DNA of 64,000 nucleotides from Phycisphaerales bacterium (GCA_029260315.1 JAJDDM010000146.1:1-64000); one strand, 5' to 3'. Positions 1 through 64,000 are shown, numbered from the stretch's first letter. Numbers and translations: made by a program. Notes: generated by a model not told the origin, from the sequence alone.

Positions 1-20
1 ACCATGTCCCCGGTCGGAAC

Positions 21-155
21 AGCTCTGCACGGCTGGTGCTTCCGGGAGAGCGCCATGAAACACCAACCGCTCAAAGCAGCGGTTGGTGGCACGACGCTGG
101 ACACGCGCGCAAGCATCCTGCCGCGAAGCGCTTGTGACAAACGACGCAAATGGCT
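21..155. repeat. REP-like interspersed element, copy 1
   Basis: About 135 bp that match 48611-48744 with only a few differences. It contains a hairpin with arms ACCAACCGCT / AGCGGTTGGT (about 60-90) and, at its left side, half of a second palindrome. Both copies end 16-27 bp after the stop codon of a minus-strand gene (here metG). Short plus-strand ORFs read through both copies, but the similarity is at DNA level and the palindromes explain it better than a protein would. Confidence 0.7.
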
Positions 156-170
156 TTCGCGCCAGGGCCT

Positions 171-1889
171 CTACTTGGCCACAGGTGGATCTTCGTTCAC
201 ATCCGCCCGCATGAACAGCGCCTCGCCCTTCTCGATCCGCTGGCCGGCTCGCAGGCTCCAATCACCACCCCACCGCGCCAGCTCTTCCAACGGGGCTTTG
301 AACCCCGAGTCCGGATCATCCGGATCGTTCAGCGCCGAACAGTTCCAGTTGCGCCAGATCTCGCTCATCTTGTGCTGACACGCCGGAAAGAACAGCAACG
401 ACGCGATCCGCAACGCCTCGGCACACGAGTACAGGATCGTCGCCAGTGCCTTGTCGGCGTGCTCGAACTCATCCAGGCGCTTGGCGAGCGTGAACGGCGC
501 GCAATAGCTGATGAAGTCGTCCACCTCCTGCACCAACGCCTGCCCCTGCGCGAGCGCCTCGTGCAGCGCAACCCGCCCGAGCGCGCTCTGCGCACGCTCG
601 ACGGCCGCCGAGGCAGAGGCCGCGAAGTCGAAGCTCCGCTCGGGGTCGTCCACCGCCGTCCCCGCCGCCTCCCGCGCCGTCAGCGCGATCCCCAGCGCCT
701 TGCCCCCCGGCAATCCGAACTCGCCGTTGCAGGTTCTCGTGAGCTCGCCGCCCAGGTACTTGCCGATCATGTTCCCGACGCGGCTCGCGGAGTTCCCGAT
801 CCCGTTCGCCAGGTCCGCGTTGAACGTCTCCACAAAGTGCTTGTGCGCGAAATCCGCGTCGTTGGCGCCCATCGGCCCCTGCGTCGCCAGATACCAACGC
901 ACGCCGTCCAATGAGTACCGCTCGATGTACGCCTCCAGCAGCTCGATCTCGATGAAGTTGCCCAGGCTCTTGCTCATCTTCCGGCCCTCGCGGATCCAGT
1001 ACCCGTGCGCGTACACCGCGCTCGGCGGGCGCTCGCCCAGCGCGTGCAGCATGCAAGGCCAGATCACCGCGTGGAACCACAAGATGTCCTTGGCCATCAT
1101 GTGGACGATCGTCGCGTCACCATCCGCCGGCCAGAACCGCCGACGATCCTCCGTGTCCACCGTCGTCAAGTAGTTGCTCAACGCCTCGATCCACACATAC
1201 ACCCGATGCTCCGGATCTCCCGGCATCAGGATGCCCCAGTCCTCATCGCCCTCCTTTACCCGCCTCGACACCGGCACCTTCTGCAACCCCTGACGGATCC
1301 TGCCCAACACCTCGTTCTTGCGCTGCTCGGGCAGCACGCGGATCGCGCCCGTCTCGATCTGGGCCTTCAGCCAGTCGCCGTACTTATCCAGGCGGAAGAA
1401 GTAGTTCTGCTCGGTGCGCTTCTCGAGAGGCTTGCCGGTCACCGGGCTTTTGAAGTCGTTCTCCTTGGCGACCGTCTCGGTGATGTACTCTTCTTGAGAG
1501 GGGTCGTACCAGCCCTCGTAGTCGCCAAGCTCGATGTCGCCGGAATCGATGAGCTTCTGGATGTACGCCGCGGCTCGGCTCTTGTGACGCTCCTCGCTGG
1601 TCCGGACGAAGTCGTCGTTGCTGAAACCCATCGTCTCGAAGGCCTTGCGGAACTCCGCGGCGTTGCGGTCGGCCCATGCCCGCGCGCTCATGCCATGCTC
1701 TTTGGCCGACTCCACGACCTTCTCGGCGTGCTCGTCGGTCCCGGTCAGGAAGAACACACGCTCGCTCGCCTCGGGCCCCTCGATCAGCCGCGCGAACCGC
1801 GCCGCGACATCCGCCAGCAGCGTCGTGTAGCAGTGCCCGATGTGCGGGCGGTCGTTGACGTAGTAGATGGGCGTGGTGACGTAATACAT
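171..1889 (-). CDS. metG: Methionyl-tRNA synthetase
   Basis: Charges tRNA-Met with methionine in the cytoplasm (class I aminoacyl-tRNA synthetase). The protein has 572 residues. The signature HIGH is at residues 16-19 (RPHIGH) and the KMSKS loop (GRKMSKSLGN) near residue 304. The connective-peptide region around YEGWYDPSQEEY has no cysteines, so this is a zinc-less form, and there is no C-terminal EMAP-like tRNA-binding domain. The ATG at 1889 is used because the family N-terminus (MYYVTTPIYYVN) begins there. The gene stands alone, with a REP-like repeat just beyond its stop codon. Confidence 0.97.
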   Translation of the reverse strand: MYYVTTPIYYVNDRPHIGHCYTTLLADVAARFARLIEGPEASERVFFLTGTDEHAEKVVESAKEHGMSARAWADRNAAEFRKAFETMGFSNDDFVRTSEERHKSRAAAYIQKLIDSGDIELGDYEGWYDPSQEEYITETVAKENDFKSPVTGKPLEKRTEQNYFFRLDKYGDWLKAQIETGAIRVLPEQRKNEVLGRIRQGLQKVPVSRRVKEGDEDWGILMPGDPEHRVYVWIEALSNYLTTVDTEDRRRFWPADGDATIVHMMAKDILWFHAVIWPCMLHALGERPPSAVYAHGYWIREGRKMSKSLGNFIEIELLEAYIERYSLDGVRWYLATQGPMGANDADFAHKHFVETFNADLANGIGNSASRVGNMIGKYLGGELTRTCNGEFGLPGGKALGIALTAREAAGTAVDDPERSFDFAASASAAVERAQSALGRVALHEALAQGQALVQEVDDFISYCAPFTLAKRLDEFEHADKALATILYSCAEALRIASLLFFPACQHKMSEIWRNWNCSALNDPDDPDSGFKAPLEELARWGGDWSLRAGQRIEKGEALFMRADVNEDPPVAK

Positions 1890-2015
1890 GGGGCGATTGT
1901 ACGGGTGGGGCTCTGCGAGCCTGTCCGGGGCTCAGCGCCCTATCCTTACGCCCTCGCCGGGGGGGGGACGCCGGCTCGGGGCCGGGCCGCTCTGGATCAC
2001 TAGGAAGGGCCAGTC

Positions 2016-2621
2016 ATGGATCGCCAGGAGTTCGAGCGTCTGGCGCTCGAGCATCTCGACGCGGTCTACCGCATGGCCCTGCACCTGACCCGCAATCCCG
2101 AGCAGGCCGAGGATGTCGTCCAGGATGTCTACGCCCGGGCCCTGCGCCCGCGGGCCGTCGCCTCGTTCGAGGACCGCTCCAGCGACGGCACCGGCGGGAT
2201 GCGCTCCTGGCTGTTCACCATCACCCACAACGTCTTCTACTCCAAGGTCAAGAAGGACAAGCGTCGGCCCCAAGCCGTCGGCGAGTTCTTCGCCGAGGCC
2301 GATTCCGCCCCGCTGCCCGACGAGCCCCCGCCCGCGTGGGATGGCGCCGCCTTCGACTGGGAGCATGTCGACGGGCGCCTGAAGTCCGCAATTGAAGACC
2401 TCAAGGACGAGTTCCGCGAGGTGCTGCTCCTCTGGGGCGTCGAAGGGCTGAAGTACCGCGAGATCGCCGAGATCCTGGGCGTGCCCATCGGGACGGTCAT
2501 GAGCCGCCTGCACCGGGCTCGCAAGATTCTCGCCGACGGGCTCCTGGGCGACACCGACACGGTCCGAGATCTCGGACTCAGCAGATTTGACGCGAGCAGC
2601 GGGAATGGGGGAATGGAATGA
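2016..2621 (+). CDS. ECF-type RNA polymerase sigma factor
   Basis: Directs RNA polymerase to a specific promoter set. The 201-residue protein has region 2 at about 5-75 (AEDVVQDVYARA, then MRSWLFTITHN) and region 4 at about 125-175, with the helix-turn-helix YREIAEILGVPIGTVMSRLHRAR. This is normal ECF length with no extra domains. The next gene encodes a one-pass membrane protein of anti-sigma type, so sigma activity is probably held at the membrane until a signal arrives. The target regulon cannot be read from this window. Confidence 0.93.
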   Translation: MDRQEFERLALEHLDAVYRMALHLTRNPEQAEDVVQDVYARALRPRAVASFEDRSSDGTGGMRSWLFTITHNVFYSKVKKDKRRPQAVGEFFAEADSAPLPDEPPPAWDGAAFDWEHVDGRLKSAIEDLKDEFREVLLLWGVEGLKYREIAEILGVPIGTVMSRLHRARKILADGLLGDTDTVRDLGLSRFDASSGNGGME

Positions 2622-2673
2622 CCGCCTGGATGGTTCAGCCTGACCCCGAAAGGGGGCCTTGGCGGAGTGGCAC

Positions 2674-3606
2674 ATGAACAGTGATGGCGCGAATGACATG
2701 AATCTGGCGGCCCTCCTGCGGGCGGGTGCCGACGACGAGCTCCAGCCGGACCAGAAGGCCCACCTCGACGCTCATCTGCGCGATCACCCCAGGGACACCG
2801 ACAGGATCGAGTTCGAGCGCCAGCTCAAGGAGGCTTGCGGGCGGGTTATGGGACCGATCTCGGCACCCCCGGCCCTGCGCGAGCGCCTCATCGCCAGCCT
2901 CGACCGCATTGCCCAGGATAACAGCCCAAGGCAGGAGGCGTCATCGACGGCTCCGGCTCCTGAGAGCGTTCGTCTGGCCCAGGGCGTGGAGTCGCTGAGC
3001 GAACAGACGCGCCGGCAGAGCTTCTGGAACCGCATGACCCCCGCCGTCCGGGCCCTCGCCGCGGCGATCCTCCTGCTCGTCGGCGGGCTCTTCCTCCTCC
3101 AAGTCGTCAACGTCGGGTCCGGTAACTTGAGCCTGGCCCAGGCCCACATGTCCGAGATCGCGACGTTCGTCGGCGACGAGCACGACCGCTGCGTCATCGA
3201 CCCCTCGCGCGCCGCCAAGTTCAACATCAGCGAACTCGACGCCGCCCCCGCGCTGCTCGAAGAGATCGTCGGCAAGAGCATCTCGCCGGCCAACCTCGCC
3301 TTCGGCGGGCTGGCGTTCCGCGATGGCGGGCGCTGCCACGTTCCCGGCAAGGGCGATAGCGTGCATCTGCGGTTCGACGTGGTCGATCAGCCGGGCGAGA
3401 CCGTGAGCCTGTTCATCCAGCGGGTCGCCGACGAGTCCGACGAGTTGTTCGAGTCCGGCAAGAGCTACGAGCTTCAGTCCGATAACCAAGGCCGCGCCGT
3501 CTTCGGCTGGGCCGCAGACGGGCTGAACTACTTCCTCGTCGCCAAGGACGAGGCGCTCTGCGAGAGCTACAGCATCGAGCGCGGCTTGACGCCCAACGCC
3601 GGCTGA
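2674..3606 (+). CDS. Probable anti-sigma factor (one transmembrane segment)
   Basis: The protein has about 310 residues. An N-terminal cytoplasmic part (AALLRAGADDELQPDQKAHL) resembles anti-sigma domains that grip an ECF factor. A linker and one membrane helix (about residues 125-150, ending ILLLVGGLFLLQVV) follow, then an extracytoplasmic domain of about 150 residues with several cysteines. No clear HxxxCxxC zinc site is present. ATG 2674 has a GGAG 7 bp upstream and is preferred over 2659. It follows the sigma gene by about 50 bp. The function is inferred from gene order and topology, not from a recognised family. Confidence 0.7.
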   Translation: MNSDGANDMNLAALLRAGADDELQPDQKAHLDAHLRDHPRDTDRIEFERQLKEACGRVMGPISAPPALRERLIASLDRIAQDNSPRQEASSTAPAPESVRLAQGVESLSEQTRRQSFWNRMTPAVRALAAAILLLVGGLFLLQVVNVGSGNLSLAQAHMSEIATFVGDEHDRCVIDPSRAAKFNISELDAAPALLEEIVGKSISPANLAFGGLAFRDGGRCHVPGKGDSVHLRFDVVDQPGETVSLFIQRVADESDELFESGKSYELQSDNQGRAVFGWAADGLNYFLVAKDEALCESYSIERGLTPNAG

Positions 3607-3689
3607 TAACGCACCGCCAAGCCGCCCGCAACGTACTTCTCAGGACGAGCAACTCGCTCGTCCCGATAGGATGCCGTGAGGAGGCTTCC

Positions 3690-5234
3690 ATGTTCAGAGC
3701 GATGATTCCCTGCGTGGTCGCGGCGGCGGGTCTGTGCGCATCAGCAGCCGCTCAGAACGCCCTGGGCGACGGGCGCGGCCTGGAGAACAACGACCTCTCG
3801 GTCACCAGGTTCCCCAACCGCGTCAACCCCCACGACCAGTGGCTCGAGAGGGTGCGCCTACGCAACGCCATCGTCACCGGCAACGCCCCGGGTGGCCTGA
3901 GCTTCCGCGGGGACGTGGGCTACACCGCCCCCAACGAGTTCCGGGGCGAGCTCGGTGCCAACGACCTCTTCGCCTTCCGGCGAGACTCCCTCTACAGCGG
4001 GCTGACCGGCTACGGCATCCGCGGCACCGAGGCTATGCAGTGGCAGTTCGCTCTCACGACCGACGCCCAGGCGCCGACCGGGCTGCTCGGCTCGCCCGCC
4101 GTGCGCCGCTTCGGCACCCAGGACCTCGACCGCGACAGGCCCGAGGCGAGCACCGTGCCTGGACTCCGCGACAGCGACCTGCTGCGTCCGGACCCGATCG
4201 AGAGCGAGATCGAAGCCATCCGCGCCCCGGGGGGGACGCTCATGGGCTCGCTGCGTTCGACGTCGGCCTACACCGCCGCCCGCCCCAGCACGCCCACGAT
4301 CCTCGCCGCCGGACAAGATGAGTCCGGGCGGCGGTTCGGCGTGACGGCGTCAGCGCTCGAGGGGATCCGCCTGCAAGAGCTCGAGCTGCCGGCGTGGATG
4401 GCCGCCGAGCAGGGCGTGCCCTCGGCGACCGGAATCCCAAGCAGGGTCAACCCCGAGAGCACCGCCCGCCCGATCAGCCCGACGCGGACCTCCTACGACG
4501 AGGTGCTCGAGCGGCTGCGCGCGGGCGCCGCGCCCACTCCGCCGGGCGTCGACACCAAGCCGGACTGGCAGCAGCGTCTGGACGAGATCCGTGAGCGGCT
4601 CGCGCCGACGAACGAACCCGGCTCCATTGATGGCGCGGCAGAACCGACGAGTTTCTCGCCCGAGGTCCTGGAGCTGATCCGCCGGGCGGGCGGGCGGGCC
4701 GACACGCTGATCGCCGAGAGCTCGGGGCGATCGGATCCGTATGCCGACCATGTGCGCCAGGCCCAGGATCTATTGGGCACCGGGCGATTCTTCGACGCCG
4801 AGGAGCGGTTCACCCGCGCGCTCTCGCTGCGCGGGGGCGACGTGCCGGCGCAGGTCGGGCGATTGCACGCACAGCTCGGGGCGGGCATGTACCTGTCGGC
4901 GTCGCTGAATCTGCGGTCGCTCGTCGCCAAACACCCCGAGGTGACGGGCGTGCGCTACGGGCCCAGGCTCCTGCCCTCGAACGAGCGTCTGACCGGCATC
5001 GCGAGCACGCTCCGGGCGAACGCCCGCGAGGAGAGCGCCGGCGCGCTGCGACGCGAGAGCGCGCTGCTGCTGGCCTATCTCGGCGCGCAGACCGGCGACC
5101 GCACGCTCGTGCGCGAGGGGCTCGACGCGTTCGGGGTCAACGCCTCGCCCAGGGATCGCATGCTCGTCGACCTGCTCCGCGGCGTGTGGCTCGAGCCGCA
5201 GAATCCCGCGGAGTCGGACGACGCCGGACGATGA
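3690..5234 (+). CDS. Secreted protein with TPR-like C-terminus, unknown function
   Basis: The 514-residue protein has a clear signal peptide (residues 1-22, ending ASAAAQ). The middle is low-complexity and rich in Gly, Arg and Pro. From about residue 350 to 400 there is a helical TPR-like stretch (AQDLLGTGRFFDAEERFTRA). A GAGGAGG ribosome-binding site precedes ATG 3690. The stop overlaps the start of the next gene (ATGA), so it is probably co-translated with the RsbU-like phosphatase, although one is exported and the other cytoplasmic. I do not recognise the family as a whole. Confidence 0.8.
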   Translation: MFRAMIPCVVAAAGLCASAAAQNALGDGRGLENNDLSVTRFPNRVNPHDQWLERVRLRNAIVTGNAPGGLSFRGDVGYTAPNEFRGELGANDLFAFRRDSLYSGLTGYGIRGTEAMQWQFALTTDAQAPTGLLGSPAVRRFGTQDLDRDRPEASTVPGLRDSDLLRPDPIESEIEAIRAPGGTLMGSLRSTSAYTAARPSTPTILAAGQDESGRRFGVTASALEGIRLQELELPAWMAAEQGVPSATGIPSRVNPESTARPISPTRTSYDEVLERLRAGAAPTPPGVDTKPDWQQRLDEIRERLAPTNEPGSIDGAAEPTSFSPEVLELIRRAGGRADTLIAESSGRSDPYADHVRQAQDLLGTGRFFDAEERFTRALSLRGGDVPAQVGRLHAQLGAGMYLSASLNLRSLVAKHPEVTGVRYGPRLLPSNERLTGIASTLRANAREESAGALRRESALLLAYLGAQTGDRTLVREGLDAFGVNASPRDRMLVDLLRGVWLEPQNPAESDDAGR

Positions 5235-6886
5235 ACGCAGCGAAGACGCCCGCCGACGATCATCTCCCTCGCCTCGCGCTCGTCGGCGGGTCGATCGTCG
5301 AGTTCCTGAGCGACGGGTCGCTCGCGGCGCTGGCCGGAGAGTTGGGTGGGCTGTTCCACGAGCGGATCGAGCTGCGCGACGAGCGTGACCGCCTGATCGC
5401 GCACCTGGGCGACGGGTCGATCCGCTGGAAGATCGACGAGGACGCCGATGCGCCGCCAGACAACGCCTGGCGCGCCCCCATCGTCGCGAGCGAGCGGGTG
5501 ATCGGCTCGCTGGTCGTGCATGACACAGAACCCCCGCCCCACGCCAAGCGCATCCTGCGGTGGATCGCGCGCGTCGCCGGCGAGTTCTGCACGGTCGAGC
5601 TCGATTTGCGCCATCGCCTGCGCGAGGTCGAGCTGATGTACAGCCTCAGCGCGCTGCTCATCCGCGCCGCCGACCCCGGCGAGGTGCTGAGCACCGCCCT
5701 GGATCTCGTGCTCGACGCGATGGACCTGGACGCCGGCAACGTCGTGCTGCTCAGCGAGCAGTCGCCCTCGGCGATCCACGGCGACGAGCGGGCGATCCGC
5801 ACCATGGCCTCGCGCGGGCTCAGCGAGGCCTGGGTCCGCGACGCCACCCCGCTGTCGCGCGATCGCGAGTTCGATCGCCTGGCGATCGCCGGCGAGGTCG
5901 TCGCGATCGAGAACCTGTCAAGCGACCCGCGCGTGCTCGAACCCCAGCGCCTGGGCGAGCAGGGGCTCGTGAGTTTCATCTCGGCCGGGCTCGCGTTTCG
6001 CGGCAGGCCGATCGGCGTCTACCGCCTGTATTCGAAGACGCCCCGCCACTTCACCAGCGCCGAGCGGGCGCTGCTGCGGTCCGTCGCCGAGCACTCGGCG
6101 ATCGCGATCGAGCAGTCGCATCTGCTGAAGGTCCAGGAGGCCGAGGCGGACGTGCGTCGCCAGCTGCAACTCGCCGAGGACGTGCAGCGCCGGATGCTGC
6201 CGGCGTCGCTGCCGGACGTGCCGCGCCTGGATCTCGCGGCCCGCTACCAGCCGTCGGAACGCCTGGCGGGCGACTTTTACGACGTTTTCGAGAGCGACGA
6301 TCGTTTCACGCTCGTGGTGGGCGACGTTGTCGGGCACGGCGTCGCCGCGGCGCTCATCATGGCCAGCGTCCGCTCGACCCTGCGCGCCGTCGGCTCAGAC
6401 GATCGTCCGCTCTGTGAGGTCGTGTCACTGGTCAACAAAGCGATGTGCCGGGACACGCTGCAGAGCGAGTTCTGCACGCTGTTCACGGCGCGATTCGATC
6501 CACGGTCGCTGGAGCTGAGCTATTGCAATGCGGGGCACAGCCCGCCGCTGCTGTTGCGCACCGATGGAGCGAGCGAGCGTCTGCAGCCGGGCGGGATGCT
6601 GATCGGGATCGAGCCGGAGGCGGATTTCACCGAATCACGGACGATCCTGTCGCCGGGCGACTTGCTGGTCGCGTTCACCGACGGGCTGGTGGACACGATG
6701 GCGTTCTCGGGCGAGCGGTTCGGGATCGAGCGTCTGATCGACAGCGTGCGCGCGTCCATGGAAAACGCCCGGCCAACCGGCGCGGGCGTGGTCGAGCGTG
6801 TCTTCTGGGAGCTGCGCCAGTTCGCCGGTCTGCACGAGCGGACCGACGACGTGACGCTGCTGGTCGCGCAGGTGCGCGAGTCTTAG
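5231..6886 (+). CDS. GAF domain-containing PP2C-type phosphatase (RsbU/SpoIIE-like)
   Basis: A probable serine phosphatase acting on a phosphorylated STAS-domain antagonist in a partner-switching pathway. The protein has about 551 residues. An N-terminal sensor-like region is followed by a GAF-type domain (about 130-300). The C-terminal PP2C/SpoIIE domain carries the metal-binding acidic motifs LAGDFYDVF and VGDVVGHGVAAA, and ends TDDVTLLV. The start ATG 5231 overlaps the previous stop and is preferred over 5186. A STAS protein is encoded 8 kb away (14544-14879) and could be a substrate; that is only a suggestion. Confidence 0.9.
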   Translation: MNAAKTPADDHLPRLALVGGSIVEFLSDGSLAALAGELGGLFHERIELRDERDRLIAHLGDGSIRWKIDEDADAPPDNAWRAPIVASERVIGSLVVHDTEPPPHAKRILRWIARVAGEFCTVELDLRHRLREVELMYSLSALLIRAADPGEVLSTALDLVLDAMDLDAGNVVLLSEQSPSAIHGDERAIRTMASRGLSEAWVRDATPLSRDREFDRLAIAGEVVAIENLSSDPRVLEPQRLGEQGLVSFISAGLAFRGRPIGVYRLYSKTPRHFTSAERALLRSVAEHSAIAIEQSHLLKVQEAEADVRRQLQLAEDVQRRMLPASLPDVPRLDLAARYQPSERLAGDFYDVFESDDRFTLVVGDVVGHGVAAALIMASVRSTLRAVGSDDRPLCEVVSLVNKAMCRDTLQSEFCTLFTARFDPRSLELSYCNAGHSPPLLLRTDGASERLQPGGMLIGIEPEADFTESRTILSPGDLLVAFTDGLVDTMAFSGERFGIERLIDSVRASMENARPTGAGVVERVFWELRQFAGLHERTDDVTLLVAQVRES

Positions 6887-7101
6887 GCCGCCCGCGGCCC
6901 GTCGTCCCCGCTGACGAACTCGAAGTTCATCAGCTCCTGGAGTTCGTCGAGCTGGGCCTGGGCCAGTTCCAGCGTCCGCTGGGCCTTCTCCGCCTCGTCC
7001 GGCCCAACCAGCCGGCCTCGGGGCGCGACGCGGTGGACCGGGAACGGGATCGCGTCGGTCTCTTCCTGAATGTCGTGCACGAGCCTGAGCATGGGCATCA
7101 T
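6883..7101 (-). CDS. Small hypothetical protein (72 aa)
   Basis: A 72-residue protein with a helical, coiled-coil-like stretch rich in Glu, Leu and Gln (AEKAQRTLELAQAQLDELQE). It starts at 7101, or at the second ATG at 7098, directly after GGAAAGGAC on the minus strand. Its stop overlaps the stop of the convergent phosphatase gene by 4 bp. I recognise no family. The ribosome-binding site and a composition unlike a shadow frame support it as a gene. Confidence 0.55.
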   Translation of the reverse strand: MMPMLRLVHDIQEETDAIPFPVHRVAPRGRLVGPDEAEKAQRTLELAQAQLDELQELMNFEFVSGDDGPRAA

Positions 7102-7265
7102 GTCCTTTCCGTCGGTCTTCGTTCGCCGACGACTCTCTAAATCGGCTTCTTCGGGCCCGCCGAGAGGGTCGATGGCGCAAGGACTGCCGAATCAGGGGTT
7201 GCCCCACCCGCAGAATCCGGCGGGTCGTATCCGTATTCACATCGCTATCGGCCACCCAGCCCGGG

Positions 7266-7943
7266 TTATTGACCGGGACGGGGGCTCTCGGACGGACGGG
7301 GGCGGCCGACCTTGGTCTCGGTGCCGGCGAACGTCCGTGCGAGGTTCTTGCGGTGCTTGAAGATCACCAGCAGGCCCAGGGCCGTGGTGACGATCAGGAA
7401 GGGAGCGGAGTTGCTGAGCGGTCCGGAGTTGCCCACGCCGAGAAGGATGCTAAAGGGGATGACGACCGCCGCGATGCAGGAGGCGATGCCGACCATCCGC
7501 CATCGCCAGACGATGAGGATCCACACGCCGAGGGCGATGAGAGCTGGGAGGGCGAGGAACGGGTACACGCCGAGCATGGAGCCGAGGGCGGTCGCGACAC
7601 CCTTGCCGCCGCGGAAGCGGACGAACGGGCTGAACATGTGTCCGAGAATGGGCGCGATCCAGACGCCGATCCAGCGCCAGGACTGCGCGGCTTCGAGCTC
7701 GGCGGCCCCGAGCAGCCCCTCGCTGATGGCGTAGGCGAGCGTGGGGATGAGGCCTTTACAAAGGTCGAGGAAGAAGCAGAGCAGGCCGAGTCGCAAGCCG
7801 AGCACGCGGGCGACGTTGGTCGCGCCGATGTTGCCCGAGCCCTGGGCGCGGATGTCGACGCCCTTGGCTCGCGCGATGATGAGGCCGAAGGGGGTCGAGC
7901 CCATCGCGAGGGCGATCGCGACCCACGCGAGCCAGGGGATCAT
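7266..7943 (-). CDS. plsY: Acyl-phosphate:glycerol-3-phosphate acyltransferase PlsY
   Basis: An integral membrane enzyme that transfers an acyl group from acyl-phosphate to glycerol-3-phosphate, the first acylation step of phospholipid synthesis. The 225 residues contain the family motifs GSGNIGATN (about residue 36) and FRGGKGVAT (about 108) in loops between about five membrane helices. The length is normal. Its start overlaps the stop of tmk by 4 bp, so the two are translated from one transcript. Confidence 0.96.
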   Translation of the reverse strand: MIPWLAWVAIALAMGSTPFGLIIARAKGVDIRAQGSGNIGATNVARVLGLRLGLLCFFLDLCKGLIPTLAYAISEGLLGAAELEAAQSWRWIGVWIAPILGHMFSPFVRFRGGKGVATALGSMLGVYPFLALPALIALGVWILIVWRWRMVGIASCIAAVVIPFSILLGVGNSGPLSNSAPFLIVTTALGLLVIFKHRKNLARTFAGTETKVGRPRPSESPRPGQ

Positions 7944-8584
7944 GCCAGGCGCTCCCGGAGCAGCGCCAGCAGGCTCTCGAAGACGGTGTCGGGGTCCTTG
8001 GCGCCGTCGATGATCGCGACGTGCTCGGGGTCCTCGCTCGCCAGCGTGTGGTAGCCCTCGCGGACGCGCGCATGGAATGCGCTGCCCTTGGCCTCCATGC
8101 GATCGAGCAGCGGGCTGAGACGCGACGCGGCGGTCCGCTCGTCCACATCGAACACGATCGTCAGATCCGGCGACGTCTGGCGGCAGACGATCCGCGCAAC
8201 GGCGAGGATGTCCTCGCGCGCGATACCGCCGGCGGCACCCTGGTAAGCGAGTGTCGAGGCGACGAACCGATCGGCGACGACCAGCTCGCGGCGCGCGAGG
8301 GCCGGGGCGATGCGCTGCTCGACGAGCTGCGCCCGGCTGGCCATGTACAGGAGCATCTCGCAGAGCACGCCCATGTCCTCATCAGAGTGGCCCAGCAGGC
8401 ACTGGCGGATCTGCTCGCCGACGTGCGTGCCGCCCGGCTCACGGACCTCGCACATCGCGAGCCGTTGGCGCTCGGCGAGGTCGATGAAGCGGGCCATCTG
8501 CGTGCTCTTGCCCGATCCGTCGGGGCCCTCGAAGACAAGGAATCGCCCCGCCAGGCCGCTCATCCATGCGTGGTCGCTTGTCAT
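7940..8584 (-). CDS. tmk: Thymidylate kinase
   Basis: Phosphorylates dTMP to dTDP for DNA synthesis. The 214-residue protein has the P-loop GPDGSGKST at about 20-28, the DRF-type motif ADRFVAST near 97, and a LID region around residue 160. The annotated ATG is at 8584; a second in-frame ATG at 8563 (MSGLAG) would also leave a complete fold. The gene overlaps plsY by 4 bp in the same direction. The pairing with lipid synthesis is probably only operon packing. Confidence 0.95.
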   Translation of the reverse strand: MTSDHAWMSGLAGRFLVFEGPDGSGKSTQMARFIDLAERQRLAMCEVREPGGTHVGEQIRQCLLGHSDEDMGVLCEMLLYMASRAQLVEQRIAPALARRELVVADRFVASTLAYQGAAGGIAREDILAVARIVCRQTSPDLTIVFDVDERTAASRLSPLLDRMEAKGSAFHARVREGYHTLASEDPEHVAIIDGAKDPDTVFESLLALLRERLA

Positions 8585-8612
8585 CCGGCGCGAGTGTAGC
8601 CGGTCGCGCCCG

Positions 8613-11501
8613 CTAGGGCGTCAGCGAGGACGCGACGGCGTCGATGCGCGAGCGCCAGGGCTTGCCGCCCAGGCCCTCATCGAGCGTGCGGAGCATGGCG
8701 ATGTGCGCCAGGATCGTGCCCGTGCGCTCGCCGCTCGCGTTCTGGTTGCGCAGGATCTCCAGGAGCATCGCCCAGGCGTGCCAGAAGGCCTCGTCGGCGG
8801 GCTGAACGCTCTCTGTGAGCTGGCGGAGGCGCGCGAACGCCGAGGCGTCGTCGCCCAGGTTTCGCTCGATCCGCGCGATCCGGATCCGCACGCCGGGCGC
8901 GCCCCCTTCAAGCTGGTCGGCGTAAGGCAACAACGCCTCCAATGCCTCGATCTGGCGCGCGGGCAGACCCATGAGCTCGTAGGTCGTCGCCAGCGATGCC
9001 CGTTCGATGGCGGTGTCTTCTACCACGCCGTGGGCGCGGTACAGGGCGAGCGCGTTCCTCGCGTGGCGCTCGGCGGCCTCGAGCGAGACCTCCGCGTCCT
9101 CCTCTCGACCGGGAACGCCTCGCGTCGCGCGATGCAGCTCGTGCATGCGTGTGATCGCGTCGCGGACGAGCGGGCGGTACATCGCGACCGCCGGCGGGCC
9201 CTCGGGCGAGCCCGGGCGGATCTGTTCGAGCAGGTGCAGGCTGAAGTTCGAGTCGTGGAGCCTTGCGAGTTCGAGCAGCACGCTGTCGTGCTGGGCGAGC
9301 CAGTATTCTTCGTTTTCGAGGTCCTCGATCTTCTCGGCGTCGCGCAGGATCTGGTGGTAGTGGTTGAGGGCGATGGTCCGCTCGCTCGGGCCGGCGCTTC
9401 GAAGGACGTCGCGCGAGAAGAACAGCGCCCGCTGCACGACGCCGACCGTCTCGGGGGCCTCGGGCCAGCCCTCGTGGAGGGTCATGAGCATCATCGGGCC
9501 CTGGGCCCGGCGGATCACCCGGCGATCTCTGAGGAGCAGGTCGGCCAGCGCGATCAGCGCCGGTGGCGCGAGATGGTCGGCGTCGTCTCGCACCAGGATC
9601 TCGCGCAGCAAACCCTCGGCGGAGCGGGGATCGTCCCCCGCGAGCCGTCGGCGGGCCATCGCGAGCGTCGCCTCGGGCTGCAACTCGCGCAGGTCCGCGG
9701 CGTCATCCAGCAGGCGATCGATCCGGTCCAGGATCAGCGTCTCGCGCTGCTCGCGATCGAGCGCAAGGGCCTCGTGGGTGCGAAGTTGCAGGATCTGCGC
9801 GATCGCGAACCGCACCCAGGCCGGGTCGGGCGGCGACGACGCGCGCGAGAGCTGCATCGCCCGGCGGGTCATCGCGTCGATCGCCATCACCACGAGCGAA
9901 GCGTCGGAAGTTTCCGATGTCGGCGTGATCGGGGGCGACTCGATCGTCGCGAGCGCGCGCCCGCACGCCGCGGGGAAGCCGCCGAGCGGCGCCGACCGCA
10001 CGCCGGCGAGCACATGCTCGATCTGGAGGTCCCGCCCGCCCCACTCCGGAAACGGCGGCGGAACGAGATCCGGATCGCTCTGAGGGTCGTGGGGGACGAA
10101 CAGGATGCGCAGGTGGTCGCGATGCCAGATCACGCGCTCGTCGAGTGCATCGTCGAGCTTGGCCAACGCGGTTCTCACGATCTGAACTGCCTCGCCGACC
10201 CGCGACTCGTCTCCGCTCGCACCCGCGAGCAGGATCGCCGAGCGCGCGAGATGGAGCTGCGCGCTCGCGTCGATGCTGCTGGCGGCGAGGCCGAGCTCCT
10301 CGATCGCACGCTGAGCCCCGCGCACGACCGTCTCTCGTCCCCGATCGCTCGGATACGCAAAGAGCACCTGCCAATCGAGCCCGCGCGCCGCCAGCTCGTC
10401 CAGATACACGCGCGCCCGATCGACGCGCTCCTTGATCTGCACATGCATCGGCGGCGGGGCCTTGGTCAGCTCGACCAGATCCGCGGGCGAGCGGACGACA
10501 TACCCGGCGTCCCCGCCGTGCCGCGCGCCGATCGTCTGCAGCGTGCCCGTCGGGTCGTGGTCGAGAAACTGAATGGCCTTAATTAGCGTGTGGCGTCCCT
10601 GTGGCCCGCGCGGGTTGAGCGCATCGAGCCGCGAGAGCAGCGCGTCGCGCCAGGGCTCGGACCACGGCGGCGGCGGGCCCTCGGGCGGCGGCTGGTCGTC
10701 GTCCTGGCCCGGGCCGGTGCGCCGGATCGAGCGCGTGAGGAGGAAGATCGCGTCGGGGTTGAGTCGCAGCGCGAGCGCGAGCGCCGGGGCGGGGTCCGAG
10801 CGCCCCGAGGGCGTCACGCTCTCGCGCAGCTCGCGGACGACACTGGCGCGATGACGCGGCGAGGCGTCGACGAGGCCCCCGTCGCCCGCGATGAGCGTCG
10901 CGCGCGCCGTGTCTTCGGGATCGATGAACGAGCGGTCGCGGAACGACACGACCTGAAAGAGCTGGGTCGGATCGAGGCGCGAGAGCGATCGCTCGAGCTC
11001 ATCGACGATCAGGCCGTAGCTGGAGGCCATGGCGCCCGAGGTATCGACCACATACACGACGCTCGCCGCCCGATCGGCGCTGACGCCCGCGAAGCTGATC
11101 CCGCCCCGCCGACGCAGCGGCTCCATGACCACGGGCTGGCGCTGCGCGGGCGCGACCCTCGGCGGGGGCCTCGACACGCCCGGCGCAACGGTCTTTCGCG
11201 GCGGCGCGGGCTCGATCGCCGGCGAGATCGGCGCGGGCGTCTCGGGCACGTCCGGCATCGCGATCGCGTTGACCGGCGCGATCGCCGGGTCGGCCAGATC
11301 GATCACGACCTCGCCGGCCAGCGGCGGGCCTGGACGCGCGACGACGACCGTCCATGTCACGGTCGCGACGAGCGCGAGCAATAGGAGATGGATGGCGAGC
11401 GAGACCCCGACGGGCAACGCCGCGATCCGCGCCCGACGCCCGAGCCACACCGGGATCCGCGCCGGGTCGATCAGCGGCTTGGCGCGTCGTGCGGGGGGCA
11501 C
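8613..11501 (-). CDS. Membrane-anchored von Willebrand factor A domain protein
   Basis: About 962 residues. An N-terminal membrane helix (about 25-50) is followed by a proline-rich linker, a VWA domain (about 145-330) and a long helical repeat region resembling TPRs. The metal-site motif reads DTSGA where DxSxS is usual, so the second serine is alanine. The start GTG 11501 shares one base with the stop of the upstream DoxX gene (TAGTG). A longer frame to 11618 would run deep into that gene and is rejected. Its partners and role are unknown; VWA domains usually mediate protein contacts. Confidence 0.78.
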   Translation of the reverse strand: MPPARRAKPLIDPARIPVWLGRRARIAALPVGVSLAIHLLLLALVATVTWTVVVARPGPPLAGEVVIDLADPAIAPVNAIAMPDVPETPAPISPAIEPAPPRKTVAPGVSRPPPRVAPAQRQPVVMEPLRRRGGISFAGVSADRAASVVYVVDTSGAMASSYGLIVDELERSLSRLDPTQLFQVVSFRDRSFIDPEDTARATLIAGDGGLVDASPRHRASVVRELRESVTPSGRSDPAPALALALRLNPDAIFLLTRSIRRTGPGQDDDQPPPEGPPPPWSEPWRDALLSRLDALNPRGPQGRHTLIKAIQFLDHDPTGTLQTIGARHGGDAGYVVRSPADLVELTKAPPPMHVQIKERVDRARVYLDELAARGLDWQVLFAYPSDRGRETVVRGAQRAIEELGLAASSIDASAQLHLARSAILLAGASGDESRVGEAVQIVRTALAKLDDALDERVIWHRDHLRILFVPHDPQSDPDLVPPPFPEWGGRDLQIEHVLAGVRSAPLGGFPAACGRALATIESPPITPTSETSDASLVVMAIDAMTRRAMQLSRASSPPDPAWVRFAIAQILQLRTHEALALDREQRETLILDRIDRLLDDAADLRELQPEATLAMARRRLAGDDPRSAEGLLREILVRDDADHLAPPALIALADLLLRDRRVIRRAQGPMMLMTLHEGWPEAPETVGVVQRALFFSRDVLRSAGPSERTIALNHYHQILRDAEKIEDLENEEYWLAQHDSVLLELARLHDSNFSLHLLEQIRPGSPEGPPAVAMYRPLVRDAITRMHELHRATRGVPGREEDAEVSLEAAERHARNALALYRAHGVVEDTAIERASLATTYELMGLPARQIEALEALLPYADQLEGGAPGVRIRIARIERNLGDDASAFARLRQLTESVQPADEAFWHAWAMLLEILRNQNASGERTGTILAHIAMLRTLDEGLGGKPWRSRIDAVASSLTP

Positions 11502-12367
11502 TAGTCCTCGTCGAAGTCGTCGCTCTTGGACGAGCCGAAGAGGATGCGATCGAGCGAGAGCGTCCCCGCGCCGCTGAAGAAGATCGTGAGTCCGCCGGCG
11601 AGCAGGATCAGTTGCCATGCGAGGCCCATGTACGCACCGACATCAAAGATGTTGCCGTCCGGCGGGGCCGGCAGGAAGCCGAGCTCGGCGTCCACATGCC
11701 CCATCACCGCGGGCCCGATCTCGGTCAGCCACATGGCCATCCCCATGATCCCGATCACCGCGAGCCCCGAGACGCGCGCGAGGAAACCGATCAGAAGAAA
11801 GCCGCCCGCGAAGACCTCGGCGATCGCGACGGCCCAGCCGAGATACTTCGGCGTCGCGCCGTCGCCCATGAACGCCGGGAGCAGCGCCTTGTGCGTCTTG
11901 CCGTCCTCGGTCGTGGTCGTCTTCGACGCTTGCGAGACCAGCACCGCGACGCCGAAGAGCGGCTTGAGCTTGGGCAGGTCGTCGTCCGCGTTCTGGGCGA
12001 GCATGATCGCGTGGCTCGGGGCAAGCGCCGACCCGCCACCGCCGGGGTCATCGCCCCCGCCTTCACCCGGATCCCCCTCCGCGGGCTGATCGTCGGGGGG
12101 CTGATCGTCGGGGGGGTCGGTCGCGCCGTCGTCGTCAGGCGCCGATTCATCGGAGGTCGCGTCGTCGGGAGGCGCGGCGTCCAGGAAACCCTGCACCTTC
12201 GGCTGCTCGACGGCGCCCATGTCGACGAGCGCCTGGGCGTTTTCCGGTGTGATCTCGTAGTCCTCGGGGATCAGCTTGCCCAGACCCACCCAGAGGAACG
12301 TGACGCCGAGGACCAGGCGGACAAAGATCGGTGCGATGTGGTACGCGAGCTTCTGGCCGAAGGTCAT
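11501..12367 (-). CDS. DoxX-like membrane protein with acidic low-complexity insert
   Basis: A 288-residue DoxX/DoxD-type protein with about four membrane helices (starts MTFGQKLAYHIAPIF; later ending LILLAGGLTIFFSG). The DoxX core is split after the first helix by a 100-residue stretch that includes an Asp/Pro/Gly-rich segment (about residues 65-110), probably extracytoplasmic. ATG 12367 follows a strong AAGGAGGGGG site, so the longer frame to 12442 is not used. The VWA gene follows with a 1-base overlap, implying one operon. The biochemical role is unknown; the family is often linked to redox or sulfur metabolism. Confidence 0.75.
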   Translation of the reverse strand: MTFGQKLAYHIAPIFVRLVLGVTFLWVGLGKLIPEDYEITPENAQALVDMGAVEQPKVQGFLDAAPPDDATSDESAPDDDGATDPPDDQPPDDQPAEGDPGEGGGDDPGGGGSALAPSHAIMLAQNADDDLPKLKPLFGVAVLVSQASKTTTTEDGKTHKALLPAFMGDGATPKYLGWAVAIAEVFAGGFLLIGFLARVSGLAVIGIMGMAMWLTEIGPAVMGHVDAELGFLPAPPDGNIFDVGAYMGLAWQLILLAGGLTIFFSGAGTLSLDRILFGSSKSDDFDED

Positions 12368-12457
12368 GGCCCCCTCCTTGCAATGACGCCCGATAGGCTG
12401 CGTCCGCGGCGGCTTCATACAATAGCGCCCGGCGCAGAGCATCGGCGATCGCCGCGA

Positions 12458-12542
12458 GCGGGTGTGGCGGAACTGGTAGACGCGCGGGGTTTAGGTCCCC
12501 GTGGGCGATGAGCCCGTGCAGGTTCGAGTCCTGTCACCCGCA
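12458..12542 (+). tRNA. tRNA-Leu (anticodon UAG)
   Basis: Length 85 nt, with acceptor arms gcgggtg / cacccgc, an anticodon stem cgggg / ccccg and anticodon tag at 12492-12494. A long variable arm (tgggcgatgagccc) is as expected for a class II leucine tRNA. The T-arm contains ggttcgagtcc. The discriminator base is A at 12542 and the CCA is not encoded. It reads CUA and probably other CUN codons. Confidence 0.96.
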
Positions 12543-12712
12543 TTCGACGAGCTTGCCCCCCGACACCCACAGGGGCGGGAGGAGTCCTCTGCCGCCTGCG
12601 TGCCCCTGGCCGGTCAGTGCGGACCGGTAACCCTCCACAGACCGGCTCGGAGTTGAAGCGGATGGCGTGCGTGCCGATATCGGTCGAGAACCCATCTCCG
12701 TGGGATGCACGC

Positions 12713-14533
12713 ATGGATAACGCTGGGCGAACATCGACCGCTCGAAGACCAGGACTCCGGCGGATGCTGGTGCGCGGCGAGTCTGTCATCGCCGGCGCTG
12801 GGATCCTTAGCGGCGTGATCCTGCTCGTCGTGATGGGAGGCCTGGCGTTGGGCACACACCTGCTGGGCGTGCGTGCAGCCGAGCAGGCCCAGGCCGATCG
12901 CGCCAACGACGCCGTCCGCCAACTCGCAAGCGAGCTGCCGAGGCTCGTCGAGCAGGGCCGGCTCACGGAGCTGCGCCGCGTTGTCCAGGATCTCGCGATC
13001 AACCAGATGGTCGGCGAGGCGCGCGTGCTGCTCGGCGACGGGCGGGTCATCGCATCGACGACGCTGAGCGAGATCACCTCGTCGGCGCTCCCCGAGACAC
13101 TCCCGGCGGTGCGGGAGGATGTCGCGATGGCGGGGCACGCGGTCGAGACGCAGAACGGAACGATCGTCATCGCGGCAAGTCCCGCCGACGCGAACGCGAA
13201 CGACGCCTGGGCGATCCAGGCCGCGATCGGCGGCGCGGGGGCGCTGGCCCTCGCCGGGCTCTGGCTCGTCTATCGACGCCTGCGCAGCAAGATCGGCGCG
13301 CTGGGCGCGATCCGCGACGCTCTGCTCGCGGCAGCCGACGGCGAGACCTGCGTCGGTGCGCTGACTGTCAGCGGCGACCTCGGCCCCGCGGCAAGAGCCT
13401 GGAACTCCCTGCTCTCCGATCGAGAGTCCCTCCGCGAGAAGATGGTCAGCGAGAGGGTCGACGAGACCCTGGTCGGCTCCAAGCACGGGCGAGGCGACGC
13501 CTGCGACGCGCTCTGGCACGGCATCGTCGTCCTCGACGAGCAGGGCCGGATCCGCTATGCCAACAGCGCCGCGGCGGTCTTCCTGGAACGCGAACGCGAC
13601 GAGCTGCGCGGCCTCGCACTCGAAAATATCGTGAGCGACACCTCGCTGCGGACGGCGCTGCGCCGCGTCCTTACCGGCGAGATCAAGCGCAGGATGAGCG
13701 TCGAGCTCGGACGCGACGGCGAGCGCGAGGACGTGCTCCGATTCACCGTCCGTCCGCTGCGGGGCATCGACGGCGGCGACGCGATGGTCGTCATCGAGGA
13801 CATCACCCAGCAGCGCGTCGCCTCCAAGGCCACCGGCGGGTTCGTCGCCCAGGCGACCCACGAACTCCGCACGCCCCTGACCAATATCCGCCTCTACGTC
13901 GAGGAGGCCATCGACCTGAACGAGAGCGACCCCGGCGAGCGCTCGCGCTGCCTCAACGTCATCAACCAGGAGACCAGACGCCTGGAGCGGCTCGTCGGCG
14001 ACATGCTCAGCGTCGCCGAGATCGAGTCCGGCGGGCTCTCGCTCAAGGTCGGCGACGTCCGCCTCCAGCCCATGCTCGAGGATCTGCGCACCGAGTTCGA
14101 GGCCAACGCCCTCGAACGAGGCGTCGCGCTGTCGTTCGACATGCCCCCCAAGTTCCCCGTCTTCGGCGGCGACCGCGAGAAACTCTCGCTCGTCATGCAC
14201 AACCTGCTGGGCAACGCCATCAAGTACACCCCCTCGGGCGGCAAGGTCGAGGTGCGCGTGCTCGCAAGCGATGCCGAGCTCCAGGTCGAGTTCCGTGACT
14301 CGGGCATCGGCATCGCCCAGAGCGATCAGGAGCGCGTCTTCCAGCCGTTCTTCAGAACCGACGAGGCGCGATCGGGAGGCTTCGGCGGCACCGGGCTCGG
14401 GCTCGCCATCGCCCAGGAGATCGCCGAGCTCCACGGCGGGGAGATCACACTGGAATCAGCGCCCGCCAAGGGCAGCGTGTTCACGATGCGGATCCCCAAC
14501 GCGCCGGTGATCGATCGGGCGATGGCCGCATAG
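12713..14533 (+). CDS. Membrane sensor histidine kinase
   Basis: A 606-residue two-component sensor kinase. A membrane helix (about 25-45) and an extracytoplasmic segment precede a second helix near 190. A PAS-like region (about 260-370) follows, then HisKA with the phospho-acceptor motif ATHELRTPLT (about 383). The ATPase domain has N box NLLGNAIKYTP and G boxes DSGIGIA and GGTGLGLA. The start MDNAGRTS at 12713 is preferred over 12617 because it leads directly into the first helix. No response regulator lies nearby. It heads the pilus/secretion cluster and may control it. Confidence 0.92.
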   Translation: MDNAGRTSTARRPGLRRMLVRGESVIAGAGILSGVILLVVMGGLALGTHLLGVRAAEQAQADRANDAVRQLASELPRLVEQGRLTELRRVVQDLAINQMVGEARVLLGDGRVIASTTLSEITSSALPETLPAVREDVAMAGHAVETQNGTIVIAASPADANANDAWAIQAAIGGAGALALAGLWLVYRRLRSKIGALGAIRDALLAAADGETCVGALTVSGDLGPAARAWNSLLSDRESLREKMVSERVDETLVGSKHGRGDACDALWHGIVVLDEQGRIRYANSAAAVFLERERDELRGLALENIVSDTSLRTALRRVLTGEIKRRMSVELGRDGEREDVLRFTVRPLRGIDGGDAMVVIEDITQQRVASKATGGFVAQATHELRTPLTNIRLYVEEAIDLNESDPGERSRCLNVINQETRRLERLVGDMLSVAEIESGGLSLKVGDVRLQPMLEDLRTEFEANALERGVALSFDMPPKFPVFGGDREKLSLVMHNLLGNAIKYTPSGGKVEVRVLASDAELQVEFRDSGIGIAQSDQERVFQPFFRTDEARSGGFGGTGLGLAIAQEIAELHGGEITLESAPAKGSVFTMRIPNAPVIDRAMAA

Positions 14534-14543
14534 GGGTCCATGG

Positions 14544-14879
14544 ATGCGGATCGACGAGCAAAAGCACGGCGCCGTCACCGTCCTGCGGGCCAACGGGCCC
14601 ATCGCGGGCGAAGACGCGACCGACTTCGCACTGCGGCTGCAAAGAGCGGCAAAGGAGACCCTGGGCCGGCTCGTGATCGACGCCTCGGCGATCCCCTTCA
14701 TCGACAGCGAGGCGATCGAGGCGATGCTCGACACCAGCGAGATCCTGGGCGACATGGGCGGAACACTGAAGATCTGCGCCGCCAACGAGACCCTGCGCGA
14801 GGTGCTCGATCTCACCGGCGTCGCGTCCAGCCTCGAGCAGTTCGAGAACATCTCCGACGCCGTGAGGAGCTTCCTGTGA
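14544..14879 (+). CDS. STAS domain protein (anti-sigma antagonist-like)
   Basis: A 111-residue single STAS domain, with the conserved loop FIDSEAIEAML carrying a serine (about residue 54) at the usual phosphorylation position. Such proteins switch partners when phosphorylated. It lies 10 bp after the histidine kinase, and its stop overlaps the GTG start of gspE (GTGA). It is therefore probably made together with the motor ATPase and may regulate it or a sigma factor. The RsbU-like phosphatase at 5231-6886 could act on it. Confidence 0.85.
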   Translation: MRIDEQKHGAVTVLRANGPIAGEDATDFALRLQRAAKETLGRLVIDASAIPFIDSEAIEAMLDTSEILGDMGGTLKICAANETLREVLDLTGVASSLEQFENISDAVRSFL

Positions 14880-16621
14880 GCCTCGGGAAGCCCAAGAGAA
14901 AGGTCGGCGAGGCCCTCATCGAGAGCGGCTCGGTGACAAAGGAGCAGCTCGAGCTCGCGCTCACGAGCCAGGCCGACACCGGCAGACGCCTGGGCGAGGT
15001 GCTCGTCGAGCAGGGGGCGATCGGGCCGGCGACTCTCGTGCAGGCGCTCGGCGAGTGCATGGGAGTTCCCGCGTGCCAGCTCCGCCACGGCCTCATCGAC
15101 CCGGCGCTGCTGCCGCTCATCGGCGCTGAAGAAGCAGAGCGCCTTGTCGCCCTGCCCATGTTCCTCGTGCGGGACGAGCTGACCGTCGCGATGGCAGAGC
15201 CCCAGAGCCTGCCCACGGTCGACCGCCTGGCGCAGATGACCGGGCACAAGATCCGCCCGGTGCTCGCCCTCGAGGCCAACATCCTCGAGTTCATCCGCAA
15301 GTACGCCTCGGGCGACATGGACGTCGACGCCTTCCTGACCAGCCTCAGCGAGTCGGACGTCGAGGTCGTCGAGCGCGAGAGCGTCGACGACGGCCCGAGC
15401 ACCGACCTCGACAAGATGGTCGAGGGCAGCCCGATTATCAACCTCGTCAACGTCGCGCTGCTCACCGCCATCAAGGCTGGCGCAAGCGACATCCACGTCG
15501 AGCCCGCCAAGACCGGCACCCGTATCCGCCATCGCATCGACGGCGGCCTGCGCGACCTGATGAAGCCCCCCGCGGGGATGCACGCGGCGGTCGTCTCGCG
15601 CATCAAGGTCATCGGCAAGATGGATATCGCCGAGAAACGCCTCCCCCAGGAGGGGCGCGTCCGGATCGTCGCCGAGGGACGCGAGATCGACCTGCGCGTC
15701 AGCAGCATCCCCACGCTGCTGGGCGAAAAAGTCGTCGTGCGCATCCTCGACAAGCAGAACCTCAAGGTCCGCATGGAGGATCTGGGTTTCCGCCAGGAAA
15801 CGCTGCTCACCTTCCAGAAGATCCTCAGCCAGCCGCACGGGCTCGTGCTCGTCACCGGCCCGACCGGCAGCGGCAAGACGACGACCCTCTACTCGGCGCT
15901 CGACCTGCTGCGCAGCCCCGAGCGTAACCTCGTGACGGTCGAGGACCCGGTCGAGTACCAGCTCGACCTCATCAACCAGATCCAGGTCTCCGAGCCCATC
16001 GGCATGACCTTCGCCCGCGCCCTGCGCTCGATCCTCCGCCAGGACCCCGACATCATCATGGTCGGCGAGATCCGCGACGAGGAGACCGCGCGGGTCGCGA
16101 TCCAGGCGGCGCTCACCGGGCACGGCGTGCTCGCGACGCTCCACACCAACGACGCGCCCGGCGCCGTCGCGCGCCTCGACGACATGAATCTCGAGAGCTA
16201 CCTCGTCGCCAGCGCCCTCAACGGCGTCGTCGCCCAGCGCCTCGCCCGGACCATCTGCCCGGGCTGTGAGACCAAATACTTCCCTGCCGACACCGTGCTC
16301 CAGGACGCCGACCTCGCGCACCTCAGCGGCAAGAGCTTCAAGAAGGGCACCGGCTGCCAGCAATGCCACGACACGGGCTTCCGCGGGCGCATCGGCGTTT
16401 ACGAGGTCATGGAGGCCACCCCCGAGATCCGCCGGCTCATCCACCACCAGGCCCCGACGCACGATATCCGCGCGACCGTCCAGCGCCAGGGGATGCTCTC
16501 GCTGCGCGAGGAGGGCGTGGCGCTCGCGATCCAGGGCCTCACGACGCTCGAAGAGATCCTCCGGATCACCCACGCCGACGACATCGACGACGGCGCTCCC
16601 GCGCGGAGGGCCGCGGCATGA
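14876..16621 (+). CDS. GspE/PilB-type secretion or pilus assembly ATPase
   Basis: A hexameric cytoplasmic ATPase that powers pilin/pseudopilin assembly. The 581-residue protein has an N-terminal MshEN-like domain (about 1-150) and a RecA-like ATPase with Walker A GPTGSGKTTTLYS near residue 328, followed by VEDPVEYQ and the His-box region. A four-cysteine zinc site (CPGC...CQQC) lies near 460-500. The start is GTG 14876, overlapping the STAS stop. The frame is open upstream to 14540, but that part is antisense-like sequence within the STAS gene. Whether the machine is a type IV pilus or a T2SS is undecided. Confidence 0.95.
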   Translation: MSLGKPKRKVGEALIESGSVTKEQLELALTSQADTGRRLGEVLVEQGAIGPATLVQALGECMGVPACQLRHGLIDPALLPLIGAEEAERLVALPMFLVRDELTVAMAEPQSLPTVDRLAQMTGHKIRPVLALEANILEFIRKYASGDMDVDAFLTSLSESDVEVVERESVDDGPSTDLDKMVEGSPIINLVNVALLTAIKAGASDIHVEPAKTGTRIRHRIDGGLRDLMKPPAGMHAAVVSRIKVIGKMDIAEKRLPQEGRVRIVAEGREIDLRVSSIPTLLGEKVVVRILDKQNLKVRMEDLGFRQETLLTFQKILSQPHGLVLVTGPTGSGKTTTLYSALDLLRSPERNLVTVEDPVEYQLDLINQIQVSEPIGMTFARALRSILRQDPDIIMVGEIRDEETARVAIQAALTGHGVLATLHTNDAPGAVARLDDMNLESYLVASALNGVVAQRLARTICPGCETKYFPADTVLQDADLAHLSGKSFKKGTGCQQCHDTGFRGRIGVYEVMEATPEIRRLIHHQAPTHDIRATVQRQGMLSLREEGVALAIQGLTTLEEILRITHADDIDDGAPARRAAA

Positions 16622-17832
16622 GCTACGCCTACACCGCCTACGACCGCGCAGGCAAGAAGAAGTCCGGCGTCGTCGGCGCCGCGAGCGAGCAGGAGGCCCG
16701 CGAGCATCTCCGGCGTGACGGGCTGTACGCGACCGACGTCGTGGCCTCGAGCGCGCCCAAGGCCGCCGCGGGCAATCTCAGACCGCCGACCAGGCGGCTC
16801 AACGCCCTGGTCTACACGCTGCGCCAGCTCGCGGTGCTCATCTCCACCGGCACGCGGATCGCCGACGCGCTGGCGGTCGTCGAGCGCCAATCGAAGAACG
16901 ACCGCTGGCGGGCCATCATCGCGGACGTCCGCCTGCGCGTCGAAGAGGGCGAGAGCCTCAGCGCCGCGATGGCGACCCACCCCAGGTGTTTCGATGCCGT
17001 CTGCCAGAGCCTCGTCGCCGCGGGCGAATCCGCGGGCAACCTCAACGTCACGCTCGACCGCCTGAGCCGCCTGGTCCGCAGGCGCCAGCGGATGCGCGCC
17101 ACCCTCATCGGCGCGATGATCTACCCGGCCCTACTCATCCTCATCTCCTCGGGCGTGCTCGCCGTGATGGCCGTGCTCGTGCTCCCGCGCTTCGGCGAGA
17201 TGTTCGAGTCCCTCGACGTGCCCCTGCCCGCATCGACCGCCGTCCTGCTCGATCTCAGCGCCTTCATGCGCGAGAGCTGGTGGATCGTGCTCGGATCGCT
17301 CGTCGGTGTGACGTGCGCCGTTGCCGCGATTCTGCGCACCGCCTGGGGACTCAAGATGAAGGACCGAGCGATGATCCGCCTCCCTGTGTTCGGCGGACTC
17401 CAGCGCTCGGTCGCCGCCGGACAGATCGCCCGCCTGATGAGCCTGCTGCTCACCAGCCGCGTCCCGCTGCTGGAGGCGATCGAGCTGACGCGCAACACCA
17501 TGCGCAACGGCGAGTATCGCGATCTGCTGAACGAGGCGGGCGAGCGGGTGACCAAGGGCGAGCACCTCAGCGCCGCGCTGGCGAACTCGCCGCTGATCCC
17601 CTCGAACATGGGCGAGGCCCTGCGCAGCGCCGAGCGTGCCGGCGCCGTCGCCCCCGTGCTCGCCGACGTCGCGGACTACATCGAGGAGGACACCGAGTCC
17701 CTGGTCAAGTCGCTCACCACGATCCTCGAGCCCGCGATCCTGATCGTCATGGGCGTCCTTGTCGCCTTCGTCGCGATCAGCATCTTCCTGCCGCTGTTCG
17801 ACCTCACGGCCTCGGCCCAGGGAGGTGGATGA
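16618..17832 (+). CDS. GspF/PilC-type inner membrane platform protein
   Basis: Anchors the assembly ATPase to the inner membrane. The 404-residue protein begins MSYAYTAYDRAGKKKSG, typical of the family, and has two repeated T2SSF domains (about 70-195 and 275-395) each followed by hydrophobic helices; the last ends IFLPLFDLT. ATG 16618 overlaps the gspE stop by 4 bp. The longer open frame upstream to 16363 lies inside gspE. Confidence 0.95.
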   Translation: MSYAYTAYDRAGKKKSGVVGAASEQEAREHLRRDGLYATDVVASSAPKAAAGNLRPPTRRLNALVYTLRQLAVLISTGTRIADALAVVERQSKNDRWRAIIADVRLRVEEGESLSAAMATHPRCFDAVCQSLVAAGESAGNLNVTLDRLSRLVRRRQRMRATLIGAMIYPALLILISSGVLAVMAVLVLPRFGEMFESLDVPLPASTAVLLDLSAFMRESWWIVLGSLVGVTCAVAAILRTAWGLKMKDRAMIRLPVFGGLQRSVAAGQIARLMSLLLTSRVPLLEAIELTRNTMRNGEYRDLLNEAGERVTKGEHLSAALANSPLIPSNMGEALRSAERAGAVAPVLADVADYIEEDTESLVKSLTTILEPAILIVMGVLVAFVAISIFLPLFDLTASAQGGG

Positions 17833-18848
17833 TGGCCCGACGCATCAGCGCAATCGGCGTCCACGCCGGCGACGATGTCATCGCCGCCGCACAGATCACC
17901 AGGGGCGGCGCCCTGCACGCCTGGGCCGTCATCGACCGCGCGCAGACCGAGTTCGATGAGCGAGAGGCCGAGCGTCTGCGCGGCGTGCTCGACCGGCGCG
18001 GCTTCCGCGGCCATGAGATCGTCCTGGGCGCCCACGAGCAAGCCTCGCTCAGCGCCGTTCTCGAGATCCCAGACCGATCCTCCGGCGCGCCCGTCGAGGA
18101 GATCGCCCGCGCAGAAATCGCCCGCCTGCGCCGCGTCGACGCGCACTCGATCACATGCCAGCTCGTCGATCTCCCCGCATCGATGCGCGCGGGACAGGGA
18201 TCCAGCGTCCTGGCCTTCGGCTGCGCCCACGCCGCCGCCGAGTCCCTCATCGAGCCATACCAAACCGTCGGCCTGGAGGTCATCGCGATCGACTCGCGAG
18301 CCTGCGCCCTCGCCCGCGCGTGCGAGAAGCACCTGAGACCCGTCGCCCTCGGAGCCGCGGTCCACGTCGGCGGCGGCGGATCGCGCATCGTCGTCACACA
18401 CCAGGGCGAACTCGTGTACGAGCGCTGGTTCAGCGATCGCGGGCTCGCCTCGCTCATCGAGCAGATCCAGCGAGACCTGCGGATCGATCGAGAGCTGAGC
18501 GAGTACCTGCTCTATGTTCGGGGCGTCGAGGACGACGACGACGCCCCGAACAAGAACCGCGCCCATCTCCGCACCGCCCGCGAAACCATCGTCGCATGGT
18601 CAGAGTCCCTCGCCGAGGAGTGCGCTGTTGCGCTGGAATACGCGGGGGAGCGGTTCGGCGGGGCCGCGCCCGATATCATCGTCGCCGCCGGACAAGGCTC
18701 GCAGGTTGCGGGGCTGGGCGCCCTCCTCGCCGATCGCCTGGGCTGTTCGACGCAGGTGTGGCGCCCCGCCGACGTGCTGCGTGTCTGCGACACGAACGAC
18801 CCAGCACTGGCGTTGGCGGTGGGCCTTGCCCAGAGGTTCGACCCATGA
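17829..18848 (+). CDS. PilM-like actin-fold assembly protein
   Basis: About 339 residues, cytoplasmic, placed between GspF and a PilN-like gene in the usual pilM-N-O order. It shows an ASKHA-like pattern (IGVHAGDDVIAAAQI at the start and a glycine-rich IIVAAGQGSQVAGLG near 280). Its start overlaps the gspF stop, with two adjacent ATGs at 17829 and 17832 behind GGGAGGTGG; the second gives more normal spacing. The assignment rests on fold-like motifs and gene order more than strong sequence similarity. Confidence 0.7.
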   Translation: MMARRISAIGVHAGDDVIAAAQITRGGALHAWAVIDRAQTEFDEREAERLRGVLDRRGFRGHEIVLGAHEQASLSAVLEIPDRSSGAPVEEIARAEIARLRRVDAHSITCQLVDLPASMRAGQGSSVLAFGCAHAAAESLIEPYQTVGLEVIAIDSRACALARACEKHLRPVALGAAVHVGGGGSRIVVTHQGELVYERWFSDRGLASLIEQIQRDLRIDRELSEYLLYVRGVEDDDDAPNKNRAHLRTARETIVAWSESLAEECAVALEYAGERFGGAAPDIIVAAGQGSQVAGLGALLADRLGCSTQVWRPADVLRVCDTNDPALALAVGLAQRFDP

Positions 18849-19411
18849 TCCCGCCCATCGACCTCATGCCGCCGGCTCGCCGGCGCGAACGGCTCGTGCG
18901 CCGGCGCATCCGACGCTGGGCGTGGATCGTCGCGCTGAGCCTGGGCGTGCTCGCGCCCGCGGCGGGCGTGCTGCATCGCAGCGTCGATCCCGCGCTCCTG
19001 CTCCAGTCTCGCTCGGCGTTCGCGCGGGTGGAGGCGAGCCGCGCAGCGCTCGGCGATCTCCATGCGCAGATGGACGGGCTCGCCCACCAGCGCCGCATGT
19101 CGGGCATCATCGCCCGCCGACCGGATTACGCCCGTCTCGTCGACGCCCTCGCCGACGCTGTTGGCGACCAGATCCCCCTGGAGATGATCGCGATCGACCG
19201 GTCCATGGATTCCACCAACCCGGACCACGCCCTCGTCACGATCAGCGGCCTGGCACAGAGCCAGCTTGAGGCCCAGCAGCTCGCGGTCCGGCTCGAAGAC
19301 CTCGGCGTCTTCCGCTCGGTCAATCTCGCCCAGGCGCAACGCCGCCCCACCGTCGTCGGCGATCTCGTCGCGTTCCGCATCGTCGCCGTCCTGCGAGGAG
19401 ACGGATCATGA
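18845..19411 (+). CDS. PilN-like inner membrane assembly protein
   Basis: A 188-residue bitopic membrane protein. It begins MIPPIDLMPPARRRER, matching the short N-terminal segment (INLLP type) by which PilN binds PilM. One membrane helix (about 24-42) and a periplasmic domain with a coiled-coil start and ferredoxin-like character follow. It overlaps both neighbours by 4 bp. With the next protein it should form the PilN/PilO pair that aligns the motor with the pilus. Confidence 0.75.
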   Translation: MIPPIDLMPPARRRERLVRRRIRRWAWIVALSLGVLAPAAGVLHRSVDPALLLQSRSAFARVEASRAALGDLHAQMDGLAHQRRMSGIIARRPDYARLVDALADAVGDQIPLEMIAIDRSMDSTNPDHALVTISGLAQSQLEAQQLAVRLEDLGVFRSVNLAQAQRRPTVVGDLVAFRIVAVLRGDGS

Positions 19412-19965
19412 AGATCTCTCCACCGATGGTGACGATCGCCGGCGCGCTCTCGGTCGCGGCGATCGTCGCCGGCGCGTATGTGATCGGGCTGCATTCCAGG
19501 TCGTTGGCAGAGGATCGCGAGTCGACCCTGGCCGCGCAGATCGCCGCGTACCAGCGCGAGTCTGAGGACAAGGATGCCCGTGTGCGGCAACTGCTCGCCG
19601 AGATCGCGGCGGTCGAGCGCGAGAACGACGCCGGGCGCGCGCTGCGCCGTCCCGACGCGAGGAACGCCGTGCTCGCCGAGATCGCCGAGACCGCCAGCGC
19701 CATCGGGCTCCAGATCGACGAGCTCGTCCCCGGCGCAACGGTCAGTCAGGACGAGGAATCCGAAGCCGACGACCCGGTTGTCGCAACGCCGATCTCCCTG
19801 CGCGCGCGCGGCCGCATCACCGACACGCTGCGGATGATCCAGGACATCCACCGGACCATGCCGGGCATTGAGGTCCGCACACTCTCGCTGACCGCGGACC
19901 CGTTCGCCCAGGCCGAGGGATCGATCTCGATCGGATTTGTCTGGTATGCCGATCGCGCCGATTGA
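19408..19965 (+). CDS. PilO-like inner membrane assembly protein
   Basis: A 185-residue bitopic protein with a membrane helix (about 9-29), a heptad-rich coiled coil (about 30-75) and a periplasmic domain. Size, topology and position after the PilN-like gene match PilO (or GspM). The start overlaps the previous stop. Sequence motifs are weak in this family, so the call relies on context. Confidence 0.72.
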   Translation: MKISPPMVTIAGALSVAAIVAGAYVIGLHSRSLAEDRESTLAAQIAAYQRESEDKDARVRQLLAEIAAVERENDAGRALRRPDARNAVLAEIAETASAIGLQIDELVPGATVSQDEESEADDPVVATPISLRARGRITDTLRMIQDIHRTMPGIEVRTLSLTADPFAQAEGSISIGFVWYADRAD

Positions 19966-20028
19966 ACGCCCAGGAAACTCCTCGGATCGGCTTGCACTTC
20001 CGCGACGCCAATCGTCTGATTGAGCGTC

Positions 20029-20577
20029 ATGACACGAACACGCAGGGTGTACGCCGGCGTCCTCGGCCTCGCGATCAGCGCGTTGGCGGTGGACTTTCTC
20101 TTCTTGCAATCAGAGCCGCAGGCGGCGACGGCGTCCGAGAACGCCCTCGACCAGAGCCACGCGCTCCAGCCGCCCGCACTGGTTCCCGAAGACGGGCCGA
20201 GCCTCGCCGAGGTCATCGCCTCGCTGCAACCCGCCGCCGGGACCAGCGACGCCCTCTTCGCTGCGCCGCAAGCGTGGCTGCCCCGCGGCGAGCGGGACGA
20301 TGGCGTGCCCGCGCTCCCGGCGCTTGAACTCACCAACACCCTCGCCGACGTCGCCCAGATCAACGGCAAGGCGATCCGCGTCGGAGCTTATGTGGACCGA
20401 GAACGCACGATCCGCCTCGTCCGCATCGAGAGCGTCGGCATGCGGATCGACCAGGTCGGCCAGGACCCCTCGGCGATCATCGAGTTCTCGGGCGGCCTGT
20501 ACCGCCTGCGCGCCGGCCAGAGCAGCCCCGAGCCGTTGATGGACGACGACTTTGCGGGTTCTGCCGATCACGACTGA
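20029..20577 (+). CDS. PilP/GspB-like periplasmic component, tentative
   Basis: A 182-residue protein with one N-terminal membrane helix (about 8-26), a Pro/Ala-rich linker and a C-terminal beta-rich domain (INGKAIRVGAYVD...RLVRIESVGMRI). The latter recalls the PilP/GspC/GspB modules that contact the secretin. ATG 20029 is used; an in-frame TTG lies at 20020. The position after pilM-N-O is where pilP would be expected. No secretin gene is in the window, so its partner must be elsewhere. Confidence 0.6.
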   Translation: MTRTRRVYAGVLGLAISALAVDFLFLQSEPQAATASENALDQSHALQPPALVPEDGPSLAEVIASLQPAAGTSDALFAAPQAWLPRGERDDGVPALPALELTNTLADVAQINGKAIRVGAYVDRERTIRLVRIESVGMRIDQVGQDPSAIIEFSGGLYRLRAGQSSPEPLMDDDFAGSADHD

Positions 20578-20687
20578 GCGCCTCGGTTATCGCGAAGGCC
20601 ACACGCTGAAGCCCGCCCAGCATTGACCCGATTCTGAGTCCTGTCGCAGGAGCACGCGGGGGTCGCGGGCACCGTCAGGAGTAGACT

Positions 20688-21143
20688 ATGCGTACCAGCC
20701 GGGCATTCAGCCTCATTGAGCTCGTCATCGACGTCGTGATCCTCGGGATTATCGGCGCGATCGCCATCCCGCGTCTTTCCCGCGGCGCAGAGGGCGCAAA
20801 GGACGCGGCACTCATCACGGATCTCACGACGCTGCGCAACGCGATCGACCTCTACATCACCGAGCACGAGGGGCTCAAGCCGACCACCGGTGCGATCGCC
20901 AACGAGCTCACCCAGTACACCGATAAGGATGGTGGCGTGAGCGCGACCAAGACCGCGACAAACATCTACGGACCCTACCTGCGGGCGGTCCCGCCGCTGC
21001 CGGTCGGGGTCAACCGAGGCAACACAGGCATCGCCGCACTGGACGGCGCGGGCGTCGGCTGGATCTATGACGCCACCGCCGGCACCATCACCGCCAACGC
21101 GACCGAGAGCGACGCCACCGGCAAGGCTTACAACACCTATTGA
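20688..21143 (+). CDS. Major pilin/pseudopilin (GspG-like)
   Basis: A 151-residue prepilin. A short basic leader (MRTSRA) is followed by the conserved hydrophobic helix FSLIELVIDVVILGIIGAIA with Glu at +5. The residue before the predicted cleavage is Ala, not the usual Gly. The rest resembles GspG (ALITDLTTLRNAIDLYITEHEG). It should be cleaved and N-methylated by a prepilin peptidase, which is not in the window. A terminator-like hairpin 38 bp downstream suggests it is expressed above the minor pilins. Confidence 0.88.
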   Translation: MRTSRAFSLIELVIDVVILGIIGAIAIPRLSRGAEGAKDAALITDLTTLRNAIDLYITEHEGLKPTTGAIANELTQYTDKDGGVSATKTATNIYGPYLRAVPPLPVGVNRGNTGIAALDGAGVGWIYDATAGTITANATESDATGKAYNTY

Positions 21144-21151
21144 GCCGCGCC

Positions 21152-21664
21152 ATGGGCGAGACCCGTCGCAATGACCCACGGAACCCCCGAGCCGAGAGGC
21201 CCGGGGGTTCTCTTGTGTTCGCCGCCGGCGCCGCTCGCCGAGGATTCTCGCTCATCGAGCTGGTGATCGTGTTCTCGATCGTCGGCGTGCTCGCGGCGGT
21301 CGCCGTCCCGAGATTCGCCGCCGGAGCGCCGACCAGACGCCTCGACGCCGCCGAGCGTCGCATCCTCGCCGATATCGACCACGCCCGCGAGCTCGCCCGC
21401 GCTCGCAGCCAGAGCGTCACCGTGGCCTTCGACGCCGTCAACGACGTCTACGCGATCGCCAACGCCCGCAACGCCGTCACCCGCGCTCCCACGCAGTACA
21501 TCGTCAACCTCACCGACGCGCCCTATCAGGTCGATATCGGCCTGGTCAACCTCGCCGGCGACACCGTGCTCGTCCACGACGGCTTCGGCACGCCCGACTC
21601 CGGGGGCACGATCCAGATATCCAGCGGCGGGCGCTCCCGGATCATCACCCTCCCCGACCCCTGA
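21152..21664 (+). CDS. Minor pseudopilin (GspH-like)
   Basis: A prepilin of about 140-170 residues with the cleavage site RRG before FSLIELVIVFSIVGVLAAVA and a GspH-like body. The start is uncertain. ATG 21152 gives a long leader encoded through a strong hairpin (21181-21210). GTG 21215 just after that hairpin gives the short basic leader usual for prepilins and is biologically more likely. It follows gspG by 8 bp if 21152 is used. Confidence 0.8.
   Translation: MGETRRNDPRNPRAERPGGSLVFAAGAARRGFSLIELVIVFSIVGVLAAVAVPRFAAGAPTRRLDAAERRILADIDHARELARARSQSVTVAFDAVNDVYAIANARNAVTRAPTQYIVNLTDAPYQVDIGLVNLAGDTVLVHDGFGTPDSGGTIQISSGGRSRIITLPDP
21181..21215 (+). terminator. Hairpin after the major pilin gene, possible attenuator
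   Basis: Arms gaacccccg (21181-21189) and cgggggttc (21202-21210) with a 12-nt loop, followed by tcttgtgtt. It lies between the major pilin gene and the minor pilin genes. The following bases are only moderately U-rich, so termination would be partial. Confidence 0.55.
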
Positions 21665-21692
21665 CCCCCACCCTGAACCCCACCGCGAACCC

Positions 21693-23321
21693 ATGACCCC
21701 ACGCACGCCATCTCGACGCCCCGCCTTCACGATCATCGAGCTCGCGCTCTCGGTGATGGTCATGACCACGCTGATGGCCGCGATGGGCTCGGCGGTCCTG
21801 CTGGCGAGCAAGGCCATCCCCGCCGACGATACTCCGGCGCAAGCCGCCATCGACCATGCCCGCGCACTCGAGATGATCGCCACCGATATCGCCGAGGCAT
21901 TGCACTTCGTTGAACGGACGCCAACGACGCTCGCGTTCACGGTGTCCGATCGCGACGGGGACGGCAGCCCTGAGCGCATCCGCTACGCATGGGACGGAAC
22001 ACCCGGAAACCCGCTCACCCGCCAAATCGGAACCGCGACGCCCCGCGAGGTTGTCTCCAACGTGGAGAATCTTGTGTTCACCTCGGTGCGTGAGACGACC
22101 TCCCAGACCCTTCCGCCCGCCATGATCGATGGGCCGGAACAGATCGTCACGGCCTACCAGGCGCTCAGTCTCGGCACGCTTGTTATCGATGGCGACGTAG
22201 GCGCCGGCGAGTCCTTCAGTCCGGATCTGCTCGCCGCCGAGACCTCCTCGTGGCGCCTCACAGGCGTGGAAACACGCGCAAAGATCGACGGCCAATCGCC
22301 GGGCACGCTCGAACTCCAGATCCGCCCGGCGGCTCCCACCGGAGAGCCGACCGCCGAGGTGCTCGCAGTGGCCAGATTCGCCGAGTCGCTGCTCGGCGCG
22401 GCGGCCTTCGAGTGGACGCGCATGTCTATCGACGCGGCCCGCCTCGATCCGGCTGGGCGATACGCCTTCGTCCTCTTCGACGTGGGCTCCGGCAAGGGCG
22501 GGCAGTTCGAGTACCAGCCCGCGGGCGTCGTGCGGGCGGGCCAGGCTCTTGTGACAGGCAACGACCTGGGCGGCTGGGTCGCCGACCCCGACCCATCGCT
22601 GACCTACAGGGTCTATGGCAGGCCGCAGATCCCCGGCCTTCCCATCGACGTCGTGCGCGAGCACGTCACCGCAATCGGCCTTGACCTCAAGGGCGCCACG
22701 CCGCTGCTCTCCCGCGTGGCCGTCCCCAACACGCCGCAGATCACCAGCGCATACTGGCATCTCGACTTCGAGAACGCTCCCACGTCACTCGACGTGGACG
22801 CCGACACCGATCCGGATTGGGCGACCGCCGATGCCTTGCCCTTTGACGCCGCCTCGCTGCTCGCAGGCGTCTGGAGCGCAACCCAGACGCTCGTCTCTTC
22901 TCCCGAGCCGAAACTCGACACCCCCCTCACGATGACTGTCCGTCTCCGCGACACGACCCCGGGCGACACGAGCGCCGCCGAGGTGCTGCTCGCGGTCGAC
23001 CGCGACGGGTTGGCCGGCGCAAACCTGCGACTGCGCGTCCGCCGGATCAGCGACTCCCAGCAGCGGATCACGCTCATCAGCCAGCGCTCCGCCGGCGAGC
23101 GAACGCTGGTCTCGAGAATCGTCACCACCACCGGCTTCGTCGATGTGCTCGCCACCGTCATCCCAGTGAGCGATCTGGTGAGCCTCCGGATCAACGGCGA
23201 GGATGTCGGCACATTCCAATACGACAGACTCGCGACCGCCGACGCGGCACGCGTCGAGCTCGCTCCGACCGGTGGATCAGGCGCACAGTTCGAAGACCTC
23301 ATCGTGCGAGCCAATCCATGA
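21693..23321 (+). CDS. Very large pseudopilin-like protein (GspJ position)
   Basis: A 542-residue protein starting with a prepilin leader and helix (RRPAFTIIELALSVMVMTTL). Minor pseudopilins usually have about 150-230 residues, so more than 300 are extra. A GspJ-like portion (to about 140) is followed by beta-rich sequence in two blocks. The last (about 350-540; SAYWHLDFENAP ... AQFEDLIVRANP) looks like a lectin or LamG-type jelly roll by its pattern only. It overlaps the next gene by 4 bp. It may sit at the pilus tip and bind a surface or glycan; that is inference. Confidence 0.75.
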   Translation: MTPRTPSRRPAFTIIELALSVMVMTTLMAAMGSAVLLASKAIPADDTPAQAAIDHARALEMIATDIAEALHFVERTPTTLAFTVSDRDGDGSPERIRYAWDGTPGNPLTRQIGTATPREVVSNVENLVFTSVRETTSQTLPPAMIDGPEQIVTAYQALSLGTLVIDGDVGAGESFSPDLLAAETSSWRLTGVETRAKIDGQSPGTLELQIRPAAPTGEPTAEVLAVARFAESLLGAAAFEWTRMSIDAARLDPAGRYAFVLFDVGSGKGGQFEYQPAGVVRAGQALVTGNDLGGWVADPDPSLTYRVYGRPQIPGLPIDVVREHVTAIGLDLKGATPLLSRVAVPNTPQITSAYWHLDFENAPTSLDVDADTDPDWATADALPFDAASLLAGVWSATQTLVSSPEPKLDTPLTMTVRLRDTTPGDTSAAEVLLAVDRDGLAGANLRLRVRRISDSQQRITLISQRSAGERTLVSRIVTTTGFVDVLATVIPVSDLVSLRINGEDVGTFQYDRLATADAARVELAPTGGSGAQFEDLIVRANP

Positions 23322-23842
23322 CCGCCCGTGACCTCCCCACTCGCGCCGCATTCACCCTCGTCGAGGCGGCGATGTCCATCATCGTCGTCTCGGTCATGCT
23401 CGTCGGGTCGTTGCGCGTCCTCGGCACCGCCCGCGCCGGCGAGCTCACCGCTCAACGCCGATCGATCTCCATCGCCCTCGCCCAGGATCTCATGAGCGAG
23501 ATCCTCGCGCAGGCCTACAAGGAAGCCGGCGCCGTGGACGCGCTCTCTCCGAGCGTCGCAGAGCTCACCGGCACCCGCGCCCCCTTCAACGACGTCGACG
23601 ATTACAACGGGTGGACCGCCAACCCCCCCGAGGCCAAGGACGGGACGGTCCTCACCGACTTCGACGCCTACGAACGCTCCGTCGAAGTCGCCTGGGTCGA
23701 TCCCGATGACCTCACGCTTGTCAGCAACACCAGCACCGGCGTCAAGCGCGTGATCGTCACCGTCACACTCGCCCAACGCCAGCACGCCCGCCTCGTCGCC
23801 TTCAGGACCGATTCGTTCGACCCCAGGCCCGCCGCGCCATGA
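23318..23842 (+). CDS. Minor pseudopilin (GspI-like)
   Basis: A 174-residue prepilin-like protein with leader MTARDLPTRA and helix FTLVEAAMSIIVVSVMLVGS. It keeps Glu+5 and the LVEA variant typical of GspI/GspV pseudopilins. The body contains RRSISIALAQDLMSEILAQA. It overlaps both neighbours by 4 bp, so the minor pilins are translationally coupled. Confidence 0.75.
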   Translation: MTARDLPTRAAFTLVEAAMSIIVVSVMLVGSLRVLGTARAGELTAQRRSISIALAQDLMSEILAQAYKEAGAVDALSPSVAELTGTRAPFNDVDDYNGWTANPPEAKDGTVLTDFDAYERSVEVAWVDPDDLTLVSNTSTGVKRVIVTVTLAQRQHARLVAFRTDSFDPRPAAP

Positions 23843-24750
23843 TCGCCCACAACCGCCCAACCCGATCCCGCCGCGGCGGCGTCTACCTCCTCGTGCTCGG
23901 CGTCAGCATGGTCGTCGTCCTGATCGGCGTCACCGCCGCAAACCTCGCGCGCATCCGCGAGTCCACCCGCACCCTGAGCGAGCAATCGGTCAAAGCCGAC
24001 CTCGCGGCCAGGTCCGCCGTCGAGATCGTCCTCAAACGACTCGCCGCCGACCCGGGCTGGCGATCAAGCCACACCAGCGGCACATGGAGCAGCCCCGCGG
24101 AGTCGATCGGCGACGCAACGTTCACCTACCGACTCGAGGACGACGACGGCCTACTCGCCGACGCGCCGGACGACGACGCTGATCTGACCGTCCGAGCGAC
24201 CGTCGGGCGCGCCACGCGCCTGCTGACCGTGACCCTCGAGACGCCGCGCGCCGACAGCATGCCGAACCTGCTCTCGAATCCCGGCTTCGAGTCCGGCACG
24301 TCGGACTGGAACGCCGCGCTCTGTCTCTTGTCCACCGAGACCACCGACGCGTATGGCGGCCTCCAATCGATGCGCATCTCGTTGCGGCTCACGCCCACCT
24401 CCGGTCCCTACCAGACCATCACCAGCAAGGTGAAGGCCGGCCGGATCTACCAGACCGGGCTCGCCATCCGCATCCTCGGCCCCGCGCGCAGCGCACAGCT
24501 CGAGATGCGCGCCTACATGGCGAGCTCCACCGTCCGCGACATCACCGAGTGGATCCCCGTTCCGTCCAACACCTGGACCGAGATCTCCTCGACACTCGAG
24601 GCGAAGTGGACCGAGCCGCCACTCCAGGTCCACTACCTGATCTACACGAACGTCGGCATCGACGACATCCTCATCGACAGCGTCTACCTCCGCGAGGTTC
24701 CCGCCCCGCGGATCGTTTCCGGCTCGTGGAAACGGGCCGTACTCCCGTAG
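23839..24750 (+). CDS. PilX/GspK-like protein with carbohydrate-binding-like domain
   Basis: A 303-residue protein. The N-terminus (RRGGVYLLVLGVSMVVVLIGVTA) resembles PilX/GspK, which lack Glu+5, followed by KADLAARSAVEIVLKRLA. From about residue 145 a sequence starting NLLSNPGFESGTSDWNA has the hallmark beginning of carbohydrate-binding modules of the CBM4/9 or discoidin-like type. It ends the pilus cluster, 60 bp from a convergent peptidase gene. The family assignment of the C-terminal domain is by pattern only. Confidence 0.7.
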   Translation: MIAHNRPTRSRRGGVYLLVLGVSMVVVLIGVTAANLARIRESTRTLSEQSVKADLAARSAVEIVLKRLAADPGWRSSHTSGTWSSPAESIGDATFTYRLEDDDGLLADAPDDDADLTVRATVGRATRLLTVTLETPRADSMPNLLSNPGFESGTSDWNAALCLLSTETTDAYGGLQSMRISLRLTPTSGPYQTITSKVKAGRIYQTGLAIRILGPARSAQLEMRAYMASSTVRDITEWIPVPSNTWTEISSTLEAKWTEPPLQVHYLIYTNVGIDDILIDSVYLREVPAPRIVSGSWKRAVLP

Positions 24751-24809
24751 GATCAACCCCACCGTCGCGAGTCGCCGTCAACAACAACACACGCCGCGCC
24801 GCCCTTAGC

Positions 24810-26876
24810 TCAGTTCTTCACAACATCCCCAAGACCCGAGATGTGCTCGCCCCCCTGGGACACGCGGATGCTTGAACCCTCGATATTCGTCAGCGGCTGA
24901 AACCGCCCGCCCAGGTGCTCGGCAAGAAACGCCTCGGTCACCGCGAAGAAGCTCAGCCGATTCTCCGGCCTCGCAAACCCGTGCCCCTCGTCCGGATACA
25001 ACACATACGTCACCGGGATCGCCGCCCGCTGCATCGCCTCGACGATCTGATCGCTCTCGGACTGCTTCACCCGCGGGTCGTTCGCACCCTGCCCGATCAG
25101 CAGCGGCTTCTTAATCTTGTCCACGCGAGATAGCGGCGAACGCGAATCCAGAAACGCGCGACCCTCGTCGGTCCGCGGATCGCCCACCCGCGTCGCCCAC
25201 AGATCCAGCAGCGGCTTCCAGTACGGCGGGATCGTCTCCAGCAGCGTTCGCAGATTGCTCGGACCCACGATGTCCACGCCGCACGCGAACTTCTCCGGCG
25301 TAAACGTCAGCCCGACCAGCGTCGCGTACCCGCCATAGCTCCCACCGCCAATCGCGATCTCGTCCGCGTCGGCGATCCCCTCAGCGATCATCCAATCGAC
25401 CGCGTCGATCAGATCGTCGTGCATCTTGCCCGCCCACTCCATGTTCGCGGCGTTGATGAAGTCCTTGCCGAAGCCCGTCGACCCCCGATAGTTCACGCTC
25501 AACACCGCATACCCGCGGTTGGCCAGCCACTGATGCACGCTGTTGTACCCCCAGCTATCCCGCGCCCAGGGCCCGCCGTGGACCCACAGCATCGTCGGCA
25601 GCGCCTCCTCCGGCCGCCCGTCGCCATCCGGATCCGCCCACGTCGGCAGCGTCAGATAGCTCACCAGATCCAGCCCATCGCGGCTCTCGATGACCACCGG
25701 ATGCATCTTCGCGAGCTCCAGCGACTCCAGCTCCGGACGATTGCTGAACAGATATGTCGCGCTCGGCCCCTCGCGGTCGTACAGGTAATACTTCACCGGC
25801 CCGTCGTCGCGCACATACGCAAGCGTCCAGTACCGATCGTCCTGTGAACGGCTCGTCACGTTCACGTCGCCCTCGTCGAGCATCCCGATAAACCTCCCGT
25901 CCGCCTCGATCTGCGGATCCAGGATCGTCCACTCCACCCGCGCGTGGTTCACCGCCACCGCCTGCGGCTCCTGCGTCCTCGGATCCACCGCCACGCTGCT
26001 CACGTCCGCCCGCGGATCCGCGAAGATCGTCGTCTTCTCGCCGGTCTGCGGATCCACCGCCACCAGCGCCGCCGTGTTCCGGTCCCGGCTGTCGACCATG
26101 TACAGCGTGTCGCCGGCGGTGTTGAACCCGATCGGGTTCGTTGTCAGCATGTCGGCGCCGCCGATCTTCTGCCAGGGCGCGAACCCATTCTCGCCCTTGC
26201 GATAGATCTGCGCCCCGCCGTCAGGCGTCATGCCCATCGCGAACCGCACGTCGTACTTGTCATCGACGAGGAACCCGAGATACCCGTCGTTCTGCTGGAG
26301 CATCTCCATCTCGCCGGTCACGATGTTGACGCGATAGACATCGTGGAACATCGGATTGCGGTTGTTCAGCCCGATCACAATCTCACCGGGGAACCGCTCC
26401 GAGGTCTGGTTCACCTGCGCAGACGGGCGCAGCGCCTTGCCGTCCGGGCCCTTTGTCGGCTCGCCGTCCGGACCCGGGATCGTCTCGAACGGCGTGAGGT
26501 TCCTGTCCTCGCCCGTCGCAATGTTCACGCTGTGGACCTGCCAGTTTTCGTCCCCGCCCAGATCCTGCAAGTACAGAATGTGCTCGCCGGTCTGCGCCCA
26601 GAAGTACTGGCGGATCCCCCGCCCGTCGTCGCTGGTGATCGCCCGCGCGTTCGTTGGCTCCGACACCGGCGCGATCCACACGTTCAGCACGCCGTCCACC
26701 GGCGCCAGATAGCTGATGTGCCGCCCATCCGGGCTCACCTGCACGCCCGCCCGCTCCGGATTCCCGAAGAAGACCTCGCGGTCGATCAGCGCCGACTGCG
26801 CCGCCACCGGCGTCGCCAGCAAAGCACCCACACCCAACGCACACACGCCCGATATAAAGATCCGTTCCAGCCTCAT
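24810..26876 (-). CDS. Secreted prolyl oligopeptidase-family (S9) peptidase
   Basis: A 688-residue exported serine peptidase. The signal peptide is at 1-27 (ending TPVAAQ). A WD/beta-propeller domain (about 40-400) precedes the alpha/beta-hydrolase domain, with the nucleophile in GGGSYGGYATL, the acid in GANDPRVKQ and the histidine in PDEGHGFARPEN. The layout is that of DPP-IV/acylaminoacyl peptidase relatives, which cleave short peptides. ATG 26876 starts the signal peptide; the upstream extension to 26990 is not used. The gene stands alone. Confidence 0.93.
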   Translation of the reverse strand: MRLERIFISGVCALGVGALLATPVAAQSALIDREVFFGNPERAGVQVSPDGRHISYLAPVDGVLNVWIAPVSEPTNARAITSDDGRGIRQYFWAQTGEHILYLQDLGGDENWQVHSVNIATGEDRNLTPFETIPGPDGEPTKGPDGKALRPSAQVNQTSERFPGEIVIGLNNRNPMFHDVYRVNIVTGEMEMLQQNDGYLGFLVDDKYDVRFAMGMTPDGGAQIYRKGENGFAPWQKIGGADMLTTNPIGFNTAGDTLYMVDSRDRNTAALVAVDPQTGEKTTIFADPRADVSSVAVDPRTQEPQAVAVNHARVEWTILDPQIEADGRFIGMLDEGDVNVTSRSQDDRYWTLAYVRDDGPVKYYLYDREGPSATYLFSNRPELESLELAKMHPVVIESRDGLDLVSYLTLPTWADPDGDGRPEEALPTMLWVHGGPWARDSWGYNSVHQWLANRGYAVLSVNYRGSTGFGKDFINAANMEWAGKMHDDLIDAVDWMIAEGIADADEIAIGGGSYGGYATLVGLTFTPEKFACGVDIVGPSNLRTLLETIPPYWKPLLDLWATRVGDPRTDEGRAFLDSRSPLSRVDKIKKPLLIGQGANDPRVKQSESDQIVEAMQRAAIPVTYVLYPDEGHGFARPENRLSFFAVTEAFLAEHLGGRFQPLTNIEGSSIRVSQGGEHISGLGDVVKN

Positions 26877-27045
26877 CGATCGAACCCCTTCTGCCGCGCC
26901 GTGAGCCGAGCCGTCCGCGCCCGGGCGCAACGCCCGTCGCGTCCATACCAACTCCACGCCGCGCAAATCCCCCACTCGCGGAACCCACACACACGGACCC
27001 GACCACTTGCAGACCCGCCCCCACGACAGAACTGGTACACCGACT

Positions 27046-27879
27046 CTATGGGCCGGTTGCGTCCGCCGCCATCCCCGCTCGACCCACCCGCGCCACCGCC
27101 CGCGAGCCCACGACGTACAGCAGCACGATCACCAGGGCGCTCGAACCGATCGCCCCCACCCAATACCACCAAGGCTTCGCCACCGCGTCCTTGTCGAACG
27201 CCGCGCCCCGGATCTGGTCCGCCAGAAACACCGCCACCCCCGTCCGCGGCGCCATCCCGATCAGCGTCCCCAGCGCGTACGCCACCCGCGGCACGCGCAC
27301 CGACGACAACACGATGTTTGTAATCGCAAACGGCGAGTTCGGCGGCAGCCGGATCAGCGTCACGATCCCCAGCGTCTTGAAAAAACCGACCCCCTCCTCA
27401 CCCCCCACCAGCGCATCGCGCACCGCCCTCCACCTCGGATGCTGATCGAGCAGCCGCATCGCCCGATCCCCCGACGCCCGCCGCCCCAGCTCATACCCGA
27501 TCAGCGACGCCCCGAAGAACCCCGCCAGCGCCGCCGGCAGCCCCAGCGCAAACCCGAACGCCCACCCCCCGAGCACCGCCTGCGCATACGTCGGCAAGAG
27601 CGCGAAGCCGGCAAACACCACAAACGCCCCGATGTACAGCGCAAGCCCGGCGTTGCCCTGATCCTTCAGCCAGGGCCCCACAACCTCCAGCGACCCCAGC
27701 AGCAGGATCCCCCCCAGCGCCGGCATGACCGCCGCGAACACCCCCAGCCACCCCGCTGGCCCAAGCTTGCGAAAGACCGTGCCCACGGTCTCGGTCGGCT
27801 CGCCCGAGACCTCGGGAGCCTCGCCGTCTACCGGCTCGCGCGCCCGATCGTCCGGAGCTTGTGCAGGATCCTCGCTCAT
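27046..27879 (-). CDS. VTT-domain (TVP38/TMEM64, SNARE-associated) membrane protein
   Basis: A 277-residue integral membrane protein with about six hydrophobic segments. An acidic cytoplasmic N-terminus precedes the VTT/DedA-like core (GGWAFGFALGLPAALAGFF; LIRLPPNSPFAITN). The family is linked to lipid scrambling and membrane homeostasis, but the substrate here is unknown. The C-terminal helix is followed by a basic tail. It is transcribed on the minus strand, divergent from the hydrolase gene at 27995. Confidence 0.85.
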   Translation of the reverse strand: MSEDPAQAPDDRAREPVDGEAPEVSGEPTETVGTVFRKLGPAGWLGVFAAVMPALGGILLLGSLEVVGPWLKDQGNAGLALYIGAFVVFAGFALLPTYAQAVLGGWAFGFALGLPAALAGFFGASLIGYELGRRASGDRAMRLLDQHPRWRAVRDALVGGEEGVGFFKTLGIVTLIRLPPNSPFAITNIVLSSVRVPRVAYALGTLIGMAPRTGVAVFLADQIRGAAFDKDAVAKPWWYWVGAIGSSALVIVLLYVVGSRAVARVGRAGMAADATGP

Positions 27880-27994
27880 GGCCCCAAGCCTAGTGCCCCG
27901 CGCACTGGAGCGTCCGCCGATCGGGCGGTAGACTCATGGCCGTCAACTGACCCTGATCCCGCCGGGCGAGAGCCCGCCGTCGGAGGATTGCCCC

Positions 27995-28912
27995 ATGCTC
28001 CCCAAGCCCCCGCCCCGGGAGGCGTCCCTCGGATTCCTCTACCTCCCGCCGTTCCGCGTCCAGGGTCTCTCGGTCGCCGGCGAGCAGGTCGCGCTCCAGA
28101 TCCCCGAACTCGACATCGGCTTCGACATCGGCGCGTGCCCGCGCGCGGCCCTGCCCAGCAAGCACCTGGCCATCAGCCACGGCCACATGGACCACACCGG
28201 CGCCCTCGCCTACTTCTGCTCCCAGCGCCGCTTCCAGGGGATGGGTGTCGCCACTCTCGTCTGCGACAAGCGCATCGCCCACGACATCCACGCCATGATG
28301 GACGGCTTCTCGAACCTCGAGCGCCAGAAGACCCCCTACGAACTCATCGCCCTCGAAGAAGACGAGAAGATCGAGATCAAGAACAACACCTACCTCAAGG
28401 GCTTCAGCGTCGAGCACACCGCGCCCTCCTTCGGCTACACCATCATCGAACGCCGCACCAAGCTCCTCGAAGACCTCGTCGGCCTCCCCCAGGAAAAGCT
28501 CCGCGAACTCAAGCAGCGCGGCCAAGAGATCACCCGCGAGCTGTGGATCCCCCTGGTCACCTACATCGCCGACACCGAGCCCGGCGCACACCTGCTCACC
28601 CCCGAGGTCCGCCAGAGCAAGGTCGTCATCTGCGAATGCACCTTCTTCGACCAAGAGCACCGCGGGCGCGCCAAGATCGGCAAGCACCTGCATGCCGAGG
28701 ATATCGCCGAGTGGGTCGGCGTGCTCGAGTGCGAGGATCTCGTCCTCCACCACATCTCCCGCCGAACCCACATGGGCGTCGCAAGAGCCCGCCTCGACGA
28801 GATCCTCAAGCCCCACGACGCCCAGCGCGTCCACCTGCTCATGGACTACCGCACCAACAAGGCACGCTACGAGGCGCAGCTCGCAGAGGCCGAAAGAAAC
28901 GCCGTCACATGA
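27995..28912 (+). CDS. MBL-fold metallohydrolase, RNase Z-like
   Basis: A 305-residue protein with the metal-binding motif SHGHMDHTGAL (HxHxDH, about residue 60). More ligands are probable in FSVEHTAPSFGY, ADTEPGAH and HHISRRTH. The substrate may be tRNA 3' ends (RNase Z) or another phosphodiester, since the classic RNase Z exosite is not obvious. It ends 187 bp before dnaA on the same strand. The start follows a GGAGGATTG ribosome-binding site. Confidence 0.85.
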   Translation: MLPKPPPREASLGFLYLPPFRVQGLSVAGEQVALQIPELDIGFDIGACPRAALPSKHLAISHGHMDHTGALAYFCSQRRFQGMGVATLVCDKRIAHDIHAMMDGFSNLERQKTPYELIALEEDEKIEIKNNTYLKGFSVEHTAPSFGYTIIERRTKLLEDLVGLPQEKLRELKQRGQEITRELWIPLVTYIADTEPGAHLLTPEVRQSKVVICECTFFDQEHRGRAKIGKHLHAEDIAEWVGVLECEDLVLHHISRRTHMGVARARLDEILKPHDAQRVHLLMDYRTNKARYEAQLAEAERNAVT

Positions 28913-28959
28913 AAATTCACGCCTCTAAGGCGCTCATGCCCGTCGGCTCCGATGCGACG

Positions 28960-28988
28960 TTGACACGCCCGCTCCATGTGGATACGTT
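28960..28988 (+). promoter_or_regulatory. Putative dnaA promoter overlapping a DnaA box
   Basis: A perfect -35 ttgaca (28960-28965) is followed by a 17-bp spacer and a weak -10 tacgtt (28983-28988). The spacer and -10 include tgtggatac (28977-28985), one base from the DnaA box consensus. This layout suggests DnaA represses its own gene. Confidence 0.5.
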
Positions 28989-29099
28989 GTCCTTGGTTCT
29001 TGCGCCCCCCCCCCGGGTTGTGTGGGTTGTTCGATGGCGGCTCGGCGGGCGCAGGTGGATGAAAGTTTCCGACAAAGACGCTCGAAGGATCAAGAGCGA

Positions 29100-30449
29100 A
29101 TGAGCGATGCCGATCTGCGCCTCTGGGATCGGATGCAGGAGTTGCTGCGCTCCGAGCATCCGGAAATCTGCCGCCAATGGTTCGAAGAGATCGAACCGCT
29201 CGGCGTCAGCGGCGGAACCTGCCATCTCCGCACCCAGAGCAGAATCCACCGCGATTACCTCCGCAGACAGTGCGCAGGGCCCTACGCCGACGCCGCCCGC
29301 GCCGCCTCGGGCCAACTCCTCAGCGTCATGTTCCTCGGCCCCAATGAGGAGATTCCACCGAGCGACGGCGTCCTCGCCCGCTCCACCACCGAAGCCGCGA
29401 CAAATGGCGCCGTCCCCGACACCGTCACCCTCGATCCCGACAACGCCTTCTCCTCCTTCGTCACCGGCCCCGGAAACCGCTACGCACACGCCGCCGCACA
29501 GGCCGTCGCAGAGAAACCGGGCGATTCCTACAACCCCCTGTTCATCCACGGCGGCTTCGGCCTGGGCAAGACCCACCTCCTCCAGGCCATCGGCCTGCGC
29601 GTCCGCGAGATCTGGCCCGACGTCGTTATCCAGTACTTCTCCTGCGAGAGCTTCGTCACCCAGTTCACCGAGGCCATCCGCGCCGGCCAGATGAGCGAGT
29701 TCCGACACTGGTTCCGCGACGCCGACATCCACGTCATCGACGACATCCACTTCCTCGCCGACAAAGAGGGCTCCCAGGAGGAGTTCTTCCACACATTCAA
29801 CGCCCTCTACCAGGACGGCAAGCAGATCGTCCTTTCCTCCGACGGCCCCCCCGAGAACATCCCCGACCTCGAAGAACGCCTCGTCAGCCGCTTCAAGTGG
29901 GGCCTCGTCACCGAGATAGAACCGCCCGATTACGAGACCCGCGTCGCCATCGTCAAGTCCAAGGCCACGATGCGCGGCATCGAGATGCCCGCCGACGTTG
30001 CAAACTTCGTCGCCGCCCGCTTCGAGAACAGCATCCGCGAGCTCGAGGGCGCCCTCACCAAACTCCAGATCCACACGCAGGTGAAAAAGACCAGGATCGA
30101 CCTCGCACTCGCCAAGGAAGCCCTCGGCGAGCAGCCCCGCATCCCCACCGGCGGGCCCACCTTTCAGGTCATCGCCGACGCCGTCACCGACTTCTACTCC
30201 GTCCGCCTCATCGACCTCCAGTCCCGCAAACGCCAGCGCTCCATCGCCCTGCCCCGCCAGGTCTGTATGTACCTCGCACGCCGGCACACCCGACACAGCC
30301 TCGAAGAGATCGGCGGCTTCTTCGGCGGACGCGACCACACCACCGTCATGCACGCCGTCAAGACCGTCGAGGCCAAGTGCTCCAGCGACAACGACTTCAG
30401 CCTCATCGTCACCAACCTCGAAGACCAACTCGCCGACCCCGCGGCGTGA
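29100..30449 (+). CDS. dnaA: Chromosomal replication initiator protein DnaA
   Basis: A 449-residue initiator that binds DnaA boxes and opens the origin. Domain I starts MSDADLRLWDRMQELL. The AAA+ domain has Walker A GGFGLGKTHLLQA (about 150) and Walker B VIDDIHFL. The C-terminal domain IV has the box-recognition helix GGRDHTTVMHA. ATG 29100 is chosen because domain I begins there, with AAGGA upstream; a GTG at 29022 and ATG at 29034 are in frame but would add an untypical tail. No dnaN or gyrB follows. Confidence 0.97.
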   Translation: MSDADLRLWDRMQELLRSEHPEICRQWFEEIEPLGVSGGTCHLRTQSRIHRDYLRRQCAGPYADAARAASGQLLSVMFLGPNEEIPPSDGVLARSTTEAATNGAVPDTVTLDPDNAFSSFVTGPGNRYAHAAAQAVAEKPGDSYNPLFIHGGFGLGKTHLLQAIGLRVREIWPDVVIQYFSCESFVTQFTEAIRAGQMSEFRHWFRDADIHVIDDIHFLADKEGSQEEFFHTFNALYQDGKQIVLSSDGPPENIPDLEERLVSRFKWGLVTEIEPPDYETRVAIVKSKATMRGIEMPADVANFVAARFENSIRELEGALTKLQIHTQVKKTRIDLALAKEALGEQPRIPTGGPTFQVIADAVTDFYSVRLIDLQSRKRQRSIALPRQVCMYLARRHTRHSLEEIGGFFGGRDHTTVMHAVKTVEAKCSSDNDFSLIVTNLEDQLADPAA

Positions 30450-30905
30450 CGCTCATACCATCCGTTCCCCAAACACAATCCGAGCAATCGCACGTCCGCT
30501 CTCTCATCGCGCGCTGTCGCCACAATTGTGGACCGAGCGTGCATCGGATGGCTCCAGATGGCGCGGCAACCCTCCCCGCCGACACCCCCTCGCCACTCCA
30601 CAATCGAAGAGACCGCGCCCACCGCCCGCCGCCGCCCCGAAGCGTCACCCAACCGACAACTCACCCAGTGACCCACAACTCTGATAAGACCATGCCCGCC
30701 ACACACTTAGGAGCGCCGTCCCCAATCTCTTCCCATCACGACAGCCGTTACTACTATGATGATGAATTCTCTGTCACAATTCATAGAGAAGTAATCAGCC
30801 GCCGGCTCCCATCGAAAACGCTCGAAGAGACCACGCCCCTGCCCTCATCCACCGGATGTGTGCGACATGTGGATAACCCTCCATCTCGCACGATGACCCG
30901 TGTTA
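30450..30905. other. Gene-free stretch, candidate replication origin (oriC)
   Basis: 456 bp between convergent dnaA and mutM with no plausible gene. It holds a perfect DnaA box tgtggataa at 30868-30876, a palindromic cacaattgtg at 30521-30530 that resembles a weak box pair, and several tccacaa/tcacaatt partial boxes. An AT-rich island at about 30747-30795 is striking in this GC-rich DNA and could be the unwinding element. Only one box is perfect, so the call is tentative. Confidence 0.5.
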
Positions 30906-31787
30906 TTACGCACTCACGGGCTGACACACCGGGCACCACGTCGTCGTCCGCTGGGCGATTGTCTCGCTGAATAGTTCCCCGCCGCAGCGTCCGCACGCCA
31001 GCCCGCCCCGCCCGTACACCCGAAGCGTCGTCCCACCCTCGCCCACCTCACCCCGGGCGTCCCGATAGTCGCGCAGCGTCGTCCCCCGCGCCGCGATGGC
31101 TCGCCCCAGCACGCCGCGGATCGAACCCGCAAGCCGCCGCCACGTCGCCGGTTCCAGATCAGCCGTTACAGCCCTCGGCGAGATCCGCGCCCCGAACAGC
31201 GCCTCGTCCGCGTAGATGTTCCCCACACCCGCGAGCACCCGCTGATCCAGCAGCACCGCCTTGATCACGCGCGCTGAATCCCCCGCGCGCAACCGCAACA
31301 CCCGCGCATCGATCGTCAGCGCGTCGGGCCCGACTCTCGACCACGAACGCTCGCGCAGCGCGTCCTCGTTCTCGTGCGTCCAGATCCCGCCGAAGCGCCG
31401 CGGATCACGAAACACAACCCGATCGCCCGTGTCCAGCCTCCACCGCACATGCACATGCTCGCCCGATGCAAGGCGTCGCCCGCGCGCCGCAACGAGCACC
31501 TGCCCGCTCATCCCCAGATGGATCTCGATCACCCGCCCGTCGTCCGCGACGATCGCGAGCCGCTTGCCCAAGCGATCGACGCGTTCCACGCGCCCCTCGC
31601 TGAGCATCATCGCGCGAGTCAATCGCACCGGCGCGCGCGTCTCACCGCTGCGCGACCACCCACCCGCCGGATCCCCCGGCGCGACGACCATGTCCCGCCG
31701 ATGCACGCGCGCGTCAACGATCGTCCGTCCGCGCAGCGCCGCCTCCAGCGTCCGACGCAGCGTCTCGACCTCCGGCAGCTCAGGCAC
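30906..31787 (-). CDS. mutM: Formamidopyrimidine-DNA glycosylase (MutM/Fpg)
   Basis: A base-excision repair enzyme that removes 8-oxoguanine and nicks the strand. The mature N-terminus PELPEVETLRRTL supplies the catalytic Pro and Glu, so the start is the GTG at 31787 and not the longer frame to 31871. The C-terminal zinc finger CGRC...CPVC has the usual 16-residue spacing. The gene overlaps tadA by 8 bp and forms a tatC-tadA-mutM operon. Confidence 0.95.
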   Translation of the reverse strand: MPELPEVETLRRTLEAALRGRTIVDARVHRRDMVVAPGDPAGGWSRSGETRAPVRLTRAMMLSEGRVERVDRLGKRLAIVADDGRVIEIHLGMSGQVLVAARGRRLASGEHVHVRWRLDTGDRVVFRDPRRFGGIWTHENEDALRERSWSRVGPDALTIDARVLRLRAGDSARVIKAVLLDQRVLAGVGNIYADEALFGARISPRAVTADLEPATWRRLAGSIRGVLGRAIAARGTTLRDYRDARGEVGEGGTTLRVYGRGGLACGRCGGELFSETIAQRTTTWCPVCQPVSA

Positions 31788-32334
31788 ACCCGTCCCGCTT
31801 GCGCGCCCGCAGCGCGCCAAAGAACGCCCGCAACAGCTCCCCCGCCTCCTCGCCCAGCACGCCGCTGACAACCTCCGGCCGGTGGTTCAGCCGCGCGTTC
31901 GCGAGCACGCGATACAGACTCTCGCACGCCCCCGCCTTCGGATCGCTCGCGCCATACACCACCCGCCCCACCCGCGCGTTCACGATCACCCCCGCGCACA
32001 TCACACACGGCTCCAGCGTCACCACCAGCGTGCAGTCGCTCAGCCGCCAGTCTCCGCGCGCCGCGCACGCCTCGCGGATCGCGATCAGCTCCGCGTGCGC
32101 CGTCGGGTCGCCGTCCCCCTCGCGCCGATTCCCCGCAGACGCCAGCACCTCCCCCGTCCCGGTGCGATACACCACCGCACCCACCGGCACCTCCCCCGCC
32201 GCCGCGGCATCGCGCGCAATCTCCAACGCCCGCATCATCGCACGCTCATCCTCCGCCGTCGCCTCGCCCGCGTATCCATCGTCCGATCCGACTTCGCCGG
32301 CGCCCCGCCCCAGCAGCCGTCTCAGCCAGCTCAC
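31780..32334 (-). CDS. tadA: tRNA adenosine(34) deaminase TadA
   Basis: Converts wobble adenosine to inosine in tRNA-Arg(ACG). The 184 residues include the catalytic AHAE (TAHAELIAIREA) and the zinc ligands PCVMC. The start is GTG 32334, which overlaps the tatC stop (GTGA); the longer frame to 32553 lies inside tatC. The N-terminal 25 residues before the deaminase core are extra and variable. The fold is also shared with guanine deaminases, but the motif spacing favours TadA. Confidence 0.92.
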   Translation of the reverse strand: MSWLRRLLGRGAGEVGSDDGYAGEATAEDERAMMRALEIARDAAAAGEVPVGAVVYRTGTGEVLASAGNRREGDGDPTAHAELIAIREACAARGDWRLSDCTLVVTLEPCVMCAGVIVNARVGRVVYGASDPKAGACESLYRVLANARLNHRPEVVSGVLGEEAGELLRAFFGALRARKRDGCA

Positions 32335-33293
32335 CGATCGTCCTCGCCGAACGGATCGTCCCCCGCGACCCGCGACGCCGGCAGCAGCACCAGCAGCACC
32401 CCGCCCAGTTCGTACAGAATGAACAGCGGCCCGGCGAGCAGCAGCATGCTCAACGGATCCGCCGGCGTCAGCAGCGCGCTCACCACCGCCGCCACCAGCA
32501 CCGCGTGCCGCCGATACTTGATGAGCATCGCCCGATCCACCAGCCCCGCCCATCCCAGCAGCAGCACGACCACCGGCGTCTGGAACCCGATCACGAACGC
32601 GATCGCCAGATTCAGAATCAGCTTGACATACTCGATCACGCGGTACTGCTGCGAGATCCCGAACCCCTTGGTCAGCGCCGTCCCGCGAACGATGACCCCG
32701 TCCCCTTCAGGGATCGCCACCCGAAACTGCATCAGATCCGTGTTGATCCACGCCTGCCCCTCGCTCGGCTCCGCCGGATCCCCCGCCAGCGTCGGAATCG
32801 TCGGGAACACCATCTCCGGCGCAACCTCCACCACCGGGGTCGTCCGCTCCCCGATGCTCGCCCCAAACTTGATGAAGAACGTCAGCACCACCGGCAGGAT
32901 CACGAAGTACAGGAACAACACACCCAACGCGCTCAACAGCGCGCTCATCGGAATCAGCACATACACAAACCGGCGCTCGGACGAATACAACCCCGGCGAG
33001 ATGAACCTCCAGAGCTGATACAGAATCCAAGGGCTGCCCACGATCGCCGTGATCACCACCGCGATCTTCACATACGCGAAGAACGGCTCCAACGGGCCCG
33101 TCGCCAGCATCTCCGGCGGCAGCCCCTGCGCCGACAGCGACCGGCGCACCGGCACCATCAGCAGTTCCAGCGTCTGGATCGCCACCGCGAGGCCAAGCAC
33201 CAGAATCGGCACCAGCCCCAGAATCGCCAGAATGAGCCGACGACGCAGATCCTCCAGGTGCTCGCCCAGCGTCATCGAGTTTGGATCAACCAT
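32331..33293 (-). CDS. tatC: Sec-independent protein translocase TatC
   Basis: The receptor subunit of the Tat pathway, recognising twin-arginine signal peptides. The 320 residues exceed the usual 240-260. The N-terminus MTLGEHLEDLRRRLI and later FISPGLYSSERRF are characteristic. The extra length is an insertion of about 60 residues in the second periplasmic loop (about 150-215; ends RGTALTKGFG), between membrane helices 3 and 4. No tatA/tatB gene is in the window. Confidence 0.95.
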   Translation of the reverse strand: MVDPNSMTLGEHLEDLRRRLILAILGLVPILVLGLAVAIQTLELLMVPVRRSLSAQGLPPEMLATGPLEPFFAYVKIAVVITAIVGSPWILYQLWRFISPGLYSSERRFVYVLIPMSALLSALGVLFLYFVILPVVLTFFIKFGASIGERTTPVVEVAPEMVFPTIPTLAGDPAEPSEGQAWINTDLMQFRVAIPEGDGVIVRGTALTKGFGISQQYRVIEYVKLILNLAIAFVIGFQTPVVVLLLGWAGLVDRAMLIKYRRHAVLVAAVVSALLTPADPLSMLLLAGPLFILYELGGVLLVLLPASRVAGDDPFGEDDR

Positions 33294-33470
33294 CGTTTAT
33301 CCGGACCTCATCTTGCCCGCCCGTGAACCTCTCGACCCCTCAAAGCGATATCACCTTGGCAGGGGCTGACGATAGCGCCGCGCTTCACGTCCATGACCCC
33401 CCTCGAAGGCCCGGATTCCTGCCGGATCCCACCCTCCGGCGCATCCACTCTCCCTGCGGAGGAACGATTC

Positions 33471-34034
33471 GTGCCCATTGAGCCCGGGGAACTGATGACC
33501 GCCAGGGCGGCGATCCGCAGAGACCCTGAGGCCATCCGCGCCATCTGGCGCGAGCATCGCCAGTGGATCGCCGCGATCCTGCTCGCCCACAAGCCCAGAG
33601 GCGTGGATCTGGAGGATCTCTTGCAGGATGTCGCACTCACCATGGTCCGCAAAATCGACGAGATCCGAGACCCCGCCGCCCTCCGCGGCTGGCTCCGCAT
33701 GATCGCCCTCAACACCGCCCTGGCCACCGGCCGCGAGAAGACCCGCAGAACACGCCTCGACCGCGAGTTCCGCCTCCGCCTCACGAGCGAGCCGGAAGAC
33801 GTCTCCGCCGACGCCACGGAACAGGCCGAGAGGCTCCTCGATCTCGCCAGAGAGCTTCCCGACGGCTACCGCGAGCCCCTGATCCTCCGCTGCGTCCGCG
33901 GCATGAGCTATCGCCAGATCGCCCAGGCCATGGACCTGCCCGAAACCACCGTCGAGACCCGGATCTCCCGGGGCCGGCGGATGCTGAGAGAAAAACTGGC
34001 CCGATCGGGCCGGATTCTGGAAGGTGCGTCATGA
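33471..34034 (+). CDS. ECF-type RNA polymerase sigma factor
   Basis: A 187-residue sigma factor with region 2 (VDLEDLLQDVALTMV; LRGWLRMIALNTA) and region 4 (MSYRQIAQAMDLPETTVETRISRGRR). GTG 33471 has GGAGGA 6 bp upstream and is preferred over ATG 33393. The stop overlaps the ATG of the anti-sigma-like gene. A PDZ protein follows and is probably part of the same stress or envelope response. Confidence 0.9.
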   Translation: MPIEPGELMTARAAIRRDPEAIRAIWREHRQWIAAILLAHKPRGVDLEDLLQDVALTMVRKIDEIRDPAALRGWLRMIALNTALATGREKTRRTRLDREFRLRLTSEPEDVSADATEQAERLLDLARELPDGYREPLILRCVRGMSYRQIAQAMDLPETTVETRISRGRRMLREKLARSGRILEGAS

Positions 34035-34669
34035 TCGACCGCGACATCCTCATCTCCCGCGTCATCGACGGCGAGGCCACCGCCGAGGACTGGTCCGCCC
34101 TCCACGCCCTCGCCCGCGAGGACGCCGACATCTGGTCCGAACTCGCCAGCGCCCAGCAGGACCACGCCGAGCTGACTTCTGCCGTCCGCCTGCTCACCGC
34201 CTGCGCCGACGACAGCGAAGCCCCGATCCTCGAACATGCCCAGGCGGGTTTTTCCGCGCGTGTGCGGGCCGTGGCGAGCTGGGGCGGGTGGGTCGCCGCG
34301 GCGGTCCTGGCGCTCTCGTTTGGCCTCGGCTCGCTCAGCGACGCCCCGCCGACCGACGCCAACAAGGCGGGCTTCCCCATCGACCTCTCCAAGGCCAAGG
34401 AGCAGGTCCTGCCCCAGCTCAGCGCCGAAGAAGCCCTCGGCACCTATGTGATCAACGGCGTCCGCGAGGGTCGCGTCGTGGCTATGGATCCGGACCTGCA
34501 CGTCATGACCGCCGTTCCCTTGGAGGCCGCGGGCCAGTTCGAGGTCGTCTACGTCCGCCGCATCCTGGAAAAGGCCAGGGTCGATCTCTACCGGATCAGC
34601 CAGACCGAGGGCGGGCAGTTCATCCGCCTGCCCGTCGAGGAGATGCCCAAGCCGAAGCGGGCGTTTTAG
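34031..34669 (+). CDS. Probable anti-sigma factor, one transmembrane segment
   Basis: A 212-residue protein. The N-terminal part (DILISRVIDGEATAEDWSAL) resembles the beginning of anti-sigma domains. One membrane helix lies near 85-105 (GGWVAAAVLALSFGLG), with an extracytoplasmic tail of about 105 residues after it. It overlaps the sigma gene by 4 bp, the standard arrangement for a sigma/anti-sigma pair. There is no zinc-binding HxxxCxxC motif. Identification is by context. Confidence 0.7.
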   Translation: MIDRDILISRVIDGEATAEDWSALHALAREDADIWSELASAQQDHAELTSAVRLLTACADDSEAPILEHAQAGFSARVRAVASWGGWVAAAVLALSFGLGSLSDAPPTDANKAGFPIDLSKAKEQVLPQLSAEEALGTYVINGVREGRVVAMDPDLHVMTAVPLEAAGQFEVVYVRRILEKARVDLYRISQTEGGQFIRLPVEEMPKPKRAF

Positions 34670-34775
34670 ACCCGCGTTTCGATGGAACATGACGGGCCGA
34701 CGACCCGCGCGCATCTGTGTATTCACAAGTTCGTGGAGAGCGTGTATCACGAGGTATTCACACCGGAGGTCTTCG

Positions 34776-36023
34776 ATGAAACTGCAAGGATTCCTGTCGG
34801 CCCTGAGCCTGGCCGCGATCGCCGGCGCCGCGGTGCCGATTTGCCCCGAGGAGTGCGAGCGCGACTGCTGCGCCGATGGACAAACGAAAAAAGCCCATGT
34901 CATCGAGCTCATGTCCGACGACGACCTACCGAGACTCCAAGAGTTGCAGAACACCAAGCAACTCCACCAGCACCTCCAGAACATCGTCCAGAGCGACGAC
35001 GACCTCGCCGTCGCCGTCAACATCGTCAACGACGACGTCACGGCCACCGTCAACGGCAAGAAGGTGAACCCCGACAGGATCCAGCACAAGGACGGCAAGA
35101 TCGTCATCCAGATCGAGGGACACGACGACATCGTCGTCCCCTTGCGCACCGGCGGGTGGGCCACGTTCGAGAACGCCGCGCCCGGATTCGCCTGGCGCAG
35201 CGGCGGCGACAACAAGTTCTTCTTCGCCCCCGAGGGTGACGAGGAGTTCACGATCTTCCAGCCCTCGGGCGGCTCCAATCGCGCGATCATCGGCATCAAC
35301 ATCTCCGACGCCGACGAAGACACGCTCAGGCAACTCGGCATCGACGGCGCGATCCGCATCGACGGTGTCATCGACGGCACCCCCGCCGCCAAGGCCGGCA
35401 TCAAGACCGGGGACCTGCTCGTCAAGATCAACGGCAAGCGCGCGGGCAACATCGAACGCCTCCGCGATCTCCTCGCCGACAAGGATCCCGGTGACAAGGT
35501 CGATGTTCAGATTCTCCGCAAGGGCGACAAGAGGACCTTCGCCATCAAGCTCGCACCCGCCACGAGCTTCGGCGAGTTCACCTTCAACGACGAAGTCATC
35601 GAGCTCAGCCCCGAGTTCGACCTCGACGTCGAGGACATGCTCAAGGATCTCAAGACCAGGCACGGAAACCTCGAACTGCACGCCGAGCTCACCGATGAAC
35701 TCCACAACAAGCTCAAGAATCTTCACATCGAGCTCGCCCCTATGCACGAGAAGCTCCAGGGTCAGCTCAGGGGCAGGGTCTTCGGCGAGCTCCGCGAGAT
35801 GCAACCTCAGGGCGGCGTCATCGTCGCGCCACGCCTCCGCCTCCACAGCGGCGAGAACGGAGTCTTCCAGCTCCACGACGGCAAGCAGGGCGGCGTCCTC
35901 CAACTCCACCGCGAGCACGCCGACGGACACGACATCGACGCACGACTCAACCGCCTCGCCGAGCGCATCGAACGCCTCGAGCAGCGCCTCGATCGCCTCG
36001 CAAACGCACTCGAAAAGCAATAG
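34776..36023 (+). CDS. Secreted PDZ-domain protein with coiled-coil tail
   Basis: A 415-residue exported protein. The signal peptide (LSALSLAAIAGAA) is followed by a cysteine-rich segment (CPEECERDCC). A PDZ domain lies at about 170-265 (GTPAAKAGIKTGDLLVKING). The C-terminus (about 385-415) is a heptad-rich coiled coil. It has no protease domain, unlike DegP. ATG 34776 has GGAGG upstream. It probably acts as a scaffold or sensor with the adjacent sigma/anti-sigma pair. A strong terminator follows at 36111. Confidence 0.82.
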   Translation: MKLQGFLSALSLAAIAGAAVPICPEECERDCCADGQTKKAHVIELMSDDDLPRLQELQNTKQLHQHLQNIVQSDDDLAVAVNIVNDDVTATVNGKKVNPDRIQHKDGKIVIQIEGHDDIVVPLRTGGWATFENAAPGFAWRSGGDNKFFFAPEGDEEFTIFQPSGGSNRAIIGINISDADEDTLRQLGIDGAIRIDGVIDGTPAAKAGIKTGDLLVKINGKRAGNIERLRDLLADKDPGDKVDVQILRKGDKRTFAIKLAPATSFGEFTFNDEVIELSPEFDLDVEDMLKDLKTRHGNLELHAELTDELHNKLKNLHIELAPMHEKLQGQLRGRVFGELREMQPQGGVIVAPRLRLHSGENGVFQLHDGKQGGVLQLHREHADGHDIDARLNRLAERIERLEQRLDRLANALEKQ

Positions 36024-36110
36024 CCAGACCTGAAATCGCCGGCGGGCGAGTCCGAACAACTGCCATCGCCGACGCGGACCCCGCAACCGGCGATCAACAA
36101 GCTCCGCGAG

Positions 36111-36146
36111 CGGTCGTGCGGGACAGTCCCGTGCGGCCGTTTTTCC
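36111..36146 (+). terminator. Rho-independent terminator after the PDZ gene
   Basis: A long GC stem (arms beginning cggtcgtgcggg and ending cccgtgcggccg, with two or three G-U pairs and a 5-nt loop) is followed by ttttt at 36140-36144. Confidence 0.75.
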
Positions 36147-36223
36147 TTCCCGGAAACTCACCCCACGCCCGACCGGTACGATCCGCAGGAAGCAAAGGCG
36201 GACCCCCACGGAAGGATTCACCC

Positions 36224-37285
<1,062 letters not shown>

Positions 37286-37526
37286 ACCCCGCAACCACGC
37301 TTCCAGGAACGGGGTAAGAGCAATGGTTTCTGAGGAACAGGCGGCAGGAGAGTTCGTCTGACTGTATTCGAGCGGCGGGTGCTCGCAAGTTGACGTTCCC
37401 GAGAACACCCCCCGAGAACACCCGGAGACTGGAACCGGGCCCGATTCGCGACGAACACAATGTGGGCGACCCCCAAAGTGTGATGGTGTGCGCAGCTCGT
37501 GCGGGGAGAGCGCGCGGGAGATAGTG

Positions 37527-37949
37527 ATGCTCTCACAAACAAGCGAGTATGCGTTGCGTGCGATGGTCTGCCTGGCGAGCCGCGACGGCGGCCTCACCGC
37601 CACACCAGAACTCGCAAAGGCCGCCAACGTCCCCCATAACTACCTCGCCAAGGTCCTCCAGATGCTCGCCGCGGCGGACCTGGTCGCCGGGCGCAGGGGC
37701 GTCGGCGGGGGCTATCGCCTCTGCCGCGACGCCGACCAGATCAAGCTCCTGGATGTCGTCAACGCCGTCGACCCCGCCAAGTGGCTGCGGGTCTCGGCTC
37801 CCGTGGACGACCCGGCCCTCGAAGCGCTCCAGCGCACCCTCGATCGCGCCACGCACTCGGTTGTGCGCGTCCTGGGCCAGACCACCCTTGCCGGCGTCGT
37901 CCAGCACAACAACGGCCAGAGCGAGATGGTCCACCACCTCGCCTCCTGA
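37527..37949 (+). CDS. Rrf2-family transcriptional regulator
   Basis: A 140-residue winged-helix repressor. It begins MLSQTSEYALRAMVCLA and has the recognition part YLAKVLQMLAAADLV with wing RRGVGGGYRL. The C-terminal part lacks the three closely spaced cysteines that bind an Fe-S cluster in IscR, so it may sense something else or nothing redox-active. The 240 bp upstream hold a small direct repeat (cccgagaacacc, twice near 37400) that could be an operator. Confidence 0.88.
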   Translation: MLSQTSEYALRAMVCLASRDGGLTATPELAKAANVPHNYLAKVLQMLAAADLVAGRRGVGGGYRLCRDADQIKLLDVVNAVDPAKWLRVSAPVDDPALEALQRTLDRATHSVVRVLGQTTLAGVVQHNNGQSEMVHHLAS

Positions 37950-38002
37950 GCGCGCCCCACACCCTCTACCCCCATCGCCCCCTCCGCTACCATCGGGGGC
38001 CC

Positions 38003-39595
38003 ATGACCCAGACCAACGAGAATCCCGACGCGCGCCACGCCAGCGACCAGGAACTCGAGCGTGCGAGAAAACGCGACCGCGTGCGCGAGCTCGGCCTCGA
38101 TCCCTACGGCGAGCGCACCGACGACCTGCGCTCCCTCGCGGACGCCGCCGCCCGCTTCGACCAGCACGCAGACCAGGCCTTCAAACAGCGCGGGAAAGAG
38201 GAGGGATTCGAGGACCAGCGCCCGGTTGTCCGCGTCGCCGGGCGCGTCGTCCTCCAGCGCGACAACGGCAAGCTCATCTGGCTGAACCTCCGCGACGGCA
38301 CCGCCGACCTCCAGATCGCGATCAGCAAGCGCGACTGCGACGAGCGGGGCTTCGAGCTCGCAAAGCTCACCGACCTGGGCGATCTCGTCGTCGCCGAGGG
38401 CCCGTTGGCCAAGACCCGCACGGGCGAGGTAACGGTCTGGGCATCCTCGCTCCGCCCCGCGGCCAAGGCCATGATCCCCCCGCCCGAGAAGCACGCCGGG
38501 CTCAAGGATGTCGAGGCCCGCTACCGCAGGCGCTACGTCGATCTGTGGTCCAACCCCGAGGCGATGGCGACCATGCGCCTGCGCTCGCGCCTCATCTCGC
38601 GCATCCGCCGATTCCTCGACGAGCGCGGCTTCCTCGAGGTCGAGACGCCCATCCTCCAGACCCTCGCCGGCGGCGCGGCCGCCCGCCCGTTCGTCACCCA
38701 CATGAACGCCCTGGATATCGACCTGTTCATGCGCGTCGCGCCCGAGCTGTTCCTCAAGCGTCTGCTCGTCGCCGGGTTCAGCCGGGTCTACGAGATCGCC
38801 CGCAACTTCCGCAACGAGGGGATCGACCGCAGCCACAACCCCGAGTTCACCATGCTCGAACTCTACCAGGCCTTCGCCGACTATCGCGTTATGATGGAGC
38901 TGACCGAGAGCCTCACGCGCGAGCTGGCGACCCTCGTCGTCGTCAGCCGGTGCGATTGCGACGCCCAGGCCGACGAGGACGAGCTGCCCGCGAGCCTCCA
39001 GATCGCCTTCGGCGACATCACCGTCGACTATGCGCGGCCCTTTGAGGTCGTCACCTATGAATCACTCTTCGAACGCACCCACGGGTTCTCGATGCGCGAC
39101 GAGTCCGCCGTCGGCAACGCCGCGAACAAGCTCTCGCTCGACCCAAAGCTCGACCACTGGCTGATCGTCGGCAAGCTCTTCGACCAGGCAGAGGAGGCGA
39201 TCGACCCCACCCGCCCGACCTTCGTCATCGACTACCCCGCGCCCCTCTGCCCGCTGACGCGCCATAAGAACGCCGATCCCACCCTCGCCGAGCGCTTCGA
39301 GCTGCACATCGCCGGCATGGAACTCGCCAACGCTTACACCGAGCTCAACAACCCCGATGTGCAGCGTCAACGCTTCGAGGCCCAGCTCGCCGGCATCGAT
39401 CCCGAAGAGCAGACATTCCGGACGTTGGATGAGGATTTTCTCGAGGCGCTGCGCGTCGGCATGCCCCCCGCCGGCGGGCTCGGCATCGGCATCGACCGCC
39501 TCGTCATGGCCATCACTGGAAACAATTCCATCCGCGACGTGCTGCTCTTCCCACTCATGCGCCCGCTCCAGGAAACTCACCCATCAACGTCGTGA
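38003..39595 (+). CDS. lysS: Lysyl-tRNA synthetase, class II
   Basis: Charges tRNA-Lys. The 530-residue protein has the N-terminal OB fold (about 60-165), then the class II core with motif 2 (FRNEGIDRSHNPEFTMLELY) and motif 3 (GGLGIGIDRLVM). ATG 38003 begins MTQTNENPDARH; the longer frame to 37781 runs antisense-like through rrf2. A sizeable insert (about 295-330) separates motif 2 from the core end. The gene is monocistronic. Confidence 0.97.
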   Translation: MTQTNENPDARHASDQELERARKRDRVRELGLDPYGERTDDLRSLADAAARFDQHADQAFKQRGKEEGFEDQRPVVRVAGRVVLQRDNGKLIWLNLRDGTADLQIAISKRDCDERGFELAKLTDLGDLVVAEGPLAKTRTGEVTVWASSLRPAAKAMIPPPEKHAGLKDVEARYRRRYVDLWSNPEAMATMRLRSRLISRIRRFLDERGFLEVETPILQTLAGGAAARPFVTHMNALDIDLFMRVAPELFLKRLLVAGFSRVYEIARNFRNEGIDRSHNPEFTMLELYQAFADYRVMMELTESLTRELATLVVVSRCDCDAQADEDELPASLQIAFGDITVDYARPFEVVTYESLFERTHGFSMRDESAVGNAANKLSLDPKLDHWLIVGKLFDQAEEAIDPTRPTFVIDYPAPLCPLTRHKNADPTLAERFELHIAGMELANAYTELNNPDVQRQRFEAQLAGIDPEEQTFRTLDEDFLEALRVGMPPAGGLGIGIDRLVMAITGNNSIRDVLLFPLMRPLQETHPSTS

Positions 39596-39801
39596 ATGTC
39601 ACGAACCAACTCGGCTCGAAATGTCGAGTTTGTTCGGGTTCTGCACATTGGGCGAAACTACTTCTTAGATCATTCGAACTGTTGCGTGCTCAATTTTGTG
39701 TTCTTCATAGAAACTTGTGCCTAAAATCGCGGCTCTTACACCGCCCTTGTTGCATGTCTTCGAGGCGGTTTTCTATCTGACTGTTCGGAAAGGAACGATT
39801 G

Positions 39802-40290
39802 ATGGCGAAGAAACGATCGAAGAAACGAGGGCGCAAACCCGGAGCCCGCAGAGGACGCCCGCCGGGATCGGCGAGCCTCTCACGCGTCTCCACCTCCATC
39901 CTGCTCAAGGAGGTTGACCGCCGCGAACGCCAGGCCGATGAACTCCTCGCAGAGCGCGACTCGCTCGTCGCGCGACTCGCCGAGATCGACGCAGAGCTCT
40001 CCAACTTCGATATCGACGGCCCGCCGGCGCCCGCCGGCACGCCGGGGCGCACCAAGGCCGCCGGCCGCGGCGGCAAGCGCGGCCCACGCCCCAAGAACGA
40101 CATGACACTCGAACAGACCATGGCCTCGGTCATCAAGAACAAAACCATGGGCGTCTCGGAGATCGCCGACGCCGTCAAGGCGAGCGGCTACAAGACCAAC
40201 GCCGCCAACTTCCGCACCATGGTCAACCAGACACTCATCAAGAGCAAGAAGTTCAAGAAGATCTCACGCGGCAAGTACACCACCGCCTGA
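39802..40290 (+). CDS. AT-hook and winged-helix-like DNA-binding protein
   Basis: A 162-residue basic protein. The N-terminus carries AT-hook-like motifs (RGRKPGARRGRPPG, with a perfect RGRP core). A coiled coil (about 30-65) follows, then a basic linker and a C-terminal winged-helix-like domain (MGVSEIADAVKASGYKTN ... KKFKKISRGKYT). ATG 39802 has AAAGGAACG upstream. The preceding 200 bp are unusually AT-rich and hold a stem-loop at 39602-39636. It is likely a nucleoid or regulatory protein; its targets are unknown. Confidence 0.75.
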   Translation: MAKKRSKKRGRKPGARRGRPPGSASLSRVSTSILLKEVDRRERQADELLAERDSLVARLAEIDAELSNFDIDGPPAPAGTPGRTKAAGRGGKRGPRPKNDMTLEQTMASVIKNKTMGVSEIADAVKASGYKTNAANFRTMVNQTLIKSKKFKKISRGKYTTA

Positions 40291-40318
40291 TCATCGCCGA
40301 TCGCCACAACCCATAGAA

Positions 40319-40356
40319 ACAAAGGGCGTTCGCCACAAGGCGAACGCCCTTTTCAG
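40319..40356. terminator. Bidirectional rho-independent terminator
   Basis: Arms aaagggcgttcgcc and ggcgaacgcccttt with loop acaa. A-runs on one side and T-runs on the other let it stop both the AT-hook gene and the convergent lipoprotein gene. Confidence 0.88.
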
Positions 40357-40390
40357 TTTCCTTCAAGCGCCGATTCAAGCACCGTATCGC

Positions 40391-40654
40391 TCAGCGCGGC
40401 AGCGGCTCTGGCGTCAGCCGGCTCGGGCGGTCCCAATACAACGCCCGACCAAGATCCTCCCAGAACATCCGCTCGTTCTCGTCCACCATGAGCGCCAGAT
40501 TGTTGTACACGTCCGACGGACGCTCGTACAGCGTCGAGAGCTCCGGCGACGGCTCCAGACGCACACTCATCGCGTCCGGGCTCGTGCTCGCGCAACCGGT
40601 CAGGGCGATCGCGCCCAAGAGCGCCGACACACCCAAGCATTTCCTGAACTTCAT
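40391..40654 (-). CDS. Small lipoprotein, unknown function
   Basis: An 87-residue protein with a lipoprotein signal peptide (lipobox LTGC, Cys near residue 21). The mature part of about 66 residues (ENERMFWEDLGRALYWDRPSRL) has no recognised domain. It should be lipid-anchored in the cell envelope. A GAGGAGTCC site precedes the ATG. It shares the terminator at 40319 with the convergent gene. Confidence 0.8.
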   Translation of the reverse strand: MKFRKCLGVSALLGAIALTGCASTSPDAMSVRLEPSPELSTLYERPSDVYNNLALMVDENERMFWEDLGRALYWDRPSRLTPEPLPR

Positions 40655-41291
40655 CGTGGACTCCTCGTGGTTCGCTCGCCACGCCTGCGGACGAAGCGGG
40701 ATTGGTCAGCGGGGTTTGTACCGCCTGTCGCCTCGCGCGTCAACGCGAGACCGGAATATTCGCCAAACTCACCCCCGCTGTTCCAACCCAACTGGGTGTT
40801 CCAACCCAACCCATCTCGGCGATTCTCCAAGAAACCGCGCCGATCTCCCGTGCGGACAATGGTAGACTGGTTCATGACCGGGCTCGCCCGCGTCGGGATC
40901 CTTGGCAGAAAGGTGTCTGAACCACTTCGATCCCCACGGGAACGCCCAGAGCGTCGCGATGGTCAAGCCCCCACAGAGGGGAAGGCCGGGACGAGGCTCG
41001 GCGTGCCCACCTCGAAAGAGGGGTTCGGAACCTTGCCAATCTCCCACGCTGGACGACCCGGTTTTTTTCTGCCCCATTACCATTGAACCATCCCTCGTCC
41101 GACCAGACGCCGGTCCTGAGGCCCGGCAAAGGTCCGGGCTAGTACCCCGCTCAGGCGGTCCGCGCCGAGCCAATCTGCCAGATCGACAGCACACACTACG
41201 CAAAACTCCGCCCACGACCCTCCGCAGCATCGCCCACAAGACGCTCCAGCTGGCATCCGGATTGCCCCCTGTCCCCCCGACAGGAGCCGCC
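40655..41291. other. Gene-free stretch upstream of clpB
   Basis: 637 bp with no convincing gene; open frames here are short and of poor composition. A short direct repeat gttccaacccaac occurs twice near 40783-40810. I see no CIRCE element. The clpB promoter should lie here, but I cannot point to one. Confidence 0.6.
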
Positions 41292-44144
<2,853 letters not shown>

Positions 44145-44155
44145 TTTCAGACCGT

Positions 44156-44180
44156 TTAATCAAGGGCCCGGCTTGATTAA
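44156..44180. repeat. Inverted repeat between clpB and fic
   Basis: Arms ttaatcaag and cttgattaa around ggcccgg. No T-run follows directly. It lies about 30 bp before the fic start in AT-rich DNA and could be an operator or a weak clpB terminator. Confidence 0.6.
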
Positions 44181-44209
44181 GCGATTGGGCGTTTGCTTTA
44201 ATAACGAGC

Positions 44210-45388
44210 ATGCCTGATTCAGCCGGCCCAAATACCAGGCGAGCGCACCCCCGCTGCGGCGTCTACCGGCGTCAGCCCCGAGGTTATTGGGCGTTTTTAC
44301 CCAACACCCTTCCCCCGAAGCCGTCCGTGGGTCTGCTCGCGATCGAGCCCGAACTCTCCCGCGCGAACCTCGCCCTCGGACGGCTGGATGGCGTCGCGGA
44401 TCTCGTGCCGAATCCCGATCTTTTCGTCGCGATGTATGTCCGCAAAGAAGCCGTGCTGAGTTCTCGCATCGAAGGCACCCAGGCGAGCCTCGACGACGTG
44501 CTCGCGTACGAGGCCGGCGTCCCCGCCGAGGACGACGAGCCCGCCGATGTTGAAGAGGTCTTCAACTATGTGCGTGCGCTGAATCACGGGCTCGCCCGCC
44601 TCCCCGATCTGCCGCTCTCGCTCCGGCTCTTGCGCGAGGTCCACGCCATCCTCCTGGAGGATGTTCGAGGCGGCGACAAGACGTCGGGCGCATTCCGGAA
44701 ATCGCAGAACTGGATCGGGCCGTCCGGATGCACGCTCGCGGGCGCCATCTTCGTGCCGCCGGCGCCGTTAGACATGATCGAACCGCTGGCCGATCTCGAA
44801 GCATTCGCTCGCCGGCGCGACGAGATGCCGACACTCGTGCGCTGCGCGATCGCGCACCAACAGTTCGAGACCATTCACCCATTCCTCGACGGCAACGGCC
44901 GCCTGGGTCGATTGCTGGTCACTCTCATGCTCAGCGAGCGCGAGGTACTCAGCAGGCCCCTGCTGTATCTCTCTTCATACTTCACGCGCAACAAGAACGA
45001 GTACTACGCATGGCTTGCTCGCGTGCGCGAAGAAGGGGACTGGGAAGGTTGGATCCGGTTCTTTCTGGAGGGCGTTCGGGCCGTTGCCGCCGAGGCAGTC
45101 ACCACAGCCCGCGCAGTCCTCGAACTCCAACAGCGCCACAGGGATATCGTGCGCGCAAAGTACGGAAACGTGACCAACGCCCTCGCCCTGCTCGACTCCT
45201 TGGCGCTCCACCCCATCGTCACCGTGAAGCACGTCGCCAAGTCCATCTCGACCAGCGTGCCAACCGCCAACAGTCTCGTTTCCGATTTCGAGCGGCTCGG
45301 ACTGCTCCGCGAGATCACCGGTCGCAAACGTGGCAGAGTCTTCCGGTATCAGACATATCTTGACGCGCTCTCACCCGCCGAGCGCTGA
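44210..45388 (+). CDS. Fic-domain protein (probable AMP transferase), class II
   Basis: A 392-residue Fic enzyme, which transfers AMP from ATP to a protein hydroxyl. The active motif HPFLDGNGRLGR lies at about 223. The inhibitory helix motif SSRIEGT (about 84-90), N-terminal to the core, marks class II with self-inhibition by its glutamate. A winged-helix domain near 320-390 (VTVKHVAKSISTSVPTANSL) may bind DNA and allow autoregulation at the upstream inverted repeat. No separate antitoxin gene is present. The target protein is unknown. Confidence 0.92.
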   Translation: MPDSAGPNTRRAHPRCGVYRRQPRGYWAFLPNTLPPKPSVGLLAIEPELSRANLALGRLDGVADLVPNPDLFVAMYVRKEAVLSSRIEGTQASLDDVLAYEAGVPAEDDEPADVEEVFNYVRALNHGLARLPDLPLSLRLLREVHAILLEDVRGGDKTSGAFRKSQNWIGPSGCTLAGAIFVPPAPLDMIEPLADLEAFARRRDEMPTLVRCAIAHQQFETIHPFLDGNGRLGRLLVTLMLSEREVLSRPLLYLSSYFTRNKNEYYAWLARVREEGDWEGWIRFFLEGVRAVAAEAVTTARAVLELQQRHRDIVRAKYGNVTNALALLDSLALHPIVTVKHVAKSISTSVPTANSLVSDFERLGLLREITGRKRGRVFRYQTYLDALSPAER

Positions 45389-45545
45389 CTTGGGGCATGC
45401 TTTGCGCCCGTGCTCCCTACCGTCCCAGCCGCCACGCCCCCGTGAGGCCGTCGCGCGCGATTCGCCGAACTCCAATGCCCGCCACCGAACTTGCCCGTCG
45501 CCCCGGCGTACCTGCGGCAATCCCTTAGAACAAAGGAGGCCGCCC

Positions 45546-45857
45546 ATGCCGCTGCACATCGAGATCGGGTATCGCGGAACCGATCGATCCGACGCGCTCG
45601 ACGAGCACGTCCGCGCCGAGCTGGAATCCGCCATCGGGCGCTTCGCCGAGCGGATCACACGCGTCGAGGTGCATCTTTCCGACGAGAACAGCCCGCAGAA
45701 GGAAGGGCCGAGGGACAAGCGATGCCTCATGGAGGCAAGGCCCGCGTCCATGGACCCCGTCGTCGCCCAGGATGAGAGCGACGACCTTTACGGTTCGGTG
45801 CGAGAATCGGCTCGCAAGCTCGGGCGCGTGCTGGATCGCAAGTTCAAGACGTCCTAA
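45546..45857 (+). CDS. Ribosome hibernation factor HPF/RaiA-like
   Basis: A 103-residue protein of the S30AE family, which binds the decoding centre and silences ribosomes in stationary phase. The beta-alpha-beta start MPLHIEIGYRGTDRSDALDEHV and the region ITRVEVHLSDEN fit the fold. It lacks the C-terminal dimerisation domain of long HPF. AAAGGAGG lies just before ATG 45546, which is chosen over the longer frame to 45330. Confidence 0.82.
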   Translation: MPLHIEIGYRGTDRSDALDEHVRAELESAIGRFAERITRVEVHLSDENSPQKEGPRDKRCLMEARPASMDPVVAQDESDDLYGSVRESARKLGRVLDRKFKTS

Positions 45858-45936
45858 ACAACAGCACCTCTCGCGCGGCAGCGATGGGTCTGGCGGTTCG
45901 TGCTTTCCCTATTGATTCGGCCGCAGGAGTCGCTTC

Positions 45937-47301
45937 GTGGCGGGTATCGGCAAGTCCTATGAGAAAGAACCCCAGGGCCGCCCCGTTCCCGCCGACGCGA
46001 TCGTCGCGCCGTTCGACCGATTCACCCGCCTGGAAGCATCCAGCGGCATCCTGCTCATGCTCGCCGCCGCCGCCGCCCTGATCTGGGCAAACTCCCCTTG
46101 GGACGAGTCCTACCGAGCTGTATGGGTCGAGAGCACCCTGACCGTCGGCGTCAACGAGTGGGCCCTCACCAAACCCGTCGTCGTCTGGATCAACGACCTG
46201 CTCATGGCCCTGTTCTTCCTGCTCGTTGGCCTGGAGATCAAGCGCGAGATCCTGCGGGGCGAGCTCCGCACATTTCGACGCGCGTCCCTGCCCATCGCGG
46301 GCGCACTGGGCGGCATCGTCGCTCCCGCCGCCATCTACGCCGCCATCAACGCCGGCCAGCCCACCATCCGCGGCTGGGGCGTCCCCATGGCGACCGACAT
46401 CGCCTTCGCCCTCGGCGTGCTCGCCCTCGTCGGGTCGCGCGTCCCCGTGAGCCTGCGCATCTTCCTGACGTCCCTCGCGATCGTCGACGACCTGGCGGCG
46501 CTGCTGGTCATCGCGCTGTTCTATACCGAGACCATCAAGGCGGAGTACCTGGCGTACGCGGGGATCGCCCTCGTCGCGCTGGCGGCACTCAACCTCGCCG
46601 GCTTTCGTCGCATGACGCCCTACCTCATCCTCGGCATGATCCTGTGGTTCCTCGTGCTCAAGAGCGGCATCCACGCGACGATCGCGGGCGTCGCTCTCGC
46701 CGGGACCATCCCGATCTCCAACAGGGTCGACCGCTCCAAGTTTGTCCGCTTCCTCCACGCCGCCAGCGACGACATCGAAGCCGAGGGCCTCGATGGCGAG
46801 CGCGCCGACCTCACCGAGAGACAACGCAGCATCGCCATCTCCATCGAGAAGGCCACCGAGCGCGTCGAATCGCCCCTGCGCAGGCTCGAGCACGCCCTGC
46901 TCCCCTGGGTCTCGTTTCTCATCGTGCCCGTCTTCGCCCTGGCAAACGCCGGCGTCGCGATCAGCGGCGAATCCATCGGGCCCGCCGCGTCCAGCAGGAT
47001 CGCCATCGGCGTCGCCCTCGGCCTGCTCATCGGAAAACCCCTCGGCGTCTTCGGCTTCGCGTGGCTGGCCATCAAGCTCGGTCTGGCGTCCAAGCCCGAT
47101 GAACTGCGATGGAGTCACCTCCACGGCGCCGCGTGGCTCGCCGGCATCGGCTTCACCATGGCCCTGTTCATCGCGGCCCTCGCCTTCCCGGCACAAGAAG
47201 ACCTCGACCGCGCAAAGCTCGCGATCCTCGGCGCGAGCGTTGTCGCAGGCGTGGTCGGATTCGTCATCCTGCGAGCGACGCGCCCCGCGAGCGCCAACTG
47301 A
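45937..47301 (+). CDS. nhaA: Na+/H+ antiporter NhaA
   Basis: A 454-residue membrane antiporter that expels Na+ in exchange for H+. About 12 hydrophobic segments are visible. The ion-binding aspartate pair is in SLAIVDDLAALLVI, and the signature LEIKREILRGEL follows the second membrane helix. A hydrophilic cytoplasmic segment at about 265-305 is longer than in the E. coli protein. GTG 45937 has AGGAG upstream. Confidence 0.95.
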   Translation: MAGIGKSYEKEPQGRPVPADAIVAPFDRFTRLEASSGILLMLAAAAALIWANSPWDESYRAVWVESTLTVGVNEWALTKPVVVWINDLLMALFFLLVGLEIKREILRGELRTFRRASLPIAGALGGIVAPAAIYAAINAGQPTIRGWGVPMATDIAFALGVLALVGSRVPVSLRIFLTSLAIVDDLAALLVIALFYTETIKAEYLAYAGIALVALAALNLAGFRRMTPYLILGMILWFLVLKSGIHATIAGVALAGTIPISNRVDRSKFVRFLHAASDDIEAEGLDGERADLTERQRSIAISIEKATERVESPLRRLEHALLPWVSFLIVPVFALANAGVAISGESIGPAASSRIAIGVALGLLIGKPLGVFGFAWLAIKLGLASKPDELRWSHLHGAAWLAGIGFTMALFIAALAFPAQEDLDRAKLAILGASVVAGVVGFVILRATRPASAN

Positions 47302-47454
47302 GAGTTGGGACGTCGCGGGCAGCGCGCCGGCTCTCACGACCGTCCTGGCGCTTCGCGCCCGCCGAACAGCACGGCCCGTGCCGTCAACACCGGCGGGTCA
47401 ACTCGCGCCGGACCGCAAGTCCGAGACCCGGCGCCCGCCCCGATACACTCGCCC

Positions 47455-48348
47455 ATGACCCTCGTCCACCTCAACGGTGAGTTCCTTTCGCCCGACGACG
47501 CCCGCCTCAGCGCCTTCGACGCCACCGTCCAGCACGCCGTCGGCCTCTTCGAGACCATGCTCGCCGGCGGGCCCGACGCCCGCGTCCAGCGCCTCGCCGA
47601 GCACCTCGAGCGCATCGAGACCTCCGCCAAGTCCCTCGACCTGCTCGAAAAACTCGACGCAACCGTCCTCGGCGACCTGATCCTCGAAACCGTCCGCCGC
47701 TCCGAACTCGTTGACGACGGCCACAAGGCCCGCGTCCGCCTCACCATCACCGGCGGCGACCTCAACCTCCGCGAAAAACAGGCCTCCCGCCACACCCCCG
47801 GCGTCCTGATCGTCTGCCAGCCAGCAACCAGGTACCCCGACACCATGTTCAACCGCGGCGTCCGCGTCACCATCGCCGACCTGCGCGTCAACCCCCTCGA
47901 CCCGCTCAGTTCCCACAAGACCGTCAACTACTGGTCGCGCCTCCGCGAGGTCCAGGCCGCCAGCGCCAAGGGCGCGAGCGAAGCCCTCATCTTCCAGGTC
48001 ACCAACCACCTCGCCGGCGGCGCGGTCTCCAACGCCTTTGCCGTCAAGGACGGCCGCCTGCTCACACCCATCGCCCGCGCAGAAGAAGAGCCCGGCGCCA
48101 TCGCCAGCCCGGTCCTGCCCGGCATCACCCGCGCCGCCATCCTCGAATACGCCGAGGAACTTGATATCCCGATCGACAAACGCATGCTCACCATCGACGA
48201 CGTGCTCGGTGCCGACGAGCTCTTCCTCACCAACTCTTCCTGGGGCGTCCTCCCCGTCGTCGCCGTCGAGGCCTCCATCATCGCCGATGCCGAGGTCGGT
48301 CCCATCACCCGCTCCCTGCTCGCCCGCTGGCGCGAAGAACTCGCCTGA
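47455..48348 (+). CDS. Class IV aminotransferase (BCAT / aminodeoxychorismate lyase-like)
   Basis: A 297-residue PLP enzyme of fold type IV. The PLP lysine is probably in SSHKTVNYWSRL, and the cofactor phosphate-binding part in PGITRAAILEYAEEL with FLTNSSWGVLPV. Members transaminate branched-chain amino acids or D-amino acids, or split aminodeoxychorismate; no neighbour decides between these. ATG 47455 is used; the frame upstream to 47305 is non-coding. A REP-like element begins 1 bp after the stop. Confidence 0.9.
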   Translation: MTLVHLNGEFLSPDDARLSAFDATVQHAVGLFETMLAGGPDARVQRLAEHLERIETSAKSLDLLEKLDATVLGDLILETVRRSELVDDGHKARVRLTITGGDLNLREKQASRHTPGVLIVCQPATRYPDTMFNRGVRVTIADLRVNPLDPLSSHKTVNYWSRLREVQAASAKGASEALIFQVTNHLAGGAVSNAFAVKDGRLLTPIARAEEEPGAIASPVLPGITRAAILEYAEELDIPIDKRMLTIDDVLGADELFLTNSSWGVLPVVAVEASIIADAEVGPITRSLLARWREELA

Positions 48349-48349
48349 C

Positions 48350-48429
48350 GTGCCACCGAGATGGCCGGCTCTGCGGCTTTCTCGGTGCGGCGCCGTGGTC
48401 GAAGCGGGTCTTCGAGCGCAGGCCACGCC
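48350..48429 (+). repeat. REP-like hairpin plus 40-bp module after the aminotransferase gene
   Basis: gtgccaccgaga...tctcggtgcgg (48350-48390) is followed by the 40-bp module (48390-48429) shared with 58352-58391 and with dnaE at 63847-63887. It starts directly after the stop codon. The rest of the gene-free stretch 48349-48770 holds the next repeat and nothing else that I can identify. Confidence 0.75.
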
Positions 48430-48594
48430 GAACCACCCGCTGCGATTGATCCTCGCGTCGCTCCGCTCCAACGGGGCGCCGCGAAACTGGCGAGAGGCGC
48501 CAGCCCCTCGAAGCGCCGAGTATCACAGGCCCGACTGTCAGAGCGATTTGCGTCAACTGGCGGAGAACTCGAACAACTGCGGATGACCGAGTGA

Positions 48595-48744
48595 CGTGCC
48601 ACCAGCCGTGGCTTTGCACGGCTGGTGCTTCTGGGAGAGCGCCATGAAACACCAACCGCTCAAAGCAGCGGTTGGTGGCACGACGCAAGACACGCGCGCA
48701 AGCATCCCGCCGCGAAGCACTTGTGGCAAACGACGCAAATGGCT
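48595..48744. repeat. REP-like interspersed element, copy 2
   Basis: Two palindromes: caccagccgtg/gcacggctggtg (48595-48631) and accaaccgct/agcggttggt (about 48650-48683). 48611-48744 repeats 21-155 with few changes. The far end lies 27 bp after the stop of the minus-strand gene at 48771. Confidence 0.75.
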
Positions 48745-48770
48745 CGTCAGGAAGGGCGTCTTCCGGGTCT

Positions 48771-49112
48771 TCACTCCTCTACATCGCCTCCGAAGCTCCG
48801 AAATGCTCGAACGCCGGTGAACGCATCATCAACGAACTCAAACCCGAACCAGTTGTCAGGACGTGCTGGCTCCTCGTCGCAGTAATGCGGCAAGTAAGTC
48901 GTCAGCGGCCCATGGCACTCAGGACAGCGCGGAGTTGCGGTAAAGCTGAATCGACCTTCACATGGGTAGGGTCTGAGAAGCGGCTCAAGCTCGGCGTGCT
49001 GCGCCCTCGCCAGCAACTGAGGCGCATTGCTGAGAACGACGCTCGGAATCCCTTCATCATAGAGCGACCAGTGCGCGCCGTGCCCACATCGATCGCAATA
49101 TGCAACCTGCAT
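48771..49112 (-). CDS. Zinc-ribbon hypothetical protein, probably longer at its N-terminus
   Basis: From ATG 49112 the protein has 113 residues with Cys pairs CDRC and CPEC. The same frame continues upstream, and before the ATG it encodes DKIDCPGCGASLQGKVKG, a further CPGC pair. The true start is therefore upstream, yet no ATG, GTG or TTG occurs between the ATG and the TAG at 49215-49217; an ATT at 49184 is one candidate. That TAG is also the stop of the in-frame 60-residue ORF. It may be the 3' half of a broken gene. The zinc-ribbon function is unknown. Confidence 0.6.
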   Translation of the reverse strand: MQVAYCDRCGHGAHWSLYDEGIPSVVLSNAPQLLARAQHAELEPLLRPYPCEGRFSFTATPRCPECHGPLTTYLPHYCDEEPARPDNWFGFEFVDDAFTGVRAFRSFGGDVEE

Positions 49113-49214
49113 GCTCGAGAATCCAAGGTGGAATGGACCCTTTACCTTCCCTTGAAGGGAAGCGCCACACCCGGGACAATCAATCTTGTCCGGCCAGCCG
49201 CGCGGTCGATTACG

Positions 49215-49397
49215 CTACTCGGCCTGTTTCCGAGGTGCAAACAGTCCGAAGAATCGCCGCGGAGCCCACTCAACAACGGGGCGGCCAAGGATCAACTTGC
49301 CTCTCACGGATCTGTCGGGACTGGTTGGCGAGTCGTCCTGCCATCCGTATTTCTCGACGAATCGCAGCCACGCCTTCCAGGCCCGCCTGAAGAACAC
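49215..49397 (-). CDS. Small hypothetical protein, or 5' part of a split gene
   Basis: A 60-residue frame rich in aromatic and basic residues (RRAWKAWLRFVEKYGWQDD), starting at GTG 49397. GGAG from the end of pyrE sits 6 bp before the GTG, so translation would be coupled to pyrE. It ends in TAG, and the frame then resumes as the zinc-ribbon protein. I recognise no domain in it. Confidence 0.5.
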   Translation of the reverse strand: MFFRRAWKAWLRFVEKYGWQDDSPTSPDRSVRGKLILGRPVVEWAPRRFFGLFAPRKQAE

Positions 49398-49400
49398 GCC

Positions 49401-49964
49401 CTACTCCTCGATCCCCAGATCCCGCTTCGTGAACAAGCTCTCGAACGCCACTCCCGCCGCCTCAAAGTTCGCCGACGCTCCTTCTTCCCGGTCGATCGTG
49501 CAGATCACCCGCACCACCTCGGCGCCCAGCTCGCGCAGGACCGCGACCGCCTCCAGCGCCTGCCCTCCCGTCGTCGCGACGTCCTCGAGCATCACCACCC
49601 GCTCGCCCTTGTTCAGCTCGCCCTCGAGCTGCTTGCCCGTTCCGTAGTCCTTCTTGCTGTTGCGGATGAACACGCACGCCTTGCCCGTCTTCAAGCTTGC
49701 GGCGGTCACCAGCGGGATCCCCCCCAGTTCCGCCCCCGCCAGCCGATCAACCGCCCCGCTCTCGGCCTCGATCCTCTGGATGCGCTCGGCGAACATCTGC
49801 GCGACCCGCTCCAGAATCTCGGGCCTCGTGCTGAATCGGTACTTGTCCAGGTAATAGCTGCTCGTGCGACCCGAACGGAGTGTGAACGTGCCCCGCAGCA
49901 GCGAGACCGCCGCGATCTGGGACGCGACCTCGCCCTCAACCCCCGGCTTCTCGGACGTGCTCAT
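49401..49964 (-). CDS. pyrE: Orotate phosphoribosyltransferase
   Basis: Adds PRPP to orotate to give OMP in pyrimidine synthesis. The 187 residues include the N-terminal LRGTFTLRSGRTSSYYLDKY and the PRPP-binding loop MLEDVATTGGQALEAV, with KKDYGTGKQLEGEL before it. ATG 49964 (MSTSEKPGVEG) is used; the long frame to 50792 runs antisense through the neighbouring gene. It probably heads a small operon with the 60-residue ORF. Confidence 0.95.
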   Translation of the reverse strand: MSTSEKPGVEGEVASQIAAVSLLRGTFTLRSGRTSSYYLDKYRFSTRPEILERVAQMFAERIQRIEAESGAVDRLAGAELGGIPLVTAASLKTGKACVFIRNSKKDYGTGKQLEGELNKGERVVMLEDVATTGGQALEAVAVLRELGAEVVRVICTIDREEGASANFEAAGVAFESLFTKRDLGIEE

Positions 49965-50094
49965 GCCCGGAGCATAGAGCCGTCGCTCGCCCGCCAACTG
50001 CTGGCCTCGGGCAATCGACGGGCCGAAGAGTCGTTGTGCGAGGCGTATCGTCTTCGGATAGTGCGCGGCTGGGCCGCGCCCATGGGAGCAGATC

Positions 50095-51066
50095 ATGCGT
50101 CGATGGCTGGTGGCGGCAGCGGGATTGGGGATGGTGGCGGGCGCAGGCTTCGGGCAGGTGCTGCTGCCCCCGCCCGAGAAGCCCGAGGGCTTCAACAAGA
50201 TTCCCCCGCCGCCGGATCCCAACACCGTCCGCCTCAAGCAGGCGGTCCAGGAGGCCAACGACCAGCGGATGGCCGACCAGGAACGGCTGATGGCCGAGCG
50301 CGAGGCCGAGAAGCGGCGCGACCAGCAGCTGGTCAACAACCAGTACACGCAGGAGCAGCTCCTCGGGCAGCTCGCCGACGTGCAATACGAGAGCATGGTC
50401 TGGCGCGATGAGACCGGCAAGATGGTCGAGCTCGACCAGCCCCCGATGATCGCGGCGTTCAACCACAACCCGCTCCTGGATGGCCCGACGCTCGACGCGG
50501 TGTGGGCGGTCCTCGAGGATCGGCGCGAGCGCCAGGAACAGCGACTGATCGACAACCCGGAGATCGTCCGCCTGGTCGCCGCCGGCGAGATCGAGAAGAC
50601 CTCGCTCGCGGACCTCAACGGCCTCCAGCGCATGCGCATGCTGATGGTCAAGCTCAACCTCGAGAAGCCGATCTTGCAGGAGTTGGGCGAGCGCGGCGTG
50701 ATCGATCGCAAGCAGGCCTTCATGAACCAGATTATCGTCAAGGAGTACGCGACCGCGCTGCGCGCCCAGATCGCGGCGGGCGCCGAGGGCATGGAGATGC
50801 AGGCCCTCGTCGCGCCGATGCTCCGAGGCCAGGCCGACGAGGCGATCTTTGTCTACGAGAGCATGCTCCTCGCGGCCGCGCCGTCGCTCACCAATATCGC
50901 CCAGCGCCTCGACCTGAGCGAGGCCCAACAGGCGATCCTGGACTATGCCAGATCAAGGCTCGCAATCGCGAGCGACAGATCCACAAAGCTGGAAGCGATG
51001 AACAGCTTTGTCAGCACGCTGGATCCGGATCAGATCCGGGCGTTCCTCGAGATCGCCGCCGGTTAG
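50095..51066 (+). CDS. Secreted helical protein, unknown function
   Basis: A 323-residue protein with signal peptide (1-20, ending GAGFG). A Pro-rich segment (LLPPPEKPEGFNKIPPPPD) precedes a long charged helical region (about 45-110, many Glu/Arg/Gln), and the remainder is predicted mostly alpha. No known domain is visible. It ends 4 bp before the convergent lipoprotein gene. Confidence 0.78.
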   Translation: MRRWLVAAAGLGMVAGAGFGQVLLPPPEKPEGFNKIPPPPDPNTVRLKQAVQEANDQRMADQERLMAEREAEKRRDQQLVNNQYTQEQLLGQLADVQYESMVWRDETGKMVELDQPPMIAAFNHNPLLDGPTLDAVWAVLEDRRERQEQRLIDNPEIVRLVAAGEIEKTSLADLNGLQRMRMLMVKLNLEKPILQELGERGVIDRKQAFMNQIIVKEYATALRAQIAAGAEGMEMQALVAPMLRGQADEAIFVYESMLLAAAPSLTNIAQRLDLSEAQQAILDYARSRLAIASDRSTKLEAMNSFVSTLDPDQIRAFLEIAAG

Positions 51067-51070
51067 CCGA

Positions 51071-51700
51071 CTACGAACCCTCGTCTTCGGCCGCCATCTC
51101 CGTCGGCGGCTCCGCCTCGGCGGGTGTCCGCAGGGCGTTGAGCGCCGGCAAGGGAACCGTCCCGGGCAGCCACGCCTCGTAGTCCTCGACCCGCCAGCCC
51201 TCCAGATCGCTCCGCAGCGTGAGCGTCACGCACTGATACGGCGCGTGGAACCGGTTCTCGGTCTCGTCCAGCGGGCGGTGGATGTCGACCGTCGCGCTGT
51301 TGCCGCGGATCCGAAACTCGCCCACCCGATAGATCGGCAGGCCCTCGTTGCCGTCGACGATGGGCGAGACGTTCTCGCCCAGCGCTGCCACGATGTCGTC
51401 GTGGGCGGCCTTGGTCATGCCGCGCGGCAGGCTGACGGCGATCGGGCGCTCGCTCGTGGGCGCGAGCACGTTGAGCCGCGCGTCGTCCTCGCTCAGCTCC
51501 GGCGGCATCCGCTCGATCGTGAACCGCAGGCCTCGGGTGAGCACGGCACGGACCGCCGGGGCGTTGAGCGTGCTGTCGGTGAGCTGATCGCCCTCGGCGG
51601 GGTCATACGAGGTGTACCCCACACACCCGACCCCCCCCACGCCCCCGGCGAGCATGGTGAGCGAGGCAACGACGGCGACCGGACGACTTGTTCTTGGCAT
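51071..51700 (-). CDS. Lipoprotein, unknown function
   Basis: A 209-residue protein with a lipoprotein signal (LAGGVGGVGC, Cys near 26). The mature part has an alternating beta/alpha pattern (VNVLAPTSERPIAVSLPRG-like region; TLRSDLEGWRVEDYEAW). The family is not recognised. ATG 51700 (MPRTSRP) gives the standard signal; an upstream ATG lies at 51712. The C-terminus is Glu/Pro-rich. Confidence 0.75.
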   Translation of the reverse strand: MPRTSRPVAVVASLTMLAGGVGGVGCVGYTSYDPAEGDQLTDSTLNAPAVRAVLTRGLRFTIERMPPELSEDDARLNVLAPTSERPIAVSLPRGMTKAAHDDIVAALGENVSPIVDGNEGLPIYRVGEFRIRGNSATVDIHRPLDETENRFHAPYQCVTLTLRSDLEGWRVEDYEAWLPGTVPLPALNALRTPAEAEPPTEMAAEDEGS

Positions 51701-51799
51701 GGCTGACTCCACATCCGTGCGGACTGCGAACAGTCTAGCGAGGGCGGGTGCCGCGCGCCGGGGAATGCGGGCGGTCCCCTACGATCGACAGGGAGCGAC

Positions 51800-52399
51800 A
51801 TGGGCAGGACTTCTCGGGTTGTGGTCGGGATCAGCGGCGCGTCGGGGGCCGCGTATGCCCTGCGCCTGCTCGGGATGCTGCTGACCGGTGGGCACGAGGT
51901 GCACCTGGTCGTCAGCGAGTACGGCAAGCGGCTGCTGGCGGATGAGGCGGGGATCACGCGGATCGGGCGAGAGACGATGGCCGCGGGTGTCGAGGGCGGA
52001 TCGCTCGTCGTGCATCCGAACAAGGACGTGGGTGCGGTGATCGCCAGCGGGAGTTTTCTGCACGACGGGATGGTGGTGGTGCCGTGCTCGAGCACGAGTC
52101 TGGGGGCGATCGCGCATGGGTCGGGTTCGAACCTGCTCTGCCGGGCGGCGATGGTGACGCTGAAGGAGCGACGGAAGCTGGTGGTGTGCCATCGGGAGAC
52201 GCCGCTGAGCCTGATTGATATCGAGAACATGCGGCGGGTGGCGCTGGCGGGGGGGATCGTGTGCCCGACGAATCCGGGGTTTTATCTCGGGCCGCGGGGG
52301 GTGGAGGATCTGGTGGACTTTGTGGTGGGGAAGGTGCTGGATCTGTTGGAGATCGAGCATGGGTTGGAGACGCGGTGGAGGGGCCCGGGTAGCGAATAG
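51800..52399 (+). CDS. ubiX: Flavin prenyltransferase UbiX
   Basis: Attaches a dimethylallyl group to FMN to make prenylated FMN, the cofactor of UbiD decarboxylases. The 199 residues start with VVVGISGASGAAYALRLL, the FMN/phosphate-binding signature. PCSSTSLGAIAHG and RETPLSLIDIENM also match the family. No ubiD is in the window. The 3' half overlaps an antisense open frame (51954-52943). Confidence 0.93.
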   Translation: MGRTSRVVVGISGASGAAYALRLLGMLLTGGHEVHLVVSEYGKRLLADEAGITRIGRETMAAGVEGGSLVVHPNKDVGAVIASGSFLHDGMVVVPCSSTSLGAIAHGSGSNLLCRAAMVTLKERRKLVVCHRETPLSLIDIENMRRVALAGGIVCPTNPGFYLGPRGVEDLVDFVVGKVLDLLEIEHGLETRWRGPGSE

Positions 52400-52943
52400 G
52401 GCCGTGCGCGAGACCAGTCTGCGTGAAGTCAGTGTGCGCGAAGTCGGCGGTGTCCGTGTGGGGTCGCGGCGAGCTTGGGCGCGGTCGGCGTTTGACGCCG
52501 GGTGGGGGGAGGTCGCCGGTCAGGTGGAGCAGGACGGTTGCGGCTTTGCGTGATGTGTCGTTGATGCGCCAGGCGATGCGGGGATCGTCGTCCTCATCGG
52601 GCTCGCTTGCGGTGATGTTGATGAGGCGCGGGATCGCGGCGGCGCGGGCCTGGGCGGCGACGGCCTCGGCGCGGATGTCTGCGATGATTCTGATGTCCTG
52701 AAGGTCTTGGCGGGTTCTTTGGGACTGGGCCCACTCGCGGAGTTGCGGGAGGGTGAGGTCGTGGGCGCGCATGAGGGCGAGGATGCCGCGCTGGTTGCTG
52801 AGGAAGTCGGCGAGGATTGCGGCGTGGGCGTCGGGGGAGAGCGAGACAGCGAATGAGCGATTGAGCGAATTAGGGGAGGGTTTTTGGGACGGATCGTGGG
52901 GCGGGTCGTCCGGCGGGTGGGTTTGGGCGGTGGCGGGGCGCAT
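51954..52943 (-). CDS. Hypothetical protein; only the N-terminal half looks genuine
   Basis: Residues 1-150 (SPDAHAAILADFLSNQRGIL; MRAHDLTLPQLREWAQSQR; DTSRKAATVLLHLTGDLP) look like a real helical protein with a possible HTH. After about 52400 the frame is antisense to ubiX and turns into Pro/Ser/Arg-rich shadow sequence. The original stop was probably lost or the gene was truncated. The start ATG is at 52943. An octamer repeat near residues 25-35 (NSLNRS) also occurs in dnaE. Confidence 0.4.
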   Translation of the reverse strand: MRPATAQTHPPDDPPHDPSQKPSPNSLNRSFAVSLSPDAHAAILADFLSNQRGILALMRAHDLTLPQLREWAQSQRTRQDLQDIRIIADIRAEAVAAQARAAAIPRLINITASEPDEDDDPRIAWRINDTSRKAATVLLHLTGDLPPPGVKRRPRPSSPRPHTDTADFAHTDFTQTGLAHGPIRYPGPSTASPTHARSPTDPAPSPPQSPPDPPPPAARDKTPDSSGTRSPPPAPPAACSRYQSGSAASPDGTPPASVAPSASPSPPGRAGSNPTHARSPPDSCSSTAPPPSRRAENSRWRSPHPRPCSDARRAIRPRHPRPSSLARSA

Positions 52944-53051
52944 GGGGGTAGTTTATTGGAGAGGCGGGGCGAATGAAAGGGTGTTGTTTGGTATGACCAC
53001 GATTCAGCGGACGAATCGTGGTTGTGTGGGGTTGAGGGTCAGCGGCGCAGC

Positions 53052-53166
53052 AAAAAAAAACGCCCAATGTTGGGCGTTCGAGGGTTGCCTACGGCATTGC
53101 CCTGCGCGGGGTCCTTATCGGACCACCACTTACCGTGATGAGCCGAAGAGGCCGCTCGATTACACT
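53052..53166 (-). ncRNA. Predicted tracrRNA of the type II-C CRISPR system
   Basis: About 115 nt, transcribed away from cas9. Its 5' end (53166 down to 53150) is 17 nt exactly complementary to the 3' end of the crRNA repeat. A short wobble/bulge region and cacgg (pairing the repeat's 5' end) complete the anti-repeat. A hairpin ggtcc-gataa-ggacc and a small tgcc-gta-ggca hairpin follow. It ends in a terminator, cgcccaa-ca-ttgggcg plus nine Ts. Confidence 0.9.
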
Positions 53167-53172
53167 GCGATG

Positions 53173-53201
53173 AACATAACACATCTTTGGTGGGAGTTCA
53201 A
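53173..53201 (-). promoter_or_regulatory. Putative tracrRNA promoter
   Basis: On the minus strand, ttgaac (53201-53196), a 17-bp spacer and tatgtt (53178-53173). A start about 7 nt downstream falls at the first base of the anti-repeat (53166). It overlaps the cas9 leader, so the two transcripts diverge from about 40 bp. Confidence 0.6.
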
Positions 53202-53204
53202 GTT

Positions 53205-56200
53205 ATGTCTGAGCAGTCGCCCTACATCCTCGGGCTGGACATCGGCGTTGCCTCGATCGGGTGGGCGCTGGTTGATCTTGATGTGAAGGGAAAGCCGTGC
53301 GGTGTTCGACGCGCCAGCGTGCATCTGTTCGAGGCAGGTGTTGATGGCGGGAAGGTCGATGCCGAGACGGCGATGACTCGGGGGAAGGAGCAATCGAAGG
53401 CGAAGCCGCGGCGGGATGCGCGGGCGATGCGGCGGCAGACGTGGCGGCGGGCGCGACGTAAGAAAAAGCTGCTGGGGACATTGATTCGTCACGGCTTGCT
53501 GCCTGAGGGCGACATTCGGACGCCGGCGGCGATCGACGCGTACCTCAAGGCTCTGGATGCGCGTTTGCGGGAGCGTTGGGAGGGGGAGGGGACGAGCCAC
53601 GTTGATCATCAGCGGCTGGCGTATCGCTTGCGCGCCGCGGCGGTCGTTCGGCGGGTGGAGGCCGATGAGTTTGGGCGGGCGCTGTACCACTTGGCGCAGC
53701 GAAGGGGATTCCTGAGCAATCGGAAGACGCCAGAGCGTGATGAGGACCAGTCGGAGATGAAGCAGGAGATCGGCGAGCTGGCGGAAAAGGTCGCGGCGCA
53801 TGATCCGCCGACGCTGGGTGCGTACCTGTGCTCGCTTGATCCGGATGAGGAGCGGCTGCGATGCCGGTGGACAAGCCGCGATATGTATCAGAACGAGTTT
53901 GATCGAGTGTGGGAGATCCAGGCGACGGCGCACGATCTAGACAGCGGCGCACAAGACGATATTCGAGAGGCGATCTTTCATCAGCGTCCGCTCAAGGACC
54001 AGCGGCATCTAATCGGGCGATGTTCGCTTGTGGATGGTGCGGTGCGGTGTCCGCTGTCGATGCGGGTCGCGCAGCGCTTTCGCGTGTTGCAGCAGGTGAA
54101 CCATCTCCGTGTCGTGCTGGATGACGGGACGGAACGCGGTCTCTCTCGTGATGAACGCGATGCGTTGCTGGAGGCGCTCTGGCGTCACGAGAAGCTGACG
54201 ATGACGCAGGCGAAGAAGGTTGCCGGTCTGCCGTCGAGGGGACCGGCGGCGGTGATGTTCAGCATTGAACGTGGCGGCGAGAAGAAACTCGTCGGACATC
54301 GGACTGACGGGAAGTTGCGCGCGATCTTCGGAGCGGAGCGCTGGGATGCGATGTCCGAGCAGAAGCGGGATGCGGCGGTCGAGGATGTTCGGTGTGTGCG
54401 GCTTCCGAGCACGTTGGAGCGGATCGGGCGGAAGCGCTGGGGGCTCGATGCGGAGAGCGCCAAGGAGTTCTCGGACGTCACGCTCGAGGAGGGGCACAGC
54501 GCGCACTCACGGCGGGCACTGGAGAGGCTCGTGCCGCGCATGGAGTTGGACGGGCTGAGCTACAGCGAGGCGCGGAAGGACGAGTTCCCGGAGTCGTTCA
54601 ACTCAGAAGAGGCGAGGGACTCGCTGCCGCCGCTGTCGGAGTGGGACAAGGATCTGCGGAATCCGTCAGTGACGCGGGCACTGACCGAGGTGCGGAAGGT
54701 CGTGAACGCGGTGGTGCGGCGATACGGGAAGCCGGAGCGGATCCATGTGGAGTTGGCGCGGGATCTCAAGAGCGGGCGATCGAAGCGGGAGAAGATCGCC
54801 AAGCGGATGCGGGAGCGGGAGTCTGAGCGGGAGCGCGCGGCGGCTTCGATCACCAGTGAGTTGGGCTACAAGGATCCGCGGCATTGGCAGATCGAGAAGT
54901 GGCTGCTTGCGGAGGAGTGCGGATGGCATTGCCCGTTCACGGGGCGCGGGTTCGGCGCGCATGAACTGCTGGGGCGCAACCCGCAGTTCGACGTTGAGCA
55001 CATCTGGCCGTACTCGAGGTCGCTGGACAACTCGTACATGAACAAGACGATCTGCTATCACGAGGAGAACCGGGCGCGCAAGCGCGGGCACTCGCCTGGG
55101 CGGGCGTACGGGGGGACGCCGGAGCAGTACGAGGCGATCCTGGAGCGCGTGCGGGCGTTCAAGGCAGACCGGTTCGTGGTCGCCGAGAAGCTGCGGCGGT
55201 TCACGGAAGAGATCGAGGAGGGGTTCACGAATCGACACTTGAGCGAGGCGCGATACATCGGGCGGCTCGCGTGCGATTACCTTGGGCTGCTGTATGGCGG
55301 GCGAGTGGAGAACATGGGGGCGGACGGCTCATCTCGCAAGATCATCACGCCTTCGGGCGGGCTGACGGCGTGGCTGCGGCGGGGATGGGGCATGGACTCG
55401 ATCCTGTCGGAGCGGGACGAGAAGGAGCGGCAAGATCATCGGCATCACGCGGTGGACGCGATCGTGATCGCGGTGGCGGATCAGCGGTCGATCCAGCGGC
55501 TTTCGGAGGCTGCGGGACGGATGGAGCGCGAGGGGCGGGAGCGGCCGTTCGATTCGGTGGATCCGCCGTGGGAGGGGTTTGTGGATGACGCTCGGGCGGC
55601 CATCGAGGCTGTGGTGGTGAGTCATCGGCAGTCGCGCAAGGTGCGAGGGAAGCTGCACGAGGACACGCTGTACTCGAAGGAGCATGGCGGGAAGCGGCGG
55701 GTGAGCAAGGAGTTGTGGAAGCTGTCCAAGAGCGAGGTGGAGAAGGGGAAGGTTGTGGATCGGCGCGCGCTCAAGGCGATCCGGGCGAAGTTGGAAGAGT
55801 TGGGAGAGCCGGACCCGGGCAAGGCGTTTCAGGATCGGGCGAATCTGCCGCTGGTGCGCGGGAACGGCGGGCGGATGGTGCCGCTGCGCCGGGTGCGTAT
55901 CGAGACGGGGGGGAGGTATCGGCGATTCGGGTCTGAGCCGCATGTGCGGTACGCGGCGCCTGAGTCGAATCATCACATGGCGTTTTACGACCGGCGGATT
56001 CCGGGCGGGGAGATCGAGCGGATTTGCGAGGTGGTGTCGCTGCCGGACGTGGCGGAGCGAGCGAAGGGCAACGGCAGCGCGGTCGTGGATCGTTCGTCGC
56101 GTGGTGAGCACGAGTTCGCGTTTTCGCTGTCGCCGGGTGAGTTCGTGAAGTTCGATGAGGCTGCGGGGCACGGGCTTTGCCGGGTGCTGAGCATCTCGGA

Positions 56201-56360
56201 CAATGACTTGGAGCTGATCCGGCACACCGATGGGAGGCCAGCGGGTGAGCGGCGGAAGGCGGGCGATCGCATCCGGCTGACGAAGGGCACCATCGCCAAG
56301 GCGAACTTCCGCAAGGTTCACGTCAACTACCTCGGCGAGGTGCATGATGCCGGGGGATGA
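53205..56360 (+). CDS. cas9: Cas9 endonuclease, type II-C
   Basis: A 1051-residue RNA-guided DNA nuclease, the compact size of II-C. RuvC-I has D12 (LGLDIGVASIGWAL), followed by an arginine-rich bridge helix (RRDARAMRRQTWRRARR, about 69-85). RuvC-II has E516 (RIHVELARDL), HNH has H599 and N622 (VEHIWPYSRSLDNSYMNK), and RuvC-III has H748/D751 (HHAVDAIVIA). The C-terminal PAM-interacting region contains NHHMAFYDRRIPGGE. The residue before the HNH His is Glu where Asp is common. ATG 53205 has a GGTGGGAG site upstream. Confidence 0.97.
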   Translation: MSEQSPYILGLDIGVASIGWALVDLDVKGKPCGVRRASVHLFEAGVDGGKVDAETAMTRGKEQSKAKPRRDARAMRRQTWRRARRKKKLLGTLIRHGLLPEGDIRTPAAIDAYLKALDARLRERWEGEGTSHVDHQRLAYRLRAAAVVRRVEADEFGRALYHLAQRRGFLSNRKTPERDEDQSEMKQEIGELAEKVAAHDPPTLGAYLCSLDPDEERLRCRWTSRDMYQNEFDRVWEIQATAHDLDSGAQDDIREAIFHQRPLKDQRHLIGRCSLVDGAVRCPLSMRVAQRFRVLQQVNHLRVVLDDGTERGLSRDERDALLEALWRHEKLTMTQAKKVAGLPSRGPAAVMFSIERGGEKKLVGHRTDGKLRAIFGAERWDAMSEQKRDAAVEDVRCVRLPSTLERIGRKRWGLDAESAKEFSDVTLEEGHSAHSRRALERLVPRMELDGLSYSEARKDEFPESFNSEEARDSLPPLSEWDKDLRNPSVTRALTEVRKVVNAVVRRYGKPERIHVELARDLKSGRSKREKIAKRMRERESERERAAASITSELGYKDPRHWQIEKWLLAEECGWHCPFTGRGFGAHELLGRNPQFDVEHIWPYSRSLDNSYMNKTICYHEENRARKRGHSPGRAYGGTPEQYEAILERVRAFKADRFVVAEKLRRFTEEIEEGFTNRHLSEARYIGRLACDYLGLLYGGRVENMGADGSSRKIITPSGGLTAWLRRGWGMDSILSERDEKERQDHRHHAVDAIVIAVADQRSIQRLSEAAGRMEREGRERPFDSVDPPWEGFVDDARAAIEAVVVSHRQSRKVRGKLHEDTLYSKEHGGKRRVSKELWKLSKSEVEKGKVVDRRALKAIRAKLEELGEPDPGKAFQDRANLPLVRGNGGRMVPLRRVRIETGGRYRRFGSEPHVRYAAPESNHHMAFYDRRIPGGEIERICEVVSLPDVAERAKGNGSAVVDRSSRGEHEFAFSLSPGEFVKFDEAAGHGLCRVLSISDNDLELIRHTDGRPAGERRKAGDRIRLTKGTIAKANFRKVHVNYLGEVHDAGG

Positions 56361-57264
56361 GCGAGTTCTGGATCTGTCGGGTTCCGCCGCGCGGGTGTCG
56401 CTGTCGCACGAGCGGCTGGTGATCCGGCGCGACGGCGAGGAGGACGCGCATGTGCCGCTGATGGAGGCGTCGCTGGCGGTGGTGTCGCACCCGCGGATCA
56501 CCTGCACGGTGGCGGCGCTTGCGGGGCTGATGCGCCACGGCGGGTCGCTGGTGGTGTGCGATGAGAGCCAGATGCCGGTGGGGCTGATGCTGCCGCTGGG
56601 GGTGAACAACGAGCAGACCAAACGGGTGCTGGCGCAGGCGGCGGCGAGCAGGCCGACGGGCAAGCGGCTGTGGAAGCAGATCGTGCGGGCGAAGGTGCTG
56701 GCGCAGGGGCACCTGCTGGAGATCCGGATGGGCGACGACGGGGGCCTGCGGCGGCTGGCCGATGAGGTGCGCTCGGGGGACCCATCGAATGTCGAGGGGC
56801 GGGCGGCGCAGCGGTACTGGCCGCTGGTGTTCGGGGATCCGATGTTCCGGCGGCGGCGTGAGGCGCAGGACCAGAACCGGATGCTGAACTACGGGTACGC
56901 GGTGCTGCGGGCGGCGGTCGGGCGGGCGATTTGCGCGGCGGGGCTGCACCCGTCGCTGGGGGTGCATCATCACGGGCGGAACAACCCGTGGGTGCTGGCG
57001 GATGACCTGATGGAACCGTACCGGGCGCTGGTGGATGACGAGGTCGCGGCGATCACGGGGGAACTCGGCGGAGACGTGGCGCTGGCGGGGGACGTGAAAG
57101 CCCGGCTCATCGGTGTGTTGCACGAGCGTTTGTCGAGCGATGGCGAGAGCCGAACGGTGCTGGACTGGATCGGGCGGACGGCGTCGAGCGTGGCGCAGGT
57201 GTTCGTGGGCGAACGCCGGCTGGCGTTGTATCCGGAGGGGCTTTGGCGCGAGGTCGGGGCGTGA
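56344..57264 (+). CDS. cas1: CRISPR integrase Cas1
   Basis: The spacer-integration subunit (with Cas2). The 306 residues have the metal ligands expected for type II Cas1: Glu in VEGRAAQRYWPL, His in LHPSLGVHHHGRNN and Asp in LADDLMEPYR. It overlaps the end of cas9 by 14-17 bp; two adjacent ATGs (56344, 56347) are possible starts. Length and sequence are normal for II-C. Confidence 0.95.
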   Translation: MMPGDERVLDLSGSAARVSLSHERLVIRRDGEEDAHVPLMEASLAVVSHPRITCTVAALAGLMRHGGSLVVCDESQMPVGLMLPLGVNNEQTKRVLAQAAASRPTGKRLWKQIVRAKVLAQGHLLEIRMGDDGGLRRLADEVRSGDPSNVEGRAAQRYWPLVFGDPMFRRRREAQDQNRMLNYGYAVLRAAVGRAICAAGLHPSLGVHHHGRNNPWVLADDLMEPYRALVDDEVAAITGELGGDVALAGDVKARLIGVLHERLSSDGESRTVLDWIGRTASSVAQVFVGERRLALYPEGLWREVGA

Positions 57265-57605
57265 GGGAGCGAGCGCCTGATCTGTCGGGGTATCGAGCGG
57301 TGTGGCTGTTTGCGATGTTCGATCTGCCGGTGGATACGACGACGGCGCGGCGGGAGTATGCGCGGTTTCGCAAGTGCCTGCTGGAACGGGGATTCAGTAT
57401 GATGCAGTTCAGCGTGTATGCGCGGCACTGCGCGAGCGAGGAGTCGGCGACGGTGATCCGGCGGGAGGTGCGGGGGCTGCTGCCGCCGCGGGGTCAGGTG
57501 CGATTGCTGGCGGTGACGGATCGTCAGTTCGGGAAGATGGAGGTGTTCTTTGGGCGGAAAAGGGAGAGCGTGGAGGAGCCGCCGCGACAGATCATGCTGT
57601 TTTGA
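57261..57605 (+). CDS. cas2: CRISPR-associated Cas2
   Basis: A 114-residue ferredoxin-fold partner of Cas1, with the beta-1 aspartate in WLFAMFDLPVDT and a type II-like tail (FGRKRESVEEPPRQIMLF). GTG 57261 overlaps the cas1 stop (GTGA) and is preferred over the start at 57243. It is the last cas gene; csn2 and cas4 are absent, which defines II-C. Confidence 0.95.
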   Translation: MRERAPDLSGYRAVWLFAMFDLPVDTTTARREYARFRKCLLERGFSMMQFSVYARHCASEESATVIRREVRGLLPPRGQVRLLAVTDRQFGKMEVFFGRKRESVEEPPRQIMLF

Positions 57606-57611
57606 CACGGG

Positions 57612-57652
57612 AAAAATGGCCGTAACTCCTTGCTATCGCAAGGAGTTACGGC
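57612..57652 (-). terminator. Terminator hairpin between cas2 and the CRISPR array
   Basis: A perfect 15-bp stem, gccgtaactccttgc / gcaaggagttacggc (57619-57652), with a 4-nt loop. On the minus strand it is followed by cattttt, so it is an intrinsic terminator for transcripts coming through the array from the right. On the plus strand no T-run follows. Confidence 0.8.
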
Positions 57653-57658
57653 AGGGGC

Positions 57659-58222
57659 AGTGTAATCGAGCGGCCCCTCCGGGCAAACCACGGCCTGCGG
57701 CTGTGGCGTGAGAACGAATGGAAGAGTGTAATCGAGCGGCCCCTCCGGGCAAACCACGGCCGTCCGGCGGGCCAAGGCGATGATGACGCGAGTGTAATCG
57801 AGCGGCCCCTCCGGGCAAACCACGGCGGTAATCAGACTATCCGCGTCCATTTATCCAGTGTAATCGAGCGGCCCCTCCGGGCAAACCACGGCCTGACATA
57901 TTCGCGCCCGTAATAGATGCGGAGTGTAATCGAGCGGCCCCTCCGGGCAAACCACGGCAGTCGGTCCGCCAACCCGATCGCGGAAGCAAGTGTAATCGAG
58001 CGGCCCCTCCGGGCAAACCACGGCGCAAGGACATCGAGCAATTCGCGCTACGCAAGTGTAATCGAGCGGCCCCTCCGGGCAAACCACGGCTTCAGATACC
58101 CGCCCGATGTGCGCCCGTTGAGTGTAATCGAGCGGCCCCTCCGGGCAAACCACGGCATACGGCGGGATGGCCTGCGAGTCCGCGTCAGTGTAATCGAGCG
58201 GCCCCTCCGGGCAAACCACGGC
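57659..58222 (-). CRISPR. CRISPR array, 9 repeats and 8 spacers
   Basis: Nine identical 36-bp repeats starting at 57659, 57725, 57791, 57857, 57923, 57989, 58055, 58121 and 58187, with eight spacers of exactly 30 bp (66-bp period). In crRNA sense (minus strand) the repeat begins gccgtggtttgcccgg and ends gctcgattacact. The strand is set by complementarity to the tracrRNA and by the terminator at 57612. Neither end repeat is degenerate. The adjoining 58223-58310 (leader side) is not AT-rich. Confidence 0.98.
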
Positions 58223-58310
58223 TCTAGGATGCGCGCAGGGTGGGTGGCGGGGTGGGCGGTGTTCTGAGGGTCGGGGCCTGGGATTGGGTGTGTTGTTGCA
58301 CGTTCGGCAC

Positions 58311-58434
58311 TGGTGGGCGAGCCACCAGTGGCACGGGGGATGTTGCACTTTGGCGTGGCCTTCGCTCGAAGACTCGCTTCGACCACGGCACCGGGTGGGA
58401 AGCACCAACCGCCCAGAGCGGCGGTTGGCGGCAC
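58311..58434 (-). repeat. REP-like element cluster after the propeller gene
   Basis: Read on the minus strand from just past the stop at 58440: hairpin gtgccgccaaccgcc...ggcggttggtgcttc (58434-58399), then the 40-bp module (58391-58352), then a second small palindrome gtgccactggtgg...ccaccagtgcc (58342-58311). The modules match those at 48350-48429 and in dnaE. Confidence 0.75.
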
Positions 58435-58439
58435 GAGGG

Positions 58440-60710
58440 TCAGTCGAGCAGGTCGAGGAGGATGAAGAAGTCCTCGGCGTCGATGAAGCCGTCGCCGTTG
58501 AGGTCGCCGGCGGCGAGGCGGTCGCAGGGGGGGTCGGGGGGGTCGATGGGGTTGACCGGGGCGTTGAGGCGGAGGATCTGGAAGAGGTCGGCGCGGGTGA
58601 GGACGCCGTCGCAGTTGAGGTCGCCGGGGATGGCGATGGGGATGCGCCACATGCCGCGGCCCTGGGTGCTGACGACGATGCGCTGGCGGTCGGCGTCGAG
58701 TTCGAGGTCGATGACCGGGACGTGGGGGAGGTTCTGGCTGTAGCGGTGCCAGTTGACGCCGCCGTTGACCGAGCGGTAGAGGCCGTCGTCCGCGCCGGTG
58801 TAGAGGGTTGGGATGTTGCCGTTGCCGCCGCGGATATCGACCGAGAGGACGTTGACGGGGGTGTCGGGGAGGTCGCCGTCGAAGGGTTCGAAGGATTGGC
58901 CGGCGTTGGTGGTGCGCAGCATTTGGTCGGTGTTGAAGCCGGCGACGGCGAGGTACATGGTGTTGGGGTCGGTGGGGTGGATCTCGATCTCGCGGGTGAC
59001 GCGGGGCCAGCCGGGGTTGTTATCTTGGATGAGGGTGAAGGTGCTGGCGGCGTCGGTGGAGATGAGGACGTTGCCGTCGTTGGTGGCGGCGTAGACGACG
59101 TTGGGGTTCGAGGGTGCGATGGCGAGTGCGCGGATGGCGCCGTTGCCGTCGGTAAGGTCGGGGCTGAGGACGGACCAGTTGGAGCCGCCGTCGGTGGATT
59201 CGTGGACGCGGTGGGTGGCGTAGAGCATGCGGTCGGCATTGGCGGGGTCGAGGACGTAGGGGGGGAGGAAGCAGTTGCGTCCGGAGATGTCGGCGCCGAT
59301 GTAGTTGAAGGAGTCGCCGCCGTTGGTGGAGCGGTAGAGGTTGGCGGTGCCCTGTGACTCGACGAAGACGCGGCTTGGGCGCGTGTTGTCGAGGCGAGTC
59401 CATCCGCCGTCGCCTCCTCGGATGGTGTCCCAGAGCGCCGTGTCGGTTTCGCGGCGGTTGGTGCCGTTGTCCTGTGCGCCGGCGGCGAACCACTGGTCGT
59501 TTGTAGGGTGTGTGCTGAGGCCGGCGTAGAACTGGATGGTGGTGAGGCTGGTGTTGAGCGATTGCCAGGAGTTGCCGAGGTTTTCGCTGCGGTGGACGCC
59601 GCCGTCGGAGCCGATGAGCAGGCGTCCGTCTGCGTCGAATGCGATGGCGTGCATATCGACGTGGGGCGGGGTGATGTTGCTCCAGGAGGCGCCGTTGTTG
59701 GTTGTGCGCATGAGCGTGAAGCCGCCGGCGATGGCGGCGTCGGGGTTGGCGGGCTGGAAGGCGATGGTGGAGAGGTACCAGCCGTAGGTTGCCTGATTGA
59801 CGGCGCCGACCCATGTCCATGACGCGCCGGCGTTGTTGCTGCGGTAGATGCCCAGGTTGCTCGCGCCGCCGCCGGTGGAGCTGGAGGGATTGGTGAGGAT
59901 GGCCATGAGGCGGCTGGAGTCGTCGGGAGAGACGGCGACGCTGATGCGGCCGATGTTGGAGGGGAGGTTGTTGGTGAGCTTGGTCCAGGTTGCGCCGGCG
60001 TCGGTGGTCTTGTAGATGCCGTTGTCGGGGTGGCCGAAGATGCGGCCGATGGCGGCGTAGAGGATGCTCGTGTCGTTGTGGTCGATGGCGATGTCGGTGG
60101 CCGAGAGGTTGGGGAGGTTTTCGAGGCGTTGCCAGGAGACGCCTGCGTCGGTGGACTTGAAGACACCGAGGGGGCCGGTGGCCTGGGGGTGGTTCTTGGC
60201 GGCGGCGAGTTCGGGGAAGCCGCCGGCGCGGGTGATGGATGCGTAGAGGGTGCTCGTGTTCGCGGGGTCGATGACGATCTTGGAAAAGCAGCGCCCGGCG
60301 AAGGTGTCGTGGGCGAGGTGGGTCCAGGTGTCGCCGGCGTCTGTGGACTTGAAGAGGCCCAGGCCGTAGCGGCTGTGGTTGGCGTAGTTGGCCTCGCCGG
60401 TGCCGGCGTAGAGGGTGTCGGGGTTGGCGGGGTCGATGGCGAGCGCGCCGATGGCGGTGGTGGGCATGTGGTCGGTGAGGGGCTGCCAGGAGTCGCCGGC
60501 GTTGGTCGTGCGCCAGACGCCGGCGTCGGCACCCGCGGCGTAGTAGAGATCGGGGTCGGTGGGGTGTGCGGCGAGTGCGCTGATGCGTCCGGCGGAGCCG
60601 CCGAAGAACGAGACGGGAGCGGGGCCGAGGGATTCGGCGGTCTGGGCGGGGGCGGGTGTGCTGAGAGGGCAGGCGCAGATAATCGCGGAGAGAATGGCTG
60701 GCGTTCTCAT
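58440..60710 (-). CDS. Secreted sortilin/BNR-type beta-propeller protein with dockerin-like tail
   Basis: A 756-residue exported protein. After a signal peptide (ending TPAPAQ), at least ten BNR/VPS10-type repeats (T-N/D-A/G-G-x-S/T-W, for example STDAGDTW) form one or two beta-propellers. The C-terminal 65 residues hold two calcium-loop repeats (GDLNCDGVLTRADLFQIL and GDLNGDGFIDAEDFFILL), as in dockerin-like anchors of planctomycetes. Its start overlaps the stop of the upstream gene (ATGA). The ligand is unknown. Confidence 0.88.
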   Translation of the reverse strand: MRTPAILSAIICACPLSTPAPAQTAESLGPAPVSFFGGSAGRISALAAHPTDPDLYYAAGADAGVWRTTNAGDSWQPLTDHMPTTAIGALAIDPANPDTLYAGTGEANYANHSRYGLGLFKSTDAGDTWTHLAHDTFAGRCFSKIVIDPANTSTLYASITRAGGFPELAAAKNHPQATGPLGVFKSTDAGVSWQRLENLPNLSATDIAIDHNDTSILYAAIGRIFGHPDNGIYKTTDAGATWTKLTNNLPSNIGRISVAVSPDDSSRLMAILTNPSSSTGGGASNLGIYRSNNAGASWTWVGAVNQATYGWYLSTIAFQPANPDAAIAGGFTLMRTTNNGASWSNITPPHVDMHAIAFDADGRLLIGSDGGVHRSENLGNSWQSLNTSLTTIQFYAGLSTHPTNDQWFAAGAQDNGTNRRETDTALWDTIRGGDGGWTRLDNTRPSRVFVESQGTANLYRSTNGGDSFNYIGADISGRNCFLPPYVLDPANADRMLYATHRVHESTDGGSNWSVLSPDLTDGNGAIRALAIAPSNPNVVYAATNDGNVLISTDAASTFTLIQDNNPGWPRVTREIEIHPTDPNTMYLAVAGFNTDQMLRTTNAGQSFEPFDGDLPDTPVNVLSVDIRGGNGNIPTLYTGADDGLYRSVNGGVNWHRYSQNLPHVPVIDLELDADRQRIVVSTQGRGMWRIPIAIPGDLNCDGVLTRADLFQILRLNAPVNPIDPPDPPCDRLAAGDLNGDGFIDAEDFFILLDLLD

Positions 60711-61525
60711 CGCTGGTCCTCCGTGACGGTGAAGGTGAGGACGCCGGTGACGAGGTCGATGTCGGCGGGCGCGGCGATTGGCGATGCGCTGTTTGGTTTG
60801 GGGCTGATTGGTGGGTCCGGATCGTTCGGCGCGGCGGGTGTGGCGCGGTGGAACTCGATTCGATAGTCGCCGGGGCGGTCGATGCGGAGGTCTGCGAAGC
60901 CGCCGGCTCGGGTTGTGAGGATGGTCGTGGTGTTGGAGTCGAGGTGTGTGGCGATGACGCGCTGGCCGGTGACGCTGACGCCGGCGATATAGATGCGCAA
61001 GGGCATGTCGCCCGTGAAGCCGGGGCGGGTGGGGTCCATGAGCGGGCGGATCTCGGCGTGGACGGCGAGCTTGCTGGTGGCGATGGGGGAGGATCCAGAC
61101 GAGTCCTTGGGCGGGCGCACGAACGTGACGAGGGACTCGCGTCGGCGGACGCGGATAGCGTCGGCGACGGGGGGGACATCGCCGGACGCTCGTGCTGAGA
61201 ACTCGCCCCACTGCTCGGCGGGGACCGACTCGATGCGAGGGTCGAGCTCGACGCCGACGACGGATGCGCCGTGCGGGGTGAGATCGACCACGACGCCGGC
61301 GTTCTGGTCGGGCTGCGGGTGGTGGCGGTTTTCCTGGCGGTCTGCTGTGCGCCAGAACATCCAGGCGATGCGCTCTTGGGGCCAGACCGCCTCGCGCCCG
61401 TTCTCGTGCATCGTCACGAGTACCCCGGGAGATCCCTGGGGCGGCGACGTGGCGTGCAGGGTTCGGAGTGTTTGTGCGTTGGCGGGAAGTGTGAGGACGC
61501 TCACCAAGGCGATCAGGCGTGTCAT
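60707..61525 (-). CDS. Secreted beta-sandwich-like protein, unknown function
   Basis: A 272-residue protein with a signal peptide (MTRLIALVSVLTLPANAQ). The C-terminal half (MPLRIYIAGVSVTGQRVIAT; GGFADLRIDRPGDYRIEF) resembles Ig-like or DUF4198-type carbohydrate/metal-related beta domains, by pattern only. It is translationally coupled to the propeller gene by a 4-bp overlap, so the two probably act together outside the cell. Confidence 0.72.
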   Translation of the reverse strand: MTRLIALVSVLTLPANAQTLRTLHATSPPQGSPGVLVTMHENGREAVWPQERIAWMFWRTADRQENRHHPQPDQNAGVVVDLTPHGASVVGVELDPRIESVPAEQWGEFSARASGDVPPVADAIRVRRRESLVTFVRPPKDSSGSSPIATSKLAVHAEIRPLMDPTRPGFTGDMPLRIYIAGVSVTGQRVIATHLDSNTTTILTTRAGGFADLRIDRPGDYRIEFHRATPAAPNDPDPPISPKPNSASPIAAPADIDLVTGVLTFTVTEDQR

Positions 61526-61659
61526 GCTTGCAGACTACCCGGCGCGGTGCTCGCGGACAACGGTCCGCGCGGATCTGCATCAACCGACCATCGGCGTGTT
61601 GATCGCCGCTGAGATTGGGCGGCAGGGCCTATCGGGCTTGGAACGGGGCTTGAGGTAGG

Positions 61660-62649
61660 ATGTCGGCGATGGGCGATGCGTACGACATCGAGCCAACGCC
61701 GGGGCTGGCGGGGCACGACCGATTGGTCGTGGAGGAGCACGCGCGGTGCGTGACGTGTGAGGCGTCCTTGATGGGCAAGGCCGTGGAGGGGGCTTGCGAC
61801 TGCGGGACGACGGTGGCGTTCTCGCTGTACGGGCCGGAGGCGGCGATGTCGGGCGGCGCGGCGGCCGTGGTGGGGTCGGTCGTGTGCCGGCGGTGCGGGT
61901 ATGACCTGAGCGGGATGGCGGCGAGCGGGCGGTGTCCGGAGTGCTCGATGTCCGTGCGCCGCTCGATGCGCGGTGACCTGCTGTCGAGCAGCGATCCGGG
62001 GTATGTGGCGATGCTGGCGCGGGGGGCGCTGATCGCCGAGTGGACGGTGATTCTGAATATTGTGCTGATCGTCGCGAGCGTGTTCGTGATGAGCGTGAGG
62101 CCGGCGGTGGGCGGGGTGATGAGCGCGGCGTTGGTGGCGCTGAACATCGCGAGCCTGGCGGGGTGGTGGATGCTGACGACGCGGGATCCGGCGCTGGGGG
62201 AGGCAGATCCTGGGGGAAGGGCGCGGCGGGTGCTGCGGTGGGCGCTGGTGGGGATGATCGCCCTGACGGCGCTGGATCTGGCGCTGACGTTCGCGCCGGG
62301 TCAGGTCAATCCGGCGGGGGGCTGGGGCGTGGTTGCGATTGTGGGATTGGCGTCGCCGGTGGTGTGGCTGGTGAAGATGTATGCGTCGCTCTCGTACATG
62401 ATCATTCTGGATTCGCGGCTGGAGCGCGGGCGGGTCTCGGAGCACGCGGAGCGCGCGCGGACGATTCTGAATATCTCGCTGGGGTTGATCGCGGGGACCA
62501 TTGTCGTGGCGATGTTCACTCCTTGCGTCGCGATCCTGCCGATTCTTGCGTTGGGGATCTTCGGCGTGGTGTTTCTGGTGCGGTATGTGAGCATGCTGGA
62601 GGCGGCGCGGGAGGGGTTGAAGCGTGCGCGGGCGGGGGCGGCGAGGTGA
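61660..62649 (+). CDS. Membrane protein with N-terminal zinc ribbons, unknown function
   Basis: A 329-residue protein. The cytoplasmic N-terminus has Cys pairs CVTC...CDC and CRRCGYDLSGM...CPEC, the latter a common planctomycete zinc-ribbon form. About six membrane helices follow (for example IVASVFVMSV; GGWGVVAIVGLASPVVWLV). ATG 61660 follows GAGGTAGG; ATG 61669 is an alternative. It is divergent from the secreted pair and convergent with dnaE. The role is unknown. Confidence 0.78.
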   Translation: MSAMGDAYDIEPTPGLAGHDRLVVEEHARCVTCEASLMGKAVEGACDCGTTVAFSLYGPEAAMSGGAAAVVGSVVCRRCGYDLSGMAASGRCPECSMSVRRSMRGDLLSSSDPGYVAMLARGALIAEWTVILNIVLIVASVFVMSVRPAVGGVMSAALVALNIASLAGWWMLTTRDPALGEADPGGRARRVLRWALVGMIALTALDLALTFAPGQVNPAGGWGVVAIVGLASPVVWLVKMYASLSYMIILDSRLERGRVSEHAERARTILNISLGLIAGTIVVAMFTPCVAILPILALGIFGVVFLVRYVSMLEAAREGLKRARAGAAR

Positions 62650-62692
62650 TGTCACGCGGGATCGGGGTCGTTCTCAATGACGACGACCGCCA

Positions 62693-62740
62693 ATTGGACA
62701 ACTACGGCAGTTATTGTCCAATCTCGTTCTGGATTGGACA
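62693..62740. repeat. Three-armed inverted repeat between two convergent genes
   Basis: attggaca (62693-62700), tgtccaat (62715-62722), attggaca (62733-62740). The middle arm can pair with either outer arm, giving two mutually exclusive hairpins. No T-run follows. Confidence 0.65.
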
Positions 62741-62754
62741 GAAAGGTCCGCTTG

Positions 62755-64000
62755 TTATGGGACTTCGACGGCGACGCCGCCGACGATGGCGGCGGAGCGC
62801 TCGCCGAGGATGTCGCGGAGGTTGCTGACCAGTTCGGGTCCGACGCCGACGCGTTTGATGGTGCGGGGCTTGAGGCGGACGGTCTGGTGGCCATCGCGGA
62901 CGATGAGCTCGACGGGCATGTTGGCGGGGGCGGGGGTGCTGGTGGGGGTGCTGAGGGCGTCGCGGAGGCGGGTGAGGGCGTCGTCGCGCCCGCCGTTGAG
63001 GCGTTGCTCGTCGAGGGTGACGCTGAGTCGGCCCTTGATGAGCGGGACGCCGTCGATGGGGACGAGCTGGTCGACGATGATCTGGGGCTCGCCCCGTTTG
63101 TGGTCCATGCGGCCGAGGACGAAGAGGGCGCCGTCTGCGCGGGCGAGGTGGCCGTACTTGGTGTAGGGGTCGGCGAATATGACCGATTCGACGGAGCCGG
63201 TGAGGTCCTCGATGGTGAGGACGGCCATCTTCTGGCCGCTGGATCTGCCGGTGCGGCAGGTGACCTCGCGGAGGGACTGGGGGAGGGCGGCGACGACGAC
63301 GCGCCGGTCCTGACCGAGCTCGCGGACCGCGCGGATGTCGAGTGTGGGGAAGGCCTCGATCCAGGCGCGCCAGGTCTCGAGGGGGTGGCTGGAGAGGTAG
63401 AAGCCGAGGGTGTCTTTTTCGTTCTGGAGGGTTTCGGCCTCGGTCCAGGGTTCGGTGCGTTCGAGGGCGGGCTCGGTGGGGGCTTGGGTTTCGGCGGCGC
63501 CGAAGCCGAAGAGTTGGTTCTGGCCCGAGTCGCGGTCCTTGGCGAGTTTCTGGGCGGTGCTGACGGCGTTTTCAATTGATGCGATCATCGCGCTGCGTTG
63601 CTCGCGCCCGTGGACCTCGTCGAACGCGCCGCTGCGGATGAGAGCCTCGATGGTGGCCTTGTTGACGACGCCGGCGGGGACGCGTTCGGCGAAGTCTTGG
63701 AGGGAGAGGAAGGGGGCGGAATGAGCGATTGAGCGATTGAGCGATGGAGCGAATGAGGGGGAATCGCCGCCGGTCGTTCCGTGCGTGGCGGGTTCTTTCT
63801 GTGTCTCATTCGCTGATTCGCTGATTCGCTGATTCGCTTGCTTCTCGGCGTGGCCTTCGCTCGAAGACTCGCTCAGACCACGGCGCCCATTGCCGTCTCT
63901 CTCGACGATGATGGCGGCGATGGCCTTGGCGCCGGCGCCCTTGATGGCGCGCAGGCCGAAGCGGATGTGGCCGTGGGCGGCGTCGCGGGGTTCGTTGTCA
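62755..64000 (-). CDS. dnaE: DNA polymerase III alpha subunit, C-terminal part (runs off the window)
   Basis: The replicative polymerase subunit; about 415 C-terminal residues are present. They include the HhH-containing segment (IRFGLRAIKGAGAKAI, then VVNKATIEALIRSGAFDEV) and the OB-fold tail (MAVLTIEDLTGSVESVIF). The frame is open from the window edge at 64000. About 57 residues (63715-63887) rich in Ser, Asn, Glu and Gly interrupt the normal sequence between VERDGNG and PFLSLQDF. They derive from repeat DNA. The frame is kept, so the gene appears functional. Confidence 0.93.
   Translation of the reverse strand, partial: DNEPRDAAHGHIRFGLRAIKGAGAKAIAAIIVERDGNGRRGLSESSSEGHAEKQANQRISESANETQKEPATHGTTGGDSPSFAPSLNRSIAHSAPFLSLQDFAERVPAGVVNKATIEALIRSGAFDEVHGREQRSAMIASIENAVSTAQKLAKDRDSGQNQLFGFGAAETQAPTEPALERTEPWTEAETLQNEKDTLGFYLSSHPLETWRAWIEAFPTLDIRAVRELGQDRRVVVAALPQSLREVTCRTGRSSGQKMAVLTIEDLTGSVESVIFADPYTKYGHLARADGALFVLGRMDHKRGEPQIIVDQLVPIDGVPLIKGRLSVTLDEQRLNGGRDDALTRLRDALSTPTSTPAPANMPVELIVRDGHQTVRLKPRTIKRVGVGPELVSNLRDILGERSAAIVGGVAVEVP
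63715..63887 (-). repeat. Repeat-derived in-frame insert within dnaE
   Basis: Contains the 40-bp REP-associated module (63847-63887), three octamers cgctgatt (63813-63838) and three gagcgatt-type octamers (63724-63748). gagcgaatgag and ctcattcgct flank the middle as an inverted repeat. Confidence 0.85.

Follow-up and report, generated by a model that had tools for sequence, protein, structure and literature searches.

A type II-C CRISPR-Cas9 locus of a Phycisphaerales planctomycete and CreTA-like candidates in its sister lineage

Does the stretch at positions 53052-58222 of the window, the 64,000 nucleotides of planctomycete DNA analyzed here, hold an intact CRISPR-Cas9 immune system, and if so, how are its RNAs read and what might its Cas9 recognize? 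An initial annotation had described a complete, compact type II-C locus with a tracrRNA. Its coordinates proved accurate and all of the parts that it listed were found again. They are given below with the two flanking genes, which are unrelated to CRISPR.

51800-52399, plus strand: UbiX-like flavin prenyltransferase/flavoprotein, flanking gene
53052-53166, minus strand: predicted tracrRNA gene of about 115 nt, with antirepeat, two hairpins and Rho-independent terminator, located by aligning the antirepeat to the array repeat
53058-53079, minus strand: tracrRNA terminator stem-loop (terminator scan; 9 pairs, loop of 4), followed by a T-run to 53052
53132-53166, minus strand: tracrRNA antirepeat, pairing with almost the entire crRNA repeat
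53173-53201, minus strand: candidate tracrRNA promoter TTGAAC-17-TATGTT, read from the sequence, with a predicted RNA start at 53166
53205-56360, plus strand: cas9, 1051 aa, ATG start and TGA stop (TIGR01865; Pfam RuvC_III, HNH_4, Cas9_a)
56347-57264, plus strand: cas1, 305 aa, type II (NMENI) class (TIGR03639; PF01867)
57261-57605, plus strand: cas2, 114 aa, GTG start overlapping the cas1 stop (TIGR01573; PF09827)
57619-57652, minus strand: perfect 15-bp hairpin followed by CATTTTT, the probable array terminator at the cas2 side (terminator scan, inverted repeat)
57659-58222, minus strand: CRISPR array of 9 identical 36-nt repeats and 8 spacers of 30 nt; crRNA-sense repeat GCCGTGGTTTGCCCGGAGGGGCCGCTCGATTACACT
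58440-61583, minus strand: Sortilin/Vps10 and BNR-repeat protein, flanking gene

Identity and relatives of the locus

The three cas genes form a plus-strand operon in which cas9 overlaps cas1 by 14 nt and cas1 overlaps cas2 by 4 nt. Their products exceed the family cut-offs, with 581 bits for Cas9 against TIGR01865 (cut-off 100), 234 bits for Cas1 against TIGR03639 cas1_NMENI (cut-off 120), and 64.7 bits for Cas2 against TIGR01573 (cut-off 24.5). A Cas9 with RuvC and HNH catalytic residues, a tracrRNA antirepeat, and adjacent cas1, cas2 and array place the locus in type II. Only cas9, cas1 and cas2 lie between the tracrRNA and the array; the lack of csn2 (II-A) and cas4 (II-B) at the locus and the NMENI-type Cas1 place it in subtype II-C. 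The subtype and completeness first claimed are borne out by this gene set, the class of Cas1 and an antirepeat that coevolves with the repeat (see below), and the parts are intact as described, with all three reading frames open and the nine repeats identical. Judged by its sequence, this is an ordinary, well-preserved type II-C CRISPR-Cas9 system of an uncultured Phycisphaerales planctomycete. We are highly confident that an intact adaptive immune locus is the best explanation; gene integrity, homology, strand logic, coevolution of repeat and tracrRNA, and conservation of the layout support it directly, and cleavage, adaptation, processing and defence would be as expected for the family.

The assembly to which the window belongs (4.18 Mb in 195 contigs) is a MAG with three CRISPR systems, II-C, I-C and I-E. 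The type I-C locus (G000:C29; L070 1218-9056) has cas1, cas7c, cas8c, cas5c and cas3, and cas4 may be present there. The type I-E locus (G000:C122; L071 8444-16951) has cas1e, cas6e, cas7e, cas11e, cas8e and cas3e. The only tRNA gene in the window is a tRNA-Leu (TAG) at 12458-12542 on the plus strand.

Loci of this type are common in the order, since a Cas9-like match was found in 56 of the 301 genomes surveyed. About 28 relatives keep the order tracrRNA-cas9-cas1-cas2-array, and in nearly all of them the first repeat begins approximately 52-53 nt after cas2. The repeats fall into two groups: A, which includes the window and ends in ...CCACGGC or ...CCACAGC on the plus strand, and B, which ends in ...CAATCCGCAAC. 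Two genomes carry two II-C systems each, one of group A and one of group B (G146, with L046 and L065; G006, with L057 and L115). In a tree of 55 Cas9 sequences, built without named reference Cas9s, group A including the window forms one clade of 21 sequences (support 100), and the sister of the window Cas9 is L011 from the same genus. Of the named relatives, a Phycisphaerales MAG is nearest; its Cas9 is 67% identical to that of the window, which agrees with the planctomycete origin first proposed. The papers searched held no published characterization of this Cas9 branch. Uncharacterized Phycisphaerales II-C loci (L009, which is WGEO01000138.1 of MAG S146_42; L044; L058) share with the window the order of parts, the tracrRNA plan, a Glu at Cas9 position 598, and the repeat form AGTGTA...CCACGGC on the plus strand. 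However, the Cas9s of this group are approximately 38-68% identical to that of the window, and the repeats differ, with compensating changes in the antirepeats.

tracrRNA, array and direction of transcription

On the minus strand the predicted tracrRNA runs from the antirepeat through a small hairpin and a composite hairpin to the terminator, with a gap of only 38 nt between the tracrRNA and cas9. The candidate promoter matches 8 of 12 consensus bases, which is under the scan threshold and thus weak. A cofold of repeat and antirepeat gave -99.6 kcal/mol, with a 24-bp upper helix and an 8-bp helix adjoining the spacer. The pairing consists of a long contiguous helix with the 3' part of the crRNA repeat, plus GCCGTGGT at the repeat 5' end, and all of the first 22 antirepeat positions are paired (22/22). 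An Rfam scan of the window gave no tracrRNA match above the gathering threshold. The same element lies upstream of cas9 in the relatives, where its tail hairpins covary. One relative (L060) has two tandem tracrRNA-like genes (251-286 and 385-420) upstream of a single cas9.

Changes in repeat and antirepeat go together across 22 genomes. Within group A, an average of 21.4 of the first 22 antirepeat positions pair with the repeat of the same genome, against 18.3 with the repeats of other genomes, and none of 20,000 permutations equalled the true assignment; kinship of the genomes inflates these counts, though the effect is large all the same. Compensating changes are found at several positions (7-9 and 15-20).

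The array has a period of exactly 66 nt. Its repeat was found nowhere else in the assembly, where the few other pattern matches were comparable to those of the reversed-pattern control. The gap between cas2 and the array is 53 nt and contains the 15-bp hairpin; strong hairpins occupy this gap in about ten relatives, though not in all. Of 40 related arrays, 39 have repeats that end in a -10-like element (TACACT or TACAAT), even though neighbouring positions vary, while the -35 part of the proposed promoter is not conserved. II-C systems are reported to carry promoters in their repeats and to acquire spacers at the 3' end (PMC12638026; PMC8092290), and crRNAs of the window are likewise probably transcribed from repeat-embedded promoters. 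In several relatives the repeats at the cas2-distal end are mutated or decayed and those at the cas2 side are intact, which fits spacer acquisition next to cas2; new spacers of the window would then also enter there. An array this short, with no differences among its repeats, would suit a locus that is active or one that was recently reduced. Some related arrays hold near-duplicate spacers with 1-5 mismatches (28/47 and 34/39 in L046, 2/16 in L065, 19/20 in L073), as if diverging phages had each supplied the same protospacer.

The direction of transcription follows from the antirepeat and two minus-strand terminators. The antirepeat could pair with a crRNA of either strand, but a terminator stands behind it only on the minus strand, which argues for the minus-strand reading, and the array, read on this strand towards cas2, meets a terminator at 57652-57619. 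In the opposite arrangement the tracrRNA would lie on the plus strand and the array would be transcribed in the same sense as the cas genes, which is how many other CRISPR types are most commonly laid out. Here it is extremely improbable, as antirepeat, nexus-like hairpins and U-run terminator come in the correct order only on the minus strand, and a plus-strand RNA would reach cas9 within 40 nt and meet no terminator before it.

On the minus-strand reading, Cas1 and Cas2 would add new 30-bp spacers at the repeat nearest cas2. Transcription of crRNA would run towards cas2, probably starting from the TACACT element that ends every repeat, and would end at the hairpin next to cas2. The divergently transcribed tracrRNA would pair with nearly the whole repeat, and the duplex would load Cas9, which would then cut matching DNA beside a 3' PAM using its RuvC and HNH domains.

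Cas9 active site, targets and alternative readings

A sequence search of the PDB gave Nme1Cas9-type chains (6kc8 and similar) as the best relatives of the window Cas9 (210 bits, E 6e-61), making Nme1Cas9 from the Neisseria meningitidis II-C system the best solved relative by sequence. The two systems share the three cas genes, a similar size and repeats of 36 nt. They differ in that identity is low, the repeat, tracrRNA sequence and C-terminal domain are others, and the window has Glu in place of the Asp before the HNH His. From the literature, the N. meningitidis system also has a promoter-like element at the repeat end and an acquisition end opposite the transcription start, as is proposed for the window. 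The phmmer alignment to these chains ends near residue 766 and leaves out the PAM-interacting C-terminus, which therefore cannot be compared or used to carry over a PAM specificity. The NCBIfam Cas9d model (NF049971) shares the HNH/RuvC core at 123 bits, but membership was rejected since the score is far under the 375-bit cut-off. An AlphaFold2 model made from a two-sequence alignment had a pLDDT of 35.6 and was unusable.

The PAM was said to be unreadable from the window and remains so after spacer searches of IMG/VR, a phage collection and 400 related genomes, none of which gave a credible protospacer. IMG/VR scans with seeds of six of the eight window spacers (1, 3, 4, 5, 6 and 7) yielded a single match, in which 20 exact PAM-proximal nucleotides of spacer 6 lie in an ORF of phage structural type (IMGVR_UViG_3300024262_000125). 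We rejected it as a protospacer because only two of the remaining ten nucleotides match and, by a rough estimate, about 0.1 such matches are expected per scan. Two recurrent L046 spacers had no match in IMG/VR scans. A search of the phage collection with about 65 pooled spacers produced nothing but low-complexity-like matches, all of them to one L044 spacer. About 37 pooled spacers searched against 400 genomes of the order, with few candidates scored per genome, matched nothing beyond the CRISPR arrays and a single conserved host gene, which we read as a HAD-type hydrolase. Upstream of cas9 (52907-52917, minus strand), 11 nt match the seed of window spacer 2, with no PAM in common with relatives. 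Self-regulation was rejected here, as the match is probably due to chance: 11-nt matches arise in approximately 0.03-0.04% of control tests, and hundreds of spacers were tested.

Of the usual six catalytic residues claimed for this Cas9 (RuvC D12, E516, H748 and D751; HNH H599 and N622), none is missing and none varies among 28 aligned sequences. The metal-ligand Asp of HNH that just precedes the catalytic His is, however, conservatively replaced by Glu598. This position presumably corresponds to D839 in SpyCas9 and D587 in Nme1Cas9. All 20 group A Cas9s of the alignment (19 relatives and the window) have Glu here, and the group B ones and the aligned PDB Cas9 sequences have Asp; the comparison covers these sets, and Glu may occur in other Cas9s too. 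A substitution at a metal ligand, fixed in the clade, raises the question of whether these enzymes are functionally altered, for example nickase-like. We consider this very unlikely, as His599, Asn622 and the four RuvC residues do not vary, Glu is a common metal ligand, and conservation across the clade argues for a working active site.

It is likewise very unlikely that the locus is a relic with all its parts in place that has ceased to adapt or is hardly expressed beside the type I systems of its genome. The presence of the type I-C and I-E systems, the array of only 8 spacers and the lack of a credible match for any spacer in the virus collections searched would suit such a relic. However, the missing protospacers are to be expected for an uncultured planctomycete, and open frames, retained catalytic residues, nine identical repeats and an antirepeat fully complementary over 22 nt all speak for an intact immune locus. 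With the intact locus as the preferred reading, the window contributes a complete compact Cas9 system of 1051 aa with a defined repeat and tracrRNA, and its Cas9 offers a PAM yet to be explored and an Asp-to-Glu change in HNH that occurs naturally.

Candidate tRNA toxins in group B loci

A more surprising lead than the window locus itself came from the sister lineage. Four group B loci (L066, L068, L107 and L109) carry a lone degenerate repeat, in the orientation of the array, between the tracrRNA and cas9, in a gap of 349-635 nt versus the usual 46-151 nt. The 3' end of the guide that this repeat would yield recurs at or beside a promoter in the same gap, over 12 nt in L066, 12 nt in L068, 11 nt in L109 and 9 nt in L107. 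Compared with shuffled guides, these matches have P values of 1e-4 (L066), 7e-5 (L068), 2e-4 (L109) and 5e-3 (L107), estimated with the lone repeat masked because it matches array-derived control guides. Behind the matched promoter there is a tRNA gene or a tRNA-shaped RNA in all four loci.

L066, G033:C1, 800994-801081, minus strand: tRNA with a Leu-like body and long variable arm, anticodon CCA (Trp); across the four genomes it matches a tRNA-Leu(CAA) best
L107, G166:C146:252-339: tRNA with a D-arm that we read as Leu-like, anticodon TGA (Ser)
L068, G052:C1, 67584-67656, plus strand: tRNA nearest to tRNA-Ala in all four genomes, acceptor G3:U70, anticodon CCT (Arg)
L109, G038:C528:632-702: tRNA-shaped RNA with a cloverleaf fold and G3:U70, anticodon uncertain (UAA by our reading); no ARAGORN call and no Rfam match at gathering

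Since the LeuRS and AlaRS of bacteria ignore the anticodon, tRNAs of this kind should misplace amino acids at Trp, Ser or Arg codons, and we infer that the four candidates would be toxic through mistranslation. The loci look like a Cas9 version of CreTA, in which an RNA toxin would be repressed by Cas9 and a crRNA-like antitoxin. The in-frame stop in the L068 cas9 fits badly with such addiction, or is an assembly error. The CreTA modules of type I systems (PMC8501985, PMC9458426) are analogous to these pairs of tRNA and lone repeat, and the scaRNA-guided repression by Cas9 described in PMC9458426 is analogous to the proposed control of the tRNA genes. The papers found on CreTA and Cas9, subscription literature not being covered, do not describe a Cas9-tRNA form. 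The sister loci suggest that RNA toxin-antitoxin pairs whose toxins resemble tRNAs can tie a type II-C Cas9 to its host.

In the window genome, no lone repeat was found within 13 kb of the locus and none stands out elsewhere. There is a slim chance that Cas9s of the window lineage serve both as immune nucleases and as RNA-guided repressors of chimeric, mistranslating tRNA genes, a role hinted at by the sister lineage, in which case the module of this organism would be unassembled or too degenerate to detect.

The group B matches also provide a PAM hypothesis that needs no phage match. The bases 3' of the four guide matches are AGGGTAAA, GGGATATC, GGGATTTT and TAGATTAT, which have N-R-G-R-T in common. 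These four matches suggest a PAM near NRGRT for the group B II-C Cas9s.
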